The notes beneath the pieces are model-generated. The model saw nothing but the letters and a program-made list of their open reading frames with translations, made no database searches and was not told the DNA's origin. From Halalkalicoccus jeotgali B3 (GTDB lineage: Archaea; Halobacteriota; Halobacteria; Halobacteriales; Halalkalicoccaceae), in the NCBI RefSeq assembly GCF_000196895.1, contig NC_014298.1:186001-250000 (forward strand): a stretch of 64,000 nt of DNA, in the 5' to 3' direction. Both the position numbers and the translations under genes were made by a program. This document shows, piece after piece, positions 1-64,000 of this stretch. Numbering within the stretch: position 1 is the first letter of the stretch; each line of letters starts with the position of its first letter.

Positions 1-1
1 A

Positions 2-1447
2 CGGACAAAGAAGTTCGCGTACGCACTCTCGGATGCAGGTATTAACCCAGGGGATCGGATCGGGGTCTATCTCCCAAATATTCCGGAGTACGTGACCGCA
101 TTTCACGGTATACTCTGTGCTGGAGGAGTTGTCGTCCCAATGAATCCACAATACAAGAGCCGAGAGATTGAGCACCTACTCGCTGATAGTGGGGCAAAGG
201 CTGTCGTCGGACTTTCAGAACTCATCGGACAGGTTACCGAAGTCCAAGATGAGACGAACATCGAAACGATCGTCTCAGTTGGACCCACCACTAAAGACGC
301 CATCGAGTTTGAGACATTTCTTGCGGACGATACGCTGGATGTCATCGATCGGGCGGACAATGAGATTGCCGTTCAGCCATACACATCTGGAACAACTGGG
401 AGATCAAAGGGTGTCCTCCTAACGCACTCCAATCTCGAGTTTGAGGCCCGTGTCTCTCCGCAGATCCACGATGGAATTGCCAAGACGGATAAAATGCTCG
501 GTGTGCTACCCCTATTTCACATCTATGGTATGACTGTTACAATGCTAGCGACGCTCTACGGTGGGGGGAGCTATCATTTGCTGTCGGAATGGAGTGCACA
601 AGAGACGCTCGATCTCATTTCAGACGAGGGAATTACGCTGATGCATGCCGTTCCTACGATGTACAACGATCTGGTAAACTATGCTGCTGCTAAGGACTAC
701 AGTCTCGAAACAGTCCGATTTGCCAATGCAGGCGGCAGTAGCCTCCCTCGAGAGGTGATACAGCGATTCGAAGAGCTATTCGAACCATCGTTGTTAGAGG
801 GATATGGCTTAACGGAAACGTCACCAGTTACTCACGCTAACCGTCTTGATGATCGTCGAATCGGAAGTATTGGGAAGCCACTTCCAGGTGTCGAATCAAA
901 GATCGTCAATGGAAATTTTGAGGAATTACCACCAGTTGAAAGGGGACCGGTAAACGATGAGACTAATCTGGAGAATGTTGTTGGAGAGCTAGTGATACAT
1001 GGCCCGAATGTCATGAGGGGATATCACAACCTCGATGATGCGAACGAGGAAGTATTCACAGAGGAACAAACCAGACGTTGGTTTCATACTGGTGATCTCG
1101 GATACCGGGACGAAGACGGCTTCTTTTACATTGTAGATCGAGAGAAACACATGATCGTCACCGGAGGATATAATGTATATCCCCGTGAAATTGAGGAACT
1201 GCTGTTCGAACATGAAGGAGTAGCCGATGCTGCTGTCGTCGGTATCGAGGATGATCGTCGCGGCGAGACGGTCAAGGCGTTTGTCGTTCCTCAATCCAAT
1301 GACGAAGTAACGCCCGAGAAAATCAAAAAATACTGTCTTGAGAATCTCGCGGAGTACAAGCATCCCCGTGAAGTCGAGTTTACTAATGAACTTCCGCGAA
1401 CGACTACCGGGAAAGTCCAGAAGTTCGTGCTTGAATCAGAGAAGTAA
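2..1447 (+). CDS. acyl-CoA synthetase (AMP-forming), 5' end outside window
   Basis: ANL-superfamily adenylate-forming enzyme that activates a fatty or other carboxylic acid to its CoA thioester. The reading frame is open from base 2, so the N-terminus lies before the window; the first in-window start (GTG at 92) is not the true start. Visible motifs in order: TSGTTGRSKG (AMP/phosphate loop), YGLTE, WFHTGDLGYRDEDG (ribose-binding Asp), GYNVYPREIE (hinge region), and the C-terminal TTTGKVQK with the catalytic-type Lys. The convergent neighbour is an acyl-CoA dehydrogenase, so a role in beta-oxidation-type catabolism is likely. The exact substrate (long-chain or aryl acid) cannot be read from the sequence. 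Confidence 0.93.
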   Translation, partial: RTKKFAYALSDAGINPGDRIGVYLPNIPEYVTAFHGILCAGGVVVPMNPQYKSREIEHLLADSGAKAVVGLSELIGQVTEVQDETNIETIVSVGPTTKDAIEFETFLADDTLDVIDRADNEIAVQPYTSGTTGRSKGVLLTHSNLEFEARVSPQIHDGIAKTDKMLGVLPLFHIYGMTVTMLATLYGGGSYHLLSEWSAQETLDLISDEGITLMHAVPTMYNDLVNYAAAKDYSLETVRFANAGGSSLPREVIQRFEELFEPSLLEGYGLTETSPVTHANRLDDRRIGSIGKPLPGVESKIVNGNFEELPPVERGPVNDETNLENVVGELVIHGPNVMRGYHNLDDANEEVFTEEQTRRWFHTGDLGYRDEDGFFYIVDREKHMIVTGGYNVYPREIEELLFEHEGVADAAVVGIEDDRRGETVKAFVVPQSNDEVTPEKIKKYCLENLAEYKHPREVEFTNELPRTTTGKVQKFVLESEK

Positions 1448-1574
1448 CTGTATTCGACACGATGATCGCTCTCCAGTGGGATTACATCAGTAGTTGTCTC
1501 ACCATTCCCCTCAAGAGAACTCTCCTCAGATGGTAACTATCCTGACAAGCAGTACAGCGATTCGTTTGGCTGAG

Positions 1575-2741
1575 TTACAATTGTTTCTGACGGTTTAATT
1601 GTTGACTATAAACTAAATTACGTTGAATCTCATTTGCGCCTTCATAGATAACTGGAATCCGACAATCTCGATAAATACGAGCGATCCGACGATCAGTTAA
1701 TATTGATCGGCCACCATGCAGTTGCATTCCACGCTCGGCACATGTTACGGCTGTCTCTGTCGATTTGGTTTTTACAATTGCGCCCCATAAGCTGGTATCC
1801 TCTCCCCGCAATGCCTTATTGGCTGCTCGCCAGTTTACTGCTCTAGCGCTTTCAAAGTCGATTCGCATATCCGCAAGATCGTGTTGCACAGCTTGGAAAT
1901 CACTCACATTCTTTCCGAACGCTTCACGATCGTGGACGAACTCCCACGTCTCCTCGATGGCGGCCGCTGCCATCCCGAGTCCGTGACCCCCGACGACGAC
2001 TCGTTCATCATTAAAGAATTCTACAAGCTTGTAGAAGCCTTCGTTTTCCGTCCCAACGAGATTTTGGCTAGGGATTCTACAGTTGTCAAAGGTGATATGT
2101 CCCTGTTTGCTCGCGCGGAATGCCATCTTTTCCGGGATATGCTCTGCCTCGTAGCCATCCGTATCGGTCGGGACGATAAACAACGAATAGTTTGAGTAGC
2201 GATGATCAGAGTCGTCCGTCTTTGCATAGACCGTGAGCCAGTCAGCCTCAACGGCATTGCCAACCCAGTATTTCTCGCCATTCAACACCCACTCATCGCC
2301 GTCCTTTTCGGCACGAGTAGTCATTCCTGCGAGGTCACTTCCCGTCTCAGGCTCTGAAACTGCGAGTCCAGTGATCTGTTTGCCTTCCGCAACTGGACGC
2401 AAGAATTCTTCGTGCTGTTTCTCGGTTCCATGTCTCTCAACGAGTTGACTACCGAAACTTGCTAGTCGTAATGTGAGCCCAATGCCGGGGTCAGCCCGGA
2501 AGAACTCCTCTACGAGTGCGAGCATTTCCGCAATATCGAATCCGCGACCGCCGTAATCCTCGGTAATATCTTGCGCGACGAGTTCCGCTTCCTGACCCGC
2601 TTCCAGGATTTCCCAGGGATACTCTCCTGTTCTGTAATACTCCTCTGCATTGGGGGCGATGTGCTGTTGAGCGAAATCTTGTGCTTCTTGTTTCACGTCA
2701 CGAGCTCGCTCCGGTACGATAGATTCATCCAATAAGTCCAT
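1575..2741 (-). CDS. acyl-CoA dehydrogenase
   Basis: FAD-dependent alpha,beta-dehydrogenation of acyl-CoA, passing electrons to ETF. It is 388 residues, the normal family length. The order is an N-terminal helical domain, the central FAD-binding strand motif GLAVSEPETGSD near residue 120, and a C-terminal helical domain ending in a YEGANEIQRN motif whose Glu is the usual catalytic base. I chose the ATG at 2741 (MDLLDES) because the in-frame extension up to 2792 adds a 17-residue Cys/Arg-rich stretch unlike the family. It is convergent with the acyl-CoA synthetase. Strong family match; substrate chain length unknown. Confidence 0.93.
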   Translation of the reverse strand: MDLLDESIVPERARDVKQEAQDFAQQHIAPNAEEYYRTGEYPWEILEAGQEAELVAQDITEDYGGRGFDIAEMLALVEEFFRADPGIGLTLRLASFGSQLVERHGTEKQHEEFLRPVAEGKQITGLAVSEPETGSDLAGMTTRAEKDGDEWVLNGEKYWVGNAVEADWLTVYAKTDDSDHRYSNYSLFIVPTDTDGYEAEHIPEKMAFRASKQGHITFDNCRIPSQNLVGTENEGFYKLVEFFNDERVVVGGHGLGMAAAAIEETWEFVHDREAFGKNVSDFQAVQHDLADMRIDFESARAVNWRAANKALRGEDTSLWGAIVKTKSTETAVTCAERGMQLHGGRSILTDRRIARIYRDCRIPVIYEGANEIQRNLVYSQQLNRQKQL

Positions 2742-3102
2742 AAATAAACACCTACTCCTTGTGTCCTCTTGTTCTCCTGTACAGGACGTCAAATTCCCAC
2801 TTCTGAACGCTCGCTAAGGTTATGTGCGGTCGTCTCTTTACAAAATCGGTCCTCGAAAGACCGTTATGCTTGTCGATCTCTGTAGTAGCGATTGCGGTTG
2901 GCATTGCTTCTTAGTGCTGTACGGATGAGTGGTTTAAAAATAGTATGGTTATCTCCCAGATTATCTAAATTCGTAAGACAAATACTCATAGTTACTTATC
3001 ACTAATAACTCCTGTCCCACAGGTTGTCTTCTTTCTATCAATTTAGACGGCACTATATGGGGTGGATTGTTCCGTACTGGTTTCCAGTACTGGGAGTCCG
3101 CA
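2742..3102. other. intergenic, no gene seen
   Basis: This 361-bp gap separates the divergently transcribed acyl-CoA dehydrogenase and hydrolase remnant. It is AT-richer around 2930-3010, where promoters for either side could lie. I see no conserved hairpin, RNA gene or protein remnant. Confidence 0.5.
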
Positions 3103-3824
3103 ATGGCAGACACAGAACTCGGTTCAAAAACGAGGTGGGAACACTACAAAGAACGGCCAACAGCGACCTGGAAACTGAACCAGGGACGGTCGGGCCGATC
3201 ACCGGCAAGTACGTTCACGTCGATGTCGATAGAATTGATTATCGAATTTATGTCGAAGAAAGCGGACCAGACGATGGGATTCCACTCCTCTGTCAGCATA
3301 CGGCTGGCTGTAATAATCAAGAATGGCGGCATCTCCTCGCAAATGACGATATTACTGACAAGTTTCGGGTGATTGCATACGATCTACCCTTCCACGGGAA
3401 ATTCGTTCCACCAACCAGTAACGACTGGTGGGACGAAGACTACGAATTGGATGTCGAACAGTTTGCCGCGACGATCGTCAGTATCGCTGATGCGCTCGAT
3501 CTTGAGGACCTGATCTATATGGGCTCAAGTATGGGTGGCAACATTACGTTGGAGCTGGATGACTGGTATCCGGATCGGTTCCGAGCGTTGATCGGACTCG
3601 AATGTGGCGCGTACAGTCCCGGCTTCCATATCGATTGGCTCGATCATCCCCACGTCAATACGACAGAGGTCAACGCGTATTCCTGCTGGGGATTGATGGC
3701 CAAACAGAGTCCAGAACAGACCCATCGAGAGACGATGTATCTGTACGAACAAGGCGCGACAGGCGTGTTCAAAGGCGATCTCTACTACTACTCGGTCGAT
3801 CACGACGCCTATAATCGGGAGTGA
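3103..3824 (+). pseudogene. alpha/beta hydrolase, frameshifted and 3'-truncated
   Basis: An alpha/beta-fold hydrolase remnant. A sensible N-terminus (MADTELGSKTRWEHYK, ATG at 3103) is in one frame. The body (from about 3175, ETEPGTVGPITGKYVHVDV) is in another, so one indel lies near 3170-3185. The nucleophile elbow GSSMGG is present (around 3523-3540). The frame stops at 3824, only about 95 residues after the nucleophile, right after SVDHDAYNRE. The segment that should hold the acid and His of the triad is missing. The abrupt end before the convergent potassium-channel gene suggests a deletion joined the two. Non-functional unless the indel is a sequencing error, and even then it is truncated. 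Confidence 0.75.
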
Positions 3825-3841
3825 ATTCGGATACGGTTCGA

Positions 3842-5503
3842 TCACTCTAGTATCTCGGTGAATTGATTCACCCCCTCGTCGGTCCCGGCGACGATCAGCA
3901 GGTCATCCGCCTCAATCCGGAACTCGGGACCGAGGTCTGTAATCACGTCTCCAGTCCGTTCCACTCCGACGACCGTACAACCCGTACGCGATCGGATCCG
4001 GGTATCTTCTAATCGTTGGCCGGCCAGCCGCGAGGCTGGCGTTCGAACGACCTCGATCTGGGTGTTCAACGAGATGACCTCCTCGTCCTCGATAACTGTC
4101 GTGGCCAACATTCGGCCGCTGACGGTTGCTAACGATAGTACGTAATCGGCGCCTGCCCGGTAGATCTTCGTGACGTTCTCCATTTGCTCTGCTCGAGCGA
4201 CGATCTCCACCGCTGGATTGAGATCCCGACTGACGAGTGTTGTGACCTCCGTCGTCGCGTCTTCTGGGAGCGCCAGAACGACGGTCCGTGCGTTCGAGAT
4301 ACCGGCTTCAAGCACGTTCTCGGGTTTGGTCGCATCCCCGACAACATCGACATCCGGCATATCAAGGGCGTCGAGGACGGTGTATGTGACGCCTCTCTCA
4401 TGAAGCACCTCCCCGATGGCTCTACCCGTTTCTCCATATCCGACGAGGATCGTCTCTCCAGCAGTCGGCGGTCGCAGCGTTGAGCGTGTCCGTTCTTTTA
4501 GTCGCTGGAGTTGCTCTTCTCGACCAGCAGCCAGCAGGACGGTGCTCTCATCGATTGTCATTGTCGGTGATGGGGGACTCTCAAACCACCCTCGGGACCA
4601 GGCCCCAAGGAGATTCACACCGGTTTGCTCACGAATCCTGCTGTCAGCGATAGTCCGACCGACAAGGTCGCTGTCACGCTGAACGGGGAGCTCCGCAAGT
4701 TCGAAGTCCTCCGTGATTTCGATTACATTGCTCAACTCCGCCGAGATGCCTGAGGTCACCTTCGCTGCAAGACTCTGCCCGAGCAGTAATCGAGGGGTGA
4801 GAACGGTATCGGCACCAGCCAGTTGATGATAGTGCTCTCGCTCCGGATCCTCAACAGTACTGATTACCTGTACGTTTCCGGCGACCTCCTTTGCTGTTAG
4901 AATGATACTGGTATTGGTCTCGTCGTCTACGTCCACAATCAACGCCCGGGCGGTTGAGAGCTGTGCTGCCCTGAGACCCTCGACGGATTCGGCGTTTCGG
5001 TTGATCACCGGGTGACCGTCTTCATGGAGTCTCGTCGCACGATCCGTGTCGGACTCGACGATTACGTAGTCGACATCCCGCGCGACAAGTTCATTGATGA
5101 GGACCTCGGTGCGCGGAGAGAACGCACAGATGATGACATGATCCGCGAGATCGTTCTCAAGTTCGACCGGTGGCGTTGTCGAGATCGCTTCTTCGAAGAG
5201 TGGAAACAGAAGCAGTGGCAGTGCGAGAAAGATCAGACCGACGCCAGTTAGATCCATGACGATAACCAGTACGTTCATCCAGGGATGGTCCCAGGGGGCG
5301 TCAGAGCCATATCCTGTGGTCGTAAATGTTTCAACGACGACCTGTAGCGAGTGGAGAAACGTTACATCCTCACCCTCCAAAGCGACCATCCCCGTGTGGT
5401 ATAAGACCGCATACGCGATTATAATAAGAACGAGCACGAGGGCGTAATAGATAGTTCGTCGCTGCCAGCGGTTCCCTAGCTCCGTCGAGTCGATACCGTC
5501 CAT
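3842..5503 (-). CDS. potassium channel with two TrkA-N/C (RCK) domain pairs
   Basis: 553-residue RCK-gated ion channel. Residues 1-110 hold two membrane helices flanking a pore loop with the filter TTTGYGS. Then come two TrkA-N Rossmann folds (starting ADHVIICAFSPRTEV and ETILVGYGETGRAIGE), each followed by a TrkA-C-like domain. The filter and single pore predict a tetrameric K+ channel opened by cytosolic ligand such as NAD(H) or divalent ions. I chose the ATG at 5503 (MDGIDSTELGNRW); an open upstream extension to 5773 is Arg/Ser-rich and looks non-coding. The second Rossmann fold has a canonical GxGxxG-like loop (GYGETG); the first is less canonical. Confidence 0.92.
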   Translation of the reverse strand: MDGIDSTELGNRWQRRTIYYALVLVLIIIAYAVLYHTGMVALEGEDVTFLHSLQVVVETFTTTGYGSDAPWDHPWMNVLVIVMDLTGVGLIFLALPLLLFPLFEEAISTTPPVELENDLADHVIICAFSPRTEVLINELVARDVDYVIVESDTDRATRLHEDGHPVINRNAESVEGLRAAQLSTARALIVDVDDETNTSIILTAKEVAGNVQVISTVEDPEREHYHQLAGADTVLTPRLLLGQSLAAKVTSGISAELSNVIEITEDFELAELPVQRDSDLVGRTIADSRIREQTGVNLLGAWSRGWFESPPSPTMTIDESTVLLAAGREEQLQRLKERTRSTLRPPTAGETILVGYGETGRAIGEVLHERGVTYTVLDALDMPDVDVVGDATKPENVLEAGISNARTVVLALPEDATTEVTTLVSRDLNPAVEIVARAEQMENVTKIYRAGADYVLSLATVSGRMLATTVIEDEEVISLNTQIEVVRTPASRLAGQRLEDTRIRSRTGCTVVGVERTGDVITDLGPEFRIEADDLLIVAGTDEGVNQFTEILE

Positions 5504-6413
5504 ACACTTCCTGGGTCTGTCGATAGGAAAAGTCCAAGTGCTAGATCGGGAACACCGAGATAATCGCGAATGTGATATCTCTTCACTCGAATGGTTGAGT
5601 TCTTTGACGGTGTAGATTAAAATTACAAACGACCGAATTAATAGAGATTTGGTCGCCGGTAGTGGACAATGACGCGCGAAATGGATATTTCTATGAAAGC
5701 GGCTTTCTCCCGTGTCTTTTCCAGCCGCACTCCTTCTAGGAAGTCGCAGAACAATCTCGACTGCTCCCGCCACTAAGGGGGGATTCTGGGCTATTTGTGA
5801 AGTTTGGGTTGTTCTTATTATATATCTATCTAGTTTCCAGAAGGATTGGAGCCCGGGAACATTACTCCAGAGAGCGCCTGAAAAGCCCAGTCTACGAATA
5901 GCGATTCGCAGTGAACGTTACCGAGCGCGGACGAACTTGTCCAGCACATCGGGACAAGAGGTAGACGGTAGTTGCTATCGCTGGGCGTCACTCGGACAGT
6001 TGCACAGTGGCTGGCCCTCTCCGTCGTCGATGTGATAGACCGCGCTGGCGGGATTCTGGATGTGGGTGTCTCGAAGGAGTGCTGTCGGGGGGTCTTCGGT
6101 GTGGGCTTCGGCACTGCCTTGACTGGGGCACTTGCGTTGAGCGTCGTGATTTCGCCAAGTGTCTGGAACTCGCTCTGGGTGCGAACGTCTAGCGTTCGGG
6201 TGAGCCGCGATTGGAGGAGGTATTCGCTTAGGCCCAGCGTCGGGTTGGTGCTGTAGTTGAGACCGGTCGTCTCAATGCATATGATGTGAACGCCAACAGT
6301 TTCATTCAGAGCCCTCAGAGAGTTATAGAACCGGACATTTTATTACCTGAGAAGTAGACCACAGTTGCTATACAATCCGAAACTGTTTCTCACGAGGCCA
6401 ATGAGTAGCTGCT
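5504..6413. other. 910-bp gap with a repeat copy and gene remnants
   Basis: No intact gene. On the minus strand, 5993-6110 contains a short peptide-like remnant (AVYHIDDGEGQPLCNC) typical of small haloarchaeal Cys-containing proteins, but it is out of frame with what follows. Bases 5866-5991 are an inverted copy of 25109-25235. A possible TATA element lies near 6340 ahead of the lipoprotein gene. Confidence 0.45.
5866..5991 (-). repeat. 126-bp dispersed repeat, copy 1 (inverted relative to 25109-25235)
   Basis: Read on the minus strand, this segment matches 25109-25235 over its whole length with about seven or eight differences by eye. One reading frame stays open in both copies and shares the peptides SNYRLPLVPMCWTSSSALG and LFVDWA, so it may be the tail of an unknown protein gene. 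It could equally be a non-coding mobile piece. The homology begins abruptly at GTGACGCCCAGC in both copies. Confidence 0.8.
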
Positions 6414-6806
6414 ATGTCACACCGCACCGCTCGAACACTTAGTGCACTCCTCTTAATCGTCGTCCTCACAGTCAGTGGCTGTCTGACGCTTAGTCCATCA
6501 GTCACAGCGGATACAGATACATCACCTGTGTTCGACACAGTCTCGACTAATGAGCCCTGGGGTGGGCAACACGTTCGCACTGACGCGAGCCTCGAATCAA
6601 CCCCTGAAGCCAGCAACGTAACGACGATAACGGTTATCGATGAGTCTGGACAGTCCTATAGCACAGTAAGCGTTGACTCGGGTCAGACCGCAGTTTCCGT
6701 CTGGATGCCTACGAACCAGAATTCGACGCTAGTTGCCAGCAACAGCGTTAACTCAACCACTATCGATACGATGAACGTCACCGCGACCGGCGAACAGACC
6801 CTCTAA
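6414..6806 (+). CDS. small secreted lipoprotein of unknown function
   Basis: 130 residues. There is a hydrophobic signal with a lipobox ending in SGC at residues 20-22 (LTVSGC), so the mature protein should be lipid-anchored on the outer face of the membrane. The rest is Thr/Ser/Asn-rich with several NxT/NxS sequons (for example SNVTT, QNSTL, NSTT), consistent with haloarchaeal N-glycosylation. No enzymatic motif was recognised. ATG at 6414 directly precedes the signal. Confidence 0.65.
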   Translation: MSHRTARTLSALLLIVVLTVSGCLTLSPSVTADTDTSPVFDTVSTNEPWGGQHVRTDASLESTPEASNVTTITVIDESGQSYSTVSVDSGQTAVSVWMPTNQNSTLVASNSVNSTTIDTMNVTATGEQTL

Positions 6807-6897
6807 GCCCAGTTTTACGGTAGTTAGCGAGCAGAGGAGGAAAGAATAGAGTCGAGAAGAAAGGGGGTTTTTGACAGCGGTAGTAGTAAGTTCGGGC

Positions 6898-7137
6898 ATG
6901 AGTCGTCACCAATACGATGAATCCGACACATACTGGGAATACGAAACGCTCAGACCGCCCCGAGGCGATACCAAGAAAGAAGCCGAGGACCCAAAAGCCG
7001 AGATAAACGAACTCGCTGCTGATGGGTGGCGACTCGTCGAAACAATCGACTACACGAGTGGCGGGACCAAATATCTCGTCTTCGAACGTCCCGTTCGAAA
7101 TAACGATGATCGGTTCGAGGACGAGCACTCTGCATGA
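6898..7137 (+). CDS. DUF4177-like small protein
   Basis: 79 residues starting MSRHQYDESDTYWEYETL. The pattern WEYETLRPP...INELAADGWRLVETIDY...KYLVFERP is the compact alpha/beta signature of DUF4177 proteins (function unknown). I chose the ATG at 6898; the nine-codon extension to 6871 is unlikely. Its stop overlaps the next start (ATGA at 7134-7137), so the two genes are probably co-translated. Confidence 0.75.
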   Translation: MSRHQYDESDTYWEYETLRPPRGDTKKEAEDPKAEINELAADGWRLVETIDYTSGGTKYLVFERPVRNNDDRFEDEHSA

Positions 7138-8177
7138 GTTCTGAAATCGACGAGTCGAACATCGACAAAGACGTCGACGTTGGGACGGCCAATACGATGC
7201 GCGAGCGGGCTGGTGAAAGCCGTATCAAACTCTGGATTCTGCTCAGTGCAAACCGCCTCGTTGTTACCGGTGTCTTGACCCTCGCGATGTTTCTCGTGTT
7301 CGTAGTTGCGGTTACGGTTCTTCCGCCCCCACTTATCCCCCAACTTAGCTCGGGAGACACGATCGAAACGCTGTTTTCAACGATGATCACTGTGGTTGTC
7401 ACGGGCACGACGCTTGTCGTGACAATTGGTCAGTTGGTTATTTCCCAAGAGAATGGCCCACTTGGCGAACAACGCGGCCGAATGGAAGACTCAATGGATT
7501 TCCGTGATTACACCGAGGAACTAATTGGAGCGCCAAGCCCCGCTGATCCATCGGCGTTTCTTCGCAATCTCATTGATGTCTCGCAGGACCGTGCTGAGGC
7601 GGTTCGAGATGGACTCAGCGATATTGAGAGTGATCAACTTCGGTGGGAGGTCGACCAGTTCACCGACAGTCTTATCGGTAATTCCGAGGTAGTGCGCGAC
7701 GAGCTAGAAGGGGCCCAATTCGGAACATTCGACGTCATGCATGCGGCACTCGACTACAACTATGGGTGGAAGATCTTCCAAGTCGAGCGCCTCCTCCACG
7801 ATCACCAGGAGGACCTCGGTCAACCCGAGAATGATCTTCTGAATGAGTTGAAGGTGGCCCTTTCGATGTTTGGTCCGGCTCGGGAACACGTCAAAACGCT
7901 GTATTTCGAGTGGGCACTGATAACGCTCTCACAGCTCATTTTGTATGCGGCGATCCCAGCACTCGCAGTTGCGGGTATCATGGTCACTGTCGTTGATGCA
8001 ACAACGCTAGTAGGGAGTACGCTTGGTATCGAAAACATCACATGGTTGATTGGGGCTGCTTTTGCGGTAACGCTCATACCCTTTTTCCTGTTTACGGCGT
8101 ACGTCTCTCGAGTCGTGACGGTCGCTAAACGGACGCTCGCGATCGAACCACTGATTCTCCGGGAATCACAACGATAA
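7134..8177 (+). CDS. four-helix membrane protein, unknown function
   Basis: 347 residues. Two transmembrane helices lie near residues 44-100 (VVTGVLTLAMFLVF; TMITVVVTGTTLVVTIGQLVI), then a soluble helical loop of about 150 residues, then two more helices near the C-terminus (LILYAAIPALAVAGIMV; WLIGAAFAVTLIPFFLF). The start overlaps the DUF4177 gene by 4 nt, so they form an operon. The layout resembles uncharacterised haloarchaeal membrane proteins; I cannot assign a transport or signalling role. Confidence 0.75.
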   Translation: MSSEIDESNIDKDVDVGTANTMRERAGESRIKLWILLSANRLVVTGVLTLAMFLVFVVAVTVLPPPLIPQLSSGDTIETLFSTMITVVVTGTTLVVTIGQLVISQENGPLGEQRGRMEDSMDFRDYTEELIGAPSPADPSAFLRNLIDVSQDRAEAVRDGLSDIESDQLRWEVDQFTDSLIGNSEVVRDELEGAQFGTFDVMHAALDYNYGWKIFQVERLLHDHQEDLGQPENDLLNELKVALSMFGPAREHVKTLYFEWALITLSQLILYAAIPALAVAGIMVTVVDATTLVGSTLGIENITWLIGAAFAVTLIPFFLFTAYVSRVVTVAKRTLAIEPLILRESQR

Positions 8178-8208
8178 GCAGGTCAACAACTACTCCTCAG
8201 ATAATAGC

Positions 8209-8613
8209 TTATGCCGATGTGGCCGACTCTGACCCTTCACCACGTCGCAGGCCGAACTCAACCTCAATCCAGACCGTGCTGTAGGGGACGTACGGCTTCT
8301 TCGCACGGCCATCCTCTTCGAAGTGGATAATACCGTACTCGGCTAGCAGGTGCAGATCGTTGTGGACGTCGTGGACATCACGGTCGAGGCGGTCGGCCAG
8401 TGCACGAATACTCTCGGGCGGGTGCTGCATCACCTTTTCGAGTAGTTCCATCCGTCGGTCGGTGAGTAGCTGGTGGAGCCGCGCATGGTCTTCGAAGTTG
8501 ACGACATGCGGTACTTCTTTACCCTGCTCCCACTGTTCAGCGCGCTCAATGGCTGCCGCCTGCGCCTGTTCCGCTGGGAGCGACGTAATTCGGAGAGTCG
8601 AAGGGGTACTCAA
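8209..8613 (-). CDS. HVO_A0114-type winged-HTH protein (antitoxin-like)
   Basis: Winged-helix DNA-binding protein. The core LTDRRMELLEKVMQHPPESIRALADRLDRDVHDVHNDLHLLAEYGIIHFE...KKPYVPYSTVWIEVEF is characteristic of the HVO_A0114 family, which pairs with TumE-like toxins in haloarchaea. The open frame begins at a TTG (8613). The natural start is more likely the ATG at 8677, which overlaps the toxin's stop and reads MSDEPTNTEPTHDEFTPDPG in another frame. One base therefore seems lost near 8615, so the N-terminus is probably damaged while the DNA-binding part is intact. The partner toxin upstream is clearly dead. Confidence 0.75.
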   Translation of the reverse strand: MSTPSTLRITSLPAEQAQAAAIERAEQWEQGKEVPHVVNFEDHARLHQLLTDRRMELLEKVMQHPPESIRALADRLDRDVHDVHNDLHLLAEYGIIHFEEDGRAKKPYVPYSTVWIEVEFGLRRGEGSESATSA

Positions 8614-8657
8614 TGTCGCCCGGGTCAGGCGTGAATTCGTCGTGCGTCGGTTCGGTG

Positions 8658-8965
8658 TTAGTCGGTTCGTCGCTCATAGAGTTCGTTCAGCTCGGTTTGG
8701 AAGTCGTCGATCAAGCGAAGAGGCCTGTGAACTCCAGCTTCGTGATAGCGCCCTCGGGCGTGTGCCGATGGTGTCGGCCGACGTCCAAGTGGTATAGGGT
8801 GAGTTATCGTACCGTAGGAGCGTCTCGCCGTCAGTCCATGTCCTGGAAGCTGTACTTCAGCCCCTGCGGGAAATCCTCACTCACCGAGACCTGCCACGCA
8901 ACCATCTCGTACCGACTCCCATCCGGTTTCTCGTCTTTCTCCCGATAGACCACTGTCGCAGGCAT
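8658..8965 (-). pseudogene. TumE-like toxin, three frameshifts
   Basis: From the ATG at 8965 the minus strand reads MPATVVYREKDEKPDGSRYE, then MVAWQVSVSEDFPQGLKYSFQDMD and a stop. Shifting frame restores DGETLLRYDNSPY, a second shift gives YHLDVGRHHRHTPEGAITKLE, and a third gives LIDDFQTELNELYERRTD before TAA at 8658. This is the TumE/DUF6516-type toxin layout, and its last codons overlap the ATG of the HVO_A0114 partner. Three separate indels make loss of function near-certain. None of this is visible as one long ORF. Confidence 0.8.
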
Positions 8966-9080
8966 CGGTCTCCTATGTTGGGATACGACCCCAATCGTCT
9001 GACTACTTCCATTACTATCTGGTGGTTTCCAGAGTGGAACCGGAATGACGTAGCTTGGTCCTTCTCAGTAGCCCTGTTAA

Positions 9081-9776
9081 CTACTCATCCAGTGGGGACA
9101 CAAGAATGGCTAATGGCTCGCGAAGAAACTGAACAACAACTACCATCACGAATGGTCCGAGGAAGATGCCGTACCAGCCGAAGATGGGTGGACCAAGGAG
9201 GTAGGCGAACATGACGAGTCCGATAGGGAATAGCCGTCCCGACAGAGACGGTCGAACGTAAATTCGGATGATGCTATCGAACGCGAGGTTCATAACGATG
9301 AAGAACAGGCCGGGGAACCAGAGGAGCGTTAAATAAGAGCGGAGAGCGAGAATGGAGAGGTACACAAGGACAGCTCCATAGAGCAGGTTTCGTCCCACCA
9401 GTGGAATCACCGACGCCAGTCCCGTCGCAATCGCTAGCAACGTTGGATGAGGGATTGCGAGCCCGGATAGTGCGGTAAGGTTGAGCGCGTGATAGAGTAT
9501 TGCAGATATAATGGTAATTGCTAGCATGGTCAGCGTATAGCCGAAATAAACCGACTTCAGACCTTGATTGACCGCCTGAATGTATCTGATCAGGTTCGGG
9601 TGCCCCTCAAGGACGTTTTCATAACCCCATTCTTTGATCCGTTGTTCATCGCGCAGGAGAAAGAAGACGAACAGTATGGTAAGAAACGCATTGTAGAGTT
9701 GGCTCACGAACATGCCGATGAAGCCACTGAGCCAGAGCAGTGCTGTTGGGATCGTTATCTCTGTTGGACGTGTCAA
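9081..9776 (-). pseudogene. AI-2E family transporter, N-terminus missing
   Basis: The 231-residue reading frame covers only the C-terminal two-thirds of an AI-2E/PerM-type membrane protein (helices around LYNAFLTILFVFFLL, LTMLAITIISAILY, TLLAIATGLASVIPLVG, IGLVMFAYLLGPPIFG). The paralogue at 44161-45226 carries about 130 extra N-terminal residues. Homology starts at ALLWLSGF and nothing matching precedes it. Hairpin element a lies 87 bp upstream of the truncated end. It may still be translated, but a functional transporter is unlikely. Confidence 0.75.
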
Positions 9777-9862
9777 AGTGACCGTACCGGCGATTACCTA
9801 CTACTCGCCCTGCTCTTCTCTCTCGTCAGCTATCTCGGTAGAGAGACCGGATCGCGATATAG

Positions 9863-9907
9863 CCTTGTGCAACAACTCGCATCTTGCGTGTGAAATATTG
9901 CACAAGG
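9863..9907. repeat. hairpin element copy a
   Basis: 45 bp with arms CCTTGTGCAACA and ATTGCACAAGG (one arm mismatch) around a ~22-nt loop. It is followed on the right by GTAGACCTTTTTG. It lies between the AI-2E fragment and the PadR gene, 130 bp beyond the PadR stop. Confidence 0.85.
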
Positions 9908-10037
9908 TAGACCTTTTTGTGAAGTACACAGCGTCTATCTGTTGTACGGATCTCTCTCAACAGCGAGAGAATCCACCATTTACGCCGGGGAGGATGTTAC
10001 GGCTCCGAATGATGGGCCAACTCCGTCGGTTCCGTTA

Positions 10038-10340
10038 TCAATCAGTCGTCGCTTCAACGCTACTGGAGTCACGGATGTACTGATTTTCCCACTCATGGCG
10101 CGCAGTAAGCTCGCGCTGGCCCCGAGATGTTATCCGGTAATAATTCGATCGACGGTCCACTTCACCTTTTTCAACCAGCCCTTTGTCCACGAGTGTATCG
10201 AGATTCGGATAGAGGCGGCCATGATGAATCTCCGTTCCAGTATAGTCTTCTAGTGTCTCTTTGATCGCGAGGCCATTCGGTTCGTCCTTCCCAGCAACCA
10301 CATAGAGGAGATCCCGTTGGCATCCGGTCAAATCGTGCAT
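10038..10340 (-). CDS. PadR-family transcriptional regulator
   Basis: 100-residue winged-HTH protein: MHDLTGCQRDLLYVVAGKDEPNG then LYPNLDTLVDKGLVEKGEVDRRSNYYRITSRGQREL, the PadR recognition helix and wing pattern. It is clearly paralogous to the regulator at 39842-40162 (shared DLTGxQRDLLYVVAGK, LVEKG, RRxNYY and REWENQY). The gene sits between hairpin copies a and b. A target gene is not evident. Confidence 0.88.
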   Translation of the reverse strand: MHDLTGCQRDLLYVVAGKDEPNGLAIKETLEDYTGTEIHHGRLYPNLDTLVDKGLVEKGEVDRRSNYYRITSRGQRELTARHEWENQYIRDSSSVEATTD

Positions 10341-10598
10341 GAGTGAGTGGTTCTAACTCGTGCCTGACTTACTAGTATTCAGAACTTATCACGCCACATA
10401 TGACTAACAAGTGACTATTACAGTGACTCGGGAGGAGTTGATTGTAAGGGGTGGGTGCTTCCTATTGAACGATTACGCCCCCTCTGACGAGCAGTAGTCC
10501 TCTGCCTCCAGAAGTGGTCCGTCTTGGAGTAGTGCTATTGATAGCGGTGATTTCTCTTAATATTGAATCGGCATCTAGCCCTCTCTTGACGTGGTCAG

Positions 10599-10641
10599 CC
10601 TTGTGCAACAAACATCCTAGGATACGAGATGTTGCACAAGG
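10599..10641. repeat. hairpin element copy b
   Basis: 43 bp with perfect 12-bp arms CCTTGTGCAACA / TGTTGCACAAGG around a 19-nt loop. The right flank GTAAACTCTCTTTGAAG resembles that of copy h. It lies 57 bp beyond the stop of the glycosylase-tail remnant, almost the same spacing as copy e has to the glycosylase gene at 56298. Confidence 0.9.
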
Positions 10642-10698
10642 TAAACTCTCTTTGAAGGGAGACTATCCTCTGCAGGTCCTAGTCAACGGATACGCTCC

Positions 10699-10766
10699 TC
10701 ACCAGCGGCCGACAGCGTACATCCCTCGATACTGCTGGTAGTATGCCTTGTTGAGCTTCGGCCACT
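10699..10766 (-). pseudogene. C-terminal remnant of HhH-GPD DNA glycosylase
   Basis: Minus strand reads NKAYYQQYRGMYAVGRW then TGA. The protein encoded at 56298-56708 ends EKAYYQQYRVTHDIGRW. About 17 codons of homology remain; upstream sequence is not recognisable. It is notable because hairpin b follows it just as hairpin e follows the longer copy. Confidence 0.6.
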
Positions 10767-10862
10767 GGGAAGAGCGGTTCAGCGAGACACTGAATGGGCG
10801 ATACCCGATGTGACTGGTGTCGGTATCGCTTTGAGGTCGTACTCTATCAGTGATTCATCATT

Positions 10863-11225
10863 TCAGTTGACGTACCTGCCGATTGCCCCACCGACCGAAC
10901 TCGGGATCACGGTAAGAAATGCGATCAGAACCCCAATAGCCACTACACTGCCGCCGAACAGTGCCCCTAGTCCTGATGAGCCAAGTGCGAAGCCGAGGAG
11001 AGAGATAGCGATACCCCCGATGATTGCAACAATAATCCCTCCAAGAGCGCCGGAGAGGAGCGAGTGCCACGCACCGGCTCTGGCACCATGATTGGTGAAG
11101 TAGGCCGAAACGAGGCCAGCGAGAAACCCAGCGATGACGGTTCCGACCCCTACGAACGCAAACGCGATGATTCCAAACACTACTTGCAAAACGAACCCGA
11201 TACCGACGGAGCGCCAATTAGTCAT
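10863..11225 (-). CDS. DUF5518-like membrane protein
   Basis: 120 residues starting MTNWRSVGIG, with four Gly-rich hydrophobic helices (VVFGIIAFAFVGVGTVIAGFLAGLVSAYF; ALGGIIVAIIGGIAISLLG; GGSVVAIGVLIAFLTVIP). The conserved loop TNHGARAGAWHSLLSGALGG is typical of haloarchaeal DUF5518 proteins, whose function is unknown. ATG at 11225 is preferred over an open 29-codon extension to 11312 that is not hydrophobic or conserved-looking. Confidence 0.8.
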   Translation of the reverse strand: MTNWRSVGIGFVLQVVFGIIAFAFVGVGTVIAGFLAGLVSAYFTNHGARAGAWHSLLSGALGGIIVAIIGGIAISLLGFALGSSGLGALFGGSVVAIGVLIAFLTVIPSSVGGAIGRYVN

Positions 11226-11895
11226 GACCACTTGATATGCACGTTCGGGCACTGAAATCGGTACGGCTTGCGATGTTCGCGTCCGTAACTGTCGAGAGCA
11301 CTCCTCGCTCAAGAGTTCCTATCCGATAACGCGGCCACCCCCCTCATACCTCCAAGATCAACTCTTCCTCACCGAGACACTCATCACTGGCCCACATCTC
11401 GAGTCGCCGGAGCAGGGTGGCGCAATGTACTATAGGGTAAGAAGACTGTGGTCGCGAGTAGCTCCGTCGCGGGGACGTTGACCGATTTTCTTCTAAACGC
11501 CTTGATTTCGATGTTTGTCATCGGTTCTTGAACTCGATCGCGTTTCCGACGATCCGACACAAGGATAAACACCGCTTCCCAGTAATCCCGTCGCAACAAA
11601 GGTGGCACTCGCTGTGCCAGCCACTTGTGCAGACGATATTGGGACTAGATTGGAATCCGGACGACACCTACATAGACTACCTGCGACAGTAACCCACATC
11701 GTTGTCTTCTTTGATCACCTACCCTATCAGTGACGCTTAACGCGTACGCTCTTTGAAGTTGAACACATTCAAAAGGAGGGCTCCTATGGCCGCCGTTGTT
11801 GCACTTCTTGAAGAGCAGAAGTCGAACTCAAAGTAGCAGAACTGGCACACGACTAGTACACCACCATTCAGACATACAATGACAAGGAGGATCCA
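11226..11895. other. 670-bp gap, nothing firmly identified
   Basis: Several short open frames exist on both strands (for example 11384-11608 minus), but none has a recognisable motif or coherent composition. A 16-codon ORF at 11786-11836 (MAAVVALLEEQKSNSK) directly precedes the next gene and could be a leader peptide; this is weak. Confidence 0.4.
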
Positions 11896-12681
11896 ATGAG
11901 TAAAACCAACACACCGGAACCGTCGGTTCTCGTCCGATTAGAAGACCGGATTCCCGGATTCACGGCTGCACTCGAGCAGTTGAAGATACGGATCGTCGAG
12001 AACAGTGCCGATCCAGCCTTCATCGAGGCCGTAGAAGAAATCTGGGACATCATAGAGGAAGCAGAAGACGTCCTTGAAACAGTCGACTTTGAGGAACTTC
12101 CTGACGTGATCGATCCCGAGGAGCTTCCCGATGCGATCGATATGAAGAAGGTCCCGGAGGTGATCTCGACGGGCGATGCACGTGACGCGATCGATCTTTC
12201 GGAGCTGAACGACGCAGTAGAACTCAGGGAGCTCTGGGAGGCCGTTGACGTCCCTGAGCTACGCAAACAGAAACAAGAGCTCGATGCAGAGGTAGCAGAT
12301 GTCACCGGCGACGGGAACGAAGAAGATGACGGCCTCCTTGATATGGAGGGGATGCTCGATACTGGTGGTGCCAACGTGGATTTTGACATCGATGACCGTC
12401 AAAAAAAGATGCAGGAGCTTATTGAGACGGCCGTCGAGAAGTTCCGAACGTCGCTGTTGGAGACTCATGACAAGGTGCGAGTGCTCTATGAAATTAACCA
12501 AGAGAAACTCGGCGGCCAGGCTTCGTTGAATCCGACGGTAGTTTCAACGATGCCAAAGGGCCCAATTCCGGACTCGGCGTCGACGCGCGTCTCAACAGTC
12601 CCATCGCAGGTCAAATACTCGCAAGTGAAGAACCCCCGGCGGATCTATGGCCAGCGGTTCAAGCATGCGAATACAAAGTGA
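11896..12681 (+). CDS. acidic haloarchaeal protein with degenerate ELPDxIDP repeats
   Basis: 261 residues, very acidic. Residues 45-120 hold imperfect repeats of the form FEELPDVIDPEELPDAID / MKKVPEVI / LSELNDAVELRELWEAVDVPEL, which should form amphipathic helices. A linker rich in Asp/Glu/Gly follows, then a helical segment (KKMQELIETAVEKFRTSLLETHDKVR) and a basic Pro/Ser-rich tail. No enzyme motif or membrane segment. It may be a scaffold or structural protein. ATG at 11896 follows a purine-rich GGAGG stretch. Confidence 0.65.
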   Translation: MSKTNTPEPSVLVRLEDRIPGFTAALEQLKIRIVENSADPAFIEAVEEIWDIIEEAEDVLETVDFEELPDVIDPEELPDAIDMKKVPEVISTGDARDAIDLSELNDAVELRELWEAVDVPELRKQKQELDAEVADVTGDGNEEDDGLLDMEGMLDTGGANVDFDIDDRQKKMQELIETAVEKFRTSLLETHDKVRVLYEINQEKLGGQASLNPTVVSTMPKGPIPDSASTRVSTVPSQVKYSQVKNPRRIYGQRFKHANTK

Positions 12682-12852
12682 ACTACCCCGGCCTACTTTA
12701 GTAAATTCACGAGAAAGTGGAAGAAACTCGTTGTTATTGAGCCTGAGGCGACGGCCCACTATCACGATCGTTGTGGTCGCGATCTCGAGCAACCCCCCGC
12801 AGAGAGTGTGATGTCCTAACAACGGGACAACAGCAAGGAGCATAGTTCGAAC

Positions 12853-12994
12853 CAACCACCCCGGGCACTCCCTCCTCTCCTAGTTACAACTCCGAGCAAC
12901 CACCTCCTGATTTAGTAGTAGTGGGAGTAAGAACGGGTTCGTCGGTTCTACCTTCGGAACCATATCACACTACGCTGTGATCAGTCAGACAATG
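12853..12994. repeat. R repeat, copy 1 (precedes hairpin i)
   Basis: About 140 bp matching 56709-56846: shared CCTAGTTACAACTCCGAGCA, AGTAGTAG, GGGAGTA and ACGGGTTC blocks, then a TATCACAC...GTGATCAG palindrome-like segment. Hairpin i follows immediately. Weaker similarity extends left to about 12816, where bases resemble the start of the glycosylase coding region next to R copy 3. Confidence 0.8.
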
Positions 12995-13038
12995 TTCTGT
13001 GCAATGTCGAGTTCTTCTCAATGAGATGCGTTGACAAG
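12995..13038. repeat. hairpin element copy i (degenerate)
   Basis: 44 bp. The arms are decayed (TTCTGTGCAATG ... GTTGACAAG), but length, position after the R repeat and loop type (TTCTTCTC) match the family. On its own I would not call it; the R repeat to its left makes the assignment credible. Confidence 0.65.
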
Positions 13039-13292
13039 TCCGATTCTGACGATCTCGTTCGTGCCTATTATGCGCAATAGCCCATCATCAACTGACGACA
13101 CTACTATACAGCACCCCTTATCGGCCTTTTTGGTATCGTTGTTCTTGTGTAAGTGTATTGTCGTCTCAAATGCCACTTTGACCTTAGATATTCTATTAGT
13201 AGCTATCTTTTCAATATAATCCGATTATAATGAGGTATTGTAATTTTGTAAGCGCATATAGGGACCATCTGATCCCTAATACTCCAAACTAG

Positions 13293-13307
13293 AAAAATAT
13301 ATAAATA
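13293..13307 (+). promoter_or_regulatory. archaeal TATA box
   Basis: AAAAATATATAAATA lies about 27 nt before the ATG at 13327, the spacing expected for a leaderless or near-leaderless haloarchaeal transcript. Confidence 0.65.
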
Positions 13308-13326
13308 GTCGTCCTTACAAGCAGAT

Positions 13327-13611
13327 ATGCGTAATAGAGGCACCGTTCGAAAAGGTGTCTGCCAACAGTGTTCTCAAGACCTTCCATCGGACACTAACAT
13401 ATGCCTCGAATGCCAGTTTTCTCCCAAGAAGGATTGTCAGCTTGTAGGTAGCGTCTTAGTGAGTATCGCTCTGGTGAGTTCACCACTCATCATACTATTA
13501 CCTACTCTTCTTCTTCCCATCTCGATTGTCTGGACAATCGCTTTGTGGTTGCTCTTGCTATCAATTAAGATCTCCCCAGATTCTATCGGTCAGATGCGAT
13601 TCTTTTCGTGA
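13327..13611 (+). CDS. zinc-ribbon membrane protein
   Basis: 94 residues. A CQQC...CLEC zinc ribbon occupies residues 12-30, followed by two closely spaced hydrophobic helices (residues about 38-88: VLVSIALVSSPLIILL; TLLLPISIVWTIALWLLLL). It is predicted to be anchored in the membrane with a cytosolic zinc ribbon. The function is unknown. A good TATA box precedes it. Confidence 0.6.
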   Translation: MRNRGTVRKGVCQQCSQDLPSDTNICLECQFSPKKDCQLVGSVLVSIALVSSPLIILLPTLLLPISIVWTIALWLLLLSIKISPDSIGQMRFFS

Positions 13612-13752
13612 CGTAGTATATTGTACACATACCGATCGTGGTTATTGGGAGAACTGATAGAGGAAAGGAAAGTTCTCGAGAACTCGAAGAAAACCCACAC
13701 AAGAGTCCATGTCGGAATGAGGGCCGGTAGCTCTCGGGCCGAAAGCGGTGTA

Positions 13753-14214
13753 ATGATACCACCACTACGGCCACTCGTGTTCCCGCAACCGGTTCGGGGG
13801 ATCGTCATCCCAGCGGAGATACGGCATGCCATTGAGAGCCACGTGGCCGCCGTCCATCCCAAAGAGGCGGGCGGGTTCCTCGCGTGTACGCGCCAAGGCG
13901 ATCGGCTTCATGCTAAACGCCACGTTTCCCTCCCGAACGACGCCCCGATGCCGAGACGGCGTTTCAGCGCCGTCGTCGACGACCGGGTGCCACCGCCACC
14001 ACGGGTGTTCTATCATTCCCATACAAGCGCTCGCTCGCCATCCGGTCACACGCGAACTGATGAACGTTCGATCCCAGAGCCCTTTTCGATCGTCGTCTTT
14101 GCCCCACATGGCCCAATACTAAGCTATCGAGCGTTCAAACGGCGTCTCTTCGACTGGCGAGAACTACTTATCGAAAGTAAAACTGGCGGCGGACGCTTCC
14201 CACGACAACTCTGA
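13753..14214 (+). CDS. JAMM/MPN-type metalloprotease-like protein
   Basis: 153 residues from the ATG at 13753 (MIPPLRPLVFPQ); in-frame starts at 13717 and 13621 are possible. The pattern VHPKEAGGFLAC supplies the JAMM glutamate, and VFYHSHTSARSPSGHTRTDERSI supplies HxH and a downstream Asp. The canonical spacing is H-x-H-x7-S-x2-D; here the Asp lies two residues farther and a Thr sits where the Ser is expected. The metal site is therefore plausible but atypical. In archaea, JAMM proteases remove SAMP ubiquitin-like modifiers. No ubiquitin-like gene is nearby. Confidence 0.6.
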   Translation: MIPPLRPLVFPQPVRGIVIPAEIRHAIESHVAAVHPKEAGGFLACTRQGDRLHAKRHVSLPNDAPMPRRRFSAVVDDRVPPPPRVFYHSHTSARSPSGHTRTDERSIPEPFSIVVFAPHGPILSYRAFKRRLFDWRELLIESKTGGGRFPRQL

Positions 14215-14457
14215 TACCGCCACTATTCGCGAACGTCCGATTTAACGCGTATAAATTGTATATAGGTCTGCATAAGAACGGGTGCAGTATAGGTATGCAT
14301 CCATCGTACACGAGAGACTATACAAATACAGGACAACGCTTTTCGGTGCTAACTGTTCCAACAGACATGTCCATAATATGCGCCCGAACAACAGGCAAAA
14401 TCCGTATTCAATAGACAAACACAGAGAAGTTCTACACACTACGTCGGGTGTCGGCGG

Positions 14458-16008
14458 ATGAGCCTAATCATCTACGGGCTGATCGGAATCATCGCTGTGA
14501 TGTTGGGAGTGGGGCTGTACGTCTCACAAAAGGTCAAGGGAGACAGCATCAACTACATCGTCGCTGGGCGGGGGTTGATCCTACCACTGGCCGCCGCGAC
14601 GCTGATGGCCCAGTCGCTGGATACGAACGCGACGCTCGGGAATACGGATCTGGTCGCCTCGGCCGGGTTCTGGGCGGGAGCGGCACTACCAGTTGGATTG
14701 GCACTCGCTTTGTTCCTCACTGGGCTGTTTTTCGCCAAGCCGATGAATCGGATGAACCTGACCACACTCCCCGATTTCTTCCGTCGCAAGTACGGCCGGA
14801 CCGTCGAGGTGATTGCAAGCGTTATCATGTCCGTCGCCTACGCTTTCCTGCTTGCGGGGAACCTCGTCGCTGGCGGCTACCTCTTCGAGATCTTCGTGGG
14901 CACGAGTTTCACGACCGGTGTCGTCGCCATCGCCACGATCGTGCTGGTCTACACGATCGCGGGCGGGCTGTTCGCGGTCGCCTACACCGACGTGATCCAA
15001 GCCGGCGTCGCGCTCGTTGGCTCGCTCGCCCTCATCGTGTTCATCACGACCCAGTACGGGCTCACCATTCCCTCGGGGATGGGACCGACGAACGTCGGCC
15101 AGCTCACCGATCCGAGCCAGGGGGCCTACATCAACCTCGCCACCATCGTCGCCCTCGGTCTGGGCGACATCGTCGCCATCGACTTCATGGAGCGGGTGTT
15201 CGCCGCCGACGACCCCGAGACGGCCCAGAAGGCGTGTTTCATCGGCTCGGCGGGCACTCTGATCATCGGGATCCCCTTTTCGGTCGTCGCGCTGTCGGCG
15301 AACTCGATTCTCGCCTCGATCGGCGTTGAATCTGGCAGTCAGGCCATGCTGTACACACTATTGCAGAACGCGGTGCCACCGTGGCTGGCGGTGATCGTCC
15401 TCGGGGGGATCGTTGCAGCCTCCTTTTCGACGAGCGACGGGGCGATTCTTGGCACATCGGCGGTTATCGCGCGTAACATCGGCGGTATCCGCGTCGACGA
15501 GAATGGTACAACCGATGACGCAGTCGCGGCCGACGGTGGCTTCCTCGGTACTGAGAGTGACAAACTCCTGACTGTCACGCGGCTGATGTCGATCCCGATC
15601 ACTTTGCTGGGGATCTTCTTCGCGCTTCGACTGTCGGCGACGGGAATGCTACTCGTGCTAGCTTTCGATATCATGCTCGCAGGCGCGCTAGTGCCGATGG
15701 TGATGGGATTGTACTGGCCGGACATGGCGAATACACCTGCAGCGCTGGCCTCGATGCTCTCGGGATCGCTAACCCGTCTGGTTCTGTTCGTGCTCGTTCC
15801 GACGACTTACGCCTATGAGAATACCTTGCTATATATCCCGAACGGCATCTTTACAGCCTCCTTCGATGGGCTCCCGACGTTTATCGCCGCGGGCGTGAGC
15901 CTCGTGACGTTCATCGGCGTCGCCTACGCCACGAAAGACCGGTACGATGCCCGGACCCTTGATCGGGAGGGGCGGCGGACCATCGTCGCCGGCGGTGACG
16001 ACGAGTAA
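14458..16008 (+). CDS. sodium:solute symporter (SSS family)
   Basis: 516 residues with about 13 hydrophobic segments. Family hallmarks: YIVAGRGLILPLAAATLMAQSLD at the first substrate/sodium helix, FFRRKYGRTVEVIAS, YTIAGGLFAVAYTDVIQAGV, and GGIVAASFSTSDGAILGTSAVIARNI at the sodium-site helix. It sits just upstream of an AbrB-PhoU regulator and an agmatinase-family enzyme on the same strand, suggesting uptake of a guanidino compound or polyamine. The substrate is inferred from neighbours only. ATG at 14458. Confidence 0.92.
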   Translation: MSLIIYGLIGIIAVMLGVGLYVSQKVKGDSINYIVAGRGLILPLAAATLMAQSLDTNATLGNTDLVASAGFWAGAALPVGLALALFLTGLFFAKPMNRMNLTTLPDFFRRKYGRTVEVIASVIMSVAYAFLLAGNLVAGGYLFEIFVGTSFTTGVVAIATIVLVYTIAGGLFAVAYTDVIQAGVALVGSLALIVFITTQYGLTIPSGMGPTNVGQLTDPSQGAYINLATIVALGLGDIVAIDFMERVFAADDPETAQKACFIGSAGTLIIGIPFSVVALSANSILASIGVESGSQAMLYTLLQNAVPPWLAVIVLGGIVAASFSTSDGAILGTSAVIARNIGGIRVDENGTTDDAVAADGGFLGTESDKLLTVTRLMSIPITLLGIFFALRLSATGMLLVLAFDIMLAGALVPMVMGLYWPDMANTPAALASMLSGSLTRLVLFVLVPTTYAYENTLLYIPNGIFTASFDGLPTFIAAGVSLVTFIGVAYATKDRYDARTLDREGRRTIVAGGDDE

Positions 16009-16132
16009 GTGGACAGATACGCATATTACTCGCCCATGAACTCTATACATCGACCTTACCATTTATATGCGTGAGTATCCGTAATTAGAGCGCCTATATG
16101 GGAACGAATATCCAATTATCAAGGTGGTCACG

Positions 16133-17179
16133 ATGAAAAACGACGATCTCAGAATGCGTAGGAAGGCCCAACAATTGGGTTCCTCGACGCTGGCAGTAAC
16201 GGTACCCGCCGAATGGGCCCACCGCCACGACCTTTCGAAGGGCGACGACCTCATAGTCCAACGTGACGAGAACGGCAACTCGCTTTTGATCACGCCTGAC
16301 CGGCCTACGAGCGACGACGCCGCGACGACCATCGATGCCGACGCTATGAGCGCCGACGCCCTCCTGCGGGCAATCATCACCCAATACGTCCTCGGGCGGG
16401 GGCTCGTCCACATCGAAGCCGAGACTGCACTTGAGACAGCTCATTATGACGCGGTGCTCGACGCCGAGCATCGCCTGATGGGACTTGGCATCGTCGAGGA
16501 GTCGCCTGATCACGTCACTATCCGCTGTTCGGTCGCACCTGACGACTTTGAGCTCCCAACCCTGCTAGGGCGGTTCGGACGCACGGAAGCCACAATCCGA
16601 ACGAGCGCCGTCGAGGCGCTGCTAGCGGGCGACGCTGAGGCGGCTCGGCAGGCACGTACTCGAAGCCCCCAACTGGAGAAATTGTTCTTCCTCTTCCTTC
16701 GGTTGGTGTTTACGACCTACCGTAACCCCCGGCTCAATCAGGCGGTCGGGATCGACACGGGATTCCCGCTCATCGGCTATCGTTCGGTGGCCCAGGACAT
16801 CTCACTGATAGCAGGGATCGCCGATGACATCGCAGCGATCGTCGAAGAGGGCAATCCGGCGCCACTCGAGAGCACCACCGCGGAACACGTCAGGGACGTT
16901 CACGGGGCACTCGACGAGGCCGCCACCAGAACGCGAGACGCCGTCATCGATCCCACGTACGACGCCGTTATCGATGCACGCGAGCACCTCGAACGGGTTC
17001 ATGATCGATCGACGGCGGCCATTGATCACCTTGAAGCCGAGCGTCCCGAGCCGCTGCTCGCTCTCCATCGGGTTCACCTCTTGTTCGAACGCAGCGCACG
17101 CCACACATCCGACTCGCTGGACGTAGCGACCCACCTTGCCTTCCGGGAGAGCCCCGACGTGGCCACCTGGAACGAGTAG
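16133..17179 (+). CDS. AbrB/SpoVT-PhoU fusion regulator
   Basis: 348 residues. The N-terminal ~50 residues form a SpoVT/AbrB swapped-hairpin DNA-binding domain (KAQQLGSSTLAVTVPAEWAHRHDLSKGDDLIV). Two PhoU-like helical bundles follow. Such fusions are usually annotated as phosphate uptake regulators in haloarchaea, but the neighbours here are an SSS symporter and an agmatinase, so regulation of that module is more likely. I chose the ATG at 16133; a GTG three codons earlier is possible. Confidence 0.85.
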   Translation: MKNDDLRMRRKAQQLGSSTLAVTVPAEWAHRHDLSKGDDLIVQRDENGNSLLITPDRPTSDDAATTIDADAMSADALLRAIITQYVLGRGLVHIEAETALETAHYDAVLDAEHRLMGLGIVEESPDHVTIRCSVAPDDFELPTLLGRFGRTEATIRTSAVEALLAGDAEAARQARTRSPQLEKLFFLFLRLVFTTYRNPRLNQAVGIDTGFPLIGYRSVAQDISLIAGIADDIAAIVEEGNPAPLESTTAEHVRDVHGALDEAATRTRDAVIDPTYDAVIDAREHLERVHDRSTAAIDHLEAERPEPLLALHRVHLLFERSARHTSDSLDVATHLAFRESPDVATWNE

Positions 17180-17225
17180 GACACACTCAGCGTCGCCGAC
17201 GTGAATTGTTGATAGAGACGGATGT

Positions 17226-17478
17226 TCAGCGACGCATTCCAATCTCGATAGTTGACACAGCGGAAGTAGTCCTGCCTCGCCTGTAATTTCGGATGAACGC
17301 GTAGGACAGACCGATCAGAGCACCGACGCCGAGTACGCTAGGACCGAGCCCTAAGGAGATCTCAATCGGTATGTTAGTGAACGCGAACAGATAGACGACA
17401 CGATCAACCAGTCTCACTTATGACGATCATCGCCGGTACACCGACGGCAGTCATTACGATGAGCGGGATCCGGCCCAT
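17226..17478 (-). pseudogene. small two-helix membrane protein, frameshifted
   Basis: From the ATG at 17478 the frame reads MGRIPLIVMTAVGVPAMIVISETG and stops. A one-base shift continues LVDRVVYLFAFTNIPIEISLGLG and then LGVGALIGLSYAFIRNYRRGR to 17226. Joined, these give a plausible ~84-residue protein with two or three hydrophobic segments. It could be a small companion subunit of the nearby symporter. Unnamed; the frameshift may be real or a sequencing error. Confidence 0.45.
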
Positions 17479-17757
17479 GGTGGCCCGTGCGCCGAACCGG
17501 TATCAAGAGTGACAGGAAAACGAATCTCGTGGGCGGGATGCCGCGAAGCTTGCAATCGATGGGAGAATGATAGTTGCGTTCGAAGATGTTCATTAAGGTA
17601 TATTAATGTGCTATAACTGTTCGAACGTGCATCCGTTCGTACATTGAAATGGGATATATCCCAAGAAACGCTTTAGTATACATCTATGTACTTATTCGAT
17701 GGCGAAAGAAGAGCACAAGCGTGCTCGGAATCGCGAAAAACAGAAACGATCGAATAT

Positions 17758-18870
17758 ATGACTGATGAGAAATCCGGCGAGGACATCTACGGCGACGCGC
17801 ACAAGGAAGCGAACGAACCGATCTTCAGCGGAATCCCATCATTCCTGAAACTCCCCCAAGCTGACCGCGACGAACTGGCTGACATTGGGGCGGACATCGG
17901 AATCATTGGCGCACCGTTGGACACGGCAACCACCATCCGCCCGGGCACACGCTACGGACCCCGGGCGGTCCGAGCCGCCTCGACGGTCCCCTCACCACCC
18001 TATCAGCACTTCAACATCGAGACGGGTGTCGATCCCTTTGACAATTATAAAGTGGTTGATACAGGCGATGCAACGGTTTCTCCGGGGGAGACGAGGGAAA
18101 GCCAACTCAACATCGAGGCCGCCGTCGGCGAGATCGCCGAGCAGGGTGCGACGCCGATCGTTATCGGTGGCGATCACTCGATTTCGTATCCCGACATCAA
18201 GGGCTGGGCCGAGGCTAACGGCTACGACGACATCGGGCTCATCCATTTTGATTGTCACGCCGACACTGGCGACGACGGGCTCACCGGCTTTGAGTACGAT
18301 CACGGCGCGTGGGTAAAGCGTGTCTACGACGACGGACTGATGGCCGGCGAGAACTACACGCTGATCGGCCCCCGTGGCTTCTGGCCCGGACCCGAGACCT
18401 ACGAAGAGATGCGCGAGGCGGGCATGAAGTGGTACACCGCCATGGAGGTCGCCGAGTACGACCTGAGCGAGATTATCGCCGACGCTGTCAAGCGTGCGAC
18501 CGACGGCACCGACGCAGTGTGGATCTCCTTCGACGTCGACGTCATGGAGCCCGCCTACTGTCCCGGCACCGGCGAGCCTGAACCAGGCGGGCTCGTCCCC
18601 CGTGAGGCCATCAGGATGGTTCGAGACGCGGTCACCCAGCTTGATCCCGAGCACTTCGGGTTCGATGTCGTTGAGGTCGCCCCACAGTACGACGTCAGCG
18701 ACACGAACTCCTATAACGGTGGCATTACCTCTGGGTTCGCGAACCGACTGATTATCGAGGTCCTAGGTAGCATGACGCTCGCCGAACACGGCCTCAGTGA
18801 AGGCTCACCGATCAAACCCAAGGAACCGCTCGGTCCCCAACCCGATCTCGAAGCGTCGGCCGACGACTGA
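17758..18870 (+). CDS. agmatinase/guanidino-hydrolase (ureohydrolase family)
   Basis: 370 residues, arginase/agmatinase fold, hydrolysing a guanidino compound to urea plus amine with a binuclear Mn centre. Metal motifs in order: GGDHS, IHFDCHADT (Asp-x-His-x-Asp), and SFDVDVMEPAYCPGTGEPEPGG. The last motif normally reads SxDxDxxDP; here the final Asp is Glu (MEP). A long N-terminal extension (~60 residues) is like guanidinobutyrase/guanidinopropionase-type enzymes. I chose the ATG at 17758 (MTDEKSGED); the ATG at 17686 would add a basic 24-residue leader. It follows the symporter and AbrB-PhoU genes. Confidence 0.88.
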   Translation: MTDEKSGEDIYGDAHKEANEPIFSGIPSFLKLPQADRDELADIGADIGIIGAPLDTATTIRPGTRYGPRAVRAASTVPSPPYQHFNIETGVDPFDNYKVVDTGDATVSPGETRESQLNIEAAVGEIAEQGATPIVIGGDHSISYPDIKGWAEANGYDDIGLIHFDCHADTGDDGLTGFEYDHGAWVKRVYDDGLMAGENYTLIGPRGFWPGPETYEEMREAGMKWYTAMEVAEYDLSEIIADAVKRATDGTDAVWISFDVDVMEPAYCPGTGEPEPGGLVPREAIRMVRDAVTQLDPEHFGFDVVEVAPQYDVSDTNSYNGGITSGFANRLIIEVLGSMTLAEHGLSEGSPIKPKEPLGPQPDLEASADD

Positions 18871-19268
18871 GCCCGACACGAATCAAAGACCCACCGATCG
18901 TCGGGCCATGCCACTATCACCGCCAATCGGCGACCGTCACCCGGAACCACAATGCTCGGCAGGCGAATGTCAATTCTGACGAAACAAGTATATAACGGAT
19001 AACACCTATTTCGAATCCGCGTTCAAGCGCTTGTTCGAAGACCGCTGACTCGGAGAGATCACGTGTTTGTGCGATCTCACGAACCCGCTCGGAGAGTTCT
19101 GCGGCTATACGCTAATTTGAACGGCAGTCCGCTTAAATCCGTGCCTGCTTAGAACGGAGATGGCAGATAGACTGCTGCCGTGGAGTGTCCGTTGTTTCTC
19201 TGAACCGATACCGTCCGAAATTAGCCAGGAAAACTCGAATTCCCTCGTATCACTGTCTGCAGAGATAG
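18871..19268. other. gap with a ribbon-helix-helix protein remnant
   Basis: On the minus strand around 18990-19115 the sequence reads AELSERVREIAQTRDLSES then AVFEQALERGFEIG. This matches the middle of haloarchaeal RHH/CopG-type antitoxin-like proteins (LSERVREIAETRDL...). A stop codon just upstream and lost similarity downstream show it is only a fragment. Nothing else is recognised in this gap. Confidence 0.45.
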
Positions 19269-20078
19269 TCAGAAAAGCGCGACCTGGACGAGCGAAAGGA
19301 CGATGAGCGGAACGTGAAACGAAGCGTGAGCCACCATCGCGGCCTCAAGGCTACGCCGCCAATAGAGCCAGCCAAAGAGGACGCCAGCGACCGCGTTCAA
19401 AAGAACCGTCCGCACGATCAGTGCCGGAGTGAGATCGACTGATTGGGCAAGTGCGGGGAAGTGGCCTAAGCCGAACAGCACGGCAGCGATGACGATTGCA
19501 GCCCAGACGACGGCCGGTTGTGGACCATCCGTCCGGGTACCAGTAATGCGCCACCCGACGAACACGAGCACGGACATGAGTCCGAACCGAAGCATGAGTT
19601 CCTCGGTGATCCCTCCGTAGAGGAAACGGACGGGTACGTACGCGAAGACGTCAAGCACGGTCGGCCTCGTCGCTCCAATCACTGATTGGGGTAGGTCCTG
19701 GGCGACAAAGGGCATCATCACCGCATCAAGGACGACGATTAGGACACCCCCGATGATACCGATTCCAACGGCCAGTCCGATGTCGCTCCGGAGACGTTGC
19801 CAGATCCCGTCGCCAGTCCCTCTCGGGTCGATGACGTACGACTGCAGGCCCACTCGCGGCGCTGCGTAGGCTCCGCATAGACACGCGATGCCGAGTAGCA
19901 ACAATGGATTGACAGCTGAGAGGATAGCGAGGAGCGGGAGGGACAGCCCGGTCGGGACAGCTGTTTCTGGCGTCGTGAAGTAAATGTAGCCAACGAGCGC
20001 CACGATTCCGGGTATACCCAACAGCAGGGCTACACCGAACCGCTTACCAAAGGACCACCTATTCGTAGTCGGGGACAT
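19269..20078 (-). CDS. CPBP-family intramembrane metalloprotease
   Basis: 269 residues with about eight hydrophobic helices. The CPBP/Abi hallmarks are present: GGITEELMLRFGLM (EExxxR motif, near residue 155), then FGLGHFPAL (FxxxH) and a final HASFHVPLIVL with the second His-containing helix. These residues form the buried zinc site of Rce1-like proteases. Substrate unknown; in haloarchaea such genes are numerous and often unlinked to a partner. Confidence 0.88.
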   Translation of the reverse strand: MSPTTNRWSFGKRFGVALLLGIPGIVALVGYIYFTTPETAVPTGLSLPLLAILSAVNPLLLLGIACLCGAYAAPRVGLQSYVIDPRGTGDGIWQRLRSDIGLAVGIGIIGGVLIVVLDAVMMPFVAQDLPQSVIGATRPTVLDVFAYVPVRFLYGGITEELMLRFGLMSVLVFVGWRITGTRTDGPQPAVVWAAIVIAAVLFGLGHFPALAQSVDLTPALIVRTVLLNAVAGVLFGWLYWRRSLEAAMVAHASFHVPLIVLSLVQVALF

Positions 20079-20201
20079 AGGTTCGGTGACTCCCAGCGTT
20101 GAGAAAGGAGTTGTGAAACTACCATCTTCCGCTGTGATGGAACCTTCGAACTGAAACCAGGAATCAGCGACGTTGCTGCATCTGTCTCGCTCTGAACGTC
20201 C

Positions 20202-20324
20202 TTATCCACGAAAGCCGAGCAATCGAAGACCGTTCAACGAAACGAGGATGGTGGAGCCTTCGTGGCCGACTACTGCGAGCGGAAGCGGGATACCTCAGAG
20301 AAGAATCGTGCACGCGACCAGAAT
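20202..20324 (-). pseudogene. C-terminal remnant of a heavy-metal P1B-type ATPase
   Basis: Minus strand reads ILVACTILL, a TGA, then GIPLPLAVVGHEGSTILVSL and NGLRLLGFRG before TAA. The block PLAVVGHEGST(I/V)LVSLNGLRLL is the conserved last membrane helices of Zn/Cd/Cu P-type ATPases. Only about 40 codons survive with an internal stop. The neighbouring 20375-20480 plus strand also has membrane-like pieces in two frames that I could not assign. Confidence 0.6.
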
Positions 20325-20635
20325 CACGGGGACTATCCTTCGGGTATACCTATCTCACTATCTTTGAAATCGGAGCCTTGGAGCGGCGATTGTCGGAACC
20401 GTGCTCACCTATACCCCTGTATCGACGATGTTTTCATACTCGCAGGGTTTGCAGTTATCGACAGTGGGCTTGCGGTTTAGCTCCGACAAACTCAATAAGG
20501 AGCGACTCTCTGAAAGTTACCTTTCTGTTGAATAATTTCAATAGTCCAATATATAGATATGATTATTGTGACCATTTAATAAACAAATGATACGAAGAAT
20601 CTATTTGTAGATAGCGTAAGTTGTTTCTGCCACAC

Positions 20636-23227
20636 ATGGCAGATGATAACTCATCCCATCACGGAGAAGAACCAGATCAACTCGGCACGTGGCCACTCTC
20701 ACGGCGTGAATTCGGCGGACTTACCGCCGGTGCTCTTGGCGCAATCCAACTTAGTGGGCTCGCCGCTGCTGCCACCAAAAAAGCGCCAGAACAACGAGAA
20801 TCAGCCTCATATGAAGTCGCGGGATTAAAAGAATCCGCGGAGATCCTCGTCGACCAGTGGGGCGTTCCCCACATGTACGCTGAGGATGTAGAGGATATCG
20901 CGTTTGTACAGGGATTCAACGCTGCACGTGATCGCCTCTGGCAGATTGATCTTTGGCGTCGGCGTTCGTCGGGCGAACTATCGGAGGTATTCGGTGATGA
21001 ATGGATCGAACACGACCGTGGTGCGCGCCTCTTCAGTTATCGCGGCGATATCGATGAGGAGTGGGAGGCCTATGGACCCGATGCAGAAACGATCGCTACT
21101 GGGTTTGCCAACGGCGTTAACGCGTTTATCGATCAAACCAAAGAAGATCCTGATTTGTTACCGGTCGAGTTTCAAGCACTCGATTACGAACCACGGCGCT
21201 GGAAACCAGAAGACATCGTTCGAATGCGCGTCCATGCAATCACGCTCAACGTTTCGAGTGAAGTTGAGCGAGCGATCACGCTCCGAGAATTCGACGAGGA
21301 TGTTGAACGGGTCCGCCAGTGGCTCAATCCCGACGACTGGGAAATCGAAATCCCGGATGGACTTGATCTTGAGCTGATCCCCGAAGACGTTCTTGATGTC
21401 TTCGAGGCGGCAACCATGTCACATACGAGTGTTTCGTTCGACGAGGACTACATTCGTAATCCCGAGGTACTTGATGATCTCTCGGTCCTCACGAACGGTG
21501 ACGGTTCTAGTGGCAAAGAAACGTCTGATAAATCGGATTGGGCAGACGAGAAAGAGGAGATACCATCTGCAAGTAATAACTGGGTAGTCGGACCTGAACT
21601 CACCGAAACAGGGCGACCGATTCTCGCGAATGACCCCCATCGCGCTCATAACGTCCCATCACTACGATATATTGCGCACATCAGTTCTCCTGAATTTGAC
21701 GTCATTGGAGCGGGCGAGCCGGGACTTCCGGGGATTTCGATCGGGCACAATGGAAATACAGCGTTCGGACTCACGATCTTCTATATCGACCAACAAGATC
21801 TGTATGTCTATGAGACGAACCCGGATGATCCAAACGAGTACCGCTACGAGGACGATTGGGAGTCTATGGAGGTGGAAACGGAAACCTTCGAGATTAGAGA
21901 CGGCGATGATCAGGAAGTCGAATTAAAATTCACTCAACATGGACCAGTGATTTATGAGGATCCCGACGAGAACATCGCATTCGCCGTTCGGACTGTCTGG
22001 ACCGATCCCGGAACGACGGCCTACTTTGGCGGAATCGGATATATGCGTGCTGAGAATATCGACGAATTCCAAGACGCGATGGAGGGTGAACTCACACCGG
22101 GCATGCAGGGGTGGGGTGCGCCGCCGGAGAACCAGGTCGCTGCCGACACGGACGGAAACATCGGATGGTTCCCCGGTGGGAGAACACCCGTTCGACCCAA
22201 CTGGGACGGGTTACTTCCAGTCCCCGGGGACGGTCGCTATGAGTGGGATGGATATCAACATCAGTCTAATCTACCACGGGAGGTTAATCCCGATCGAGGC
22301 TGGATCGCGACGGCTAACCACTTCAATCTCCCTGATGACTATCCGGTAGACGATCCGCCAATCGGCTTTGAGTGGGTAGCACCATATCGGTACCAGCGAA
22401 TCGCAGAAGTTCTCAGCGAATTTGATGAGGAGAATAAACACTCACTTCAGGATTCCACTGACCTTCAGACGGACTTCCTCTCAATCCCTATTCGGATTAT
22501 TACCGAAGCGCTTGCTGAAACCGACCCAGATGAGGATCGGTTGGTCGAAGCTCGCGACTGGCTTACAGCGTGGGATGCTGTTCTTGATGCTGATTCGGGC
22601 GAGGCAGCCTTGGCAGAAGTCTGGTTCGAGAAGCACCTCCAAGAAGCAGTGACCATTGAACTTGTCGGGAAAGAGGCGTTTGATCACATTGGGACGGGTG
22701 ATGTCCGCGTCCTTCTTGAGGCAATTGAGGAGCCCGAGCAACGCTTCGGCAATGATCCAGTTGCCACTCGTGATGAGCTGTTACTTTCGACACTTGCTGA
22801 TGCACTTGATGAGGTTGAGGAGTTACTTGGCGAGAATCGAGATGAGTGGGCATGGGGTGACTTGAAGAAGGCGTTCTTCGAGCATGCAATGTCGTCTGGT
22901 GTCGATGAAGAGGCTGCCGAATCGCTAAACGTTGGACCAGAGCCAATGGGAGGAAGCGGGTACACCGTATGGAACGCCAACTACAACGATGACTTCCAAT
23001 TGACCTCTGGCGCATCGTGGCGGATGGTTATCGATGTTGGCGGATGGGATAATTCACTGGCAATGAGTGTGCCCGGTCAATCTGGTGATCCCGAAAGCCC
23101 GTTCTACGACAACCTACTCGAAATGTTCGTCAACGGTGAGTACTTCCCACTACTCTATACCCGTGAGGCTATTCAAGACGCTTGTACGAAGAAGATCGAA
23201 CTCGCCCCACAAGCCACGGATGATTAA
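20636..23227 (+). CDS. penicillin acylase family N-terminal-nucleophile amidase, Tat-exported
   Basis: 863 residues. The Tat signal SRREFGGLTAGALGA lies in the first ~45 residues. The alpha-subunit region has QGFNAARDRLWQIDLWRRRSSGELSEVFG. The autocatalytic cleavage site precedes SNNWVVGP; Ser313 (codon at 21572) is the expected nucleophile of the beta subunit. GWGAPPENQVAADTDGNIGWFPGG and NWDG are further family motifs. Predicted extracellular hydrolysis of amides such as acyl-homoserine lactones, cyclic lipopeptides or beta-lactams. The substrate is unknown. I chose the ATG at 20636 (MADDNSS) five codons inside the longest frame. Confidence 0.9.
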   Translation: MADDNSSHHGEEPDQLGTWPLSRREFGGLTAGALGAIQLSGLAAAATKKAPEQRESASYEVAGLKESAEILVDQWGVPHMYAEDVEDIAFVQGFNAARDRLWQIDLWRRRSSGELSEVFGDEWIEHDRGARLFSYRGDIDEEWEAYGPDAETIATGFANGVNAFIDQTKEDPDLLPVEFQALDYEPRRWKPEDIVRMRVHAITLNVSSEVERAITLREFDEDVERVRQWLNPDDWEIEIPDGLDLELIPEDVLDVFEAATMSHTSVSFDEDYIRNPEVLDDLSVLTNGDGSSGKETSDKSDWADEKEEIPSASNNWVVGPELTETGRPILANDPHRAHNVPSLRYIAHISSPEFDVIGAGEPGLPGISIGHNGNTAFGLTIFYIDQQDLYVYETNPDDPNEYRYEDDWESMEVETETFEIRDGDDQEVELKFTQHGPVIYEDPDENIAFAVRTVWTDPGTTAYFGGIGYMRAENIDEFQDAMEGELTPGMQGWGAPPENQVAADTDGNIGWFPGGRTPVRPNWDGLLPVPGDGRYEWDGYQHQSNLPREVNPDRGWIATANHFNLPDDYPVDDPPIGFEWVAPYRYQRIAEVLSEFDEENKHSLQDSTDLQTDFLSIPIRIITEALAETDPDEDRLVEARDWLTAWDAVLDADSGEAALAEVWFEKHLQEAVTIELVGKEAFDHIGTGDVRVLLEAIEEPEQRFGNDPVATRDELLLSTLADALDEVEELLGENRDEWAWGDLKKAFFEHAMSSGVDEEAAESLNVGPEPMGGSGYTVWNANYNDDFQLTSGASWRMVIDVGGWDNSLAMSVPGQSGDPESPFYDNLLEMFVNGEYFPLLYTREAIQDACTKKIELAPQATDD

Positions 23228-23281
23228 AAGAGAGTAGCGAAGGGTAGAACATAGATTTTCTTTTTAGAATACTACACTTAA

Positions 23282-24551
23282 ATGAAACACTTTGTCAACT
23301 CCGAGTTCGCCAACGATGTGACGACCTCGCGGAAAACCACTGCCACGAAAACGCTCGAAGCTACCCTTGCTCCGCCCACTACGGGCAAAGAGCAACGACT
23401 TCAGCGAACCGTGGCGATGTACCGCCGCGCTCTCTCCGAAGCGTTTGAGAGTGGCGCGGATACGCAATCGGCAGTCAACGATGTCGTTACCGGCTACGAT
23501 CTCACGTCCTACGCGAAGGACGCGCTCAAGAACTACGTCCCGAATCTTCGGCGGACGCACAACGCCCGCGAGATTCAGGATGATCACCCTGTTCGCTTCA
23601 CGAATCGTGGATGGTCGTTTGACCACTCCAAGGAGCGCGAACACGAGTGTTCCACAAGCCGGTCGTGGGAACGCCTTCTGGATTCCGCTTCGTATCAATC
23701 CTAAACAACGCGAGTTGTAGGGTGATTTGTTCGCCGGGAACGTGACGGTCGGTGAGTTCCGGCTGCAAGAGCACCGAACGAACTGGGTGCTCCACGTCAC
23801 TGTCGAGTACACCGTCGCGGAGCCAGAACAGCCGGACGACCCGACACCTATCGGGTTCGACATCGTCGAATCCAAGCTCCTGACGGGCTGTGCCTGTCAG
23901 GACGGGACTCCAACCCAACCGTACATCTACGACGGCGGACGTGCTCGACACCTCGGAAAGGAGATGCATACGACGCTGAAACGCCTTCAAGAGCGTGACG
24001 CCGAACAGTGGCGAGTAGACGAGCGTTTCGACCACTATCAAAACACGCTCACGGACATCGTGGAGACGGCGTCCAGAGAAGCCGTCGAATACGCCCGCCG
24101 GTTCGACTCGCCGGTTATCGTTCTCGAAGACCTCTCGTATATCCGCGAACATCTCGATTACGGCAAGTGGATGAATCGCCGCCTCCACAATTGGGCGTTC
24201 GCGCGCCTCACCGACCGAATCGAGGACAAGGCGGTCGATGCCGGAATCCCAGTTCAATTCGTGAACCTGGCGTACACGTCGAAAATGTGTCACGCTTGCG
24301 GTCACATCGGTCGGCGCGGATCGCAAGCCGAGTTCCGCTGTACGTACAGTGATTGTTGGGTTTCGGAGTACCAAGCGGACATCAACGCGGCGGCGAACAT
24401 CGCCGGTCGCGTCAACCGGTGGGGAGAGAGCCTGCCTTGGAAATCGGCAGGCGATGACTCGCCTCAGGATGGGAGCACCCTTGACAGTGCCACAGCCCGC
24501 CCCGAGCCGAGTGCGAAACCCGCACAGACGACGCTCGGAGAGTGGGGCTGA
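23282..24551 (+). pseudogene. IS605-type TnpB, one frameshift and one nonsense codon
   Basis: RNA-guided-nuclease-type transposon protein. The N-terminal half (MKHFVNSEFANDV to REHE) is in one frame. After a small deletion near 23645 the reading resumes as VPQAGRGNAFWIPLRINPKQREL, meets TAG at 23718-23720 (where Trp is expected, LWRDL), and continues to 24551. The RuvC residues are intact: Asp in PIGFDI, Glu in VLEDLSYIRE, Asp in YQADINAAANIAGR. The zinc finger CHACGH...CTYSDC is also present. No TnpA is nearby, so this is a lone, broken IS1341-type element. Confidence 0.85.
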
Positions 24552-24640
24552 AACCTCTCCAGTAGCAGGCTGGATTCCCCATGCTGGGGATTCCACGCCC
24601 TTTAGGGCGTGCGAGGATGTCAATCGACAGTGCTAGGCTG
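24552..24640 (+). mobile_element. IS605-type right end with hairpin, possible omega-RNA scaffold
   Basis: Directly after the TnpB stop are CCCC-ATGCT-GGGG and a perfect 7-bp hairpin CACGCCC-TTTA-GGGCGTG (24594-24611). IS200/IS605 right ends carry such subterminal hairpins, and the TnpB guide RNA is known to overlap this region. The exact end is not determined. Whether RNA is made cannot be seen. Confidence 0.5.
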
Positions 24641-24725
24641 GTCAGAAAGAACTGGCCAGTTGACTTGATAGGATACCATTCAATAGAAGTCTACCATTGG
24701 TCGAGATGAGAACTGAACACTGCCC

Positions 24726-24908
24726 TCACGCATCCGATTCAGGATCGGGATTTGGCGTCCTGAAGCCGTCTCGGTAGCAGGGCCAACAGGAGAGATCATT
24801 GAACGTCGGGAGACAATCACAGTCCGCCGGGCGAGGATCTGCTTGTTGCTCCCACCGCGGTACGCGCTCAAGTGACGTTAGCTCGGACGGCATTTTTTCT
24901 GAGCTCAT
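24726..24908 (-). CDS. small Cys-rich haloarchaeal protein
   Basis: 60 residues, MSSEKMPSELTSLERVPRWE then QQADPRPADCDCLPTFNDLSCWPCYRDGFRTP. Four Cys (CDC...CWPC) suggest a zinc-binding mini-domain. It overlaps the upstream gene by ATGA (24905-24908), a strong sign that both are real and co-translated. Short proteins of this kind are common on haloarchaeal plasmids and proviruses. Function unknown. Confidence 0.6.
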   Translation of the reverse strand: MSSEKMPSELTSLERVPRWEQQADPRPADCDCLPTFNDLSCWPCYRDGFRTPNPDPESDA

Positions 24909-25087
24909 GAACTCACCCCCAAATAGAGTCGGCGGCAGGAGCGACAGAGCGGGGATGGTTCGCCAAACGCCTGCACGAGCTGCACGTCTTCACAGCTAAA
25001 GCAGTTCGGGGCACGACAGACCCGCTGGTCATGGTCGTGATCGCGCGTCTGTTCTCTGTACGATGGTGATTTGGCGTTCGTGCTCAT
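24905..25087 (-). CDS. small zinc-finger protein
   Basis: 60 residues. The pattern RVCRAPNCFSCEDVQLVQAF...PLCRSCRRLYLG holds paired Cys knuckles, typical of haloarchaeal one-domain zinc fingers. It is the first gene of a two-gene overlap with 24726-24908. Upstream at 25109 begins the dispersed 127-bp repeat. Function unknown. Confidence 0.6.
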   Translation of the reverse strand: MSTNAKSPSYREQTRDHDHDQRVCRAPNCFSCEDVQLVQAFGEPSPLCRSCRRLYLGVSS

Positions 25088-25108
25088 CTCTGGATAGTGA
25101 AACCGTTC

Positions 25109-25235
25109 GTGACGCCCAGCGATAGCAACTACCGTCTACCTCTTGTCCCGATGTGCTGGACAAGTTCGTCCGCGCTCGGTAACGTTCACTCTGGATCGCT
25201 ATTCGTAGACTGGGCTGTTCAGGCGCCCTCTGGGA
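25109..25235 (+). repeat. 127-bp dispersed repeat, copy 2
   Basis: Inverted counterpart of 5866-5991. In this copy the open frame continues as SGSLFVDWAVQAPSGTIWR and ends at TAG (about 25250). The frame has no obvious start within the repeat. The remaining stretch to 25459 shows no clear gene. Confidence 0.8.
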
Positions 25236-25459
25236 CTATTTGGCGTTAGCAGTGAAGGGTATGGAGCGTGTGACAGGCTCCAATTAACTGAAGGTCTCCT
25301 ATGGTCAAAAACACGCGCCAACCGCGGTGAAAGTGAACAGTTCGGAGCTCACCAAATGGGTTCTGAGAGGGGTTTCGGGAGTGATGAGTATACTTTCAGA
25401 AGCATTCTCACTGACCGTTCAACCGTTTCTCTTTAGACGGTCTGGCACTCGTCGAGGGA

Positions 25460-25729
25460 ATGAGACAGTGCAGTTCATTCGTCGACAATCCCGTTGGGGT
25501 ACGTCCCAATTCAGTCACAGCGAGCGTCAAGCACACGCCTGCTGGGCTCGTGCTCGATAGCCAGACGATCGCGAAGGTTATCACTGCCGCCGAAGGCTTG
25601 AAGCCGCACACGCAAACTGTGGCCCGTGTCATGAACTTCCTCGAAAAGCTTGGGAAAGACGACGTCGAACAAACGAAACGTCGCGGGAAGAAGCTCGTCG
25701 TGGTTGACGAAGAGGCAGCCGACCGATAA
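25460..25729 (+). CDS. small haloarchaeal protein or fragment, unknown function
   Basis: 89 residues. The C-terminal 60 residues look like a real helical protein: LVLDSQTIAKVITAAEGLKP then HTQTVARVMNFLEKLGKDD and KRRGKKLVVVDEE. This could be a short DNA- or RNA-binding protein. The N-terminal 25 residues are less convincing, so the gene may be the tail of a longer one. No family name assigned. Confidence 0.45.
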   Translation: MRQCSSFVDNPVGVRPNSVTASVKHTPAGLVLDSQTIAKVITAAEGLKPHTQTVARVMNFLEKLGKDDVEQTKRRGKKLVVVDEEAADR

Positions 25730-25842
25730 TGCATCCCGGTGTACAAGGCCTCTGTAGTATTGCATCGTCTGCTTCCGCTACGGCGGCCAGACCGTATTCC
25801 CTGCAACAAGAGTTATTACTCAATACACGAATCATGAATTGT

Positions 25843-26427
25843 ATGTCACAGGCTATCGGCTCCTCGGAACGAGCGATCAATGGGCTCCTCTCAGTGGCTC
25901 ATGTACTCGAAGAGCCACGCCTCGCCCGCCTCTATACGTATATCCTTCGCGAGGGCGAGGTGACGGTCGATACAATCACCGCTGACCTAGAGACACCACG
26001 CACGACAGCATACGCTGATACAGGCACTCTGGTTGAACTAGGACTGCTCACGCGTGATGAATCCAAGAAAACCCACACCTACACGGCAACGCCAATTAAA
26101 CTGACTACGAATCTTGACGGGGATACGTATACGATCACTCCTACACTTATCGAAGCTGTTGGTCAGACATCGAACGACCAAGACCTCGCGTTTGTCGTTG
26201 AGAGATACGGCCTCGGCAAACTCGCTGCTGCGGTAACGTACGCCGTTCCATATGTAGACGGTGAAATGACCGAACGGGTTGCTGCTCGTGAGCTCGATCT
26301 CCAACCGGCGGTTGGAATCGCCGTCTTGCATGCACTCCAAGAGGTCATTCAGGAGATGCACACGCACGACCCATATTTCGACCAGATTCGAAATGCCCGG
26401 ACTGAAGCAGTTAATCACGATTCCTAG
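25843..26427 (+). CDS. winged-HTH regulator paired with a PIN-like protein (antitoxin-like)
   Basis: 194 residues starting MSQAIGSSERAING. The N-terminal half is a winged helix (RLARLYTYILREGEVTVDTITADLETPRTTAYADTGTLVELGLLTRDES). The C-terminal half is helical and of unknown role. The PIN-like gene starts 14 bp downstream on the same strand. Haloarchaea carry many such HTH/PIN pairs behaving as toxin-antitoxin-like modules. I chose the ATG at 25843 over the 38-codon extension to 25729. Confidence 0.72.
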   Translation: MSQAIGSSERAINGLLSVAHVLEEPRLARLYTYILREGEVTVDTITADLETPRTTAYADTGTLVELGLLTRDESKKTHTYTATPIKLTTNLDGDTYTITPTLIEAVGQTSNDQDLAFVVERYGLGKLAAAVTYAVPYVDGEMTERVAARELDLQPAVGIAVLHALQEVIQEMHTHDPYFDQIRNARTEAVNHDS

Positions 26428-26441
26428 ATGAGCCTGCCTCT

Positions 26442-26960
26442 ATGACTCCTCGTTCCGATAGTACCGCCTGGGTTGCTGATTCGGGGCTGTTCATTGCGTG
26501 TGGCCGCCAAGAGAATACCAAATACACCGCTCTCGAACGATTTGCAACGCACAACCAGATCACGTTCATTATTCCACAGCACGTCTACGAGGAGCTCAAC
26601 AGTGCACCAGCACAGAGTACACCGGGACAGATCCCGATCGACAGTGCAATCACCAGTGGTTGGGTAACAGTTGCGGATGATCTCGACTATACAAACAGTA
26701 CTGTATCAACGGTGATGGATAGGACACGGAGCTATATCGCAAATTCGTCTAATCGGTCTGAAGACCAAATTGAACGGGCGGACACCGCACTTGCAGGCGT
26801 CGCAATCCAACTTCTTTTGCAGGGACCTGCATCGTCTGTGTGTCTCCTTACAACAGACGCTGATGCTGGTCAGGGAGTCGTTACGGCGATCGAAGCAGCA
26901 GGGTTCACTGATCAAATCACGTTGAAAGATGGATTTGAGCTGATTGAATCGATCACATAA
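26442..26960 (+). CDS. PIN-domain-like nuclease (toxin-like)
   Basis: 172 residues. PIN-type acidic residues are in the expected order: WVADSGLFIA (first Asp), VYEELNS (Glu), ERADTALAGVA (Asp), LLTTDADAGQG (Asp). The region between is longer than in VapC. Predicted metal-dependent RNase; the HTH gene just upstream would repress or neutralise it. All acidic residues appear intact. Confidence 0.75.
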   Translation: MTPRSDSTAWVADSGLFIACGRQENTKYTALERFATHNQITFIIPQHVYEELNSAPAQSTPGQIPIDSAITSGWVTVADDLDYTNSTVSTVMDRTRSYIANSSNRSEDQIERADTALAGVAIQLLLQGPASSVCLLTTDADAGQGVVTAIEAAGFTDQITLKDGFELIESIT

Positions 26961-27273
26961 ATATATTGACGGAGTGGCCAAGTATGTTTGATATATTCTT
27001 GCTGGCTGGTAGCTCACTAGGACCGGATATTGTGGTCCTACGTTGTTGAATATCCCTCGCCACGATGTGAGGAGTCAGACAGAGCCTTGTGTACCCTTGT
27101 GGCTCTCCGGTAGGGACTGCTGGCCACGGCTATCTACCTACTTTCTATTCTCCGATGATAATCAGATTGAGACCCGGTCTACTCAAAGAGATTTTATATA
27201 CTTGCCATTTACTGGAGAAAAAATAGCGGAAAGTAAGAACACTATCTATACCCAATTGACACATAGTGGTTCT
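26961..27273. other. intergenic with a TATA box
   Basis: No gene. TTTTATATA at 27193-27201 is a good archaeal TATA box ahead of the DUF389 gene (start 27274). The sequence near 27077-27095 contains GCCTTGTG but no matching second arm, so it is not counted as a hairpin copy. Confidence 0.5.
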
Positions 27274-28557
27274 ATGCGTTTTGTCCAAGTTCTTATCCCT
27301 GACGGTGATCGAATGGACGTTCTCGCGGTACTCGACGACGAACGGATCGATTATGCGGTCTCTGAAGAAACTGGCCGTGGAGAGTTCGCAGCCGTAGTTT
27401 CCTTCCCAATCCCTGATGCTGGAGTTGAACCCGTATTTGAAAAACTGTATGCTGCAGGCATCAAGAAACTCCTATACGATTGTTCTCCCGACCGAGACGG
27501 TCGTTTCCGAGCGAATAGAGACCCTCAAAAATCGATACCGGGGGCATCATATCGCACGCGACGAACTTATCGCACACACCGAAGACCTTGCCCCCGCGAT
27601 CTCGACGTTCTTTATTTTCCTTGTCGTAAGCACACTCATTGCGACAACAGGGCTGCTCCTCGATTCGGTGGCAACTATTATCGGCGCAATGGTTATTGCC
27701 CCGTTGATGGGAGACCCGCTATCTCGGCCAGTGTTGGAGCAGTTCTAGCGGATTCGGATATGACCTCTCGTGGTGTGACACTACAGGTGACTGGGTTGCT
27801 CGCTGCAGTCTTAACAGCTGCCAGCCTCGGGGTACTGTTGAATGAGACTGCCTTGTTACCACCGGTTGACATCCGAACGATCCCACATATCCTTGAGCGG
27901 ACGTCGCCGAATTTCCTCTCGCTATTTCTCGCTCTCGGATCGGGTGTTGCTGGTGCCGTGAGTATCATCCGTGGGGCAGGATCAGCACTCGTTGGAGTTG
28001 CCATTGCGGTCGCACTGATTCCTCCTGCTGCGATGTCTGGGCTCGGTCTTGCATGGGGCTATCCTGGAGTCGTTCTTACTGCTGGCGTTCTTGTGCTGGT
28101 GAACCTGCTTGCGATCAATCTCTCGGCGCTCATTCTCTTGTGGATCGCTGGCTACCGTCCCGAAACAAATGAGCACGCGGGACGGGCATGGCAGGGAGTC
28201 CGCGTCCGTATCGTGGCTACCGTTTGTAGTCTTCTTCTCCTCTCGGTTGTCCTTGGAACTATCACGTGGGCATCCTTCGCAGTTGGAACTGTTGAGACCG
28301 ATGCCAATACCGAAGTCGAAGCGGTGTTCGATAGCGGCCAGTTTGATGACTTGGAATTCGAAGCACTAACAGTTGATTACGATATCGATGATGTGCTTCT
28401 CGGAAACCCTGCCGAAGTAACCGTTGTCGTCGCACATAGGCCGAACGCTCAGATCCCACCAGATGTAGCTCAGCGTATCGATGACCGCCTGACGAGTGAA
28501 ACAGGAGAAGACGTCACTGTCAACGTTGAATTTGTTCGGGGACAGAGTTCAACCTAA
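27274..28557 (+). pseudogene. DUF389 (TIGR00341) membrane protein with two compensating frameshifts
   Basis: The N-terminal domain MRFVQVLIPDGDRMDVLAVL is in one frame until about 27465. The segment coding SYTIVLPTETVVSERIETLK through LIATTGLLLDSVATIIGAMV lies in another frame. After MGDP near 27712 the first frame resumes (AISASVGAVLADSDM) to the stop. The changes are about +1 and +2 bases, so the overall frame stays open, but about 80 residues including the first membrane helix would be scrambled. The last five helices and the tail are normal. Upstream frame to 27043 is spurious; the true start is the ATG at 27274. Confidence 0.85.
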
Positions 28558-28625
28558 CTAATTATCTCTATCGTTATTCGATCTCTCGAAGGCATCCGAT
28601 TCAAAATAAAAGGCGTAAGGCACCG

Positions 28626-29231
28626 TTAGGCGCCACGTGGCTCGCCAGCAGGTGCCCTCCCTTCCCTACTAGCGCTCCGTCCGCCAAAAGCGATCTCGAT
28701 CATCGAGATACCAGTTGTAAGTAGATTGATTCCGAAGAGAAGACCAACAGCCCACACGATAGCAAAGGGCAACGTTACCCAGATAAGACCGGCAAGGACG
28801 ATTGAGATGGCGCCACTTCCAACCATCCACTGCCAGTTCGTCTCAGGACGGAGTTTGAGTCCACCATATACTTCGATTAGCCCATCAACAACGAAGAACG
28901 CGACTAACAATATAGTGAGAGTCGCTAATCCTGCTGCAGGGTTGCCGACGAGTGCGAGGCCAGCCAGTAGGTACACGACTGCTAAGACAGTCTGAGCCGT
29001 GCGTCCTTTCCACCCATGAACTGTAAACACGTGGGCGGCATGAACGACTGCACCAATGATCAAGAGTGCCCCCAGTGCGACGGTTGCAGATAAGCCGGCG
29101 ACGAGTGGAGAAAGAATCGCTAAGATACCGAGACCGACGATAATGATCCCCATCGCTAATAACAGTCGCCAGTGATCTTGCAGCGAGTGCATCGATTCTC
29201 GGGCTGATTCAGTCGTGGCTGTTTGGTTCAT
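28626..29231 (-). CDS. HdeD/DUF308 family membrane protein
   Basis: 201 residues with six transmembrane helices arranged as three hairpins, each containing the small-residue-rich DUF308 pattern (GIIIVGLGILAILSPLVAGLSA; LLAGLALVGNPAAGLATLTI; SIVLAGLIWVTLPFAIVWAV). HdeD in bacteria is linked to acid resistance; in haloarchaea the role is unknown. The soluble C-terminal tail is basic. ATG at 29231 (MNQTATTES). Confidence 0.88.
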   Translation of the reverse strand: MNQTATTESARESMHSLQDHWRLLLAMGIIIVGLGILAILSPLVAGLSATVALGALLIIGAVVHAAHVFTVHGWKGRTAQTVLAVVYLLAGLALVGNPAAGLATLTILLVAFFVVDGLIEVYGGLKLRPETNWQWMVGSGAISIVLAGLIWVTLPFAIVWAVGLLFGINLLTTGISMIEIAFGGRSASREGRAPAGEPRGA

Positions 29232-29523
29232 CTATGTACCTCACTCGAACGGTCTGTTCCCGACTACTATAAAAAGTGTTGGTCAATTTACAATAAGTCT
29301 GAAAGTCGCCTATACACGGGATATCGAAGGTGAGGGCCAAAGCAGCAGATAGAGCACCACCATCTAATGGCGATTCAAATATATATGAGAAAAATGCTTG
29401 GAAAATGTTATAATTCGGCTATAGAGGGCTGGAATCGGTACTCAAGAGAGAATCCGTATCGATGAGTGAAGCTCAATAAACTCAGACCCCGTCTTTCGAC
29501 CGATACAGTATCCCTTCACGTTC

Positions 29524-30426
29524 ATGAATAGTGTGACAGAGATGCCAACCAACCCCGTCCATATCGTCGATGTATTCGCACAGAAAAAGTACACCGGCAA
29601 TCAATTAGCAGTCGTTCACGAGGCGTCCAATCTCTCCACCGATGAGATGCTTGCGTTCACCCGCGAGACAAACTTCTCCGAAGCCACCTTCATCGAATCG
29701 GTCGACACAACTGTTGGTGAGTATGACGTCCGCATCTTCGATCCCACCGAGGAGATTCCGTTTGCTGGCCATCCGACATTGGGTACGGCGTTCGTGATTC
29801 GTGAGTATCTCACAGACGATCGGCCAGACCAACTCACACTCAACCTTGGCGTGGGCGAAATTCCCGTCTGGGTCGAAGCAGATGGCGATGACGAATTCTA
29901 CTGGATGAAGCAAATCCAGCCATCATTTGAGGACAAACTTACACCGGAATTGATCGCAGACATTCTTGGGCTCGATCAGGCCGATATCGACGATTCGTAT
30001 CCAATCAAACTCGTATCAACAGGACTTCCAACCGTTATCGTCCCATTGACCTCTCTTGATGCCGTTCAGCGAGCCGAGACGCAACTGGACCCATACTACA
30101 GTGATCTTATCGATCCTCTTGGTAACGTGAACCTCCTCGTGTTCGCTCCCGAGACGTACGACGATAACGACCTGAACGTCCGCGTCTTTGCCGACTGTGG
30201 GGGCGTTCCGGAAGATCCTGCAACAGGCTCCTCGAATGGGTGTCTCGCTGCCTATCTCGTTCAGGAAGACTATTTCGAGTCCGATGAGATCGAAGTGACG
30301 GTCGAACAAGGATACGAGATGAATCGTCCCTCACTGCTTCGGCTCCGAGCATCCCAATCAACAGATGGTATCGATGTCGAAGTTGGTGGACGCGTACTAC
30401 CGGTCTTGAGTGGGCAGCTTCGATAA
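29524..30426 (+). CDS. PhzF-family isomerase/epimerase-like protein
   Basis: 300 residues, two-lobe diaminopimelate-epimerase-like fold. Hallmarks: VDVFAQKKYTGNQLAVV at the N-terminus, ETNFSEATFIE (the catalytic Glu position), FAGHPTLGTAFVI, and ADCGGVPEDPATGSSNGCLAAYL near the C-terminus. The substrate is not known for most haloarchaeal members. Start at 29524 or, equally possible, the ATG at 29542 (MPTNPVHIVDVFA), which fits the family N-terminus better. Confidence 0.9.
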   Translation: MNSVTEMPTNPVHIVDVFAQKKYTGNQLAVVHEASNLSTDEMLAFTRETNFSEATFIESVDTTVGEYDVRIFDPTEEIPFAGHPTLGTAFVIREYLTDDRPDQLTLNLGVGEIPVWVEADGDDEFYWMKQIQPSFEDKLTPELIADILGLDQADIDDSYPIKLVSTGLPTVIVPLTSLDAVQRAETQLDPYYSDLIDPLGNVNLLVFAPETYDDNDLNVRVFADCGGVPEDPATGSSNGCLAAYLVQEDYFESDEIEVTVEQGYEMNRPSLLRLRASQSTDGIDVEVGGRVLPVLSGQLR

Positions 30427-30517
30427 CTCCACACGCCCTCCAGGGCGGTCTACTGACGCTTTCTTCATGCTCTCCTAGGCAGAAATCCTACAGTAGTACC
30501 CTCAGTAGACACAATTG

Positions 30518-30685
30518 ATGGCAGACCTCATCGTTCAGGCGGCGGTCAAAGAAACGCTCACTGACTACAATGTATCGTCGGATTTCTACGACGCACTCGA
30601 CGAGGAAGTTGAGGAGTTACTCGAGGATGCAGCCCAACGAGCGGCTGACAACGATCGGAAGACCGTTCAGGCTCGCGACCTCTAA
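30518..30685 (+). CDS. DUF1931-like histone-fold mini-protein
   Basis: 55 residues, MADLIVQAAVKETLTDYNVS then SDFYDALDEEVEELLEDAAQ and RAADNDRKTVQARDL. The sequence has the helix-strand-helix-strand layout of a single histone fold (AAVKE..., central long helix DALDEEVEELLEDAAQRA, and the TVQARDL loop). It is acidic, as usual for haloarchaeal members. It is only 92 bp after PhzF on the same strand. The DNA-binding function is not proven for this family. Confidence 0.8.
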   Translation: MADLIVQAAVKETLTDYNVSSDFYDALDEEVEELLEDAAQRAADNDRKTVQARDL

Positions 30686-30838
30686 GGTCGACGCCTCTCT
30701 AACAAAGTAGTGTAGTAGAACTCCCAACGTAGCTGCCGCTTTCGTAGACACCCTGCTGAAAACCGGCTCAAGCAGTACCCGACGCTTCGTACTAATGAGA
30801 ATTGTATACTAGGCGACGATGGACTCAGTTAGATAGTG

Positions 30839-30883
30839 CCTTGTGCAACATCATGACTCTCCAATACGGGACTGTTGCACAAG
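30839..30883. repeat. hairpin element copy c
   Basis: 45 bp: CCTTGTGCAACA, 22-nt loop TCATGACTCTCCAATACGGGAC, then TGTTGCACAAG; the outermost base of the right arm is changed. It lies between the mini-histone gene and the zinc-finger gene at 31054. The 30686-31053 gap holds nothing else recognisable. Confidence 0.9.
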
Positions 30884-31053
30884 ACTCAGTACTCCGTCTG
30901 TTCTGTTCGGCGGTATTGGCTGTTAGCGTAGCCAAACCGACCGCTGCACGGTCTAGTGGATTGCTATAGAGGACCAGCAGTTCCGATGCTCTACTGTCGC
31001 ATCTCACGTATATCGGCCGAATATTGATAACCACCCTATACAATAAGCGGAAT

Positions 31054-31194
31054 ATGCCTGAGTGCGACGAATGTGGCCAGCACGTAACGGCCGATTTCCA
31101 CCGCGTATTCGCCGATAACGATGGGACGCTCTATGGCTGTCCCGATTGTCTGAGTGCGACGGCGATCAAGAACGGAAAAGCAACGGGCCGCTGA
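31054..31194 (+). CDS. DUF7563-like zinc-finger mini-protein
   Basis: 46 residues, MPECDECGQHVTADFHRVFA then DNDGTLYGCPDCLSATAIK. Two Cys pairs (CDEC and CPDC) form one zinc finger, in the pattern of the common haloarchaeal DUF7563 family. A TATA-like CCTATACAAT lies about 20 nt before the ATG. The gene is bracketed by hairpins c and d. Confidence 0.75.
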   Translation: MPECDECGQHVTADFHRVFADNDGTLYGCPDCLSATAIKNGKATGR

Positions 31195-31301
31195 ACCGCT
31201 CCCTGGCTATAGTGGTACTGTAGTTAAACAGACAAGACTGCCAGCATGGAGTAAGAGCGACTTACGTAAGCAAAGATCGGTTAGTAGCAACGTCGAATAA
31301 C

Positions 31302-31398
31302 CCGGGTAGAGTACAGTAGTAGTGTGAGTAGTAGAAACGATTCCGTCGGTTCGACCTTTGGAAGTATATCAATTCAGGGTGTAATCAATTAGACAATG
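31302..31398. repeat. R repeat, copy 2 (precedes hairpin d)
   Basis: Shares CCCGGGTA, AGTAGTAG, GAGTAGTAGAAACG and GTCGGTTC blocks with the other two R copies, but lacks about 30 bp in the left half. The palindrome seen in copy 3 is decayed here (TATCAATTCAGGGTGTAATCA). Hairpin d follows directly. Confidence 0.7.
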
Positions 31399-31443
31399 CC
31401 TTGTGCACTATCGATCCCTTCTCAGCAGGGTGAGTTACACAAG
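31399..31443. repeat. hairpin element copy d
   Basis: 45 bp: CCTTGTGCACTA, loop TCGATCCCTTCTCAGCAGGG plus TG, then AGTTACACAAG. The inner arms have mutated independently. It follows R repeat copy 2. The 31444-31785 stretch after it shows no gene. Confidence 0.8.
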
Positions 31444-31785
31444 TTCCAGTCTCTGAAACACCTTCCCCACAGACGATATCCCTGCCTAATCATCGGTCCT
31501 CAGAGCCATGAGAGCCGATTTGATATCTGAAAAATATATTTCGAAATAAAAAGCTGTTCTCAAGTGGATTACGAGGCTAAGTAGAACACGATAGTTACTG
31601 TCAGCAAATTTCCGGATTTTGGATGGATTTTGGACTGGGTTCGGAAAACGCTCTTCTATTGATTGATGGTGGAATCACACGTTGTGGGCCCCTGGATGTA
31701 GAAACGACCTGTGGCGCACACGACATGCACAACAACAGCCGAATCGTGTGAATAATCAACAACAGAGACAGGACAGAACCAGAAT

Positions 31786-32592
31786 ATGACGGAACAATCA
31801 GAGACAAACGATGACGCAAAACAGATGCCGGACTTCCCACTCAACCGGAATCCCGAGAGAGAACTCGAACAGGCGCCTGCCGCCGAATCCGAGAGTGGAC
31901 AATCCCGCCGCGGATTTCTCGCTGCATCCGCAGCAGTTGGACTCGGTGCTGCAGGCATGACCGGATCAGTGAGCGCCCACGACGGCGACGGTGATGAGAG
32001 CAGTACGAACCATGATGACGACGACAATACCAAAATGAACGAGATCGAAGTCGACGCAGGCGCTGGATTCACCGTACAGGATATCGTTGACAACCCAGAC
32101 GGATTTTTCGTGGACGTCCACACCGAAGAGTTCGTTCCTGGTGCGATCCGGGGGCAAATACACGGCGAACCAGGAGATACGCAGTTCCTCGTGCAGGCCG
32201 ACGGTGATCAGGTCGTTGATGGTGACTCTGGCGAGGTTGGTATCGGCGATCCGGAGGGAAGTGGTCTCTATGAGCTAGAGCTGCAGCCCGAGGAGAACAT
32301 CATCTGCTTCGACATCGCTGTCGATGTGACGCCGCCATACCAGAGCCCTGCGAACACAGCAACCCACATCCACGAGGCGCCGGAAGGAGAGGCTGGACCG
32401 CCACGTGTCGTATTCCCGGATCCGACGCCGAATGATCCGGAGGTACAGCAGGTCCGAGAGAGCGTTGGCTGCCTGCCTGGTGAGTTCGCGACCATGACAG
32501 GTGTGATGATTCCTGTCGAGGACAATCCGCGAGTTGACGCCGATAACGTCGAAAAGAAAGAAGTGTACATGCCAAAAGACAAGGATTGTTAA
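31786..32592 (+). CDS. Tat-exported CHRD-domain protein
   Basis: 268 residues. After an acidic leader containing MPDFPLNRNPERE comes the Tat motif QSRRGFLAASAAVGLGAAG (residues about 40-60). The mature part carries CHRD-type sequence: GFFVDVHTEEFVPGAIRGQI, then YELELQPEENIICFDIAVDV and ATHIHEAPEGEAGPPRVVFP. The order is unusual, with the end of one CHRD unit followed by the start of another, as if tandem domains lost their outer halves. Secreted; function unknown. Confidence 0.8.
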   Translation: MTEQSETNDDAKQMPDFPLNRNPERELEQAPAAESESGQSRRGFLAASAAVGLGAAGMTGSVSAHDGDGDESSTNHDDDDNTKMNEIEVDAGAGFTVQDIVDNPDGFFVDVHTEEFVPGAIRGQIHGEPGDTQFLVQADGDQVVDGDSGEVGIGDPEGSGLYELELQPEENIICFDIAVDVTPPYQSPANTATHIHEAPEGEAGPPRVVFPDPTPNDPEVQQVRESVGCLPGEFATMTGVMIPVEDNPRVDADNVEKKEVYMPKDKDC

Positions 32593-32832
32593 CGAAGACG
32601 ACTGGTGTCTTCCCACGATCCCTTCAGCCGGCCCCAAACGGAGACACTACCGAAGGGGTCCCGCCCTGGGACTCACTCCGCTGACAATCATCACCCTCTC
32701 TACTTCCGGTCTTCGACCAATGGGAGAGGAGACGGGGCAACAGAGTGACGAAAAAGGACGAAATGGGGCTGTGAGCCCGATACACTGCACAGTTGATGAA
32801 CAGCTCGACGTAACCGAAGCTCGGAGAACACA

Positions 32833-33738
32833 ATGACTGACCACGACGACGCGAACGATAGGACGAACCGACAAACCGGCCGAATGCCCGATTACCCACT
32901 AAACAGGAGCTGGTCGGCTGGTCTGCACGTGAGTAACGAAGCAACTAAAGAGGAGACTGACGCTGCTCGTCACAGCTCTTCTCGGCGTGGGTTCTTAGCT
33001 GGAACCGCGGCTGTGGGACTCGGCGCCGCCGGACTTGCCTCACCGGCCGGCGCCGACAACCACGACGATAGCGAGAAGGACACTGGAAACTCCGAACTCG
33101 AGGACGGTGCACGCATCGTTCACCTCTCGCCGGATGCCCCTATCGTGGATGTGTACGTCGACGGGGAACTGTGGTTTGAGGATGTCGAGCCGTTCGCGAC
33201 CCAGACACCGTACCTCGAGTACGTGCCTGGAACGTACACGGTCCAGTTCACACCTGCCGGTGAGGGCCCCGAGGCGGCGGTCCTCGAACGTGAAGTCACC
33301 TTTGAGGAAGGACGCTATACGGTTGCCGCCGTTGGCGAGGCCTGTGCGGGAAGCGACGAACCACTACGGATCGTTCCCTTCGAAGACGATACGACCCCCA
33401 CGTCGTCGGGACACGCCCGTGTCCGGGGCATTCACGCGTCAGTCGACGCTCCATGTGTCGACTTCACCGTTCGAACCGGCGAAGAGACCGTCTTTGAGAA
33501 CCTTGGATTCGGAGAGGGGAATTACGGCGAAGTGGCCGCTGACGAAACGGTTCTTGAGATACGCGAGAGCGCGACCGGTGAGATCGTTGAGCGCTTCGAT
33601 ATCGGGTTCGAGGCGGGGGCAGTCTACACGGTGTTCGCCCTCGGATACGTTGATCCAACTACTGCACCCGAAAGCGCGGTCGAAAACGCCTCGTTTGCAC
33701 TTGGGATTACTGAGGACGCGATACCGGGTGAACGGTAA
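32833..33738 (+). CDS. Tat-exported DUF4397 protein
   Basis: 301 residues. The leader contains MPDYPLNRSWSAG, followed by the Tat motif SSRRGFLAGTAAVGLGAAG. Two DUF4397 beta-sandwich repeats follow: ARIVHLSPDAPIVDVYVDG near residue 95 and VRGIHASVDAPCVDFTVRTG near residue 198. This is an extracellular protein of unknown function. It is 240 bp after the CHRD gene on the same strand and shares its unusual leader, so the two are probably co-regulated or duplicated leaders. Confidence 0.85.
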   Translation: MTDHDDANDRTNRQTGRMPDYPLNRSWSAGLHVSNEATKEETDAARHSSSRRGFLAGTAAVGLGAAGLASPAGADNHDDSEKDTGNSELEDGARIVHLSPDAPIVDVYVDGELWFEDVEPFATQTPYLEYVPGTYTVQFTPAGEGPEAAVLEREVTFEEGRYTVAAVGEACAGSDEPLRIVPFEDDTTPTSSGHARVRGIHASVDAPCVDFTVRTGEETVFENLGFGEGNYGEVAADETVLEIRESATGEIVERFDIGFEAGAVYTVFALGYVDPTTAPESAVENASFALGITEDAIPGER

Positions 33739-33786
33739 GCCGATGACACGTGTTGCCTAGATTCCGGGAAGTTGAATGGTTCTTCT

Positions 33787-33995
33787 ATGAGCGATCAGAA
33801 TGAACCGCTATTATTACAGTGGCAAGTGGAGATAAAGAGAATAATGGAGGCCGTTCTCTGGTACGTGCTCACCGGAACTCGCGGGGGGCCGAACCGAGTC
33901 CGCCTCCTGCAGGCAATTGATGAACGGCCACGCAATGCCAATCAGTTCGCCGAGGATCTCGACCTCGATTACACGACGATCCGCCATCACCTCGA
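33787..33995 (+). pseudogene. ArsR-like HTH regulator, 3' part replaced
   Basis: Starts MSDQNEPLLLQWQVEIKRIM and continues through LTGTRGGPNRVRLLQAIDER and NANQFAEDLDLDYTTIRHHL, a standard winged-HTH core. At CTCGAGGTTC (about 33991-34000) the sequence switches to the inside of an acetyltransferase gene on the opposite strand. The remaining frame to 34494 is antisense noise. The regulator lost its wing and C-terminus. Confidence 0.75.
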
Positions 33996-34203
33996 GGTTC
34001 CCCATCACCAACCCAACGAGTTCTCCTCTGACAGAGGCGCCGTACCCTCGATATCCCGACGTTTCAAGGATTTGCGAGAGTCGTCTACGAGCTGTTTCGT
34101 CGGTCCAGTCATCATTCCACGGCGGTTCGTTAAACACAGCACGATACAACTGGACTCCCTCGTCCAAATTGTCACGCGGAAAGGACTCGACGGAGACAGT
34201 CAT
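33996..34203 (-). pseudogene. GNAT acetyltransferase, N-terminal fragment
   Basis: Minus strand from the ATG at 34203: MTVSVESFPRDNLDEGVQLY, then RAVFNEPPWNDDWTDETARR and YGASVRGELVGLVMGNLE. This is the start of a GNAT N-acetyltransferase. The acetyl-CoA loop and the rest are missing because the gene is fused tail-to-tail to the HTH fragment near 33995. Confidence 0.75.
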
Positions 34204-34350
34204 TACAGATCGTTCGAGCCTGGGCTAGATAATCATTCCCTGGGAAAGTGCCCAACAGACCTCTTTGCGGCACGATTGTCTCACTATTCACTGTCCCCGA
34301 TTAGGAGGATTTCAACAAAGCCAACTGCTGATACTGACTACGAAAGGGAC

Positions 34351-34547
34351 TCAGGCTTGTGCTCGCTCGATAGTCTCCTCGAGATGTGCTTCGCAGGTGT
34401 ACTCCGAGAGCACATCATCAGTCTGTACGTAGTAGTCAGCATCGTATTCGCCAACGTATTGGGTTCCAACTGCTGCAATTCGAGGATTCGATAGCGATCG
34501 CCTGTCAATGCCGCCTGCAATTCTTCATCGGTCGTCGGTTTTTGCAT
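34351..34547 (-). pseudogene. small haloarchaeal protein with one frameshift
   Basis: From the ATG at 34547 the frame reads MQKPTTDEELQAALTGDRYR. After a single-base loss near the codons for ILEL, the other frame gives AAVGTQYVGEYDADYYVQTD and then EYTCEAHLEETIERAQA ending at TGA 34351. The joined product is about 65 residues, acidic and plausible. Family unknown. Confidence 0.55.
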
Positions 34548-35669
34548 ACTGAAGTACTTGAAAACGGTGTGGTTCGATTCCGGCCTGTTACAGAGGATAA
34601 TATACGCTGATACAATCAATATTTCTCTTTTTAACCGTGTATGTAGTCAAGTACTCAAGTAACGTGATCAGCGATCGAGTATTACCGACAGGGACGTTCT
34701 ATCCGAGAAAGTATGGCACCTCCCAGTGCTCGACTACGTTAGGCCATTGAGTATGACCCTCGACAGGACCTCATACGCGTGTTTGAAAAGTCACGTCTTC
34801 GCAACTGGACGACCCGTGTGCAGCAGGACGAATTCTCGTAGTTCGAGTCCACTATCTATCCTTGATCTCGCATACAGCTTGCTTCTGACTCATTCCTCGA
34901 TATGAGGCTGAATTGTCCGCGGATCTATTGAGACAGATCATTTATTGCGTGACTCTGCGAGTCGCGATCTGCTTTGCAGTAGCTGTCTTAAGTCGGTTTT
35001 AGAAACTGGCATTCTACTACAGTTATTCAGCTCGCCAGCAAATAGGCAACAAGCGTCGTTTTCTCTCGACTACGCTAAGGATCGACAGCCAGTCCGGTGA
35101 TAGAAGTAGTGGATATAGACGAGGCGGTCACACTACACTACAGCGAGAACGCTGTCAAACAACCGGTGAGAGTGTCGAACTCTTCACAATCGAGAGTGCG
35201 ACGCATGTTGATCTCTACGATAGAATGAATCGGCTAGGGTATCCAGTCTCCTATCGAGCTTACCTATCATTAAAAATGATAATTAAGAATACTGTTCCAA
35301 GTCGCTCTCCGCGAGATGATTCACAAAATTGGCCGGCGAATCGACACCGAATTATCTTCCGGTAGCCGATACTTATTCGCGGAACTCCTGCAGTAAAGTC
35401 CCTCTACAAACAATCCCCGATTGCGTACATATTGTCAAACACCGAAAAGCCGAATATCCTAGACCGGCTCCAAAGCGCTACTGAAACGTGTTTTGGGCGG
35501 TATAAGAAATATATACTATACATTCTAATAGATAAATATTATGATATTACTGGAACAGTAGCGTCGATAGCCGCGGTTTAAAATCACAATAAAATAACAT
35601 ATCCACTAGGGCTCGTATTGTCCAGATAACAGTATCACAACTGCCACATGGATGTGACTGTCTCGTACC
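34548..35669. other. 1.1-kb gap without a recognisable gene
   Basis: I examined both strands and see only short frames with no motif. The right third (35500-35600) is very AT-rich (AAATATATACTATACATTC) and probably carries the promoter of the multicopper oxidase. No hairpin-family copy or IS end was found. Confidence 0.5.
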
Positions 35670-38600
35670 ATGAACGAGCAATCGTCACCTGGACACACCC
35701 AGGATCGAACGGACGAAGCACAGTCACTCGACCACCCAGCCACCACCCGACGCGAGTTCATGATCGGTGCCGGCGCCGCCGCCACCACGCTTAGTGGCGC
35801 GGCCGCGAACATGGATCTCGACGAAGTCGTTCCCGAAGAACCCGACAAGGGGGGCAAAGTCAGACACTTCGACGTGCACGCGATCAGCGTCGATATCGTC
35901 TACAACGCGTTCGGCCAGCACCAGCCAAACGGCGTGATCTACGTCCTCGAGGAGAATCTGAAGGCTGCGCGCCGGGCCTCGGGCTGTGCGCCCGGCGGCG
36001 ATGTCGACACGTCGGTGATCCAACCGCTTACGATCCGCGCCAATGAGGGCGACATCGTTGAGATCGACTTTCACAACCACCTTGACTGTCAGGCCTCGAT
36101 CCACCAGTACGGCCTCCCCTACGAGGTCAACGAGAGCGACGGCCTCGCGGTCGGGTACAACGAGGACACGACCGTCGCGCCCGACGATTCGATCACCTAC
36201 CGCTGGTACGCGAACCACCAGGGAACCCACTTCTTCGGCGACGGTGCCAGCCCTGCGATGATGAGCGATCCCGAGGAGGAGTTCGACGACAACAACCTCC
36301 AGTCGCGCGGGCTCTTCGGCGCGCTCGCCGTCGAGTCGCCTGGCGCCGAGTGGACCGACCCGAAGACCGGCGGGAAGCTGAAAAGCGGGACGAAAGCCGA
36401 CATCCACGAACCCGACGGCGTGAGCCACCGCGAGTTCTCCGTCTTCTATCACGACGCCATCGACGTCGTCAACGCCGACGGGAGCGACCCCGTCTGGCCC
36501 GGCACCGACAATCCCCAGAGCGTCCACGGGATCAACTACCGCGCGGCGACGACGAGCGCCAGACTCGAAACCGAAGAGGGCATCGAGGAAGAAGATACCT
36601 TCTACAGTTCGTGGGTCCACGGCGACCCCGGCGGGGGCGACCTCGTCTTTCCCTGCTATACGGGCGATCCCGTCAAGATGTGCGTCGTCGGTGCCCAACA
36701 CGAGGAGAACCACGTCCACCACCTGCACGGCCACCGTTGGAAGGGCGTTTCCGGTGAAACCGAATCGGACACCATTGACTCCCAGACGATCGGCCCGACC
36801 GCGACGTGGGAGGCTCGACTGACCGTCGCCCACGGGCCAGGTACTCTCAATCCCGACCTAGACTTCGAGGAGGCGTTCGCGGTCGGCGCGGGCGACGACG
36901 AACAGACCGGCGACTACCTGTTCCACTGCCACATGTTCCCCCACTACGGCGAGGGGATGAACGCGCTGATGCGCGTGCTCGACAAGGAACAAAAGGAGCT
37001 CCAGTTGCTGGAGAACAACGACCCGCCGCTCGACGCGAACTCCGAGATCGAGGGATTCCCGGACTTCATCCCCGGCGAGGACGGCGAACTCCCGCCCAAG
37101 CCGCCGGGATCTCAAGAGCGCGAAGCGGAACAACCCGACGAGGCCGAGGCGCTCGGTGAGATCGTCCCCGGTGCGCCGTACAATGATCCCTGTGACCCGG
37201 AGGGGATCGACCCCGAGGTGATCGGCGAGACCCGCGAGTACACCATCGTCGCGCTGCCAGCGAACGTCGTTTATAATGACGCCGGCGATCACGATCCCGA
37301 GGGGAAGGTCTACGTCCTCGAGGACGACGCCGAGGCGGTGCGCTCGGGGAAGATGAACCCCGAGCCGCTCGTGATCCGCGCGAACGTCGGTGATTGTGTC
37401 GAGGTCACGTTCAAAAACGAACTCGAGTCCGGTAAGTCGGTCCACCCCCACTTCGTCAGGTTCGATCCGCTCGGATCCGACTCGGCGAACGTCGGGTACA
37501 ACTACGATCAGGGGGCCGATCCCGAGGAGACGATGCACTACCGGTGGTTCGCCAACGAGGAGGGAACGATCTTCTTCCACGACCACATCACCGGGATCCC
37601 AGAATCGCAGAACGGCACGTTCGCGGGAATCATTGTCGAGCCTGAAGATTCAACGTGGCACGACCCCCACACGGGCGAGGAGATCGAGAGCGGAACCCAG
37701 GCGATCATCAACCCCGGCGACGAGGACGAGGATCCGTTCCGCGAGTTTGCGCTGCTCTATCACGACTTCGCCCCGCTGAAGAACTGCGACGGCGAGTTCA
37801 TCAACCAGCAGATGGAGCATAACCAGAACGCGGGTTCGGGCGCGATCAACTACCGCACCGCGCCGTACTTCCGGCGCAACAATGACGATCCCGCCTACCT
37901 TCACAGTTCGCGCCTGCACGGCGACCCGCCGACGCCCACGCTGGAGGCTTACACGGGCGATCCCGTCCGGATCCGATTGCTCCAGGGGCCCTACGAGGAG
38001 CAGCACAACCTCACGATCCACGGCATCCGGGGCCAGCAAGACGGCCTCCAGCGCGCGGAGACCACCTCGCAGATCATCGGCCCCTCGGAGGCGTTCTCCT
38101 TCGAACTCACGATGGAGGACACGCTGATCGACCCGCTGCACGAACAGCTGAACCCGGACGGGTTGCCGATCTGGGACCACGTCTATGGCTCCGAGCCCGT
38201 TCAGGACCTCTGGGAGGGGCTATGGGGGATCTTCCGGCTGTTTGGCGCCGAGGTTGAACACCTCCAGTCGCTGCCCGACCGCGACGCGCCCAGTGGAACG
38301 ATCAGCACCGAGGAACTCCGCGAGATGGGCCACCCCGCCCCGTTCAGCGACTTCGATTGGACGAAGGTCGGTCACAAGGCGAAGTTACTGTACGGCGAGG
38401 ACGACGACCGGCGGTTCGTCCCCGACAAGGATGAGCGTCAGAACGACAACGTCGGGAAGCGCCCGCCGGAAGCGAAAGACCCCGGCGATCCCTGCCCCGA
38501 GGGGACGCCAACCAGAACGTACAACGTCACCGCGATCCAGACCGAGATCGAGTACAACGACTACGGCGATCACGACCCCTACGGGATCGTCTACGTGCTC

Positions 38601-39830
38601 GACGACGAGGTCGAGGCCGTGAAAAACGGGAAGAACCCCGAACCGCTGACGATCCGTGCGAACGCCGGCGAGTGCGTCGAGATCAACCTCACAAACGCGC
38701 TTGGCGACCTCGACGACGAGCATTCCCATCCGACGTTCGACATCCAGCCGGACGCTGACTGGAACCGTTCGAAGCGGATCTCGCTGACGCCCCAGAACCT
38801 ACTGTTCGACGACCAGGGCTCGGCCGGCATGGCCGCCGGATTCAACTTCGATTCGACGATCGCGCCCGGCAAGACGCGCACCTATCGGTGGTATGCGAAT
38901 TCGGCGCCGGTCAACGGCGAGGAGAACGACAACGGTCCGCAGGCTCGCTCGATCGGGACGGGCGTGCTTTCCGATTTCGCGGACGTGCGCAGCAACCGCC
39001 ACCACGGTGCCTTTGGCAACCTGATCGTGGAACCCGAAGGCTCGAAGTGGCTCGACCCCGAGACCGGAAAGCCCGTCAAGAACGGCGCCCAGGCGATGAT
39101 CACGGGTCACGATGGCGAGGATTTCCGGGAGTTCGCCTTGATGTTCACCGAGGGGATGTACATCGTCAACGACGACGGGGACTGCCCGATTCCGCGGGCG
39201 GGACTCGCCGACGAAGAGGACGTCGACGTCGAAGAACTAGCGGACGAGCCGTGTAATCAGATCCTCGAACAGGAGGATCAAGGCTTCCAGGGAATTAACT
39301 ACCGCTCGGAACCGTTCGCCCATCGGTTCGACAACGATGAGCGCCAGTACAAGGTCTACAGTTCGGAAGTGCACGGCGACCCGAACACGCCGTTGCTGCG
39401 GGCGTACACGAACGACCCGGTGACGCTGCGCGTGAGCCAGCCCGCCGACCGGGCCAACGGGATCTCGTTCCACTGTGCGGGTCATCAGTGGCGGCGGAAC
39501 AACATCCCCGAATCGCGGTTAGTCGGCACGCAGGACGACATCTCGACGGCTGCGGCCCGCGAATTCGTGCTCGAGGGCGGGGCCAACGGCGCCGGCGACT
39601 ACGTCTATCAGGAGCGCAAGACGAAGTTCTACCTCGAAGGAGGGCTCTGGGGGATCATGCGCGTTCGGGATGCACTGGAGAAGTTCGATACGAAGGTGTT
39701 GCCGCTCCCTGATCGAGCCCGGGAGTTCGGGGGTAAGGGAGAACCGCGTGATGCGCTCGCATTCGGGTCAGATTCCGACTCGGAGCAACTCACAGTGGTC
39801 GATCTGCTCGGAAATATGAAAGGAGACTGA
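35670..39830 (+). CDS. giant three-module (six-cupredoxin) multicopper oxidase, Tat-exported
   Basis: 1386 residues with a Tat signal (TTRREFMIGAGAAATT, residues ~26-45). Three tandem two-cupredoxin modules start near residues 60, 520 and 947, each opening with a VxYNxxGxHxPxGxVYVLE pattern. Full copper motifs are split. Module 1 second domain has HVHHLHGH (His348 on) and the type-1 site HCHMFPHYGEGM (His419-Met430). Module 2 first domain has HPH (592) and HDH (637). Modules 2 and 3 lack HCHxxxH in their second domains. One trinuclear centre could form between modules 1 and 2. The coding region is visibly GC-richer than its flanks. It likely oxidises Cu(I), Fe(II) or phenols outside the cell. 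Confidence 0.9.
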   Translation: MNEQSSPGHTQDRTDEAQSLDHPATTRREFMIGAGAAATTLSGAAANMDLDEVVPEEPDKGGKVRHFDVHAISVDIVYNAFGQHQPNGVIYVLEENLKAARRASGCAPGGDVDTSVIQPLTIRANEGDIVEIDFHNHLDCQASIHQYGLPYEVNESDGLAVGYNEDTTVAPDDSITYRWYANHQGTHFFGDGASPAMMSDPEEEFDDNNLQSRGLFGALAVESPGAEWTDPKTGGKLKSGTKADIHEPDGVSHREFSVFYHDAIDVVNADGSDPVWPGTDNPQSVHGINYRAATTSARLETEEGIEEEDTFYSSWVHGDPGGGDLVFPCYTGDPVKMCVVGAQHEENHVHHLHGHRWKGVSGETESDTIDSQTIGPTATWEARLTVAHGPGTLNPDLDFEEAFAVGAGDDEQTGDYLFHCHMFPHYGEGMNALMRVLDKEQKELQLLENNDPPLDANSEIEGFPDFIPGEDGELPPKPPGSQEREAEQPDEAEALGEIVPGAPYNDPCDPEGIDPEVIGETREYTIVALPANVVYNDAGDHDPEGKVYVLEDDAEAVRSGKMNPEPLVIRANVGDCVEVTFKNELESGKSVHPHFVRFDPLGSDSANVGYNYDQGADPEETMHYRWFANEEGTIFFHDHITGIPESQNGTFAGIIVEPEDSTWHDPHTGEEIESGTQAIINPGDEDEDPFREFALLYHDFAPLKNCDGEFINQQMEHNQNAGSGAINYRTAPYFRRNNDDPAYLHSSRLHGDPPTPTLEAYTGDPVRIRLLQGPYEEQHNLTIHGIRGQQDGLQRAETTSQIIGPSEAFSFELTMEDTLIDPLHEQLNPDGLPIWDHVYGSEPVQDLWEGLWGIFRLFGAEVEHLQSLPDRDAPSGTISTEELREMGHPAPFSDFDWTKVGHKAKLLYGEDDDRRFVPDKDERQNDNVGKRPPEAKDPGDPCPEGTPTRTYNVTAIQTEIEYNDYGDHDPYGIVYVLDDEVEAVKNGKNPEPLTIRANAGECVEINLTNALGDLDDEHSHPTFDIQPDADWNRSKRISLTPQNLLFDDQGSAGMAAGFNFDSTIAPGKTRTYRWYANSAPVNGEENDNGPQARSIGTGVLSDFADVRSNRHHGAFGNLIVEPEGSKWLDPETGKPVKNGAQAMITGHDGEDFREFALMFTEGMYIVNDDGDCPIPRAGLADEEDVDVEELADEPCNQILEQEDQGFQGINYRSEPFAHRFDNDERQYKVYSSEVHGDPNTPLLRAYTNDPVTLRVSQPADRANGISFHCAGHQWRRNNIPESRLVGTQDDISTAAAREFVLEGGANGAGDYVYQERKTKFYLEGGLWGIMRVRDALEKFDTKVLPLPDRAREFGGKGEPRDALAFGSDSDSEQLTVVDLLGNMKGD

Positions 39831-39841
39831 GGTGAGTAGTT

Positions 39842-40162
39842 ATGTATGATCTGACGGGGTTCCAGCGCGACCTCCTGTACGTCGTCGCCGGCAAGAACGG
39901 CCCCAACGGGCTCGCAGTCAAAGCAGAGCTCGAGGAGTACTACGAATCGGAGGTCGCTCACAGCCGTCTGTACCAGAATTTCGACCGGCTAATCGAGAAA
40001 GGACTGGTCGAAAAGGGGAGATCCGATCGGCGAGCGAACTACTACGTGCTGCCTGATCGTGGGCGTCGTGAGATCGACACGCGTCGCGAATGGGAAAACC
40101 AGTACGTGACGGTTCCCGTAGTCAACCAGCCGACGAGTACGACTGCGACCGCTGACGAGTAG
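39842..40162 (+). CDS. PadR-family transcriptional regulator
   Basis: 106-residue winged-HTH protein: MYDLTGFQRDLLYVVAGKNG, LYQNFDRLIEKGLVEKGRSD and RRANYYVLPDRGRREIDTRR. It is a paralogue of 10038-10340. It starts 11 bp after the multicopper oxidase stop, so it is probably co-transcribed and may regulate that gene. Confidence 0.9.
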   Translation: MYDLTGFQRDLLYVVAGKNGPNGLAVKAELEEYYESEVAHSRLYQNFDRLIEKGLVEKGRSDRRANYYVLPDRGRREIDTRREWENQYVTVPVVNQPTSTTATADE

Positions 40163-40245
40163 AGGCGCCCGATTGACGGCGTCGTCGGGTCCGTTCTTTC
40201 GAGTTCGAGATAGAACGTGACCGTGAACATCATCGATTGAATATC

Positions 40246-40272
40246 CGCGACTGGGATGTCATCCCAGTCGCG
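40246..40272. terminator. 27-bp perfect palindrome, possible terminator or operator
   Basis: CGCGACTGGGATG-T-CATCCCAGTCGCG: two 13-bp arms around one base. It lies 84 bp after the PadR stop. No T-tract follows, so an operator or a mobile-element scar is also possible. The rest of 40163-40731 contains only a weak 48-codon frame (40343-40489 minus, ending in a hydrophobic helix WILSAISVLSSLELV). Confidence 0.55.
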
Positions 40273-40731
40273 AACAAGAGCAGGACCGGTACACCTCCTG
40301 GCATCTCAAATTCAAACTATTGTTATCATACTCTACCCGTGATCAGCGAAGATCAACGAGCTCGAGCGACGAGAGGACAGAGATAGCCGAGAGGATCCAC
40401 AATACACCGTGAACGCAGTTGAGGCGATGGGTACGATCCTCTTCATCGTTTTGACAGCATTGGAAAGGAGAATCACGCGGCTCGTTCATGTCACGACTCT
40501 CCGCGATGCCGTAGTACTGTATCCTAGTCCTTTGAGTTCTCCAAGTGATCCGAATCGTGGGCCTACCCGGCTGGTTTGGGAACGTGGGCACAGCAAACGT
40601 ATCGCTGTATCTAATATTTTTCCGGCTCGCCTCAGGGAGATCTGCGAATATTGGCTGTCTATGATACCTACGCCGAGGAAGCTACAGACACCGGCAACCT
40701 AAGTCAGTGGTAGTTGACCTACAGAACGGCT

Positions 40732-41370
40732 ATGATCGAGTTTACGACACTCGCTGCGTTCGTCCCTGCCGTCCTCGCAATTATCGTCGCGCCCGGCCCT
40801 GATACGGTCTATACCGTTACACAATCGCTCAAAAGTGGGCGTTCGGCGGGACTCATCGCAGGACTTGGGACGGCAACTGGCGTGTTAGTCCACACGATTG
40901 GGGCGAGACTCGGTCTGGCGGCACTCCTGCGAACGAGCGCGCTCGCCTACATGGTCGTGAAATACGTCGGCGCCGCGTATCTGCTCTATCTCGGTGTCCA
41001 GATGTTCCGAAGTGACGACCAATTCGATCTCCAAACCGACCTCGCCGAGCAGGATACCTCTCTTGTAGAGTCATACCGGAAGGCGGTCGTCATCAACGTC
41101 TCCAACCCGAAGGTTGCGGTGTTCATCCTTGCGTTTTTCCCGCAGTTCGTTCCAGCAACCGCGAACGCCTCACTCCAGATGTCACTCCTCGGGCTCCTCT
41201 ATACAGGGCTGAGCGTCTGTTATCTCGGCGTCGTCGCACTCTTCGCCAGCCGGGTTCGACACCAGCTCCTTCACTCAGAGGTAACTCGCAGGGCTGTTCA
41301 GTATCTGAGTGGGAGTGTCTTCATTGGATTCGGACTGAAACTCGCAGTTGAGAAACGGCCTACTGCCTAA
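40732..41370 (+). CDS. LysE/RhtB-family exporter
   Basis: 212 residues with six helices. Family motifs: IVAPGPDTVYTVTQSLKSGRSAGLIAGLGTATG at the N-terminus and NVSNPKVAVFILAFFPQFV mid-protein. Such proteins export amino acids such as lysine, threonine or homoserine derivatives. I chose the ATG at 40732 (MIEFTTL), six codons inside the open frame. Confidence 0.92.
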   Translation: MIEFTTLAAFVPAVLAIIVAPGPDTVYTVTQSLKSGRSAGLIAGLGTATGVLVHTIGARLGLAALLRTSALAYMVVKYVGAAYLLYLGVQMFRSDDQFDLQTDLAEQDTSLVESYRKAVVINVSNPKVAVFILAFFPQFVPATANASLQMSLLGLLYTGLSVCYLGVVALFASRVRHQLLHSEVTRRAVQYLSGSVFIGFGLKLAVEKRPTA

Positions 41371-41397
41371 CACACGCGCTTCGTGAAGAAGGAGGGC

Positions 41398-41610
41398 CTA
41401 CTCGTTTTCGAGTGCTGCATAGATCTCTGTGTGGCGTCGTCCGTCGAGTTTTCCCGTTTCGAGGGCGATCTCGCGACGCTCGGCGTTGCTCTCAGCCGCC
41501 TGATACCGCTCGTACAGCTTGCGGATGTTCGAGCCGCGGTTTCCGAGCCATGAGGCGATCTCGGAATTTATGTTCAATGTGAGAACGCTGGCCTCCCGTT
41601 AGCACTCGGT
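41398..41610 (-). pseudogene. C-terminal fragment of an unknown haloarchaeal protein
   Basis: The minus strand is open from a stop near 41610 and reads SEIASWLGNRGSNIRKLYER, YQAAESNAERREIALETGKL and DGRRHTEIYAALENE to TAG at 41398. No ATG begins the frame. The composition is clearly protein-like and helical. Family not recognised. Confidence 0.45.
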
Positions 41611-41662
41611 CATATCTATCGGCCGAGCAGTTCTGCGTCACCCGAGCGGTATGGATTGATGG

Positions 41663-41845
41663 ATGTCCAGCACTGATACACTTTTTGTAGCGCTTGAGAA
41701 GAGCTACTTTACGGTCCCACGGGAGATAACGTCGAAGGAGTTGGGGGAACAACTGGGGGGGTCGGATCAGGAAGTGACCGAACGGATCCGACGCGGGACG
41801 ACGAATATATTGACACACATCCTGATGTCACCAGAGGACGACTGA
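41663..41845 (+). CDS. Bat-type HTH_10 mini-protein or fragment
   Basis: 60 residues. LEKSYFTVPREITSKELGEQ and LGGSDQEVTERIRRGTTNIL match the C-terminal HTH_10 of bacterio-opsin-activator-like regulators. The usual N-terminal sensor part is absent. It may be a free-standing HTH or the tail of a lost gene. Confidence 0.55.
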   Translation: MSSTDTLFVALEKSYFTVPREITSKELGEQLGGSDQEVTERIRRGTTNILTHILMSPEDD

Positions 41846-42192
41846 GGGAGTAGGTGCAGTAGTGGCACCGGGTGGTGGATACGACCACGATAATGACACG
41901 GTATACCAAGACAGGATTATTAGTGGAAAGCGTTCGAAGTGATGAGTGCGTACACGGAAAGAAATGAGAGTGGATTGAGGGAGAAAATAGTACCTTTGAC
42001 AACACCAGCTGCTTAATCGGACCTTCCTACTCGTTCGGACCATCACGAGCGGGTTTCGAATCCATATATACCTCAAGAGATCAAGGGATAACGCTACACC
42101 CCTGATACTGCTGCGAGAAGACAAGGAGAAGGCTCTGGACAGAGCTCGCCAGAGACACCAGAACATCACACTCTCGTAGATTGGCTGAGGAT

Positions 42193-43044
42193 TCAGGAGT
42201 CGCTAGTTGTTTCGGCTTCAAAGTCTACATCCTGTGGCTCGCCAGCGAGTTCAATATGTCCATAGTTGAGCAACCCAACGAATACCGCTCCACCGATGAT
42301 GTTTCCAATTGTAGTCCAGAGTAGGAAGTGAACGAGATCCCCAATTGTCACTCCTTGGCCCAAGAACATTGCCGAAACCACTTCAGTTGTCCCGAGGATA
42401 GCATGATGGAACGGACCGAAGCCGATCGACCCGGTGACAACCATCGTAAATACGATACGTCCGATCGTATCACGACTAGCAGCCACGAGCCATGTGGTCA
42501 TTCCCATGAGCCAGCCTGCAACGATACCGCTGAGGAGGATCGTCCACCAAGGAAGTGGGATTAACGCGTTTGCAAGCGTGCCGAATGCTGACGGTGAAAT
42601 GATACCCATCGACGGCCCGAGGCTGGCAATAAGACCGGCAAAGATCACACAGCCAAGGAGATTCGAAACATAGGTTGCTCCCCAGAGCCCACCAAGGTCA
42701 CTGAGCGAGGCTCGACGGTCGAGAACCGGAAGCACAGCCATTGTTGAGTGGGCGGTGAATAACTCTGTTTGCCCAAGAACCACGAACAAGAACGCGATTG
42801 AAGAAAGACTGCCTAATGCGAGTTGTTGCACTAACTGTGATTGGAAGCCACCCGAGAACGTTAACGCCATTCCCATAAACAAAGCACCGAAACTCAAATT
42901 CAAACCGGCTGAAAGACCGGATAAGAACACTCCCATCGTTGGACGAGCGATCTCTTGGAGCGCTTCTTCCATCTCCCGTTCGAGAATATTCTGATACGAG
43001 AGGGATGCACCGGAGGGTTCGTCACTTCCTGTTTCAGTACTCAT
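42193..43044 (-). CDS. formate/nitrite transporter (FNT) family protein
   Basis: 283 residues with six core helices. FNT features: pseudo-symmetric helices around LNLSFGALFMGMALTFSGGF and GQTELFTAHSTMAVLPVLDR, the GCVIFAGLIASLG turn, and FGPFHHAILGTTEVVSAMFL containing the central His region. It moves small monovalent anions such as formate, nitrite or acetate. An N-terminal soluble helix precedes the core. ATG at 43044. Confidence 0.9.
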   Translation of the reverse strand: MSTETGSDEPSGASLSYQNILEREMEEALQEIARPTMGVFLSGLSAGLNLSFGALFMGMALTFSGGFQSQLVQQLALGSLSSIAFLFVVLGQTELFTAHSTMAVLPVLDRRASLSDLGGLWGATYVSNLLGCVIFAGLIASLGPSMGIISPSAFGTLANALIPLPWWTILLSGIVAGWLMGMTTWLVAASRDTIGRIVFTMVVTGSIGFGPFHHAILGTTEVVSAMFLGQGVTIGDLVHFLLWTTIGNIIGGAVFVGLLNYGHIELAGEPQDVDFEAETTSDS

Positions 43045-43274
43045 TCAGAGGCACCAATACGATCTGCCGACAGTACTCTTTCCGATAATAAGTCGGTTGG
43101 GCTTGCTAAATGGATACACGAAGCGGCGATTAGTCTTCAAGTGTCTCTTTATATTGACCGAGGACAGATACGAACAATCAGACGGATGAAAAATAGAGCG
43201 TACACGGTCTGTCCGATGAGGACTGAAAAGACAGAACGAAAACTAAAGGCTGTTCCGCTTGTTCCTTACTACGA

Positions 43275-43964
43275 ATGAAGGTATTTTCTTCGAAGAAGCA
43301 TCGACTCCGGGGGATTCTGTTTTCGGTTATAGCAATAGTTGCTCTCGGTCTTCTATATCTCTCTATTCAACGGTATTTACCGTTTATTTTCAATACTCAA
43401 GAACTTCGTCTATGGATCTCCCAATTCGGTCCCCTCGCTCCTCTCGTTTTCATCATCATCCAGGCTACGCAAGTCGTCGTGGCTCCTATACCCGGGCAGG
43501 CTCTTGCTCTCGTCTCAGGGTATCTCTTTGGATCCGTTGCCGGGACTATCTATAGTCTCCTCGGTGTCCTTCTTGGGAGTGCGATTGCGTTCAGCCTTGC
43601 AAAGCGCTATGGGCGCTCGTTTGTTGAAGAGGTTCTCCACGACGACCTGATGACGCGCTTTGACGGATTCGTAGACCAAATCGGTATCCCAGGCCTACTC
43701 GTGTTTGTCCTCATTCCCGGTCTTCCCGATGATGCAATTTGTTTCCTCTGTGGTCTCACGACGATGTCGCTCCGAACGTTCCTTATACTGATTACTATCG
43801 GTCGTCTACCAGCGTATATTCTCACCGTGTACGCCGGCGGTGAATTGGCCAGCGGTCAGTTCGGTAGCGCACTACTACTTCTCGGGGTCGTGATTGTTCT
43901 TTCAGCGATCGGCTACTACAAGCAGAATGCGATTCGACAGTTTATCCAGCGACTAAATTTCTAG
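43275..43964 (+). CDS. TVP38/TMEM64 (VTT-domain) membrane protein
   Basis: 229 residues. The VTT hallmark APIPGQALALVSGYLFG lies near residue 75, followed by GSAIAFSLAKRYGRSFVEE and a second re-entrant LIPGLPDDAICFLCGLT. Eukaryotic and bacterial relatives act in lipid scrambling or are called SNARE-associated. The haloarchaeal role is unknown. It is divergent from the FNT gene. Confidence 0.9.
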   Translation: MKVFSSKKHRLRGILFSVIAIVALGLLYLSIQRYLPFIFNTQELRLWISQFGPLAPLVFIIIQATQVVVAPIPGQALALVSGYLFGSVAGTIYSLLGVLLGSAIAFSLAKRYGRSFVEEVLHDDLMTRFDGFVDQIGIPGLLVFVLIPGLPDDAICFLCGLTTMSLRTFLILITIGRLPAYILTVYAGGELASGQFGSALLLLGVVIVLSAIGYYKQNAIRQFIQRLNF

Positions 43965-44160
43965 ACTTCTATGATTCTGTCTGACCTATTTGAGCAGACG
44001 TTGTCTCACTTAGAAATCGCCCTGTGAAGAGCATAGTGTGGTCCATCAGATGGACTCAAAGTCCAGATCAACAGCGTACCAGTCAAGAATAGTGAAGACA
44101 ACGGAGACCGTACAGGAACCCTCGAACTTGAGTGAGTATTTGTTTTATGCATGTGACTGA

Positions 44161-45274
44161 TCAGTTGTTGGGATGCAAGAGAAACGGTAAGCGATAGCGA
44201 AAGAACTGAACAACAACCACCATCACAAATGGCCCGAGGAAAATGCCGTACCAGCCGAAGATAGGTGGGCCAAGCAGGTAGGCGAACATGACGAGCCCAA
44301 TGGGGAATAGCCGTCCTGACAGAGAAGGACGAACATAAATTCGGATGATGTTGTCGAAAGCGAGGTTCATAACAAGGAAGAACAGGCCGGGGAACCAGAG
44401 GAGCGTCGGATCAGAGCGGAGAGGTATATGATGACGGTTCCGTAGAGAAGGTTTCGCCCAACCAGTGGAATCACCGACGTAAGTCCCGTCGCAATCGCGA
44501 GCAACATTGGATGGGGGATCGCGAGCCCGGATGGTGCGATGAGGTTGAGCGTGTGGTAGAGTATCGCAGCGAATATCGTGATCGCCAGCAGGGTCAGTGT
44601 ATAGCCGAAATAAATCGACTTCAACCCTTGATCGACCGTTTGGATGTACTCAATCAGGTTCGGGCGCCCCTCAAGAATGTTTTCGTAAACCCAGTCCTTG
44701 ATCGACTGCTCGTCGCGTAAGAGAAAAAAACGAACAGTATGGTGAGAAGTGCATTGTAGAGCTGGCTCACGAACGTGTCGATGAAGCCACTGAGCCAGAG
44801 CAGCGCTGATTCGACGGTTGGATCTGTGCGAAAACCGTCTGTGAGCGCGTAGATTGCGTCTGGAGAGGCCGGTAGTTCGTCGAGATCAATATCAGGAAAG
44901 AGGACCTCGAGAACGCTTTCAATGTCCGTTGGTTCCAATGTAGCAACTTGCCAGACCACGTACGCCGTGAGCGCCAGTAAGAGGGCGACGAGTGGAACAA
45001 TGAATAGACCCTCTGTGAGCGCCGCCGCACCGGTCGACGACACACCCTGTTGACGTACCTGTCTAGTAATGGGACGGGCAACGTAATAGAGGAAGAGCCC
45101 AAACGTGGCCCATCCTAGGTACGGAGACAAGATAACGAGCAGAACAGCGGTCAGCAGCCCTGCGAACAGCCACCATCCGGCCCACGCTCGAATTGGTGGA
45201 TCGAAAAACGACTTAGCCCATCCCATACGTCCCGAAACGACGGTTGCAGACAAGACGTTGTTCGTGACCTTCAC
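44161..45274 (-). pseudogene. AI-2E family transporter, two frameshifts
   Basis: Full-length paralogue of 9081-9776 but broken. The N-terminal part (from ATG 45274 or, better, 45226, MGWAKSFFDPPIRAWAGWW) runs to LTILFVFF near 44730. There a base is lost at a run of seven A (44724-44730 region) and the reading shifts. A second shift, caused by a deletion of about ten bases near 44425, separates IIYLSALI from the C-terminal part (MNLAFDNIIRIYVRPSLSGR...). Read together the protein would be about 360 residues. A tnpB fragment abuts the 5' end. Confidence 0.85.
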
Positions 45275-45282
45275 CTAACTAC

Positions 45283-45692
45283 ACGACCGAACCGGCGCGT
45301 CGTGGGGTCACAAGTGGGCGTTCCGAACACTTTACGAATACGTCGAGCACAAAGCCGAAGCGGTCGGTGTCTCGGTGGAGCAGGTGGGTTCGGCGTACAC
45401 ATCGAAGCGGTGTTCCGAGTGTGGATTCACGGCAGACGAGAATCGTCCGTCGCGCAACGACTTCCGGTGCGTGAAGTGCGGATCGGAAGCGAACGCGGAC
45501 TACAACGCGGCGAAGAACATCGGTATGCGGTATGTCCGTCGAGGCCAACAGTCGTCTCGGCGGACGGGCGACAGTCAGCTCGCCCTAAAGTCTGGAACGC
45601 TGAAGCCGAAGGGCGGATTTACCGCCTACCCCGATGGGTTCGAGGCCGAGTTCACGGACAAGCCCCACCCTCAACACGCCGAAGGCGTGTAG
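45283..45692 (+). pseudogene. IS605-type TnpB, C-terminal fragment
   Basis: Open from about 45283 with no start: GASWGHKWAFRTLYEYVEHK, then VGSAYTSKRCSECGFTADEN, FRCVKCGSEANADYNAAKNI. The zinc finger CSEC...CVKC and the final RuvC Asp (NADYNAAKN) are present; the first two catalytic residues are lost. It differs from the 23.3-kb TnpB, so these are separate elements. Confidence 0.85.
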
Positions 45693-45699
45693 GGTGGGG
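45663..45699. mobile_element. IS605-type right-end hairpin overlapping the TnpB stop
   Basis: CCCCACCCT...AGGGTGGGG enclosing ACACGCC-GAA-GGCGTGT forms a nearly perfect 37-nt hairpin that includes the TnpB stop codon (45690-45692). This is what is expected of an IS1341-type right end and guide-RNA scaffold. A 22-codon ORF (45746-45814, MAKDVEENHELYAALADESD) follows; its status is uncertain. Nothing else is seen to 46106. Confidence 0.6.
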
Positions 45700-46106
45700 T
45701 AGTTGACGTGATATTGAAGGTGTGAAATAGGAATCAGAATGTGATATGGCGAAGGACGTGGAAGAGAACCACGAACTCTACGCCGCGTTAGCTGACGAAA
45801 GCGACGACGAGTAGCCAACGTATCACAGTAGTCCGTTTCTACTATATCCTCAAAGTAGCGCTCCTACGCCTTATAGAGAAGACTCGGATCGGATAACGTC
45901 TCCTGTCGATCTGTGGAACTTGTTTAAATTTCGTAATTCTGAAACGCCTGCCCAATACAGAGACTCACCGTCATTCGATAGAATTGTTCAAGTCCATTGA
46001 TCCTAATTCTCTTAGCATCTACTGGACTCGCTCATGTCGGTCTCGGGTACTATATCAGAACGAGACCGCTCTGTCCACACTGGTCTGGAAAAAGAGGCTC
46101 TAAACC

Positions 46107-47123
46107 GTGCGAAGAACACTTCGATTTCTCGGTGGTGTTGGTGCGGGCGGTGCTATCTTAGCAGGATATCTCTATACCGTTGGTGCCGAGACAGTTCTTA
46201 ACCGGCTGGTCGCTATCGCACCGTGGGCGCTTGGGATCGTCGCCCTGCTCGTTATTCTAGAGGGACTGGCGGACGCGATCGGTGTCTGGGCATCGATTGC
46301 GCCGCTAGGCGATGGCATTTCTGGGGGTGAAAGTGTCCAATTCGCACTCGCTGGTGACTTTTTCGATACTCTCAGTCCGGCAGGACCAGTCAGTTCCGAG
46401 CCGATTATGGCTCGATTCTATAGCGTTGCTACGGATACGGGGTATTCGGAGGCGCTCGGCGTCCGCTCAACCGCAAAATACGTGAAGGCAAGCGTACAGA
46501 TTACTTTCTCGGCGATGCTGGGGCTGTTCATGCTCGTGGGGTCACCTGATGCCGCTCCTATCCTCTTCACATTCGGCCTCTCAATTGCGGGTCTTGCACT
46601 GTTCGGTGGCGTAATTCTCTACACACGTGAGTATCTATCGAGCGGCCTCGTTGTAGTTCTCACACCACTTGTGACATGGATCTCGAGACTCTACCGAGAC
46701 TCACCACATGACCAGGCATTCGTCTCGAATGGTGTCGACCGATACTGGCAGCGAATCGTCGGCTTTCAAGAGACACCGGGTTTGCTCGCTCTTATCGCGG
46801 TTGGAGGTCTTATTGAACAAGTATTGACTACGGCTGCTCTCTGGGTCGCACTCGCTGGGCTCGGAACCAACACTGCGTTTCTTCCAATCCTTATCATCAT
46901 TCCACTGCCACAGATCGCAAGCGTCGTTCCGATTCCGGGGAGTCTCGGAGCGTATGATCTGTTGCTCGGTGGAGCGTTAGTCGTCGTTACTGGCGTCCCT
47001 ACCACTGTCGCCACAGCGGCAGTCCTTGTTGTTCGAACGCTCTCTCTTCCATTTAGTGGGGTCGCTGGAGGAATCTGCGTTGCCTATCTACGTGGCTGGC
47101 GCCCGAGAGGCCAATCTAACTAA
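46107..47123 (+). CDS. LPG-synthase-TM/UPF0104-like membrane protein
   Basis: 338 residues with about eight helices. The family signature is LPQIASVVPIPGSLGAYDLLLGGALVVV near residue 270 (PxPGGLGxxE-like, here with Asp) and the C-terminal RTLSLPFSGVAGG. Bacterial relatives (MprF-type transmembrane domain) flip or synthesise modified lipids; haloarchaeal members are uncharacterised. The start is GTG at 46107. Paired genes are not evident. Confidence 0.85.
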   Translation: MRRTLRFLGGVGAGGAILAGYLYTVGAETVLNRLVAIAPWALGIVALLVILEGLADAIGVWASIAPLGDGISGGESVQFALAGDFFDTLSPAGPVSSEPIMARFYSVATDTGYSEALGVRSTAKYVKASVQITFSAMLGLFMLVGSPDAAPILFTFGLSIAGLALFGGVILYTREYLSSGLVVVLTPLVTWISRLYRDSPHDQAFVSNGVDRYWQRIVGFQETPGLLALIAVGGLIEQVLTTAALWVALAGLGTNTAFLPILIIIPLPQIASVVPIPGSLGAYDLLLGGALVVVTGVPTTVATAAVLVVRTLSLPFSGVAGGICVAYLRGWRPRGQSN

Positions 47124-47459
47124 CCAAGATTACAACTCGGTAGCTCCCTGCCGATAGCAGCGAAGCTCCTTGAGACATTAAAGTTCACTCGACCCTGTGA
47201 GAAGCGCCCGTTGTGGACTGGCGTCTCGGCTTGCCTACAATGAAGGATGTCTTCGGGCGGTATCATGATAGTAAGTACCTATAGCAGCTTGATTACTTCT
47301 CACAACAATCGGACAGTTACCGAGAACGTCTGTCGCTACATCAATCGGAGGGAAGATACTCACAATCGATTTCGAATTCAGCAAGCGAAAATATCCCAAT
47401 TCTGAGAAAACTGAGGAAGCACGCCTTTGCTATAGGCGAGAAGACCGTACTCTATCTCG
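47124..47459. other. intergenic, nothing seen
   Basis: 336 bp between convergent genes. No hairpin, IS end or protein remnant recognised on either strand. Confidence 0.45.
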
Positions 47460-48536
47460 CTACAATCCGCGAACAGTCTGTGAGATACCAGCAGTTTCCA
47501 ATCCCATCCATATCAAAAACACCGCGTACAGCGCGAGGAAGACGTATGCCTCTGAATTCGAGATCTTGAGGTCTGTTCTGGCAGAGACGATGAATACGAG
47601 CGTTGCGATTCCGAGAAACCCCAGTAAGGGGACAGCAACGAGAAAGTTGACGGTCGTCGCGCCCGCGATTAACACGCCAACGGGGATTGCAACGAGGAGG
47701 TTGAACGTGTTACTCCCGAGAACGTTCGTGAGACTGGTGACGCTTGACCCTTGTCTGGCCGCCCGGACACTGACGAATGTATCTGGGAGGCTCGTCGCAA
47801 TAGCGATGACCGTGATTCCCCAGAAAGCCGGTGGTGTGTCGAAGACGGCACCGAACTCTAGCGCTCCGCGCACAATTCCCTCAACACCGATAGCAATGAG
47901 GGCAAGTGAAACGACAAGCCGGCCCCATTCATGTGCGGACTTGATGGCGATGTCTTCGCTCTGTGTATGCTCACGGACATCTTGGTAATGCAAGAAGACG
48001 TAGATACCGTACGTGAGCAGGGGAAAGACGACGAGTGCCGGTGTTAGAACCGCCGCCTGGTTCGTTCCACCCGGGACGTAGGTCGCGCCAAGGGCAAACG
48101 TGGCAAACAGAACGAGCACGCTGATAATATAGAACTGTGCATCCTTGTGGACGAGATCACGTGTCGATTCAAGACGCTCGCTAGAGAGTGCCGAGAACGC
48201 TGGAATGACCAGGAGGTTGAAGACGGCGCTCCCGACGATTGCGCCGACGCCGAGAGAGAATTCCCCGTGGAGAAGTGTGCTAATCACGACTGTACTGAGC
48301 TCTGGAAAGCTTGACCCAACGGCGACAACTACCGCCCCATGAACGGCGACCGGAAGGCCGTAGTGCTTGCTGAGCCGTTCAGCGGACGCTTCAAGAACCT
48401 CGCTTCCCTTCCAAATCACGCCTGTTGAGACAATAACCAACGCAGTCGCGACAAAGAGCGGATTCACGCCAGTGTTCTGGAGGGCGTCTGTTTCGAGTGT
48501 CCGAATACCGGTTGTCCAATCATGTTCTACCCTCAC
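47460..48536 (-). CDS. CaCA-family sodium/calcium antiporter
   Basis: 358 residues, two inverted repeats of five helices. The alpha-repeat motifs are intact: GSSFPELSTVVISTLLHGEF then GAIVGSAVFNLLVIP (first), and ATSLPDTFVSVRAARQG then NVLGSNTFNLLVAIP (second). The first repeat carries the usual Glu; the second has Asp (LPD), as in some archaeal NCX-like exchangers. Start read as GTG at 48536; an internal start is possible. Confidence 0.92.
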   Translation of the reverse strand: MRVEHDWTTGIRTLETDALQNTGVNPLFVATALVIVSTGVIWKGSEVLEASAERLSKHYGLPVAVHGAVVVAVGSSFPELSTVVISTLLHGEFSLGVGAIVGSAVFNLLVIPAFSALSSERLESTRDLVHKDAQFYIISVLVLFATFALGATYVPGGTNQAAVLTPALVVFPLLTYGIYVFLHYQDVREHTQSEDIAIKSAHEWGRLVVSLALIAIGVEGIVRGALEFGAVFDTPPAFWGITVIAIATSLPDTFVSVRAARQGSSVTSLTNVLGSNTFNLLVAIPVGVLIAGATTVNFLVAVPLLGFLGIATLVFIVSARTDLKISNSEAYVFLALYAVFLIWMGLETAGISQTVRGL

Positions 48537-48708
48537 TTTCGAGGGATAGTGTAAAAACTGCTCAATATCTGTGAGATCGGCGTGTGCAGCCTCCAGTACT
48601 GCTCTCCCGACAATCTATTCCAAATCGAGCCGAACAGACGATTCTGGCGCTATCAGGTCAATACTGCTTGTTTTTTGTAATCTGAGGGGTTAGCGAGCCC
48701 GACGATGA

Positions 48709-48897
48709 TTAGGAGTCACTTCGAACGTCGGCTTTCGGAACCGCCCGCTTGACGCTCTTGATGCCGCGCTCAGCACCTTGTTTTGACACGTACCCTTCGC
48801 CGCTGGTTGCGATTATCTCTTCATTCGTTGCTACGAGTCGCCATCGCCACTCGCCGGCGTTGTCGGTGTAGAGTTCAAAACGGGGCTTCCGTGCCAT
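48709..48897 (-). CDS. DUF1508 (YegP/HVO_2922-like) protein
   Basis: 62 residues, MARKPRFELYTDNAGEWRWR, LVATNEEIIATSGEGYVSKQ and GAERGIKSVKRAVPKA: one YegP-type beta-beta-alpha unit. I chose the ATG at 48897. The frame stays open to about 49080 and upstream encodes CC...CSPRC Cys knuckles typical of another small zinc finger, so either a fused zinc-finger-DUF1508 protein or two genes that lost the stop between them. Confidence 0.85.
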   Translation of the reverse strand: MARKPRFELYTDNAGEWRWRLVATNEEIIATSGEGYVSKQGAERGIKSVKRAVPKADVRSDS

Positions 48898-49753
48898 ACT
48901 CTGGTTACACCTAGGGCTGCAATATGGATACTGATCATCCCATCCGGCAAGCAGTTGGGGCCAGCCGTAGATCCTTCCCTTCTTCTGACAGCAGATCACG
49001 GTTTCACCGGAGTCAACGCTCTGGCATCGCCTTTCGCGTACTGATATTCCTCGTTCTCCTCGTACCCGCTGGGCGTCCGATTACTCCGGTGTTCGTGAGC
49101 AGTATCGGAACTCTCAACCGGGAGCAAGAAACGCCGTATCCTCACTCTATTTCGCTCCGTTCTGAGACGAGTGTTCCACCCTCACGTGGAACGAGAGTTA
49201 CACTACAAAACACAAGGCGATCGCCTGTCAGGTAATGAAGAGCCGAGTAACAGCGGGGATAGGGCGACAACGAACATAGCAGGATGCCCCCATGAGCCAC
49301 GAGAACCCACTCCGGATGAAACACGGCACGGACGTCCCACCAGAAGCTCAGCGGACACGTAAAGTAGAGAACGTTCGCTTCTAGATTCGCTGCTTTCTCT
49401 GGGCCCACGGCCGGAGGATCGCGTAGACTGCTTCGTTTATACGAACGGGAAGCTCATGTTCTTGCCCACGCTGGACGACCGCGCCGTAAAGTCCCTCAAG
49501 TTCTCGAAATACCGTAAAATAGACTCGGCCAATAGCGGTGCTATTAACCGATTTCTAGGACGGAAACGAGCCGGTTGTTCTGGAGCCAATCGCTCTATAA
49601 CAGGCTTCTACTGGCTTTTACCGGGTTCGAGACCGGCCCATCTATACACAGTTCTCACCGGCTACCGGGGAGGCATATGTGCAACGCTCGTTGTGACGTC
49701 TACTGAGGCAGCAGTCGGTCGTGGTTACTGATCTGCTCTTCGATTCAGAAACA
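48898..49753. other. 856-bp gap with a zinc-finger remnant
   Basis: 48898-49080 (minus) is an in-frame extension of the DUF1508 gene: RCQSVDSGETVICCQKKGRI, YGWPQLLAGWDDQYPYCSPR, CNQS. It resembles haloarchaeal CxxC zinc fingers and may be a separate gene fused by loss of its stop. From 49100 to 49753 I see nothing identifiable. Confidence 0.4.
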
Positions 49754-50677
49754 ATGGGAACGAGTAAATCTCACATAGATATCGACCAGTTCGTTGCAAA
49801 CCTGCTGAATTTCCATTACCGGGAGGTAATGATGACGAGTGCAACGCTCGCTGTCATCACAGCGTCAATCATGCTCTTTCCGGGTACAGAAAACATCACG
49901 CAAGGGATTCAGTCGGACGTCTCGGTAGGACTTCTCGTACTCTTTGTCGGCGTCGCGATCCTCGCCGGGACGGTCATGGGAATGCTCGGGTTTGGGTTCT
50001 CGCTAATCGTGACACCCGTCTTTGCGAGTGTTATTGACCCAACGCTCACAGTTGTCGTCCTCGCAGTCCCGCCACTGATGGTAAACATGTTTCAGATGGG
50101 TGAAACGGGGACCGGGCTTGAGTTCGTTCGCGAGGAGTGGCCATTGCTGGGGCTTGCTATTGTCGGCACAATCATTGGTGTGGCCTTTCTCTCGTGGTTT
50201 AGCACCGGCCCGATTGTCCCGTTTCTCATTGGGCTCATTGTCTTGGGCTATGTGCTATTTCAGGTAATTCAGAACTTCGTCGTCATCGAAGAAGCCCACC
50301 ATCCTGTTGCGCTCGGTGGTATCGGACTTATTGAGGGCTTCCTCCTCGCCGCCGCAAACCTCGGTCCGGTTCTCCCGGCCTATTTCCATACGTTCGAACG
50401 CGACGCGGAGCGATACATTGGCGGACTATCGATGACGCTCGGGACGATTTTCGCCACTCGTCTCGTGGTAATGGCGTTCTTCACCGACCTGATGACGCCG
50501 TATCGGCTTTGGCTTGGGTCGACTATCGCCGTCATCACGATCGTTGGCTTGTTGCTCGGCACCTACTTACGCCGTCTTGAGATCGATGAGCAGAAATTCA
50601 CCTGGTTCGTCATCGCGCTTCTGTTTGTTATCTCGCTCAATATCTTTCGGAACACGGTTCCAGCACTATTCTTCTGA
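49754..50677 (+). CDS. TauE/SafE-family sulfite/sulfonate exporter-like protein
   Basis: 307 residues with eight or nine helices. Each half starts with a Gly-rich motif: FVGVAILAGTVMGMLGFGFSLIVTPV in the first half and GGIGLIEGFLLAAANLGPVLPAYFHT in the second. Such proteins move sulfur oxyanions or organic acids; substrate unknown. I chose the ATG at 49754 (MGTSKSHID); a GTG at 49721 is possible. Confidence 0.88.
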   Translation: MGTSKSHIDIDQFVANLLNFHYREVMMTSATLAVITASIMLFPGTENITQGIQSDVSVGLLVLFVGVAILAGTVMGMLGFGFSLIVTPVFASVIDPTLTVVVLAVPPLMVNMFQMGETGTGLEFVREEWPLLGLAIVGTIIGVAFLSWFSTGPIVPFLIGLIVLGYVLFQVIQNFVVIEEAHHPVALGGIGLIEGFLLAAANLGPVLPAYFHTFERDAERYIGGLSMTLGTIFATRLVVMAFFTDLMTPYRLWLGSTIAVITIVGLLLGTYLRRLEIDEQKFTWFVIALLFVISLNIFRNTVPALFF

Positions 50678-50795
50678 ATGTACACCAGCCGGAGTCATTG
50701 TCGAGGACGATGGCGTATTCGCCATAGAGTTCGAAATCAAGGTCAAGCTCATCAGGGATGTCAATACGGACGCGATGACCGATTTTCAGGCTCAT
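50637..50795 (-). pseudogene. small beta-rich haloarchaeal protein, C-terminus lost
   Basis: From the ATG at 50795: MSLKIGHRVRIDIPDELDLD, FELYGEYAIVLDNDSG, then an Arg/Cys tail that lies inside the antisense of the TauE gene's end. The first 36 residues look like the SH3-like start of a short haloarchaeal protein (...GDRVRIDIPDETDPDF...). The real end was probably removed when the TauE gene was joined here. The rest of 50796-51043 shows nothing. Confidence 0.5.
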
Positions 50796-51043
50796 CACGC
50801 TCTGTGGGCCCGTCTTCTGGGATAAACTCTTGGCCGAGCTAAAGGATCGTCGTGTCTGTCCGGTCGGTGGGTTGCAGGCGCCGCTGATGGAACCTCACGT
50901 GTGCGCTTTTTGGAACGACGAATCGACCTGAGGAGGACGATAGGAAACAAAACAACGTACAGATCTACGAACTAAAAGATAGCCACTAAGAACAGTATGC
51001 TGAATAGACAGTGCAAATGGCACGCTCGATGACTTGTACTTTC

Positions 51044-51724
51044 TCAGTAGTGTCTTACTCCAGTGTCAGGGGATGAGCTTCCACGTCGTTCGATTCGCTC
51101 GTAAAGATAATATGAGTATGCCACAGTGATCCCAGTGGTCAGAAGAGTGGGTACGATGAGGAAGTAGAGCGCGTATTCGCCAAACAGAAGTCCGACCAAG
51201 GTCAGTATCGTGGTTAGTTTAAAAAGCCGTCCACCGAGCGCGTGCGTCCGGTTCCAGACTTCCTCGCTGCTGAGCGTCCACGGTGTCCGGATCCCCACGA
51301 ACCAGTTACGTTCGGCGTGTGTAAGCAAGATACCGCTGTAGTAGAGTAGCCCTGCAGCCGCGATGAGCACCAGATACGTGAAGTCAAACTCGTAGCCGAG
51401 ATTGAACGCGACGATTCCGGCATGAAGCAGAAGCATATAGCCGGTGAAGATCACGACGAACCAGTCGTAGTAGGGACGGAAGGCGTTGATATTCTCTTGA
51501 AGTGGATCGATTTGGGGAATAAGTGCAAACACAACTAGCAGCACCGCTGTCAATCCCGGGAACAGCCAGAGCGCGAGCGTCTTGGGCATCGTCCCGCTCG
51601 GTTCGCCCGCCGCGTTCCAATTTGAGACGATCTCCGCAGGGAGCTCAGGCGCGGTGAGGAGGCTCACGATCCCAGAGAATACAACAAACACGGCCGCCAG
51701 ACCAAACCGCTGGTGAGTGTTCAT
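51044..51724 (-). CDS. SdpI/DUF1648 family membrane protein
   Basis: 226 residues with six helices. The DUF1648 N-terminus LTAPELPAEIVSNWNAAGEPSGTMPK and the SdpI motif NWFVGIRTPWTLSSEEVWNRTHALGG are clear. SdpI protects Bacillus against the SdpC toxin; archaeal members are uncharacterised. ATG at 51724. Confidence 0.9.
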   Translation of the reverse strand: MNTHQRFGLAAVFVVFSGIVSLLTAPELPAEIVSNWNAAGEPSGTMPKTLALWLFPGLTAVLLVVFALIPQIDPLQENINAFRPYYDWFVVIFTGYMLLLHAGIVAFNLGYEFDFTYLVLIAAAGLLYYSGILLTHAERNWFVGIRTPWTLSSEEVWNRTHALGGRLFKLTTILTLVGLLFGEYALYFLIVPTLLTTGITVAYSYYLYERIERRGSSSPDTGVRHY

Positions 51725-52193
51725 ACGAACCTGTACGCCAACACGAAGAATGAAACTGACGGCCGCTGGGAGTGCTCAGAGGGGCCTGAAATTTGTGCGA
51801 TTGGTCTGTAGACGAACGACCGGAGACTATCAAATGGAACGAGGGAATCGTTCGAGCGATTCGTTGCTTTGGCGTACTGTCCCTGCTTATCGCACAGAAT
51901 GAGGTCACCAATTGAAAGCGAGCGACAGAAACGTCAAGATAGTGATCGCCGCTCGTAAACAGTATCACGGGCTAAGTGATTGAACAGTTGAGCACCGGCT
52001 AGCTGACGATACAATGGACGTGACTGATGGCGATGTCATAACCAAACCCACATTACTTAGAGCTAACAAGAGGCCTTCTCTCTTGAATGGAAGAATGAGA
52101 TTTAAAAGACCTATTAATACCGTTAGTAAAGTATTATGGACCTATTAATAATAACCGCTCTTGTTCTGGTTAGTACATGGAGCGAGAACACTG

Positions 52194-52313
52194 ATGAATT
52201 GGATTCTTGTCATTATTATTCTCGTTGCAAATTCCTATCTGTCCAGTCTTATCATTGAGGAAATGATGAAAACCTGGTCTGACCCTATACATACCTCAGA
52301 ACAGGTTGAATGA
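52194..52313 (+). CDS. candidate 39-residue single-helix membrane protein
   Basis: MNWILVIIILVANSYLSSLI then IEEMMKTWSDPIHTSEQVE. One hydrophobic helix fills the N-terminal half; the tail is polar. It overlaps another short hydrophobic frame starting at 52137. Both may be chance ORFs in AT-rich DNA. Confidence 0.35.
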   Translation: MNWILVIIILVANSYLSSLIIEEMMKTWSDPIHTSEQVE

Positions 52314-52565
52314 CTAAAACAAGCCAAGGAAGAAATTGAGTGAATTCGGGATCAGAGCTCCGAGGAGAGTCTCTCTCACTCGCAATAGACTACGTGTTTC
52401 GAATTGGTACTCATCCCGGTAGGTGTCTATAGAACCGGCCATGGAAAGTGTAAAATTATCAATAACTAACCAACAATTAGAGATTACCTGTTAAATAGAG
52501 ACTATATTCAGCATAAAATTTTATTAATCCGATATTGCTATCAATAATAGATAGCACCCTAAAAC

Positions 52566-52573
52566 CTATATAA
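52566..52573 (+). promoter_or_regulatory. archaeal TATA box of the ABC operon
   Basis: CTATATAA lies about 27 nt before the ATG at 52596, consistent with a leaderless transcript starting at or next to the start codon. Confidence 0.7.
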
Positions 52574-52595
52574 TGCATGTGTAAAAAGCAATCTT

Positions 52596-53420
52596 ATGAA
52601 CCATCAGCCTGCTGTTTTCACTAGAGAATTAACAAAACGATATGGCGATACTACCGCTATCAGTGGTCTCGATCTTTCTATTCCACGTGGATCAGTCTAT
52701 GGATTCCTCGGTCCAAACGGTGCAGGGAAAACCACGACAATGCGAATGTTGACTGGACTTACACGGCCAACCAAGGGGACCGGTTCCGTCGCTGATGTCT
52801 CGATTCGGGATCGAGACGGCCTGCGCACGCACATCGGATACTTACCCGAGGAACCACCGCTATACGATCAGGCAACGGCCTACGAACAGCTCGAATACGC
52901 CGCCGGCCTTCGCGATCTCCCCGCAGAAGTGACACGTGACCGAATCGATGGACTCCTCGACAAACTGGATCTCACGTCAGATGCTGACACGCGGATCGCG
53001 GACTATTCAAAGGGAATGCGACAGAAAACCGCTTACATACAGGCCGTCCTCCACGAACCCACTGTAGTCTTCTTAGATGAACCCACGTCTGGGCTGGATC
53101 CACGCGCTGCACGGACTCTCCGAGAAATGATCACAGAACTCGCCGATAGGGGAACGACCGTCTTCCTCTCGACGCATATCCTCCCTGTTGTTGAAGAGGT
53201 CGCGGACACAGTTGGAATACTCTACGACGGAGAGTTGGTCGCTGAAGGTTCGCCTACTGATCTCGAACGCCGCGTAGAGACCGGTGAGACGCGCTCGCTG
53301 GAGGATGCTTTCCTTGAACTCACGACTGACGAGCGCGGTACCGCAGGAAAGACGGATGGTGAGATCAGTGTCGCCAGTACCGCTAACCAGAGGGTCGTTG
53401 AGGAGGACACCGATGGTTGA
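52596..53420 (+). CDS. ABC transporter ATP-binding protein
   Basis: 274 residues. Walker A GPNGAGKTTT (residues ~38-47), signature YSKGMRQK, Walker B VVFLDEPTSGLD and the H-loop STHIL are all intact. This is the CcmA/drug-exporter type ATPase. The stop overlaps the permease start by 8 nt (53413-53420), so the two are translationally coupled. Confidence 0.95.
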   Translation: MNHQPAVFTRELTKRYGDTTAISGLDLSIPRGSVYGFLGPNGAGKTTTMRMLTGLTRPTKGTGSVADVSIRDRDGLRTHIGYLPEEPPLYDQATAYEQLEYAAGLRDLPAEVTRDRIDGLLDKLDLTSDADTRIADYSKGMRQKTAYIQAVLHEPTVVFLDEPTSGLDPRAARTLREMITELADRGTTVFLSTHILPVVEEVADTVGILYDGELVAEGSPTDLERRVETGETRSLEDAFLELTTDERGTAGKTDGEISVASTANQRVVEEDTDG

Positions 53421-55158
53421 ATCGGGCTGGTTCGGGCATGCCCTTCGGATGGGCAAGTTCGACTATCATCGTTCTGTCCGGGTGATTCGGGGTGACACTG
53501 GTCGGCTGATCTTGATGGCTGGTGGTGTGACACTCCCAACGCTTCTGCTAACGGGACTCGCGGTCCTGTTCGTTCCGGAACTCCGGGGAACGAATCCAGA
53601 GTTCTCGATAAATCGGATCGTCAGAGGAACGCTTGCTATGCTCTGGGTGTTCGGAACGTTCATGCTCGCACAGCGAACGACGACGGCCCACAGTAAACCG
53701 GTCGCCGATGCGTTCGTGCTGACGACAGTTTCACCGAGAACCGCTGTTATCGGGGGCATTATTGCCGAGAGCTTGCGAGTGCTAACGTATGTACTTCCGC
53801 TCGGCTTACTCCTCACTATTGCCGGAGCGTATGCGTTTAGTTCACCACTGACCCTACTGACAGTTCCATTAGTCGGCAGTCTGTACGTTGTTAGCGCGGT
53901 CACGGCCGGTCGTGTGCTGGGATATAGTGCCGCATGGCTCGTAGCCACCGTGCCGTTCATCGCTCGTCACAAGGGCGTGTTAGGCGGGACGGTTGTAATG
54001 CTATTTTTTAGCCTCTATTTCCTGTTCCAGATACCGCAGTTGCCATTCTCGGTCAGTCCGGCCATGCTCGGAGTGATCCCGACTGGGTGGCTCGCAGACC
54101 TGTTGGCAATTGGCACGCCTATTGGCTGGTCGTTGACACACGCTCTCGGGGGAATGGCCACGGTTGGTATGGTGCTCGTCGGTGGAGGCTGGCTGGCCGA
54201 GCGTATCGCAGTCTCGTTCTGGTTCGACGAGTCAATCGACGTTTCTGCTAGTGGCAAGACCGCGGTCTCCATCCGCACGGAGGGCAATCAGCGAGCCCTT
54301 AAACAGGCCATCAGCCCCCTAGGCGCCCCGTTTATCACCGGCCCGACTCGTCACATTGCTGAATGGTCTCTCTTGCGAGCTCGTCGCGAACCTCAGCGGT
54401 TAAACTTCCTGCTGATTCCGGTGTTCGGTGGCGGCTCAGCAGTAATGAACATGCTACTACAGGGGTCCGTCTCGCTTGCGATACTGGGACCTATCATCGC
54501 TGTGTTACTAGGATGGACCGCCGGCGCGGCGTTCGGTCTTAACCCGTTTGGCAACGAAGGAGCCGTCTTGCCAGCAACTCTGACCGCTGTTTCGGGTCGG
54601 GCGTTCGTCCGTGGTCTCATCACCTCGAGTCTTCTGTTTGTGCCCGCCGTCACCGTCGTCACGCTCGCGACGTCACTCGTAGGAGGATACGGACTACTGA
54701 CAGCGATCGCGCTGACATTGATCGGATGCTTACTTACTATCGTCGGGGCGGCACTCGCACCGATCGTCGGGATGTGGTTTCCGCGCTATAGCGCTATCCG
54801 CATCGGCAACAGCGACGGAGTACTACCACCCCGGTTGCTCGCGGGTGTGCTTCACGTCGTATTGATATGGATTCCCGGCGCGGTGCTGGTTGGACTCGTG
54901 GCAGCACCGAAACTGGTAAGGCTAGCACTCTCTGGAATCGGTTACGTTCCGGGACTCATTCTCGGGTTGGTCGCCAACGGCGGACTACTCACATTCCTCG
55001 CGTCGTCGTTGAACGACGTTGGTGCGATGATTCAGGAGCTCCCGCTCACTGCTTTCCGGAGTGGATTCGGTATGCTGCTCGTTTTCGGTGGACTACTGGT
55101 CGCCTGGAGCGCCTATCTTGGGGCGATACAAAGGTTTGAGACCCACGAACTGCACTGA
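53413..55158 (+). CDS. ABC transporter permease, 12-16 helices
   Basis: 581 residues from the ATG at 53413 (MVESGWFGHALRMGKFDYHR). Many hydrophobic segments fall in two blocks separated by a soluble loop (residues ~285-325, ISIRTEGNQRALKQAISPLG). It resembles large haloarchaeal ABC-2-like permeases paired with a single ATPase. Export of an unknown small molecule or peptide is likely. The open frame begins earlier at 53284 but that part is antiparallel to the ATPase's own coding and is rejected. Confidence 0.88.
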   Translation: MVESGWFGHALRMGKFDYHRSVRVIRGDTGRLILMAGGVTLPTLLLTGLAVLFVPELRGTNPEFSINRIVRGTLAMLWVFGTFMLAQRTTTAHSKPVADAFVLTTVSPRTAVIGGIIAESLRVLTYVLPLGLLLTIAGAYAFSSPLTLLTVPLVGSLYVVSAVTAGRVLGYSAAWLVATVPFIARHKGVLGGTVVMLFFSLYFLFQIPQLPFSVSPAMLGVIPTGWLADLLAIGTPIGWSLTHALGGMATVGMVLVGGGWLAERIAVSFWFDESIDVSASGKTAVSIRTEGNQRALKQAISPLGAPFITGPTRHIAEWSLLRARREPQRLNFLLIPVFGGGSAVMNMLLQGSVSLAILGPIIAVLLGWTAGAAFGLNPFGNEGAVLPATLTAVSGRAFVRGLITSSLLFVPAVTVVTLATSLVGGYGLLTAIALTLIGCLLTIVGAALAPIVGMWFPRYSAIRIGNSDGVLPPRLLAGVLHVVLIWIPGAVLVGLVAAPKLVRLALSGIGYVPGLILGLVANGGLLTFLASSLNDVGAMIQELPLTAFRSGFGMLLVFGGLLVAWSAYLGAIQRFETHELH

Positions 55159-55379
55159 CAGCGTGGGTGCTACTTCTGTCACAGCACAGTGAGAAGAGAG
55201 CGACAAGTACTCCCTGTAGAGAGCATCACGCATACTGGCAGCCTTGACCGTACCACTACATATGTTTCATCACCCGAATACCAAAGGTCGTCACGCAACC
55301 CTCAATGTGTGATGCGTTTCCTGAAATATCTCCTTGGCAGCGACACGTAGGACGAACAGGTCGATCTCAAATCACGGTG

Positions 55380-55661
55380 CGATGTGGGAATCGGAAGGAG
55401 AGGACCTGTTCGATCTTCATGCGGGAGCGAGGTGGCTGATTCATGAGCGAGAGCAACCCGCCCGGCTTCGATCGCTTGTCGATTCCGGTCGCGTGCCTGT
55501 GCGAGCATCACTTCCGACGTATCCACTCCGGCAACGAACCCATCGAGAACACGTGTCGCTGCGTGCTGGATACTGACGCCCGGCTTGATCCCGACCTCGA
55601 GTGCCTGAAAGACAGTATCAGGATCAGGTCTATCGCGTCGGCGGTGATCCATCCACGGCAT
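55380..55661 (-). pseudogene. class I SAM methyltransferase fragment
   Basis: Minus strand MPWMDHRRRDRPDPDTVFQA, LEVGIKPGVS, then a gap where the GxGxG SAM loop should be, then VLDGFVAGVDTSEVMLAQAR and AGRVALAHESATSLP. The glycine loop is deleted and the C-terminal half is gone. Confidence 0.65.
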
Positions 55662-55858
55662 GGTCTGTGTTCTTACAAACGATGGTAAATATGTTTGTCC
55701 AGCCAGACCAGAGGTACGCTCCCACGATCGGTGTTAATAGGGCCATTCAAAGTCTGGATACAGCAGCAGCAGGTGCTCCCCGTTCTATGAGCGGAAGAAG
55801 ACATGGTTCGTATCCGGAGTCTGCTGGAGTGTCCATCATCGGTGCTGTGGGAGCCGTC

Positions 55859-56100
55859 ATGTATGTGGCACGTGTCACAGAGATCGTGCCGGCGAGCGAC
55901 GCGGCGTTGTCACGCCCGCTTGAGTCATATCCCGGTGATCAGGCCACGTTTGATCAGAACAAGCGCGTCGTTGTCTTTGAGCCAGAATCGTTGTATGAGC
56001 TGTCCGATCCAATTTCGCTAGCAAGCGTGTTCCGTACGGGCTACGGTATACCGACCTCGAGTCGTTCCGGACAGCGGAGACGACGGCTGATATTCTGTGA
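55859..56100 (+). pseudogene. EVE/PUA-like protein fragment
   Basis: MYVARVTEIVPASDAALSRP, LESYPGDQATFDQNKRVVVF and EPESLYELSDPISLASVF, then a frameshift to PYGLRYTDLESFRTAETTAD before TGA at 56098. It looks like the tail of a haloarchaeal EVE-domain-type protein. The 5' part is missing. The following ~45 bp recur at 59140. Confidence 0.4.
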
Positions 56101-56200
56101 GCTGGGCGTTCTTTCGTTGAGCGAGTTGGCTTGATCAGGGTTGACGAGTGATATCAACGTCTGCGGCTATACGTAAGGAGTATCATCTCCTAACTAGCAT

Positions 56201-56245
56201 GCCTTGTGCAACGAATCGGTTCTTAGATACGGAGTGTTGCACAAG
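56201..56245. repeat. hairpin element copy e
   Basis: 45 bp: CCTTGTGCAACG, loop AATCGGTTCTTAGATACGGAG, TGTTGCACAAGG. Eleven arm pairs plus one wobble. It lies 52 bp beyond the stop of the glycosylase-like gene. Confidence 0.92.
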
Positions 56246-56297
56246 GCAGACGTTTCACGAGAACAATCGGCGTTTGTCTGGACGGAGACTCCTTTCG

Positions 56298-56708
56298 CTA
56301 CCAACGACCGATATCGTGTGTCACTCGATACTGCTGATAGTAGGCTTTCTCGACAGTCCGGAGATCGAACCCGCCTGGATTCCGTTCACAGAGTGCAGTA
56401 AAGATTCGCGAGTAGTCAGAAAGTCGCAGTGTTCGGTCCTCACCAAAGAGAACTGCAATCATATATCGATCACCGACTGCGTAGTTCATCGGATCATGGA
56501 AGGTGAGAACGACTGTTGCGGTCGCAGGTCCGATTCCAGGGATTGACGTGAGGGTTTTCAGCTGGAACTTCGGATCGTCGACGAGGAAGGCTGCTTCACT
56601 GATTCGCTGGACGAACGCTGCAGGAACCTCGGACATCCACTCGATGTATCGATCTCGCCGTCTGCGTTGGAACAACGAGCCAAGAAGACGACGCATAGCT
56701 TTCGACAA
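56298..56708 (-). CDS. HhH-GPD DNA glycosylase-like protein, probably N-truncated
   Basis: 136 residues. The helix-hairpin-helix LTSIPGIGPATATVVLTF is followed by the Asp of YAVGDRYM, the lyase/glycosylase catalytic position in this superfamily. No iron-sulfur cluster. At 136 residues it lacks most of the N-terminal half of normal glycosylases. Homology to R repeat sequence begins just upstream of its start, suggesting the gene was cut there. It lies between hairpins e and f. Confidence 0.65.
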   Translation of the reverse strand: MSKAMRRLLGSLFQRRRRDRYIEWMSEVPAAFVQRISEAAFLVDDPKFQLKTLTSIPGIGPATATVVLTFHDPMNYAVGDRYMIAVLFGEDRTLRLSDYSRIFTALCERNPGGFDLRTVEKAYYQQYRVTHDIGRW

Positions 56709-56846
56709 CCATCCCGGGTACGCCCTCCGTTCCTAGTTACAACTCCGAGCAGCCTCCTCCTGAATAAGTAGTAGTAGAGGGAGTAGAAACGGGTTCTCTG
56801 ATTCTGGCTTCGCGAGCATATCACACCACGGTGTGATCAGATACAG
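56709..56846. repeat. R repeat, copy 3 (between glycosylase and hairpin f)
   Basis: 138 bp, the best-preserved R copy. It ends in an 18-bp palindrome ATCACACC-AC-GGTGTGAT (56820-56837), a plausible operator, and is followed directly by hairpin f. R lies upstream of the minus-strand glycosylase gene and could be its promoter region. Confidence 0.8.
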
Positions 56847-56890
56847 CCTTGTGCAACGAATCCTCTTGACACGGCCAGAGTTGCACAAGG
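56847..56890. repeat. hairpin element copy f
   Basis: 44 bp: CCTTGTGCAACG, loop AATCCTCTTGACACGGCCAG, AGTTGCACAAGG. Separated from the Lrp remnant stop (57155) by about 265 bp of unassigned sequence. Confidence 0.92.
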
Positions 56891-57154
56891 TTGTCTACCA
56901 TTCAGTCGCTATCAACGCCTTCAGAGTCAGCAGTACCTCCGGGTCGAACATTCGTGTCGATCCCGCTACTGACACTTCCACGTCTCTTCTGCGAAAATCG
57001 CAATTTGAAGCCATTTCAGTGACATTTAAGTAATACTCTCCCGTAGTAGCTGTTGCTTCGTCCCCCTCTCACGTGAGAGTCTCGCATTGTATTCTCATTA
57101 ATGTTCTGCTCGTTATCACGTTCAGTGCGAAATTCACAGCAATTGTGGCTCAAT

Positions 57155-57706
57155 TCACTCTTGATCAGCAGGTGGAGCGTGCTCGATCGTGGTGTCTTCA
57201 GGGACGTCGGAGACGGCAGCTCGAGACCGGCTGTACTCGAAATAATTGAACGGCTGACTGAACGTACTCGTGACGATCTGGGAGGAGTGAATATCGAGGT
57301 TGAGATTCTCGAGCTCACGCGTGATCTCGGTCAAATCCTGCGAACTCGTCGCGATCACTTCAATAAGGAGATTGTGCTCACTCGTCACCATCTCTTGAAC
57401 GGTGATGACACCACCGATGTCTAAGGCATCGCGTGCCGCCTGGTGGCGTTGGTTCATTGAGGCTGTACAGATGAATTAGACGCGAAGCGAGAACCCTGCT
57501 CGTTCGTAGTCGAGTTCTGGGGCGTACGTTTTGATAACGCCCGCCTCTTCGAGTGCGGTAATTCGATTGCGGACCGTACTCTGTGAGACCCCGACTGTGG
57601 TGCTGATCTCCTCGTGGGTCGTCTTCCGTGCATCTTGCTGTAATTCATAGAGGATCTCTCGATCAAGGTCGTCTAAAACGACATTGCCATCCTGTTCTTT
57701 GACCAT
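57155..57706 (-). pseudogene. Lrp/AsnC-family regulator with one nonsense codon
   Basis: From the ATG at 57706: MVKEQDGNVVLDDLDREILY, HTH core EISTTVGVSQSTVRNRITAL, GFSLRV, then TAA (57476-57478), and in the same frame FICTASMNQRHQAARDALDI followed by the AsnC-type ligand domain (VTSEHNLLIEVIATSSQDLT). A CAA or CAG codon apparently mutated to TAA; nothing is shifted. A truncated HTH protein or a restart at 57457 could still be made. Confidence 0.85.
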
Positions 57707-57883
57707 ACGGTCGACTGCACGGCACCAGTGAAGTATGTTAGCGTTGTCCAGTCCCCCAGTCACGAGAAACGAACAGAAAACAAGAACTGAGAACCGGGAC
57801 TGTATGTTACGAGCTACTCCCGTCTATCGAAAGTCTCTCGCTATAGTAGTCGCGCTCCGTTTGTTGAGGGTCACTAACTACTG

Positions 57884-57929
57884 CCTTGTGCAACAATCGT
57901 CTTCTCGTAACAGCCACTGTTGCACAAGG
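57884..57929. repeat. hairpin element copy g
   Basis: 46 bp: CCTTGTGCAACA, loop ATCGTCTTCTCGTAACAGCC plus AC, TGTTGCACAAGG, with perfect 12-bp arms. The reading frame of the remnant gene at 57954-58794 runs straight into it. Confidence 0.93.
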
Positions 57930-57953
57930 TGAGGAAAATATCAAACTCGACAA

Positions 57954-58794
57954 TTAGCCGGCGGAGACGTCTCTCAGACGTTCCACCATCCGTTGCCGGA
58001 ATCGCCTGTATGAGGACGTCCATCTGGTGCGTCGCTTCTGTCTCAGCCTTCTTACGACGTTGCTGCTCAGCGTCGCCGTCGGGAGAAAGAGGTCCGCGTT
58101 ACTCGGTGATGGTTCATACCCGAGTCGATCGAGGATCAGCGGTGTGTACGTCTCTTTGAGGTAGTCTGAGAGGCCTTCCCATGGCGCTCTCGATCGCGAC
58201 GTGGATGTCATGCCGAGAGATCCATGATCTTTCCTTCTCTATCGGTGTGCAGCCGATCTCTCGGCACATCGCGACTGTCCGCTTCTCTTTCGTCGAGAGG
58301 CCGTCGGTGGTCTGCGATTCGTCGAGGTCGGCAACGATCTGCGAAATGTCATCCGATACGCGGGCGAACTTCTCGGTTGTTCGGTCCGCTCGGTTGCTTT
58401 GTCGATACTCTCGGAGGGCGTAGCCGAGTGCGAGATCGTAGCGCGTTCCGAACTCGGTATGCTCTTTGACGAACGACATGAAGCGCTCCCGGAGGTCGGC
58501 GTCGATCCGACGGTTCACCAGCGTGGTATCTTCGCCACGAAGCGTCTCGCTCGTGCTCGATGTTTCTTTTTTCGAGGGATGCTCCGAAGGTGTGTATCCT
58601 CCTGCTCGAAGGACCGAATCGACCAACTGTTCCAGCTCACGAAGGTCGTCAGTGTCGATATACTCTCGAATCGCGTTCTCGATGAATACCCACGCATAGC
58701 GGTCTCTATCGCCCCGTTCCGATTCGACGAAACGAAGGAACTTCTTGTATTCCTCGGCGGGAACCCGCCAACCGATACACTCCTCGGACGTCAT
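57954..58794 (-). pseudogene. DNA-binding-type protein, two frameshifts, end at hairpin g
   Basis: From the ATG at 58794: MTSEECIGWRVPAEEYKKFL, two helical repeats (NAIREYIDTDDLRELEQLVD and LALGYALREYRQS), then HDIHVAIESAMGR. A shift near 58170 restores SDYLKETYTPLILDRLGYEP, and a second near 58085 restores DGDAEQQRRKKAETEATHQM to the end. The layout suggests a plasmid-type ribbon-helix-helix or partition-like protein; no family named. Two operator-like palindromes lie just upstream. Confidence 0.6.
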
Positions 58795-58820
58795 TACACG
58801 CACACCTCCGAAAGTAGTGC

Positions 58821-58879
58821 GCTATCAGCGTGATAGCAGAGTGATCTCCCACTAACACTAACGCTATCATGATGATAGC
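58821..58879. promoter_or_regulatory. two 17-bp palindromes, likely operator sites
   Basis: GCTATCAGCGTGATAGC (58821-58837) and GCTATCATGATGATAGC (58863-58879) share the arms GCTATCA/TGATAGC with 3-bp spacers. Their centres are 42 bp apart, four helical turns. They start 27 bp before the gene at 58794, consistent with autorepression by a dimeric DNA-binding protein. Confidence 0.7.
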
Positions 58880-59367
58880 AAGAAAGAGAGGAGCGGAGGC
58901 GGTGCGAACAGGGGGTCGCGGGCGACCCCCTCCTCATATGCATGAGTTCACTCGAACGGAGGGGTGGGGGTCTTTATAAATGAATCTACTCACTTGAACG
59001 GGTGGTTCGACCTGATCTTACTCGTGGCGAGTTCGCGCGGGTCGGTGATCTCGATATCAAAGACTACTGAGAACGCATAGGGGAACAGTCGAGCTCGTCG
59101 GTGAGGCTGAGCGTGTAGTTACCAATCGTTTCCTTACCTTATTCTGTGAGCGGGCCGTTCTTTCGTTGAGTGAGTTGGTTAGGTTAGGGTCGTAAGTGGT
59201 TTGGCCGTGTTGGAATCTCTCAAACGGAGATAGGTTTCAGGAGTTGTACTGAATACAGAGCGCGTATCCAGCAGCAAATTCGTCGTGCGCCGGGTGTCTT
59301 CCACTATCGGCGGTGAACTATCGAACACGGCGTGGAATGGAGGCATCGGATCAGTTGTGCCAGAAAT
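58880..59367. other. intergenic with a short direct duplication
   Basis: Contains 59140-59192, about 80% identical by eye to 56091-56142 (TATTCTGTGAGC...CGTTCTTTCGTTGAG). No gene seen. Confidence 0.5.
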
Positions 59368-59925
59368 CTACCGTAGCGCCCCGATCACCACGAACGTCTC
59401 TCGGCGTTCCTGGGCCTCAACGATGTGAAAGCCGGCCTCCAAGAGGTGCAATTGGACGGTCGCGAGGTTCAAGTACTCCTCTTCGTCACGACCGTCGCGT
59501 TCGCCGGCCCCGGTAGCCGACCAGTCGACGATCACGAGGCGACCACCTGGCCGAACGACGCGCGCAATCTCGTCGAGGGCTGACTCGAATCCGTGATGAT
59601 ATGTGCGAATCGACACGCCGCCGTCAAGGTGATTATCGGGAAAGGGGAGATTCGCAAAGTCAGCGGTGACAGGCGTGACGTTCGCTGGAATCCCGTGTTC
59701 GCGATAGACTGTGTGGAGATCTCGTCGAACGTCGACAGCGAAGACGGTATCGGCGACCGGGGCCAGCTCGGTCGTGAAGAGGCCGGCGCCGCTGCCAAAA
59801 TCGGCAACTCGCGAATCGGGCCCGGGAGCGAGGAATCTCCGAAGCTCTTCGCCGGAGCAATAGCGGAAGGCGCTCGGATCGGTAAGCTTGCTAATCCGTT
59901 CCTGATCGTACGGTGGTATGGGCAT
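59368..59925 (-). CDS. class I SAM-dependent methyltransferase
   Basis: 185 residues. Motif I VADFGSGAGLFTTELA (near residue 40), motif II VFAVDVRRDL, LPFPDNHLDGGVSIRTYHHGF (motif IV region) and RVVRPGGRLVIVDWS (post motif). Substrate unknown. This gene is intact while the other methyltransferase at 55.4-55.7 kb is not. ATG at 59925. Confidence 0.9.
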   Translation of the reverse strand: MPIPPYDQERISKLTDPSAFRYCSGEELRRFLAPGPDSRVADFGSGAGLFTTELAPVADTVFAVDVRRDLHTVYREHGIPANVTPVTADFANLPFPDNHLDGGVSIRTYHHGFESALDEIARVVRPGGRLVIVDWSATGAGERDGRDEEEYLNLATVQLHLLEAGFHIVEAQERRETFVVIGALR

Positions 59926-60173
59926 AGCTGATCGATTGCACAGAAAATGGTCGCCTCGCGACTTAAATACGGGGTAGAACTCTGGATCGACCGCCGGACC
60001 AGGAGCTGCGGACTGTCACATATCGGTACGTGTCACGCGGGGACGCCAAACACGGTTCGTTTGAACCTCTGTATGCAGCTCCTCGTTCTTATCACATTCT
60101 GAGAATTTCTACAGAGTACTGATTGTAATATCTGCGACTGTGAGCACGGACTCCCATTTCTTGACTGGGCTAC

Positions 60174-60217
60174 CCTTGTGCAACAAAGCGTCCTTGGAGG
60201 CGGGGTGTTGCACAAGG
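60174..60217. repeat. hairpin element copy h
   Basis: 44 bp: CCTTGTGCAACA, loop AAGCGTCCTTGGAGGCGGGG, TGTTGCACAAGG with perfect arms. The right flank GTGGACTCTTTTGAA matches copy b's flank. It sits at the lost end of the regulator pseudogene below. Confidence 0.93.
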
Positions 60218-60225
60218 TGGACTCT

Positions 60226-60519
60226 TTTGAATATTCGCGTCGGCAACCGTTTCGTCAGTATGTGAGCGGAACTGCCGCCGGTTCATCCAGTTAATCGATG
60301 TCCAGTCCTCAAAGACGGTAACCGTTTGATGTACCCACCTTTTGGACCAGGGACACCCTCGACCAACTGTAGGGCTTTGAGACTCTGCATCTGATTGCGA
60401 ATCGTCTCTGGGTTTTGATCGATTTCTTCGACGATCGTTCCCCCTTTTACTGCGGTTTCCGTGTCTCAATGTGCTGTGAGAATGCTTTTCTGATTCGAAG
60501 TGAGGTCAGTAGCTGACAT
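60226..60519 (-). pseudogene. HTH regulator (Rrf2/TrmB-like haloarchaeal), decayed
   Basis: From ATG 60519: MSATDLTSNQKSILTAH, TGA, then [46 protein letters not shown] frameshift follows ([19 protein letters not shown]... in another frame) and the homology stops at VADANIQK next to hairpin h. The family is a known haloarchaeal winged-HTH with a C-terminal OB/ligand domain. It carries an in-frame nonsense codon, a short deletion and a frameshift, and lacks its C-terminal domain. Confidence 0.65.
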
Positions 60520-60686
60520 CGTGTTTTGGCAATGACGGAGTGAATTAAACCGATGAGAATTGTTGCCGATGACGTTTTTATCTATAGTACAATGCTCCCC
60601 ACAGATTCTATCTCCCTTATGTCCCGGATTCCAAATTCTCAGGCCATATCAAGGGCGTTTTCAGAGGCGAAACGATTACGATCGGT

Positions 60687-61295
60687 GTGTCCGATCACCC
60701 GAATATCTGTCTGGTTCACTGCCACGACCTCGGGCGTTATCTCGTCTGCTACGACTTCGACGTCGATACGCCGCGAATCGACTCGTTGGCGTCGAACGGC
60801 GCGGTTCTCGAAAATGCCTTCGCCACCGCACCCCAGTGCTCGCCGAGTCGTGCAAGCCTCCAGACCGGCAGACATCCCCACGAGAATGGATTGGTTGGAC
60901 TGGCCCACGACGAACCGACGCTGAACGACGACGAATCTCTCCTACCGGAGTATCTTTCGGTGGCCGGTTACGAAACCCATCTGTTCGGACTCCAGCACGT
61001 CACCGAGCACCCCGACCGGCTCGGCTTCGACAAACTCCACTCCGAACGGCACCTCTCGCCGGACGTCCCGCCGTCGGTCCACGAGATCGACCGTGCCTGC
61101 GAGGTGAGCGAGCGGTTCGCTGACTGTCTCGGGGACGGTGACCTCGGGGACCCTTTCTTCGCCTCGATCGGTTTCTTCGAACTCCACCGCCTCGAGGCCG
61201 ACGACGGGCGATTCCGCTTCGCGGACGATCGCTACGAGCCGGCCGATCCCGAGGCCGTCGAGACGTTGCCCTATCTTCCCGCAGACCGTACCATG
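60687..61295 (+). pseudogene. sulfatase, 3'-truncated
   Basis: About 203 residues of the N-terminal alkaline-phosphatase-like domain, starting GTG at 60687 (MSDHPNICLVHCHDLGRYLV). The sulfatase motif APQCSPSRASLQTGRHPHENG is intact, with the Cys that is converted to formylglycine. The sequence breaks after YLPADRT near 61293 and reads MSVGI then stop. The rest of the ~450-residue enzyme is missing. Also lacks the usual first-Asp pair (here HDLGRY). Confidence 0.75.
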
Positions 61296-61640
61296 AGTGT
61301 GGGCATCTAAGTCAGCTGGATCGAGGTAAATTTGGACCTCATCGCTTGGTGAGTAGGGCTCTGGTGCTGGCTGGGGGATGTCTTCCACTACTATGGGGTG
61401 GTACGATGTTGAGTACCAGTCTATCGTTGGGGTAGTGGATCTGATTGGAGAGACAGCTTTCCGGTGGTTCGTCGTCAGTGCAGTAGCTGGACCAGTTCGT
61501 TCTCGTTGAGGTCCCAGTAGTGAACGATGTCACCGAGTAAAGCGTCAATCGTATCACAGTCGTAGCACTGGCGGTCTTCGACTATTGAGTGCCGGAACGT
61601 GATTTATTGCGAGACTCGACTCAGTCGTCTGGTAGACACG
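61296..61640 (-). pseudogene. fragments of an unknown haloarchaeal gene
   Basis: Minus strand, one frame: VEDRQCYDCDTIDALLGDIV, HYWDLNENELVQLLH then TGA (61475). In a second frame: SYHPIVVEDIPQPAPEPYSP, SDEVQIYLDPADLDAHTHG up to the sulfatase junction. Both look like real protein. The gene (or two genes) is frameshifted and cut at the same point as the sulfatase. The 61641-61780 stretch shows nothing. Confidence 0.45.
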
Positions 61641-61780
61641 GTTTCTACGGCAGTGCCGAATAGAAGGCGTGTCTTCAACACGAGAGGTCGCTATCCGAGA
61701 CATCTGAGATAGGCCATATTCATCGGCGATAAACTAAGAGAGTGGACTATCAGTGAAATTGAGAATATTAAAAAAGGAAT

Positions 61781-62341
61781 TCACAATTCTATGACTCTGT
61801 CAGTCCACGTCCGCAACACATCGAGCGTGGCCCGCTCATTTCGAGAGATGAGATCGTTGACGCCGAGTTCGTCACTCTCGAGGGCATTGCAGACAACTAC
61901 ATCAACATCGTCGCAGTAATCAACCAGCGTCGAGACGCAGAACCCGTCGACCTCACCGGCTTGGAACGGGATAGTGACATCATTGGCAAAAACGACACGC
62001 GGATTCTTCGGCATCGATTCGACGAGGTGCCGCGAGTGTCGCGCATTTGCCGATGCGAATGTCAGTACTTCCTCTTCCGTTTCGCCGGCAGTTCTGGGCG
62101 CATACGCTTCTAGGACGCCGTACCAGACCTCGTCTGAAATGTCGGTGAACCGGGTGAGCCGGCCCCCCAGCAGTGTGCCATCTTGGTCCACTTCAGGGGC
62201 GAAATCCAGCACGACGATCCCGTCAGTTCCGTGCTCGGCCACCCAAGCGTCGAGCGCGCGGGCGGTTAGGCGCGTCTTTCCGGCGTTCGACGGCCCAGTC
62301 ACGAGCGTAGCCCCGGACAGCGGGAACGGAAGATGTGCCAT
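61781..62341 (-). CDS. P-loop ATPase/GTPase-like protein
   Basis: 186 residues. Walker A GPSNAGKTRL lies near residue 18, and IVVLDFAPEVDQDG follows a predicted strand (Walker B-like). The rest is an alpha/beta P-loop core (PRVVFANDVTIPF, DVDVVVCNALESDEL). I chose the ATG at 62341, 2 nt after the Nramp-like stop, so the genes are co-transcribed. Function unknown; perhaps a regulator or partner of the transporter. Confidence 0.78.
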   Translation of the reverse strand: MAHLPFPLSGATLVTGPSNAGKTRLTARALDAWVAEHGTDGIVVLDFAPEVDQDGTLLGGRLTRFTDISDEVWYGVLEAYAPRTAGETEEEVLTFASANARHSRHLVESMPKNPRVVFANDVTIPFQAGEVDGFCVSTLVDYCDDVDVVVCNALESDELGVNDLISRNERATLDVLRTWTDRVIEL

Positions 62342-62342
62342 C

Positions 62343-63665
62343 TCAGCTCGCCGATTCAACGGCCGTGCTGCCCCTGCCGAACCGCTCGCGGGCGTACTTT
62401 ACGAGTAATCCAACCATGGCGAGCCCGAGGAGGACGGCGAACGCCAGTACGCTCCCCGAGAGCGGGTTGACGCCACCTGCGATCTGCTCCCGGACGAAGT
62501 TCGCCGCGAGCGCGCCCGAGACCAGTAGTAGAGCGACGCCACCGACGTTCGTGAGAGTACCGGTCGGCCGCGACACCGCGGGTGAGTTCAGGAGATACAC
62601 AACAAGGGCAATGGCGAAGGGAGTCCCGACCGTGCCCAGTGCGAGCACGAGCACGAGCTGGCCGAGCACCTGCCCACCGATGACGGCGCCGAGCGCTGAC
62701 AAAAGCGCGACCGCTGCGAGCAGGGCGCGATAACGCGAATCGTCGACTGTCGTCCCCCAGCCAAGCTTGTCTGCGATGACGAACGGCGGGACGATGGTGT
62801 TTCCGCCGAGTGTCGAAACTGCTGCTCCACCGAGCCCGAGCAGAAACAGCCATCTGGCGTTCTCTCCGACGAGCGGGCCGAGTGCCTGTGCAGCCTCGAC
62901 GGTACTGAGGCTGGGTTGGGTGAGGACGCTTGCCGCGACGAGGAAGATAGCAACGCTGTAGATACCGAAGGCGACGAGCATCGATGCACCGATATCGAAC
63001 GTTGCGAGTTTGTACTCGCTTTCGGTCCACCCCTTGACACGCATCGTGTAGGAGTGCATCGTTATGAGGGTGATGTGAACCGCGCCGCCGAGAATGCCTG
63101 CAGCGACAAGCGCGCTACCGCCGGGGAGTGCCGGAACGAGCCCACCGGCGGCCGCGCCGAGATCGATCGGCACCACAAACAGCGATGCGATGAACGCGAG
63201 GACAACGGCGGCGACGAGGACCTTGGTTGCGGTCTCAAGGAGGTTGTAGCCCCGCCCAGCAAGTCCGAGTGCAAGCACCGCTGCCCAGGCAACACCCCAG
63301 ACCCAGGCGTCCATGCCGGTAATGGTCGCGGACACGCTCGCGAGCGTATTCATAATCACGAGTTGTGCGACGCCAGAGGCAAGGACAACGTCGACGACGA
63401 GGAGCCACGCCCACCACTCACCGAGATAATCCTCGACTACCCCTACAATTCCCTGTTCGGTAAGCAGACCAAGGCGCATCGCGAGGTACTGTGCGAGTGC
63501 CCCGGCAACTGTTGAGAGGACTACGACCCAGAGTAGGCTATAGCCGTAACCCGCCCCAGCGGTGATCAGGGTCGCCATGGTCGCCGGGCCGGCTGCGATG
63601 GCGCCCGCGACCCACGATGGCCCCATCTTCCCGGCGTAGCTGCGGATACTGTCGGCGACCGCCAC
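62343..63665 (-). CDS. Nramp-related transporter lacking the canonical metal site
   Basis: 440 residues with 11 predicted helices in the Nramp/LeuT-fold arrangement. The first helix reads SWVAGAIAAGPATMATLITAGAGYGYSLLW where true Nramps have DPGN, and the sixth helix reads HITLITMHSYTMRVKGW rather than the A-x-x-M-P-H motif. Both changes remove the transition-metal ligands, so it may move Mg2+ (NRMT-like) or an organic substrate. It is preceded by the PhyH gene, 1 bp away. Confidence 0.85.
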   Translation of the reverse strand: MAVADSIRSYAGKMGPSWVAGAIAAGPATMATLITAGAGYGYSLLWVVVLSTVAGALAQYLAMRLGLLTEQGIVGVVEDYLGEWWAWLLVVDVVLASGVAQLVIMNTLASVSATITGMDAWVWGVAWAAVLALGLAGRGYNLLETATKVLVAAVVLAFIASLFVVPIDLGAAAGGLVPALPGGSALVAAGILGGAVHITLITMHSYTMRVKGWTESEYKLATFDIGASMLVAFGIYSVAIFLVAASVLTQPSLSTVEAAQALGPLVGENARWLFLLGLGGAAVSTLGGNTIVPPFVIADKLGWGTTVDDSRYRALLAAVALLSALGAVIGGQVLGQLVLVLALGTVGTPFAIALVVYLLNSPAVSRPTGTLTNVGGVALLLVSGALAANFVREQIAGGVNPLSGSVLAFAVLLGLAMVGLLVKYARERFGRGSTAVESAS

Positions 63666-63999
63666 CTATACGCACCCCGGGAACTCCTCGCCACTAACGT
63701 GCATACTGTCGACCCACTCTGGCCGATCGGTAGTGGTGAACCGCGATCGGGATCGCATGTAGGCGACGATCATCGCCCGGCGCCACCGCCCGCTCTCGTT
63801 GGATGCAGTATAGTGGGGCAGCAGGCAATGCTGGAATAGCGCGTCGCCTGGCTTCATCGGCAGCGCGATAGTGTCACTTTCGCTGTAGTCACGCTCGGCG
63901 AGCGTGATGTCAGTGTCGTATTTCATCTCTTCGTGTCTGAGTAAGCCATCCGTGTGGGCCCCGGGTACAACCTGCATGCAGCCGTTCTCAGTTGTGGAC
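63666..63999 (-). CDS. phytanoyl-CoA dioxygenase (PhyH) family protein, 5' end outside window
   Basis: The C-terminal ~111 residues, open past the window edge (ENGCMQVVPGAHTDGLLRHE). The distal His and Arg of the Fe(II)/2-oxoglutarate site are visible in HCLLPHYTASNESGRWRRAM. The HxD pair must lie outside the window. The gene abuts the Nramp-like gene (stop 63666, start 63665), suggesting the dioxygenase product or substrate is transported by it. Confidence 0.85.
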   Translation of the reverse strand, partial: STTENGCMQVVPGAHTDGLLRHEEMKYDTDITLAERDYSESDTIALPMKPGDALFQHCLLPHYTASNESGRWRRAMIVAYMRSRSRFTTTDRPEWVDSMHVSGEEFPGCV

Positions 64000-64000
64000 T

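Follow-up and report, generated by a model that had tools for sequence, protein, structure and literature searches.

Twin inverted 13-bp sites dispersed on haloarchaeal plasmids: rearrangement junctions and probable binding sites of a DUF6788 protein

The 64,000-nucleotide stretch of Halalkalicoccus jeotgali B3 analysed here (contig NC_014298.1, positions 186,001 to 250,000; henceforth the window) carries a total of eight hairpins, a to h, counting one-mismatch and decayed copies. Five of them are exact arm pairs, against none expected (100 shuffles), and hairpins e, f, g and h share the form CCTTGTGCAAC–N22-24–GTTGCACAAGG. The hairpins and the genes lying between them are as follows.

9863..9907, no strand: hairpin a, one mismatch
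10038..10340, minus strand: PadR-like gene flanked by hairpins a and b, from the gene call and a tblastn group
10599..10641, no strand: hairpin b, exact
30839..30884, no strand: hairpin c, one mismatch
31399..31444, no strand: hairpin d, decayed, four mismatches
56202..56246, no strand: hairpin e, exact match, 23-nt loop between twin inverted arms of 11/13 bp
56298..56708, minus strand: ORF with an HHH motif between e and f (motif match under the Pfam cut-off)
56847..56890, no strand: hairpin f, 22-nt loop, exact match
57155..57763, minus strand: AsnC/Lrp-type regulator in two parts (57476-57763 and 57155-57457)
57884..57929, no strand: hairpin g, 24-nt loop, exact match
58114..58803, minus strand: ORF with no match in the Pfam scan
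59368..59925, minus strand: Methyltransf_11 protein between g and h (Pfam match)
60174..60217, no strand: hairpin h, 22-nt loop, exact match

The initial annotation had read this region as short gene blocks bracketed by hairpins. Hairpins e to h are indeed real, and so is the PadR-like gene between a and b. The genes assigned to the e–h blocks (a glycosylase-like gene, an Lrp regulator, a DNA-binding-type gene and a methyltransferase) were only roughly as claimed: the HHH motif stays below the cut-off, the Lrp-type regulator is interrupted by an in-frame stop (57476-57478) and the methyltransferase stands, with the ORF beside it lacking any Pfam match. The ORF at 56298-56708 seems to belong to a plasmid family in truncated form, with the family junction at about 56670. 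An Rfam scan of the window at gathering thresholds gave zero matches.

The e–h array is nothing special, and its reading as a pattern was not confirmed. When 125 hairpins were dropped at random into intergenic space, 1.0 quadruples within 4 kb were obtained for the one observed, and 15.2 neighbouring hairpins less than 1.2 kb apart for the 11 observed, i.e. the density is that of random placement. Called genes never contain a hairpin. The suggested location at gene 3′ ends persists as a mild enrichment only (30 hairpins within 100 bp, 23 expected, P 0.06); near gene 5′ ends (up to 100 bp away) hairpins are rarer than chance (13 observed, 26.7 expected), and convergent gene contexts show no excess (30 versus 26.2 expected).

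Twenty-six exact copies were found in the genome, 25 of them plasmid-borne. Among 153 sites, 95 had perfect arms and 39 a single change, after which the numbers fell rapidly to background. Loops and near flanks have drifted to about 74–82% identity while the arms remain intact, which argues for selection on the arms. Loop lengths range from 17 to 26 nt, and loop sequences are unrelated between sites. The arms act like copies of a 13-bp motif rather than halves of a stem: motif positions −1/+1 and the inner A/T change on one side independently of the other, and the loops fold slightly worse than in chimeras, both of which point to a sequence motif and not to base pairing, although compensatory changes in 4 of 15 doubly mutated hairpins would fit the latter. 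A folded single-strand structure was rejected because the motif edges show no covarying base pairs and an inner stem is absent, as were loops acting as guides, whose targets were no more numerous than chance. The strict rule that a loop travels with one flank was true within some flank families, but it followed neither loop polarity nor gene orientation. IMG/VR yielded zero copies of the hairpin pattern. Isolated matches in Arthrobacter and other bacteria were about what chance would give for a 22-base pattern in 257 Gb.

The sites are closely linked to the gene of a small plasmid protein, DUF6788. Of 22 DUF6788 profile matches from Halalkalicoccus and Saliphagus, 18 have a hairpin directly upstream. 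In named viruses and plasmids, including phiH and phiCh1, an inverted repeat precedes each of the 12 DUF6788 genes examined, or the operon to which the gene belongs, with 0–6 bp between repeat and start. Such a repeat was present at just 3 of 1622 plasmid gene starts, two of these three being DUF6788. Gene starts are otherwise avoided by the hairpins, and a general promoter function was therefore discarded. The arms at DUF6788 genes vary by lineage around a [CT]CTT-NNNN-AAC-like form (GTGC, ATCA, GTGT, ATGT and ACCA), and extra copies occur in phiCh1 (4) and on plasmids of Halobacterium, Haloquadratum, Halococcus and Haloterrigena. As a prediction test, the ATGT arm pair was searched in 392 genomes; 17 of the 20 that contain it carry DUF6788 (p=1.4e-10), and in the other three DUF6788 was not detected. 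The loop of the copy at the DUF6788 promoter contains a TATA-like sequence, and in phiH the start of transcript T8, annotated as constitutive, maps just 3′ of the repeat. Replicons C3 and C5 carry sites but no intact DUF6788, so that action in trans has to be assumed for them. ParA, Orc1/Cdc6 or RepH are found near DUF6788 in many records: ParA shares the region of the DUF6788 site in phiH, phiCh1, FCH27, Halorubrum and Haloquadratum, and Orc1 takes its place in H. jeotgali C2 and in CGA53. ParA is not always adjacent to the site, and ParA operons hold another candidate centromere-binding gene. DUF6788 itself lacks a recognised DNA-binding domain; a convincing solved relative was not found, the predicted model was poor (pLDDT 62) and inadequate for a fold search, and a literature search returned no paper on the family.

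The hairpins are also rearrangement junctions of plasmid segments. In 79 of 125 hairpins a stretch of homology breaks off within the hairpin, compared with 27.4 (sd 4.5) in control windows, and flanks are found re-joined in varied combinations. This part of the initial annotation is supported. One flank only is common with another hairpin in 115 of 205 cases, among them one with 97% identity over 1.3 kb within one genome. Within the window, the left edge of hairpin e marks the end of a homology made up of a shared flank and the complete hairpin, the left flank of f (176 bp) is common to other hairpins with unrelated loops, and that of h matches G002 C17:39937 at 93% identity over ~1.0 kb. The ParA–DUF6788 block, which has such a site at either end, stands in opposite orientations in phiH and phiCh1, with Int2 adjacent, an inversion already published (PMC6210493).

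Our preferred reading, to which we give a probability of roughly 55%, is that the hairpins form a dispersed family of operator- or centromere-like sites of an autoregulated plasmid protein, used also as rearrangement junctions. The site would be double-stranded DNA with two inverted R-CCTTGTGCAAC-A 13-bp motifs some 34 bp apart. DUF6788 would be the most likely protein to bind them, a protein encoded beside it being a less likely candidate. The copy at the DUF6788 promoter, with its TATA-like loop, suggests autoregulation, and the remaining copies, lying between genes on all large plasmids, would most probably help to maintain the plasmids by marking the replication-partition region (ParA, Orc1/Cdc6, RepH) in the manner of a parS site or centromere. 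Since the sites stay identical on otherwise mosaic plasmids, they also act as junctions for the re-joining or inversion of plasmid segments.

Such an arrangement resembles ParABS/type Ib partition, archaeal SegAB and AspA-ParBA: many records have ParA within the region, an inverted-repeat site lies at a presumably autoregulated promoter, the replicon carries extra sites, and the hosts are plasmids and plasmid-forming viruses. Unlike ParB or SegB, to which it is unrelated by Pfam scan, DUF6788 would act on two 13-bp arms 17–26 nt apart, and the 17–44 sites per genome are a high number for a centromere of the putative partition system. A bolder version, which we regard as speculative, is an undescribed haloarchaeal segregation or identity system, in which DUF6788-bound twin sites would mark plasmids and not the chromosome for partition in trans, and the same mark, possibly through a resident tyrosine recombinase, would shuffle and invert modules in viruses and plasmids.

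The same binding protein might instead have another role, a plasmid-wide transcription roadblock in which inverted pairs stop polymerase both ways and insulate gene blocks, like the stoperators of Cluster A (L5) mycobacteriophages. We find this fairly unlikely. The intergenic location, depletion near gene 5′ ends and mild enrichment near 3′ ends would suit it, and as in the L5 clade (PMC6550527) an asymmetric 13-bp motif is dispersed over the replicon with one copy in autoregulatory position and a consensus that diverges with the protein lineage, here judged from positions and sequences. The lack of excess in convergent contexts and the constitutive phiH transcript that begins at such a site speak against it. 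Stoperators, moreover, are single oriented sites, whereas ours are inverted pairs without a single orientation, on archaeal plasmids with no known immunity function and an unrelated protein family.

A plasmid tyrosine recombinase that uses the pairs as its recombination sites, with shuffling as their function, is an unlikely explanation. The homology breaks, one-flank sharing and par-block inversion described above would all be accounted for, and a conserved ~400-aa plasmid recombinase (C2:63903-65216) lies ~2–8 kb from DUF6788 in several genomes. XerCD pdif modules of Acinetobacter plasmids likewise have 11-bp inverted arms at module borders that shuffle and invert. However, pdif requires a 6-bp spacer of nearly matching sequence, unlike the long, unrelated spacers seen here, which do not look like core sites of such enzymes; pdif arms are XerC/XerD-distinct and ours identical; the recombinase is only fragmentary in the G002 plasmid contigs searched; and microhomology at conserved arms could produce the same junctions. 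No serine recombinase was found in G001, G002, G006 or Saliphagus. A relaxase/oriT role was rejected, with a single hairpin family upstream of mobC-relaxase and no relaxase match in the hairpin-rich G001 and G006.

The hairpins are very probably neither integron nor MITE, contrary to both proposals of the initial annotation (cassettes or hairpin-bounded transposable units). MITE- or REP-like repeats ending in the arms would be multi-copy, intergenic and dispersed, with families sharing flanks, as observed, but we consider them quite improbable: 73 single and more than 100 two-piece alignments showed a filled site and none a clean empty one, abutting direct repeats were not above chance as target-site duplications, and the interior is random with conserved arms. 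Integron attC sites, or an attC cluster lacking an integrase (CALIN), can be dismissed almost entirely, because arms of about the right orientation around a variable centre, polar loop ends and shuffled neighbours are outweighed by a length of about 45–48 bp (too short), a central mismatch to RYYYAAC/GTTRRRY with no L boxes seen, integron integrase (TIGR02249) scores that stay under the cut-off in each of the family's 10 genomes, random spacing and no homologous segment with both ends at hairpins.

Whether the centromeres of archaea are clustered or dispersed is a question raised in a review (PMC5120986). For the segregation of haloarchaeal plasmids and plasmid-forming viruses, and for the form of their centromeres, DUF6788 is a concrete candidate protein. 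Its putative cognate site is now given in at least five lineage versions, and phiH and phiCh1, both model viruses, offer testable sites. The hairpin offers a readable signature of plasmid DNA in haloarchaeal genomes, and these sites are a likely reason for the mosaic structure of the megaplasmids that carry them.

The hairpin reads CCTTGTGCAAC, 17–26 nt of spacer, then GTTGCACAAGG, and five exact pairs occur in the window where none is expected. The window belongs to the 406,285-bp plasmid C2, and 25 of the 26 exact pairs in the 3.70 Mb Halalkalicoccus genome are on plasmids (C2, C3 and C5). Within the class, with relatives represented by one genome per species, the exact pair was present in 8 of 392 genomes (seven from Halalkalicoccus and its nearest relative genus, one Natronococcus), and a scan of public genomes brought in Saliphagus infecundisoli, which has dozens, plus a handful of isolated matches in bacteria. 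Using our own codon-based gene calls on the Halalkalicoccus contigs, no hairpin fell inside a called gene; fewer hairpins than expected lay close to gene starts (13, expectation 26.7) and slightly more than expected close to gene ends (30, expectation 23).

The initial annotation saw in hairpins e to h (window 56202–60217), which bracket short gene blocks, a layout like that of integron cassettes or of transposable units bounded by hairpins. Random intergenic placement yields one quadruple within 4 kb, the number actually seen, and close neighbours are not in excess over the same expectation, so the array is not a special pattern. Nor do cassettes appear to move as units, given that the plasmid contig comparison contained no homologous segment with both ends at hairpins and no intact cassette movement. 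Within this region, the Lrp/AsnC-type regulator between f and g is split by an in-frame stop (window 57476–57478), and an IS-end-like motif occurs on both sides of the methyltransferase gene as two inverted copies, GTACTGAATACAGAGC and CTCTGTATGCAGC (window 59226–59260 and 60068–60085).

What the all-against-all comparison of plasmid contigs from two species did reveal is that homology stops at hairpin edges. A homology end lies inside 79 of 125 hairpins, whereas 200 draws of matched intergenic windows gave 27.4 (sd 4.5) and never more than 41. Adjoining blocks are re-joined variously (flank group 11 with groups 2, 10 and 23; group 12 with 15 and 24), and exactly one flank is common to another hairpin in 115 of 205 hairpins from five Halalkalicoccus species, a relative and Saliphagus. 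The freshest such case has 97% identity over 1.3 kb within one genome, its loop and far flank being unrelated. Clean empty sites numbered zero, whereas filled sites were seen in 73 single alignments and in more than 100 two-piece alignments. Because homology ends at hairpins without both-ended segments or empty sites, the hairpin is a junction rather than an insertion.

A hairpin family, and a gene family that usually ends close to a hairpin, were also seen on the plasmids.

Elements associated with hairpins
G000:C3:28796-31483 (locus L108), also relatives' contigs G002 C16, C17, C23 and G005 C15, C39: hairpin family whose 76-bp flanks are conserved, found on several Halalkalicoccus plasmids some 0.27 kb upstream of an operon of mobC-like, relaxase (PF03432) and TrwB/TraG genes; a possible mobilisation origin
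G000:C3:249414-250295, with some 28 related ends across the plasmids of both species: multi-copy coiled-coil gene family with a conserved terminal palindrome, TATCACACCACGGTGTGATTAGTCAGAC, in most cases 4 bp away from a hairpin or the remnant of one

Hairpins adjoining gene starts led to DUF6788 (PF20586), a small plasmid protein. A hairpin is immediately upstream of 18 of its 22 profile matches in Halalkalicoccus and Saliphagus; in genes whose start was read, the arm ends 2–7 bp before the ATG and the loop holds a TATA-like sequence (e.g. AATATTAATA). Among named records, all 12 DUF6788 genes or operons examined have an inverted repeat 0–6 bp before the start (loop 19–30 nt), with arms that differ by lineage. 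Any such repeat occurs at 3 of 1622 gene starts on Halalkalicoccus plasmids, and two of the three are DUF6788.

Arm sequence beside DUF6788, by lineage
Halalkalicoccus: CCTTGTGCAAC
phiH and phiCh1 (haloarchaeal viruses): CCTTATCAAAC
Halococcus: CCTTGTGTAAC
Halobacterium, Halorubrum, Haloquadratum: CCTTATGTAAC-like
Haloterrigena: TCTTACCAAAC

Additional intergenic copies of the own-lineage arm are present in phiCh1 (four in 58 kb), on a Haloquadratum plasmid (at least two in 36 kb) and on Halobacterium, Halococcus and Haloterrigena plasmids. The link predicted that the second arm type, with an ATGT core, would also accompany DUF6788: of the 20 genomes (among 392) with the exact ATGT pair, 17 carry DUF6788, as do 77 of the 392 overall (p=1.4e-10). 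In eight of the cases listed, the pair and the DUF6788 match are 10–25 bp apart. Hairpin numbers in Halalkalicoccus track DUF6788: genomes with at least two DUF6788 copies or an intact one carry 17–44 exact hairpins; where it is undetected or single there are 4, 4 and 1 (G004, G007 and Natronococcus, respectively). Two parts of the protein are conserved, a helix region at the N terminus and a C-x4-C-x-C...HGPY motif, and no DNA-binding fold is recognisable.

Replication and partition genes accompany DUF6788: ParA, RepR and RepH in phiH and phiCh1, ParA or Orc1/Cdc6 on plasmids of Halalkalicoccus sp. FCH27, genes of Orc1 type in CGA53 and H. jeotgali C2, and ParA on the same stretch in Halobacterium, Halorubrum and Haloquadratum. 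A 55-aa protein with many plasmid copies (MADLIVQAAVKE..., G000:C2:216518-216685), seemingly histone-fold-like as judged by eye, adjoins hairpins and DUF6788 in Halalkalicoccus and Saliphagus. C2 also encodes an intact plasmid tyrosine recombinase of about 400 aa (C2:63903-65216), 85% identical to a copy in another Halalkalicoccus and 38% to the recombinase adjoining DUF6788 on Haloquadratum PL100; broken copies are present on C3 and in H. paucihalophilus.

The DUF6788 operon of phiH is preceded by one repeat, and a second repeat is found 54 bp upstream of ParA; the mapped transcription starts T8 and T7 are located at them. The ParA-DUF6788 block has the opposite direction in phiCh1, between int2 and repR, and is Inversion 2 of the phiH1 genome paper (nt 31,932-34,126, near Int2; PMC6210493). 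In phiH the second repeat has its end at 34,125, and the first is just past gene 245, a gene without a counterpart in phiCh1. Twin-arm sites thus bound the published inversion (phiH 31631-34125, phiCh1 31809-33683), which makes it a case of a hairpin-bounded block inverted between two published viruses. No mention of the repeats was found in the consulted passages of that paper (PMC6210493).

What is conserved across 153 sites is a 13-bp motif, R-CCTTGTGCAAC-A, occurring as inverted pairs, and no target duplication was found. The choice of outer R/Y and of inner A/T on one side is independent of that on the other (A..C and G..T combinations occur at random frequency), so these positions are not base pairs. 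Loops fold slightly more poorly than left/right chimeras, show weak polarity and, at sites with both flanks shared, drift as the flanks do (about 74–82% identity); the arms resist drift, with 95 perfect, 39 carrying one change and then a fast drop to background. Compensatory changes in 4 of 15 doubly mutated copies are a minor sign of pairing or arm-to-arm conversion.

The simplest reading is that the hairpin is a predicted sequence-specific site for DUF6788, which would be autoregulatory at the gene's own promoter, the other sites being dispersed over plasmids. By analogy with stoperators, such sites might act as roadblocks, in agreement with their avoidance of gene starts, though we consider this unlikely. 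More doubtful still is a recombination site for the tyrosine recombinase, which would account for the junctions and has a candidate enzyme, intact on C2 and kin to that near DUF6788 on PL100, but the variable spacer speaks against a classical core site and microhomology at conserved arms is enough to produce junctions. We prefer, with a probability of roughly 0.55, a candidate DUF6788 site with a centromere-like role in partition, because the sites lie in replication-partition regions, occur in plasmid-persisting viruses and are nearly absent from the chromosome.
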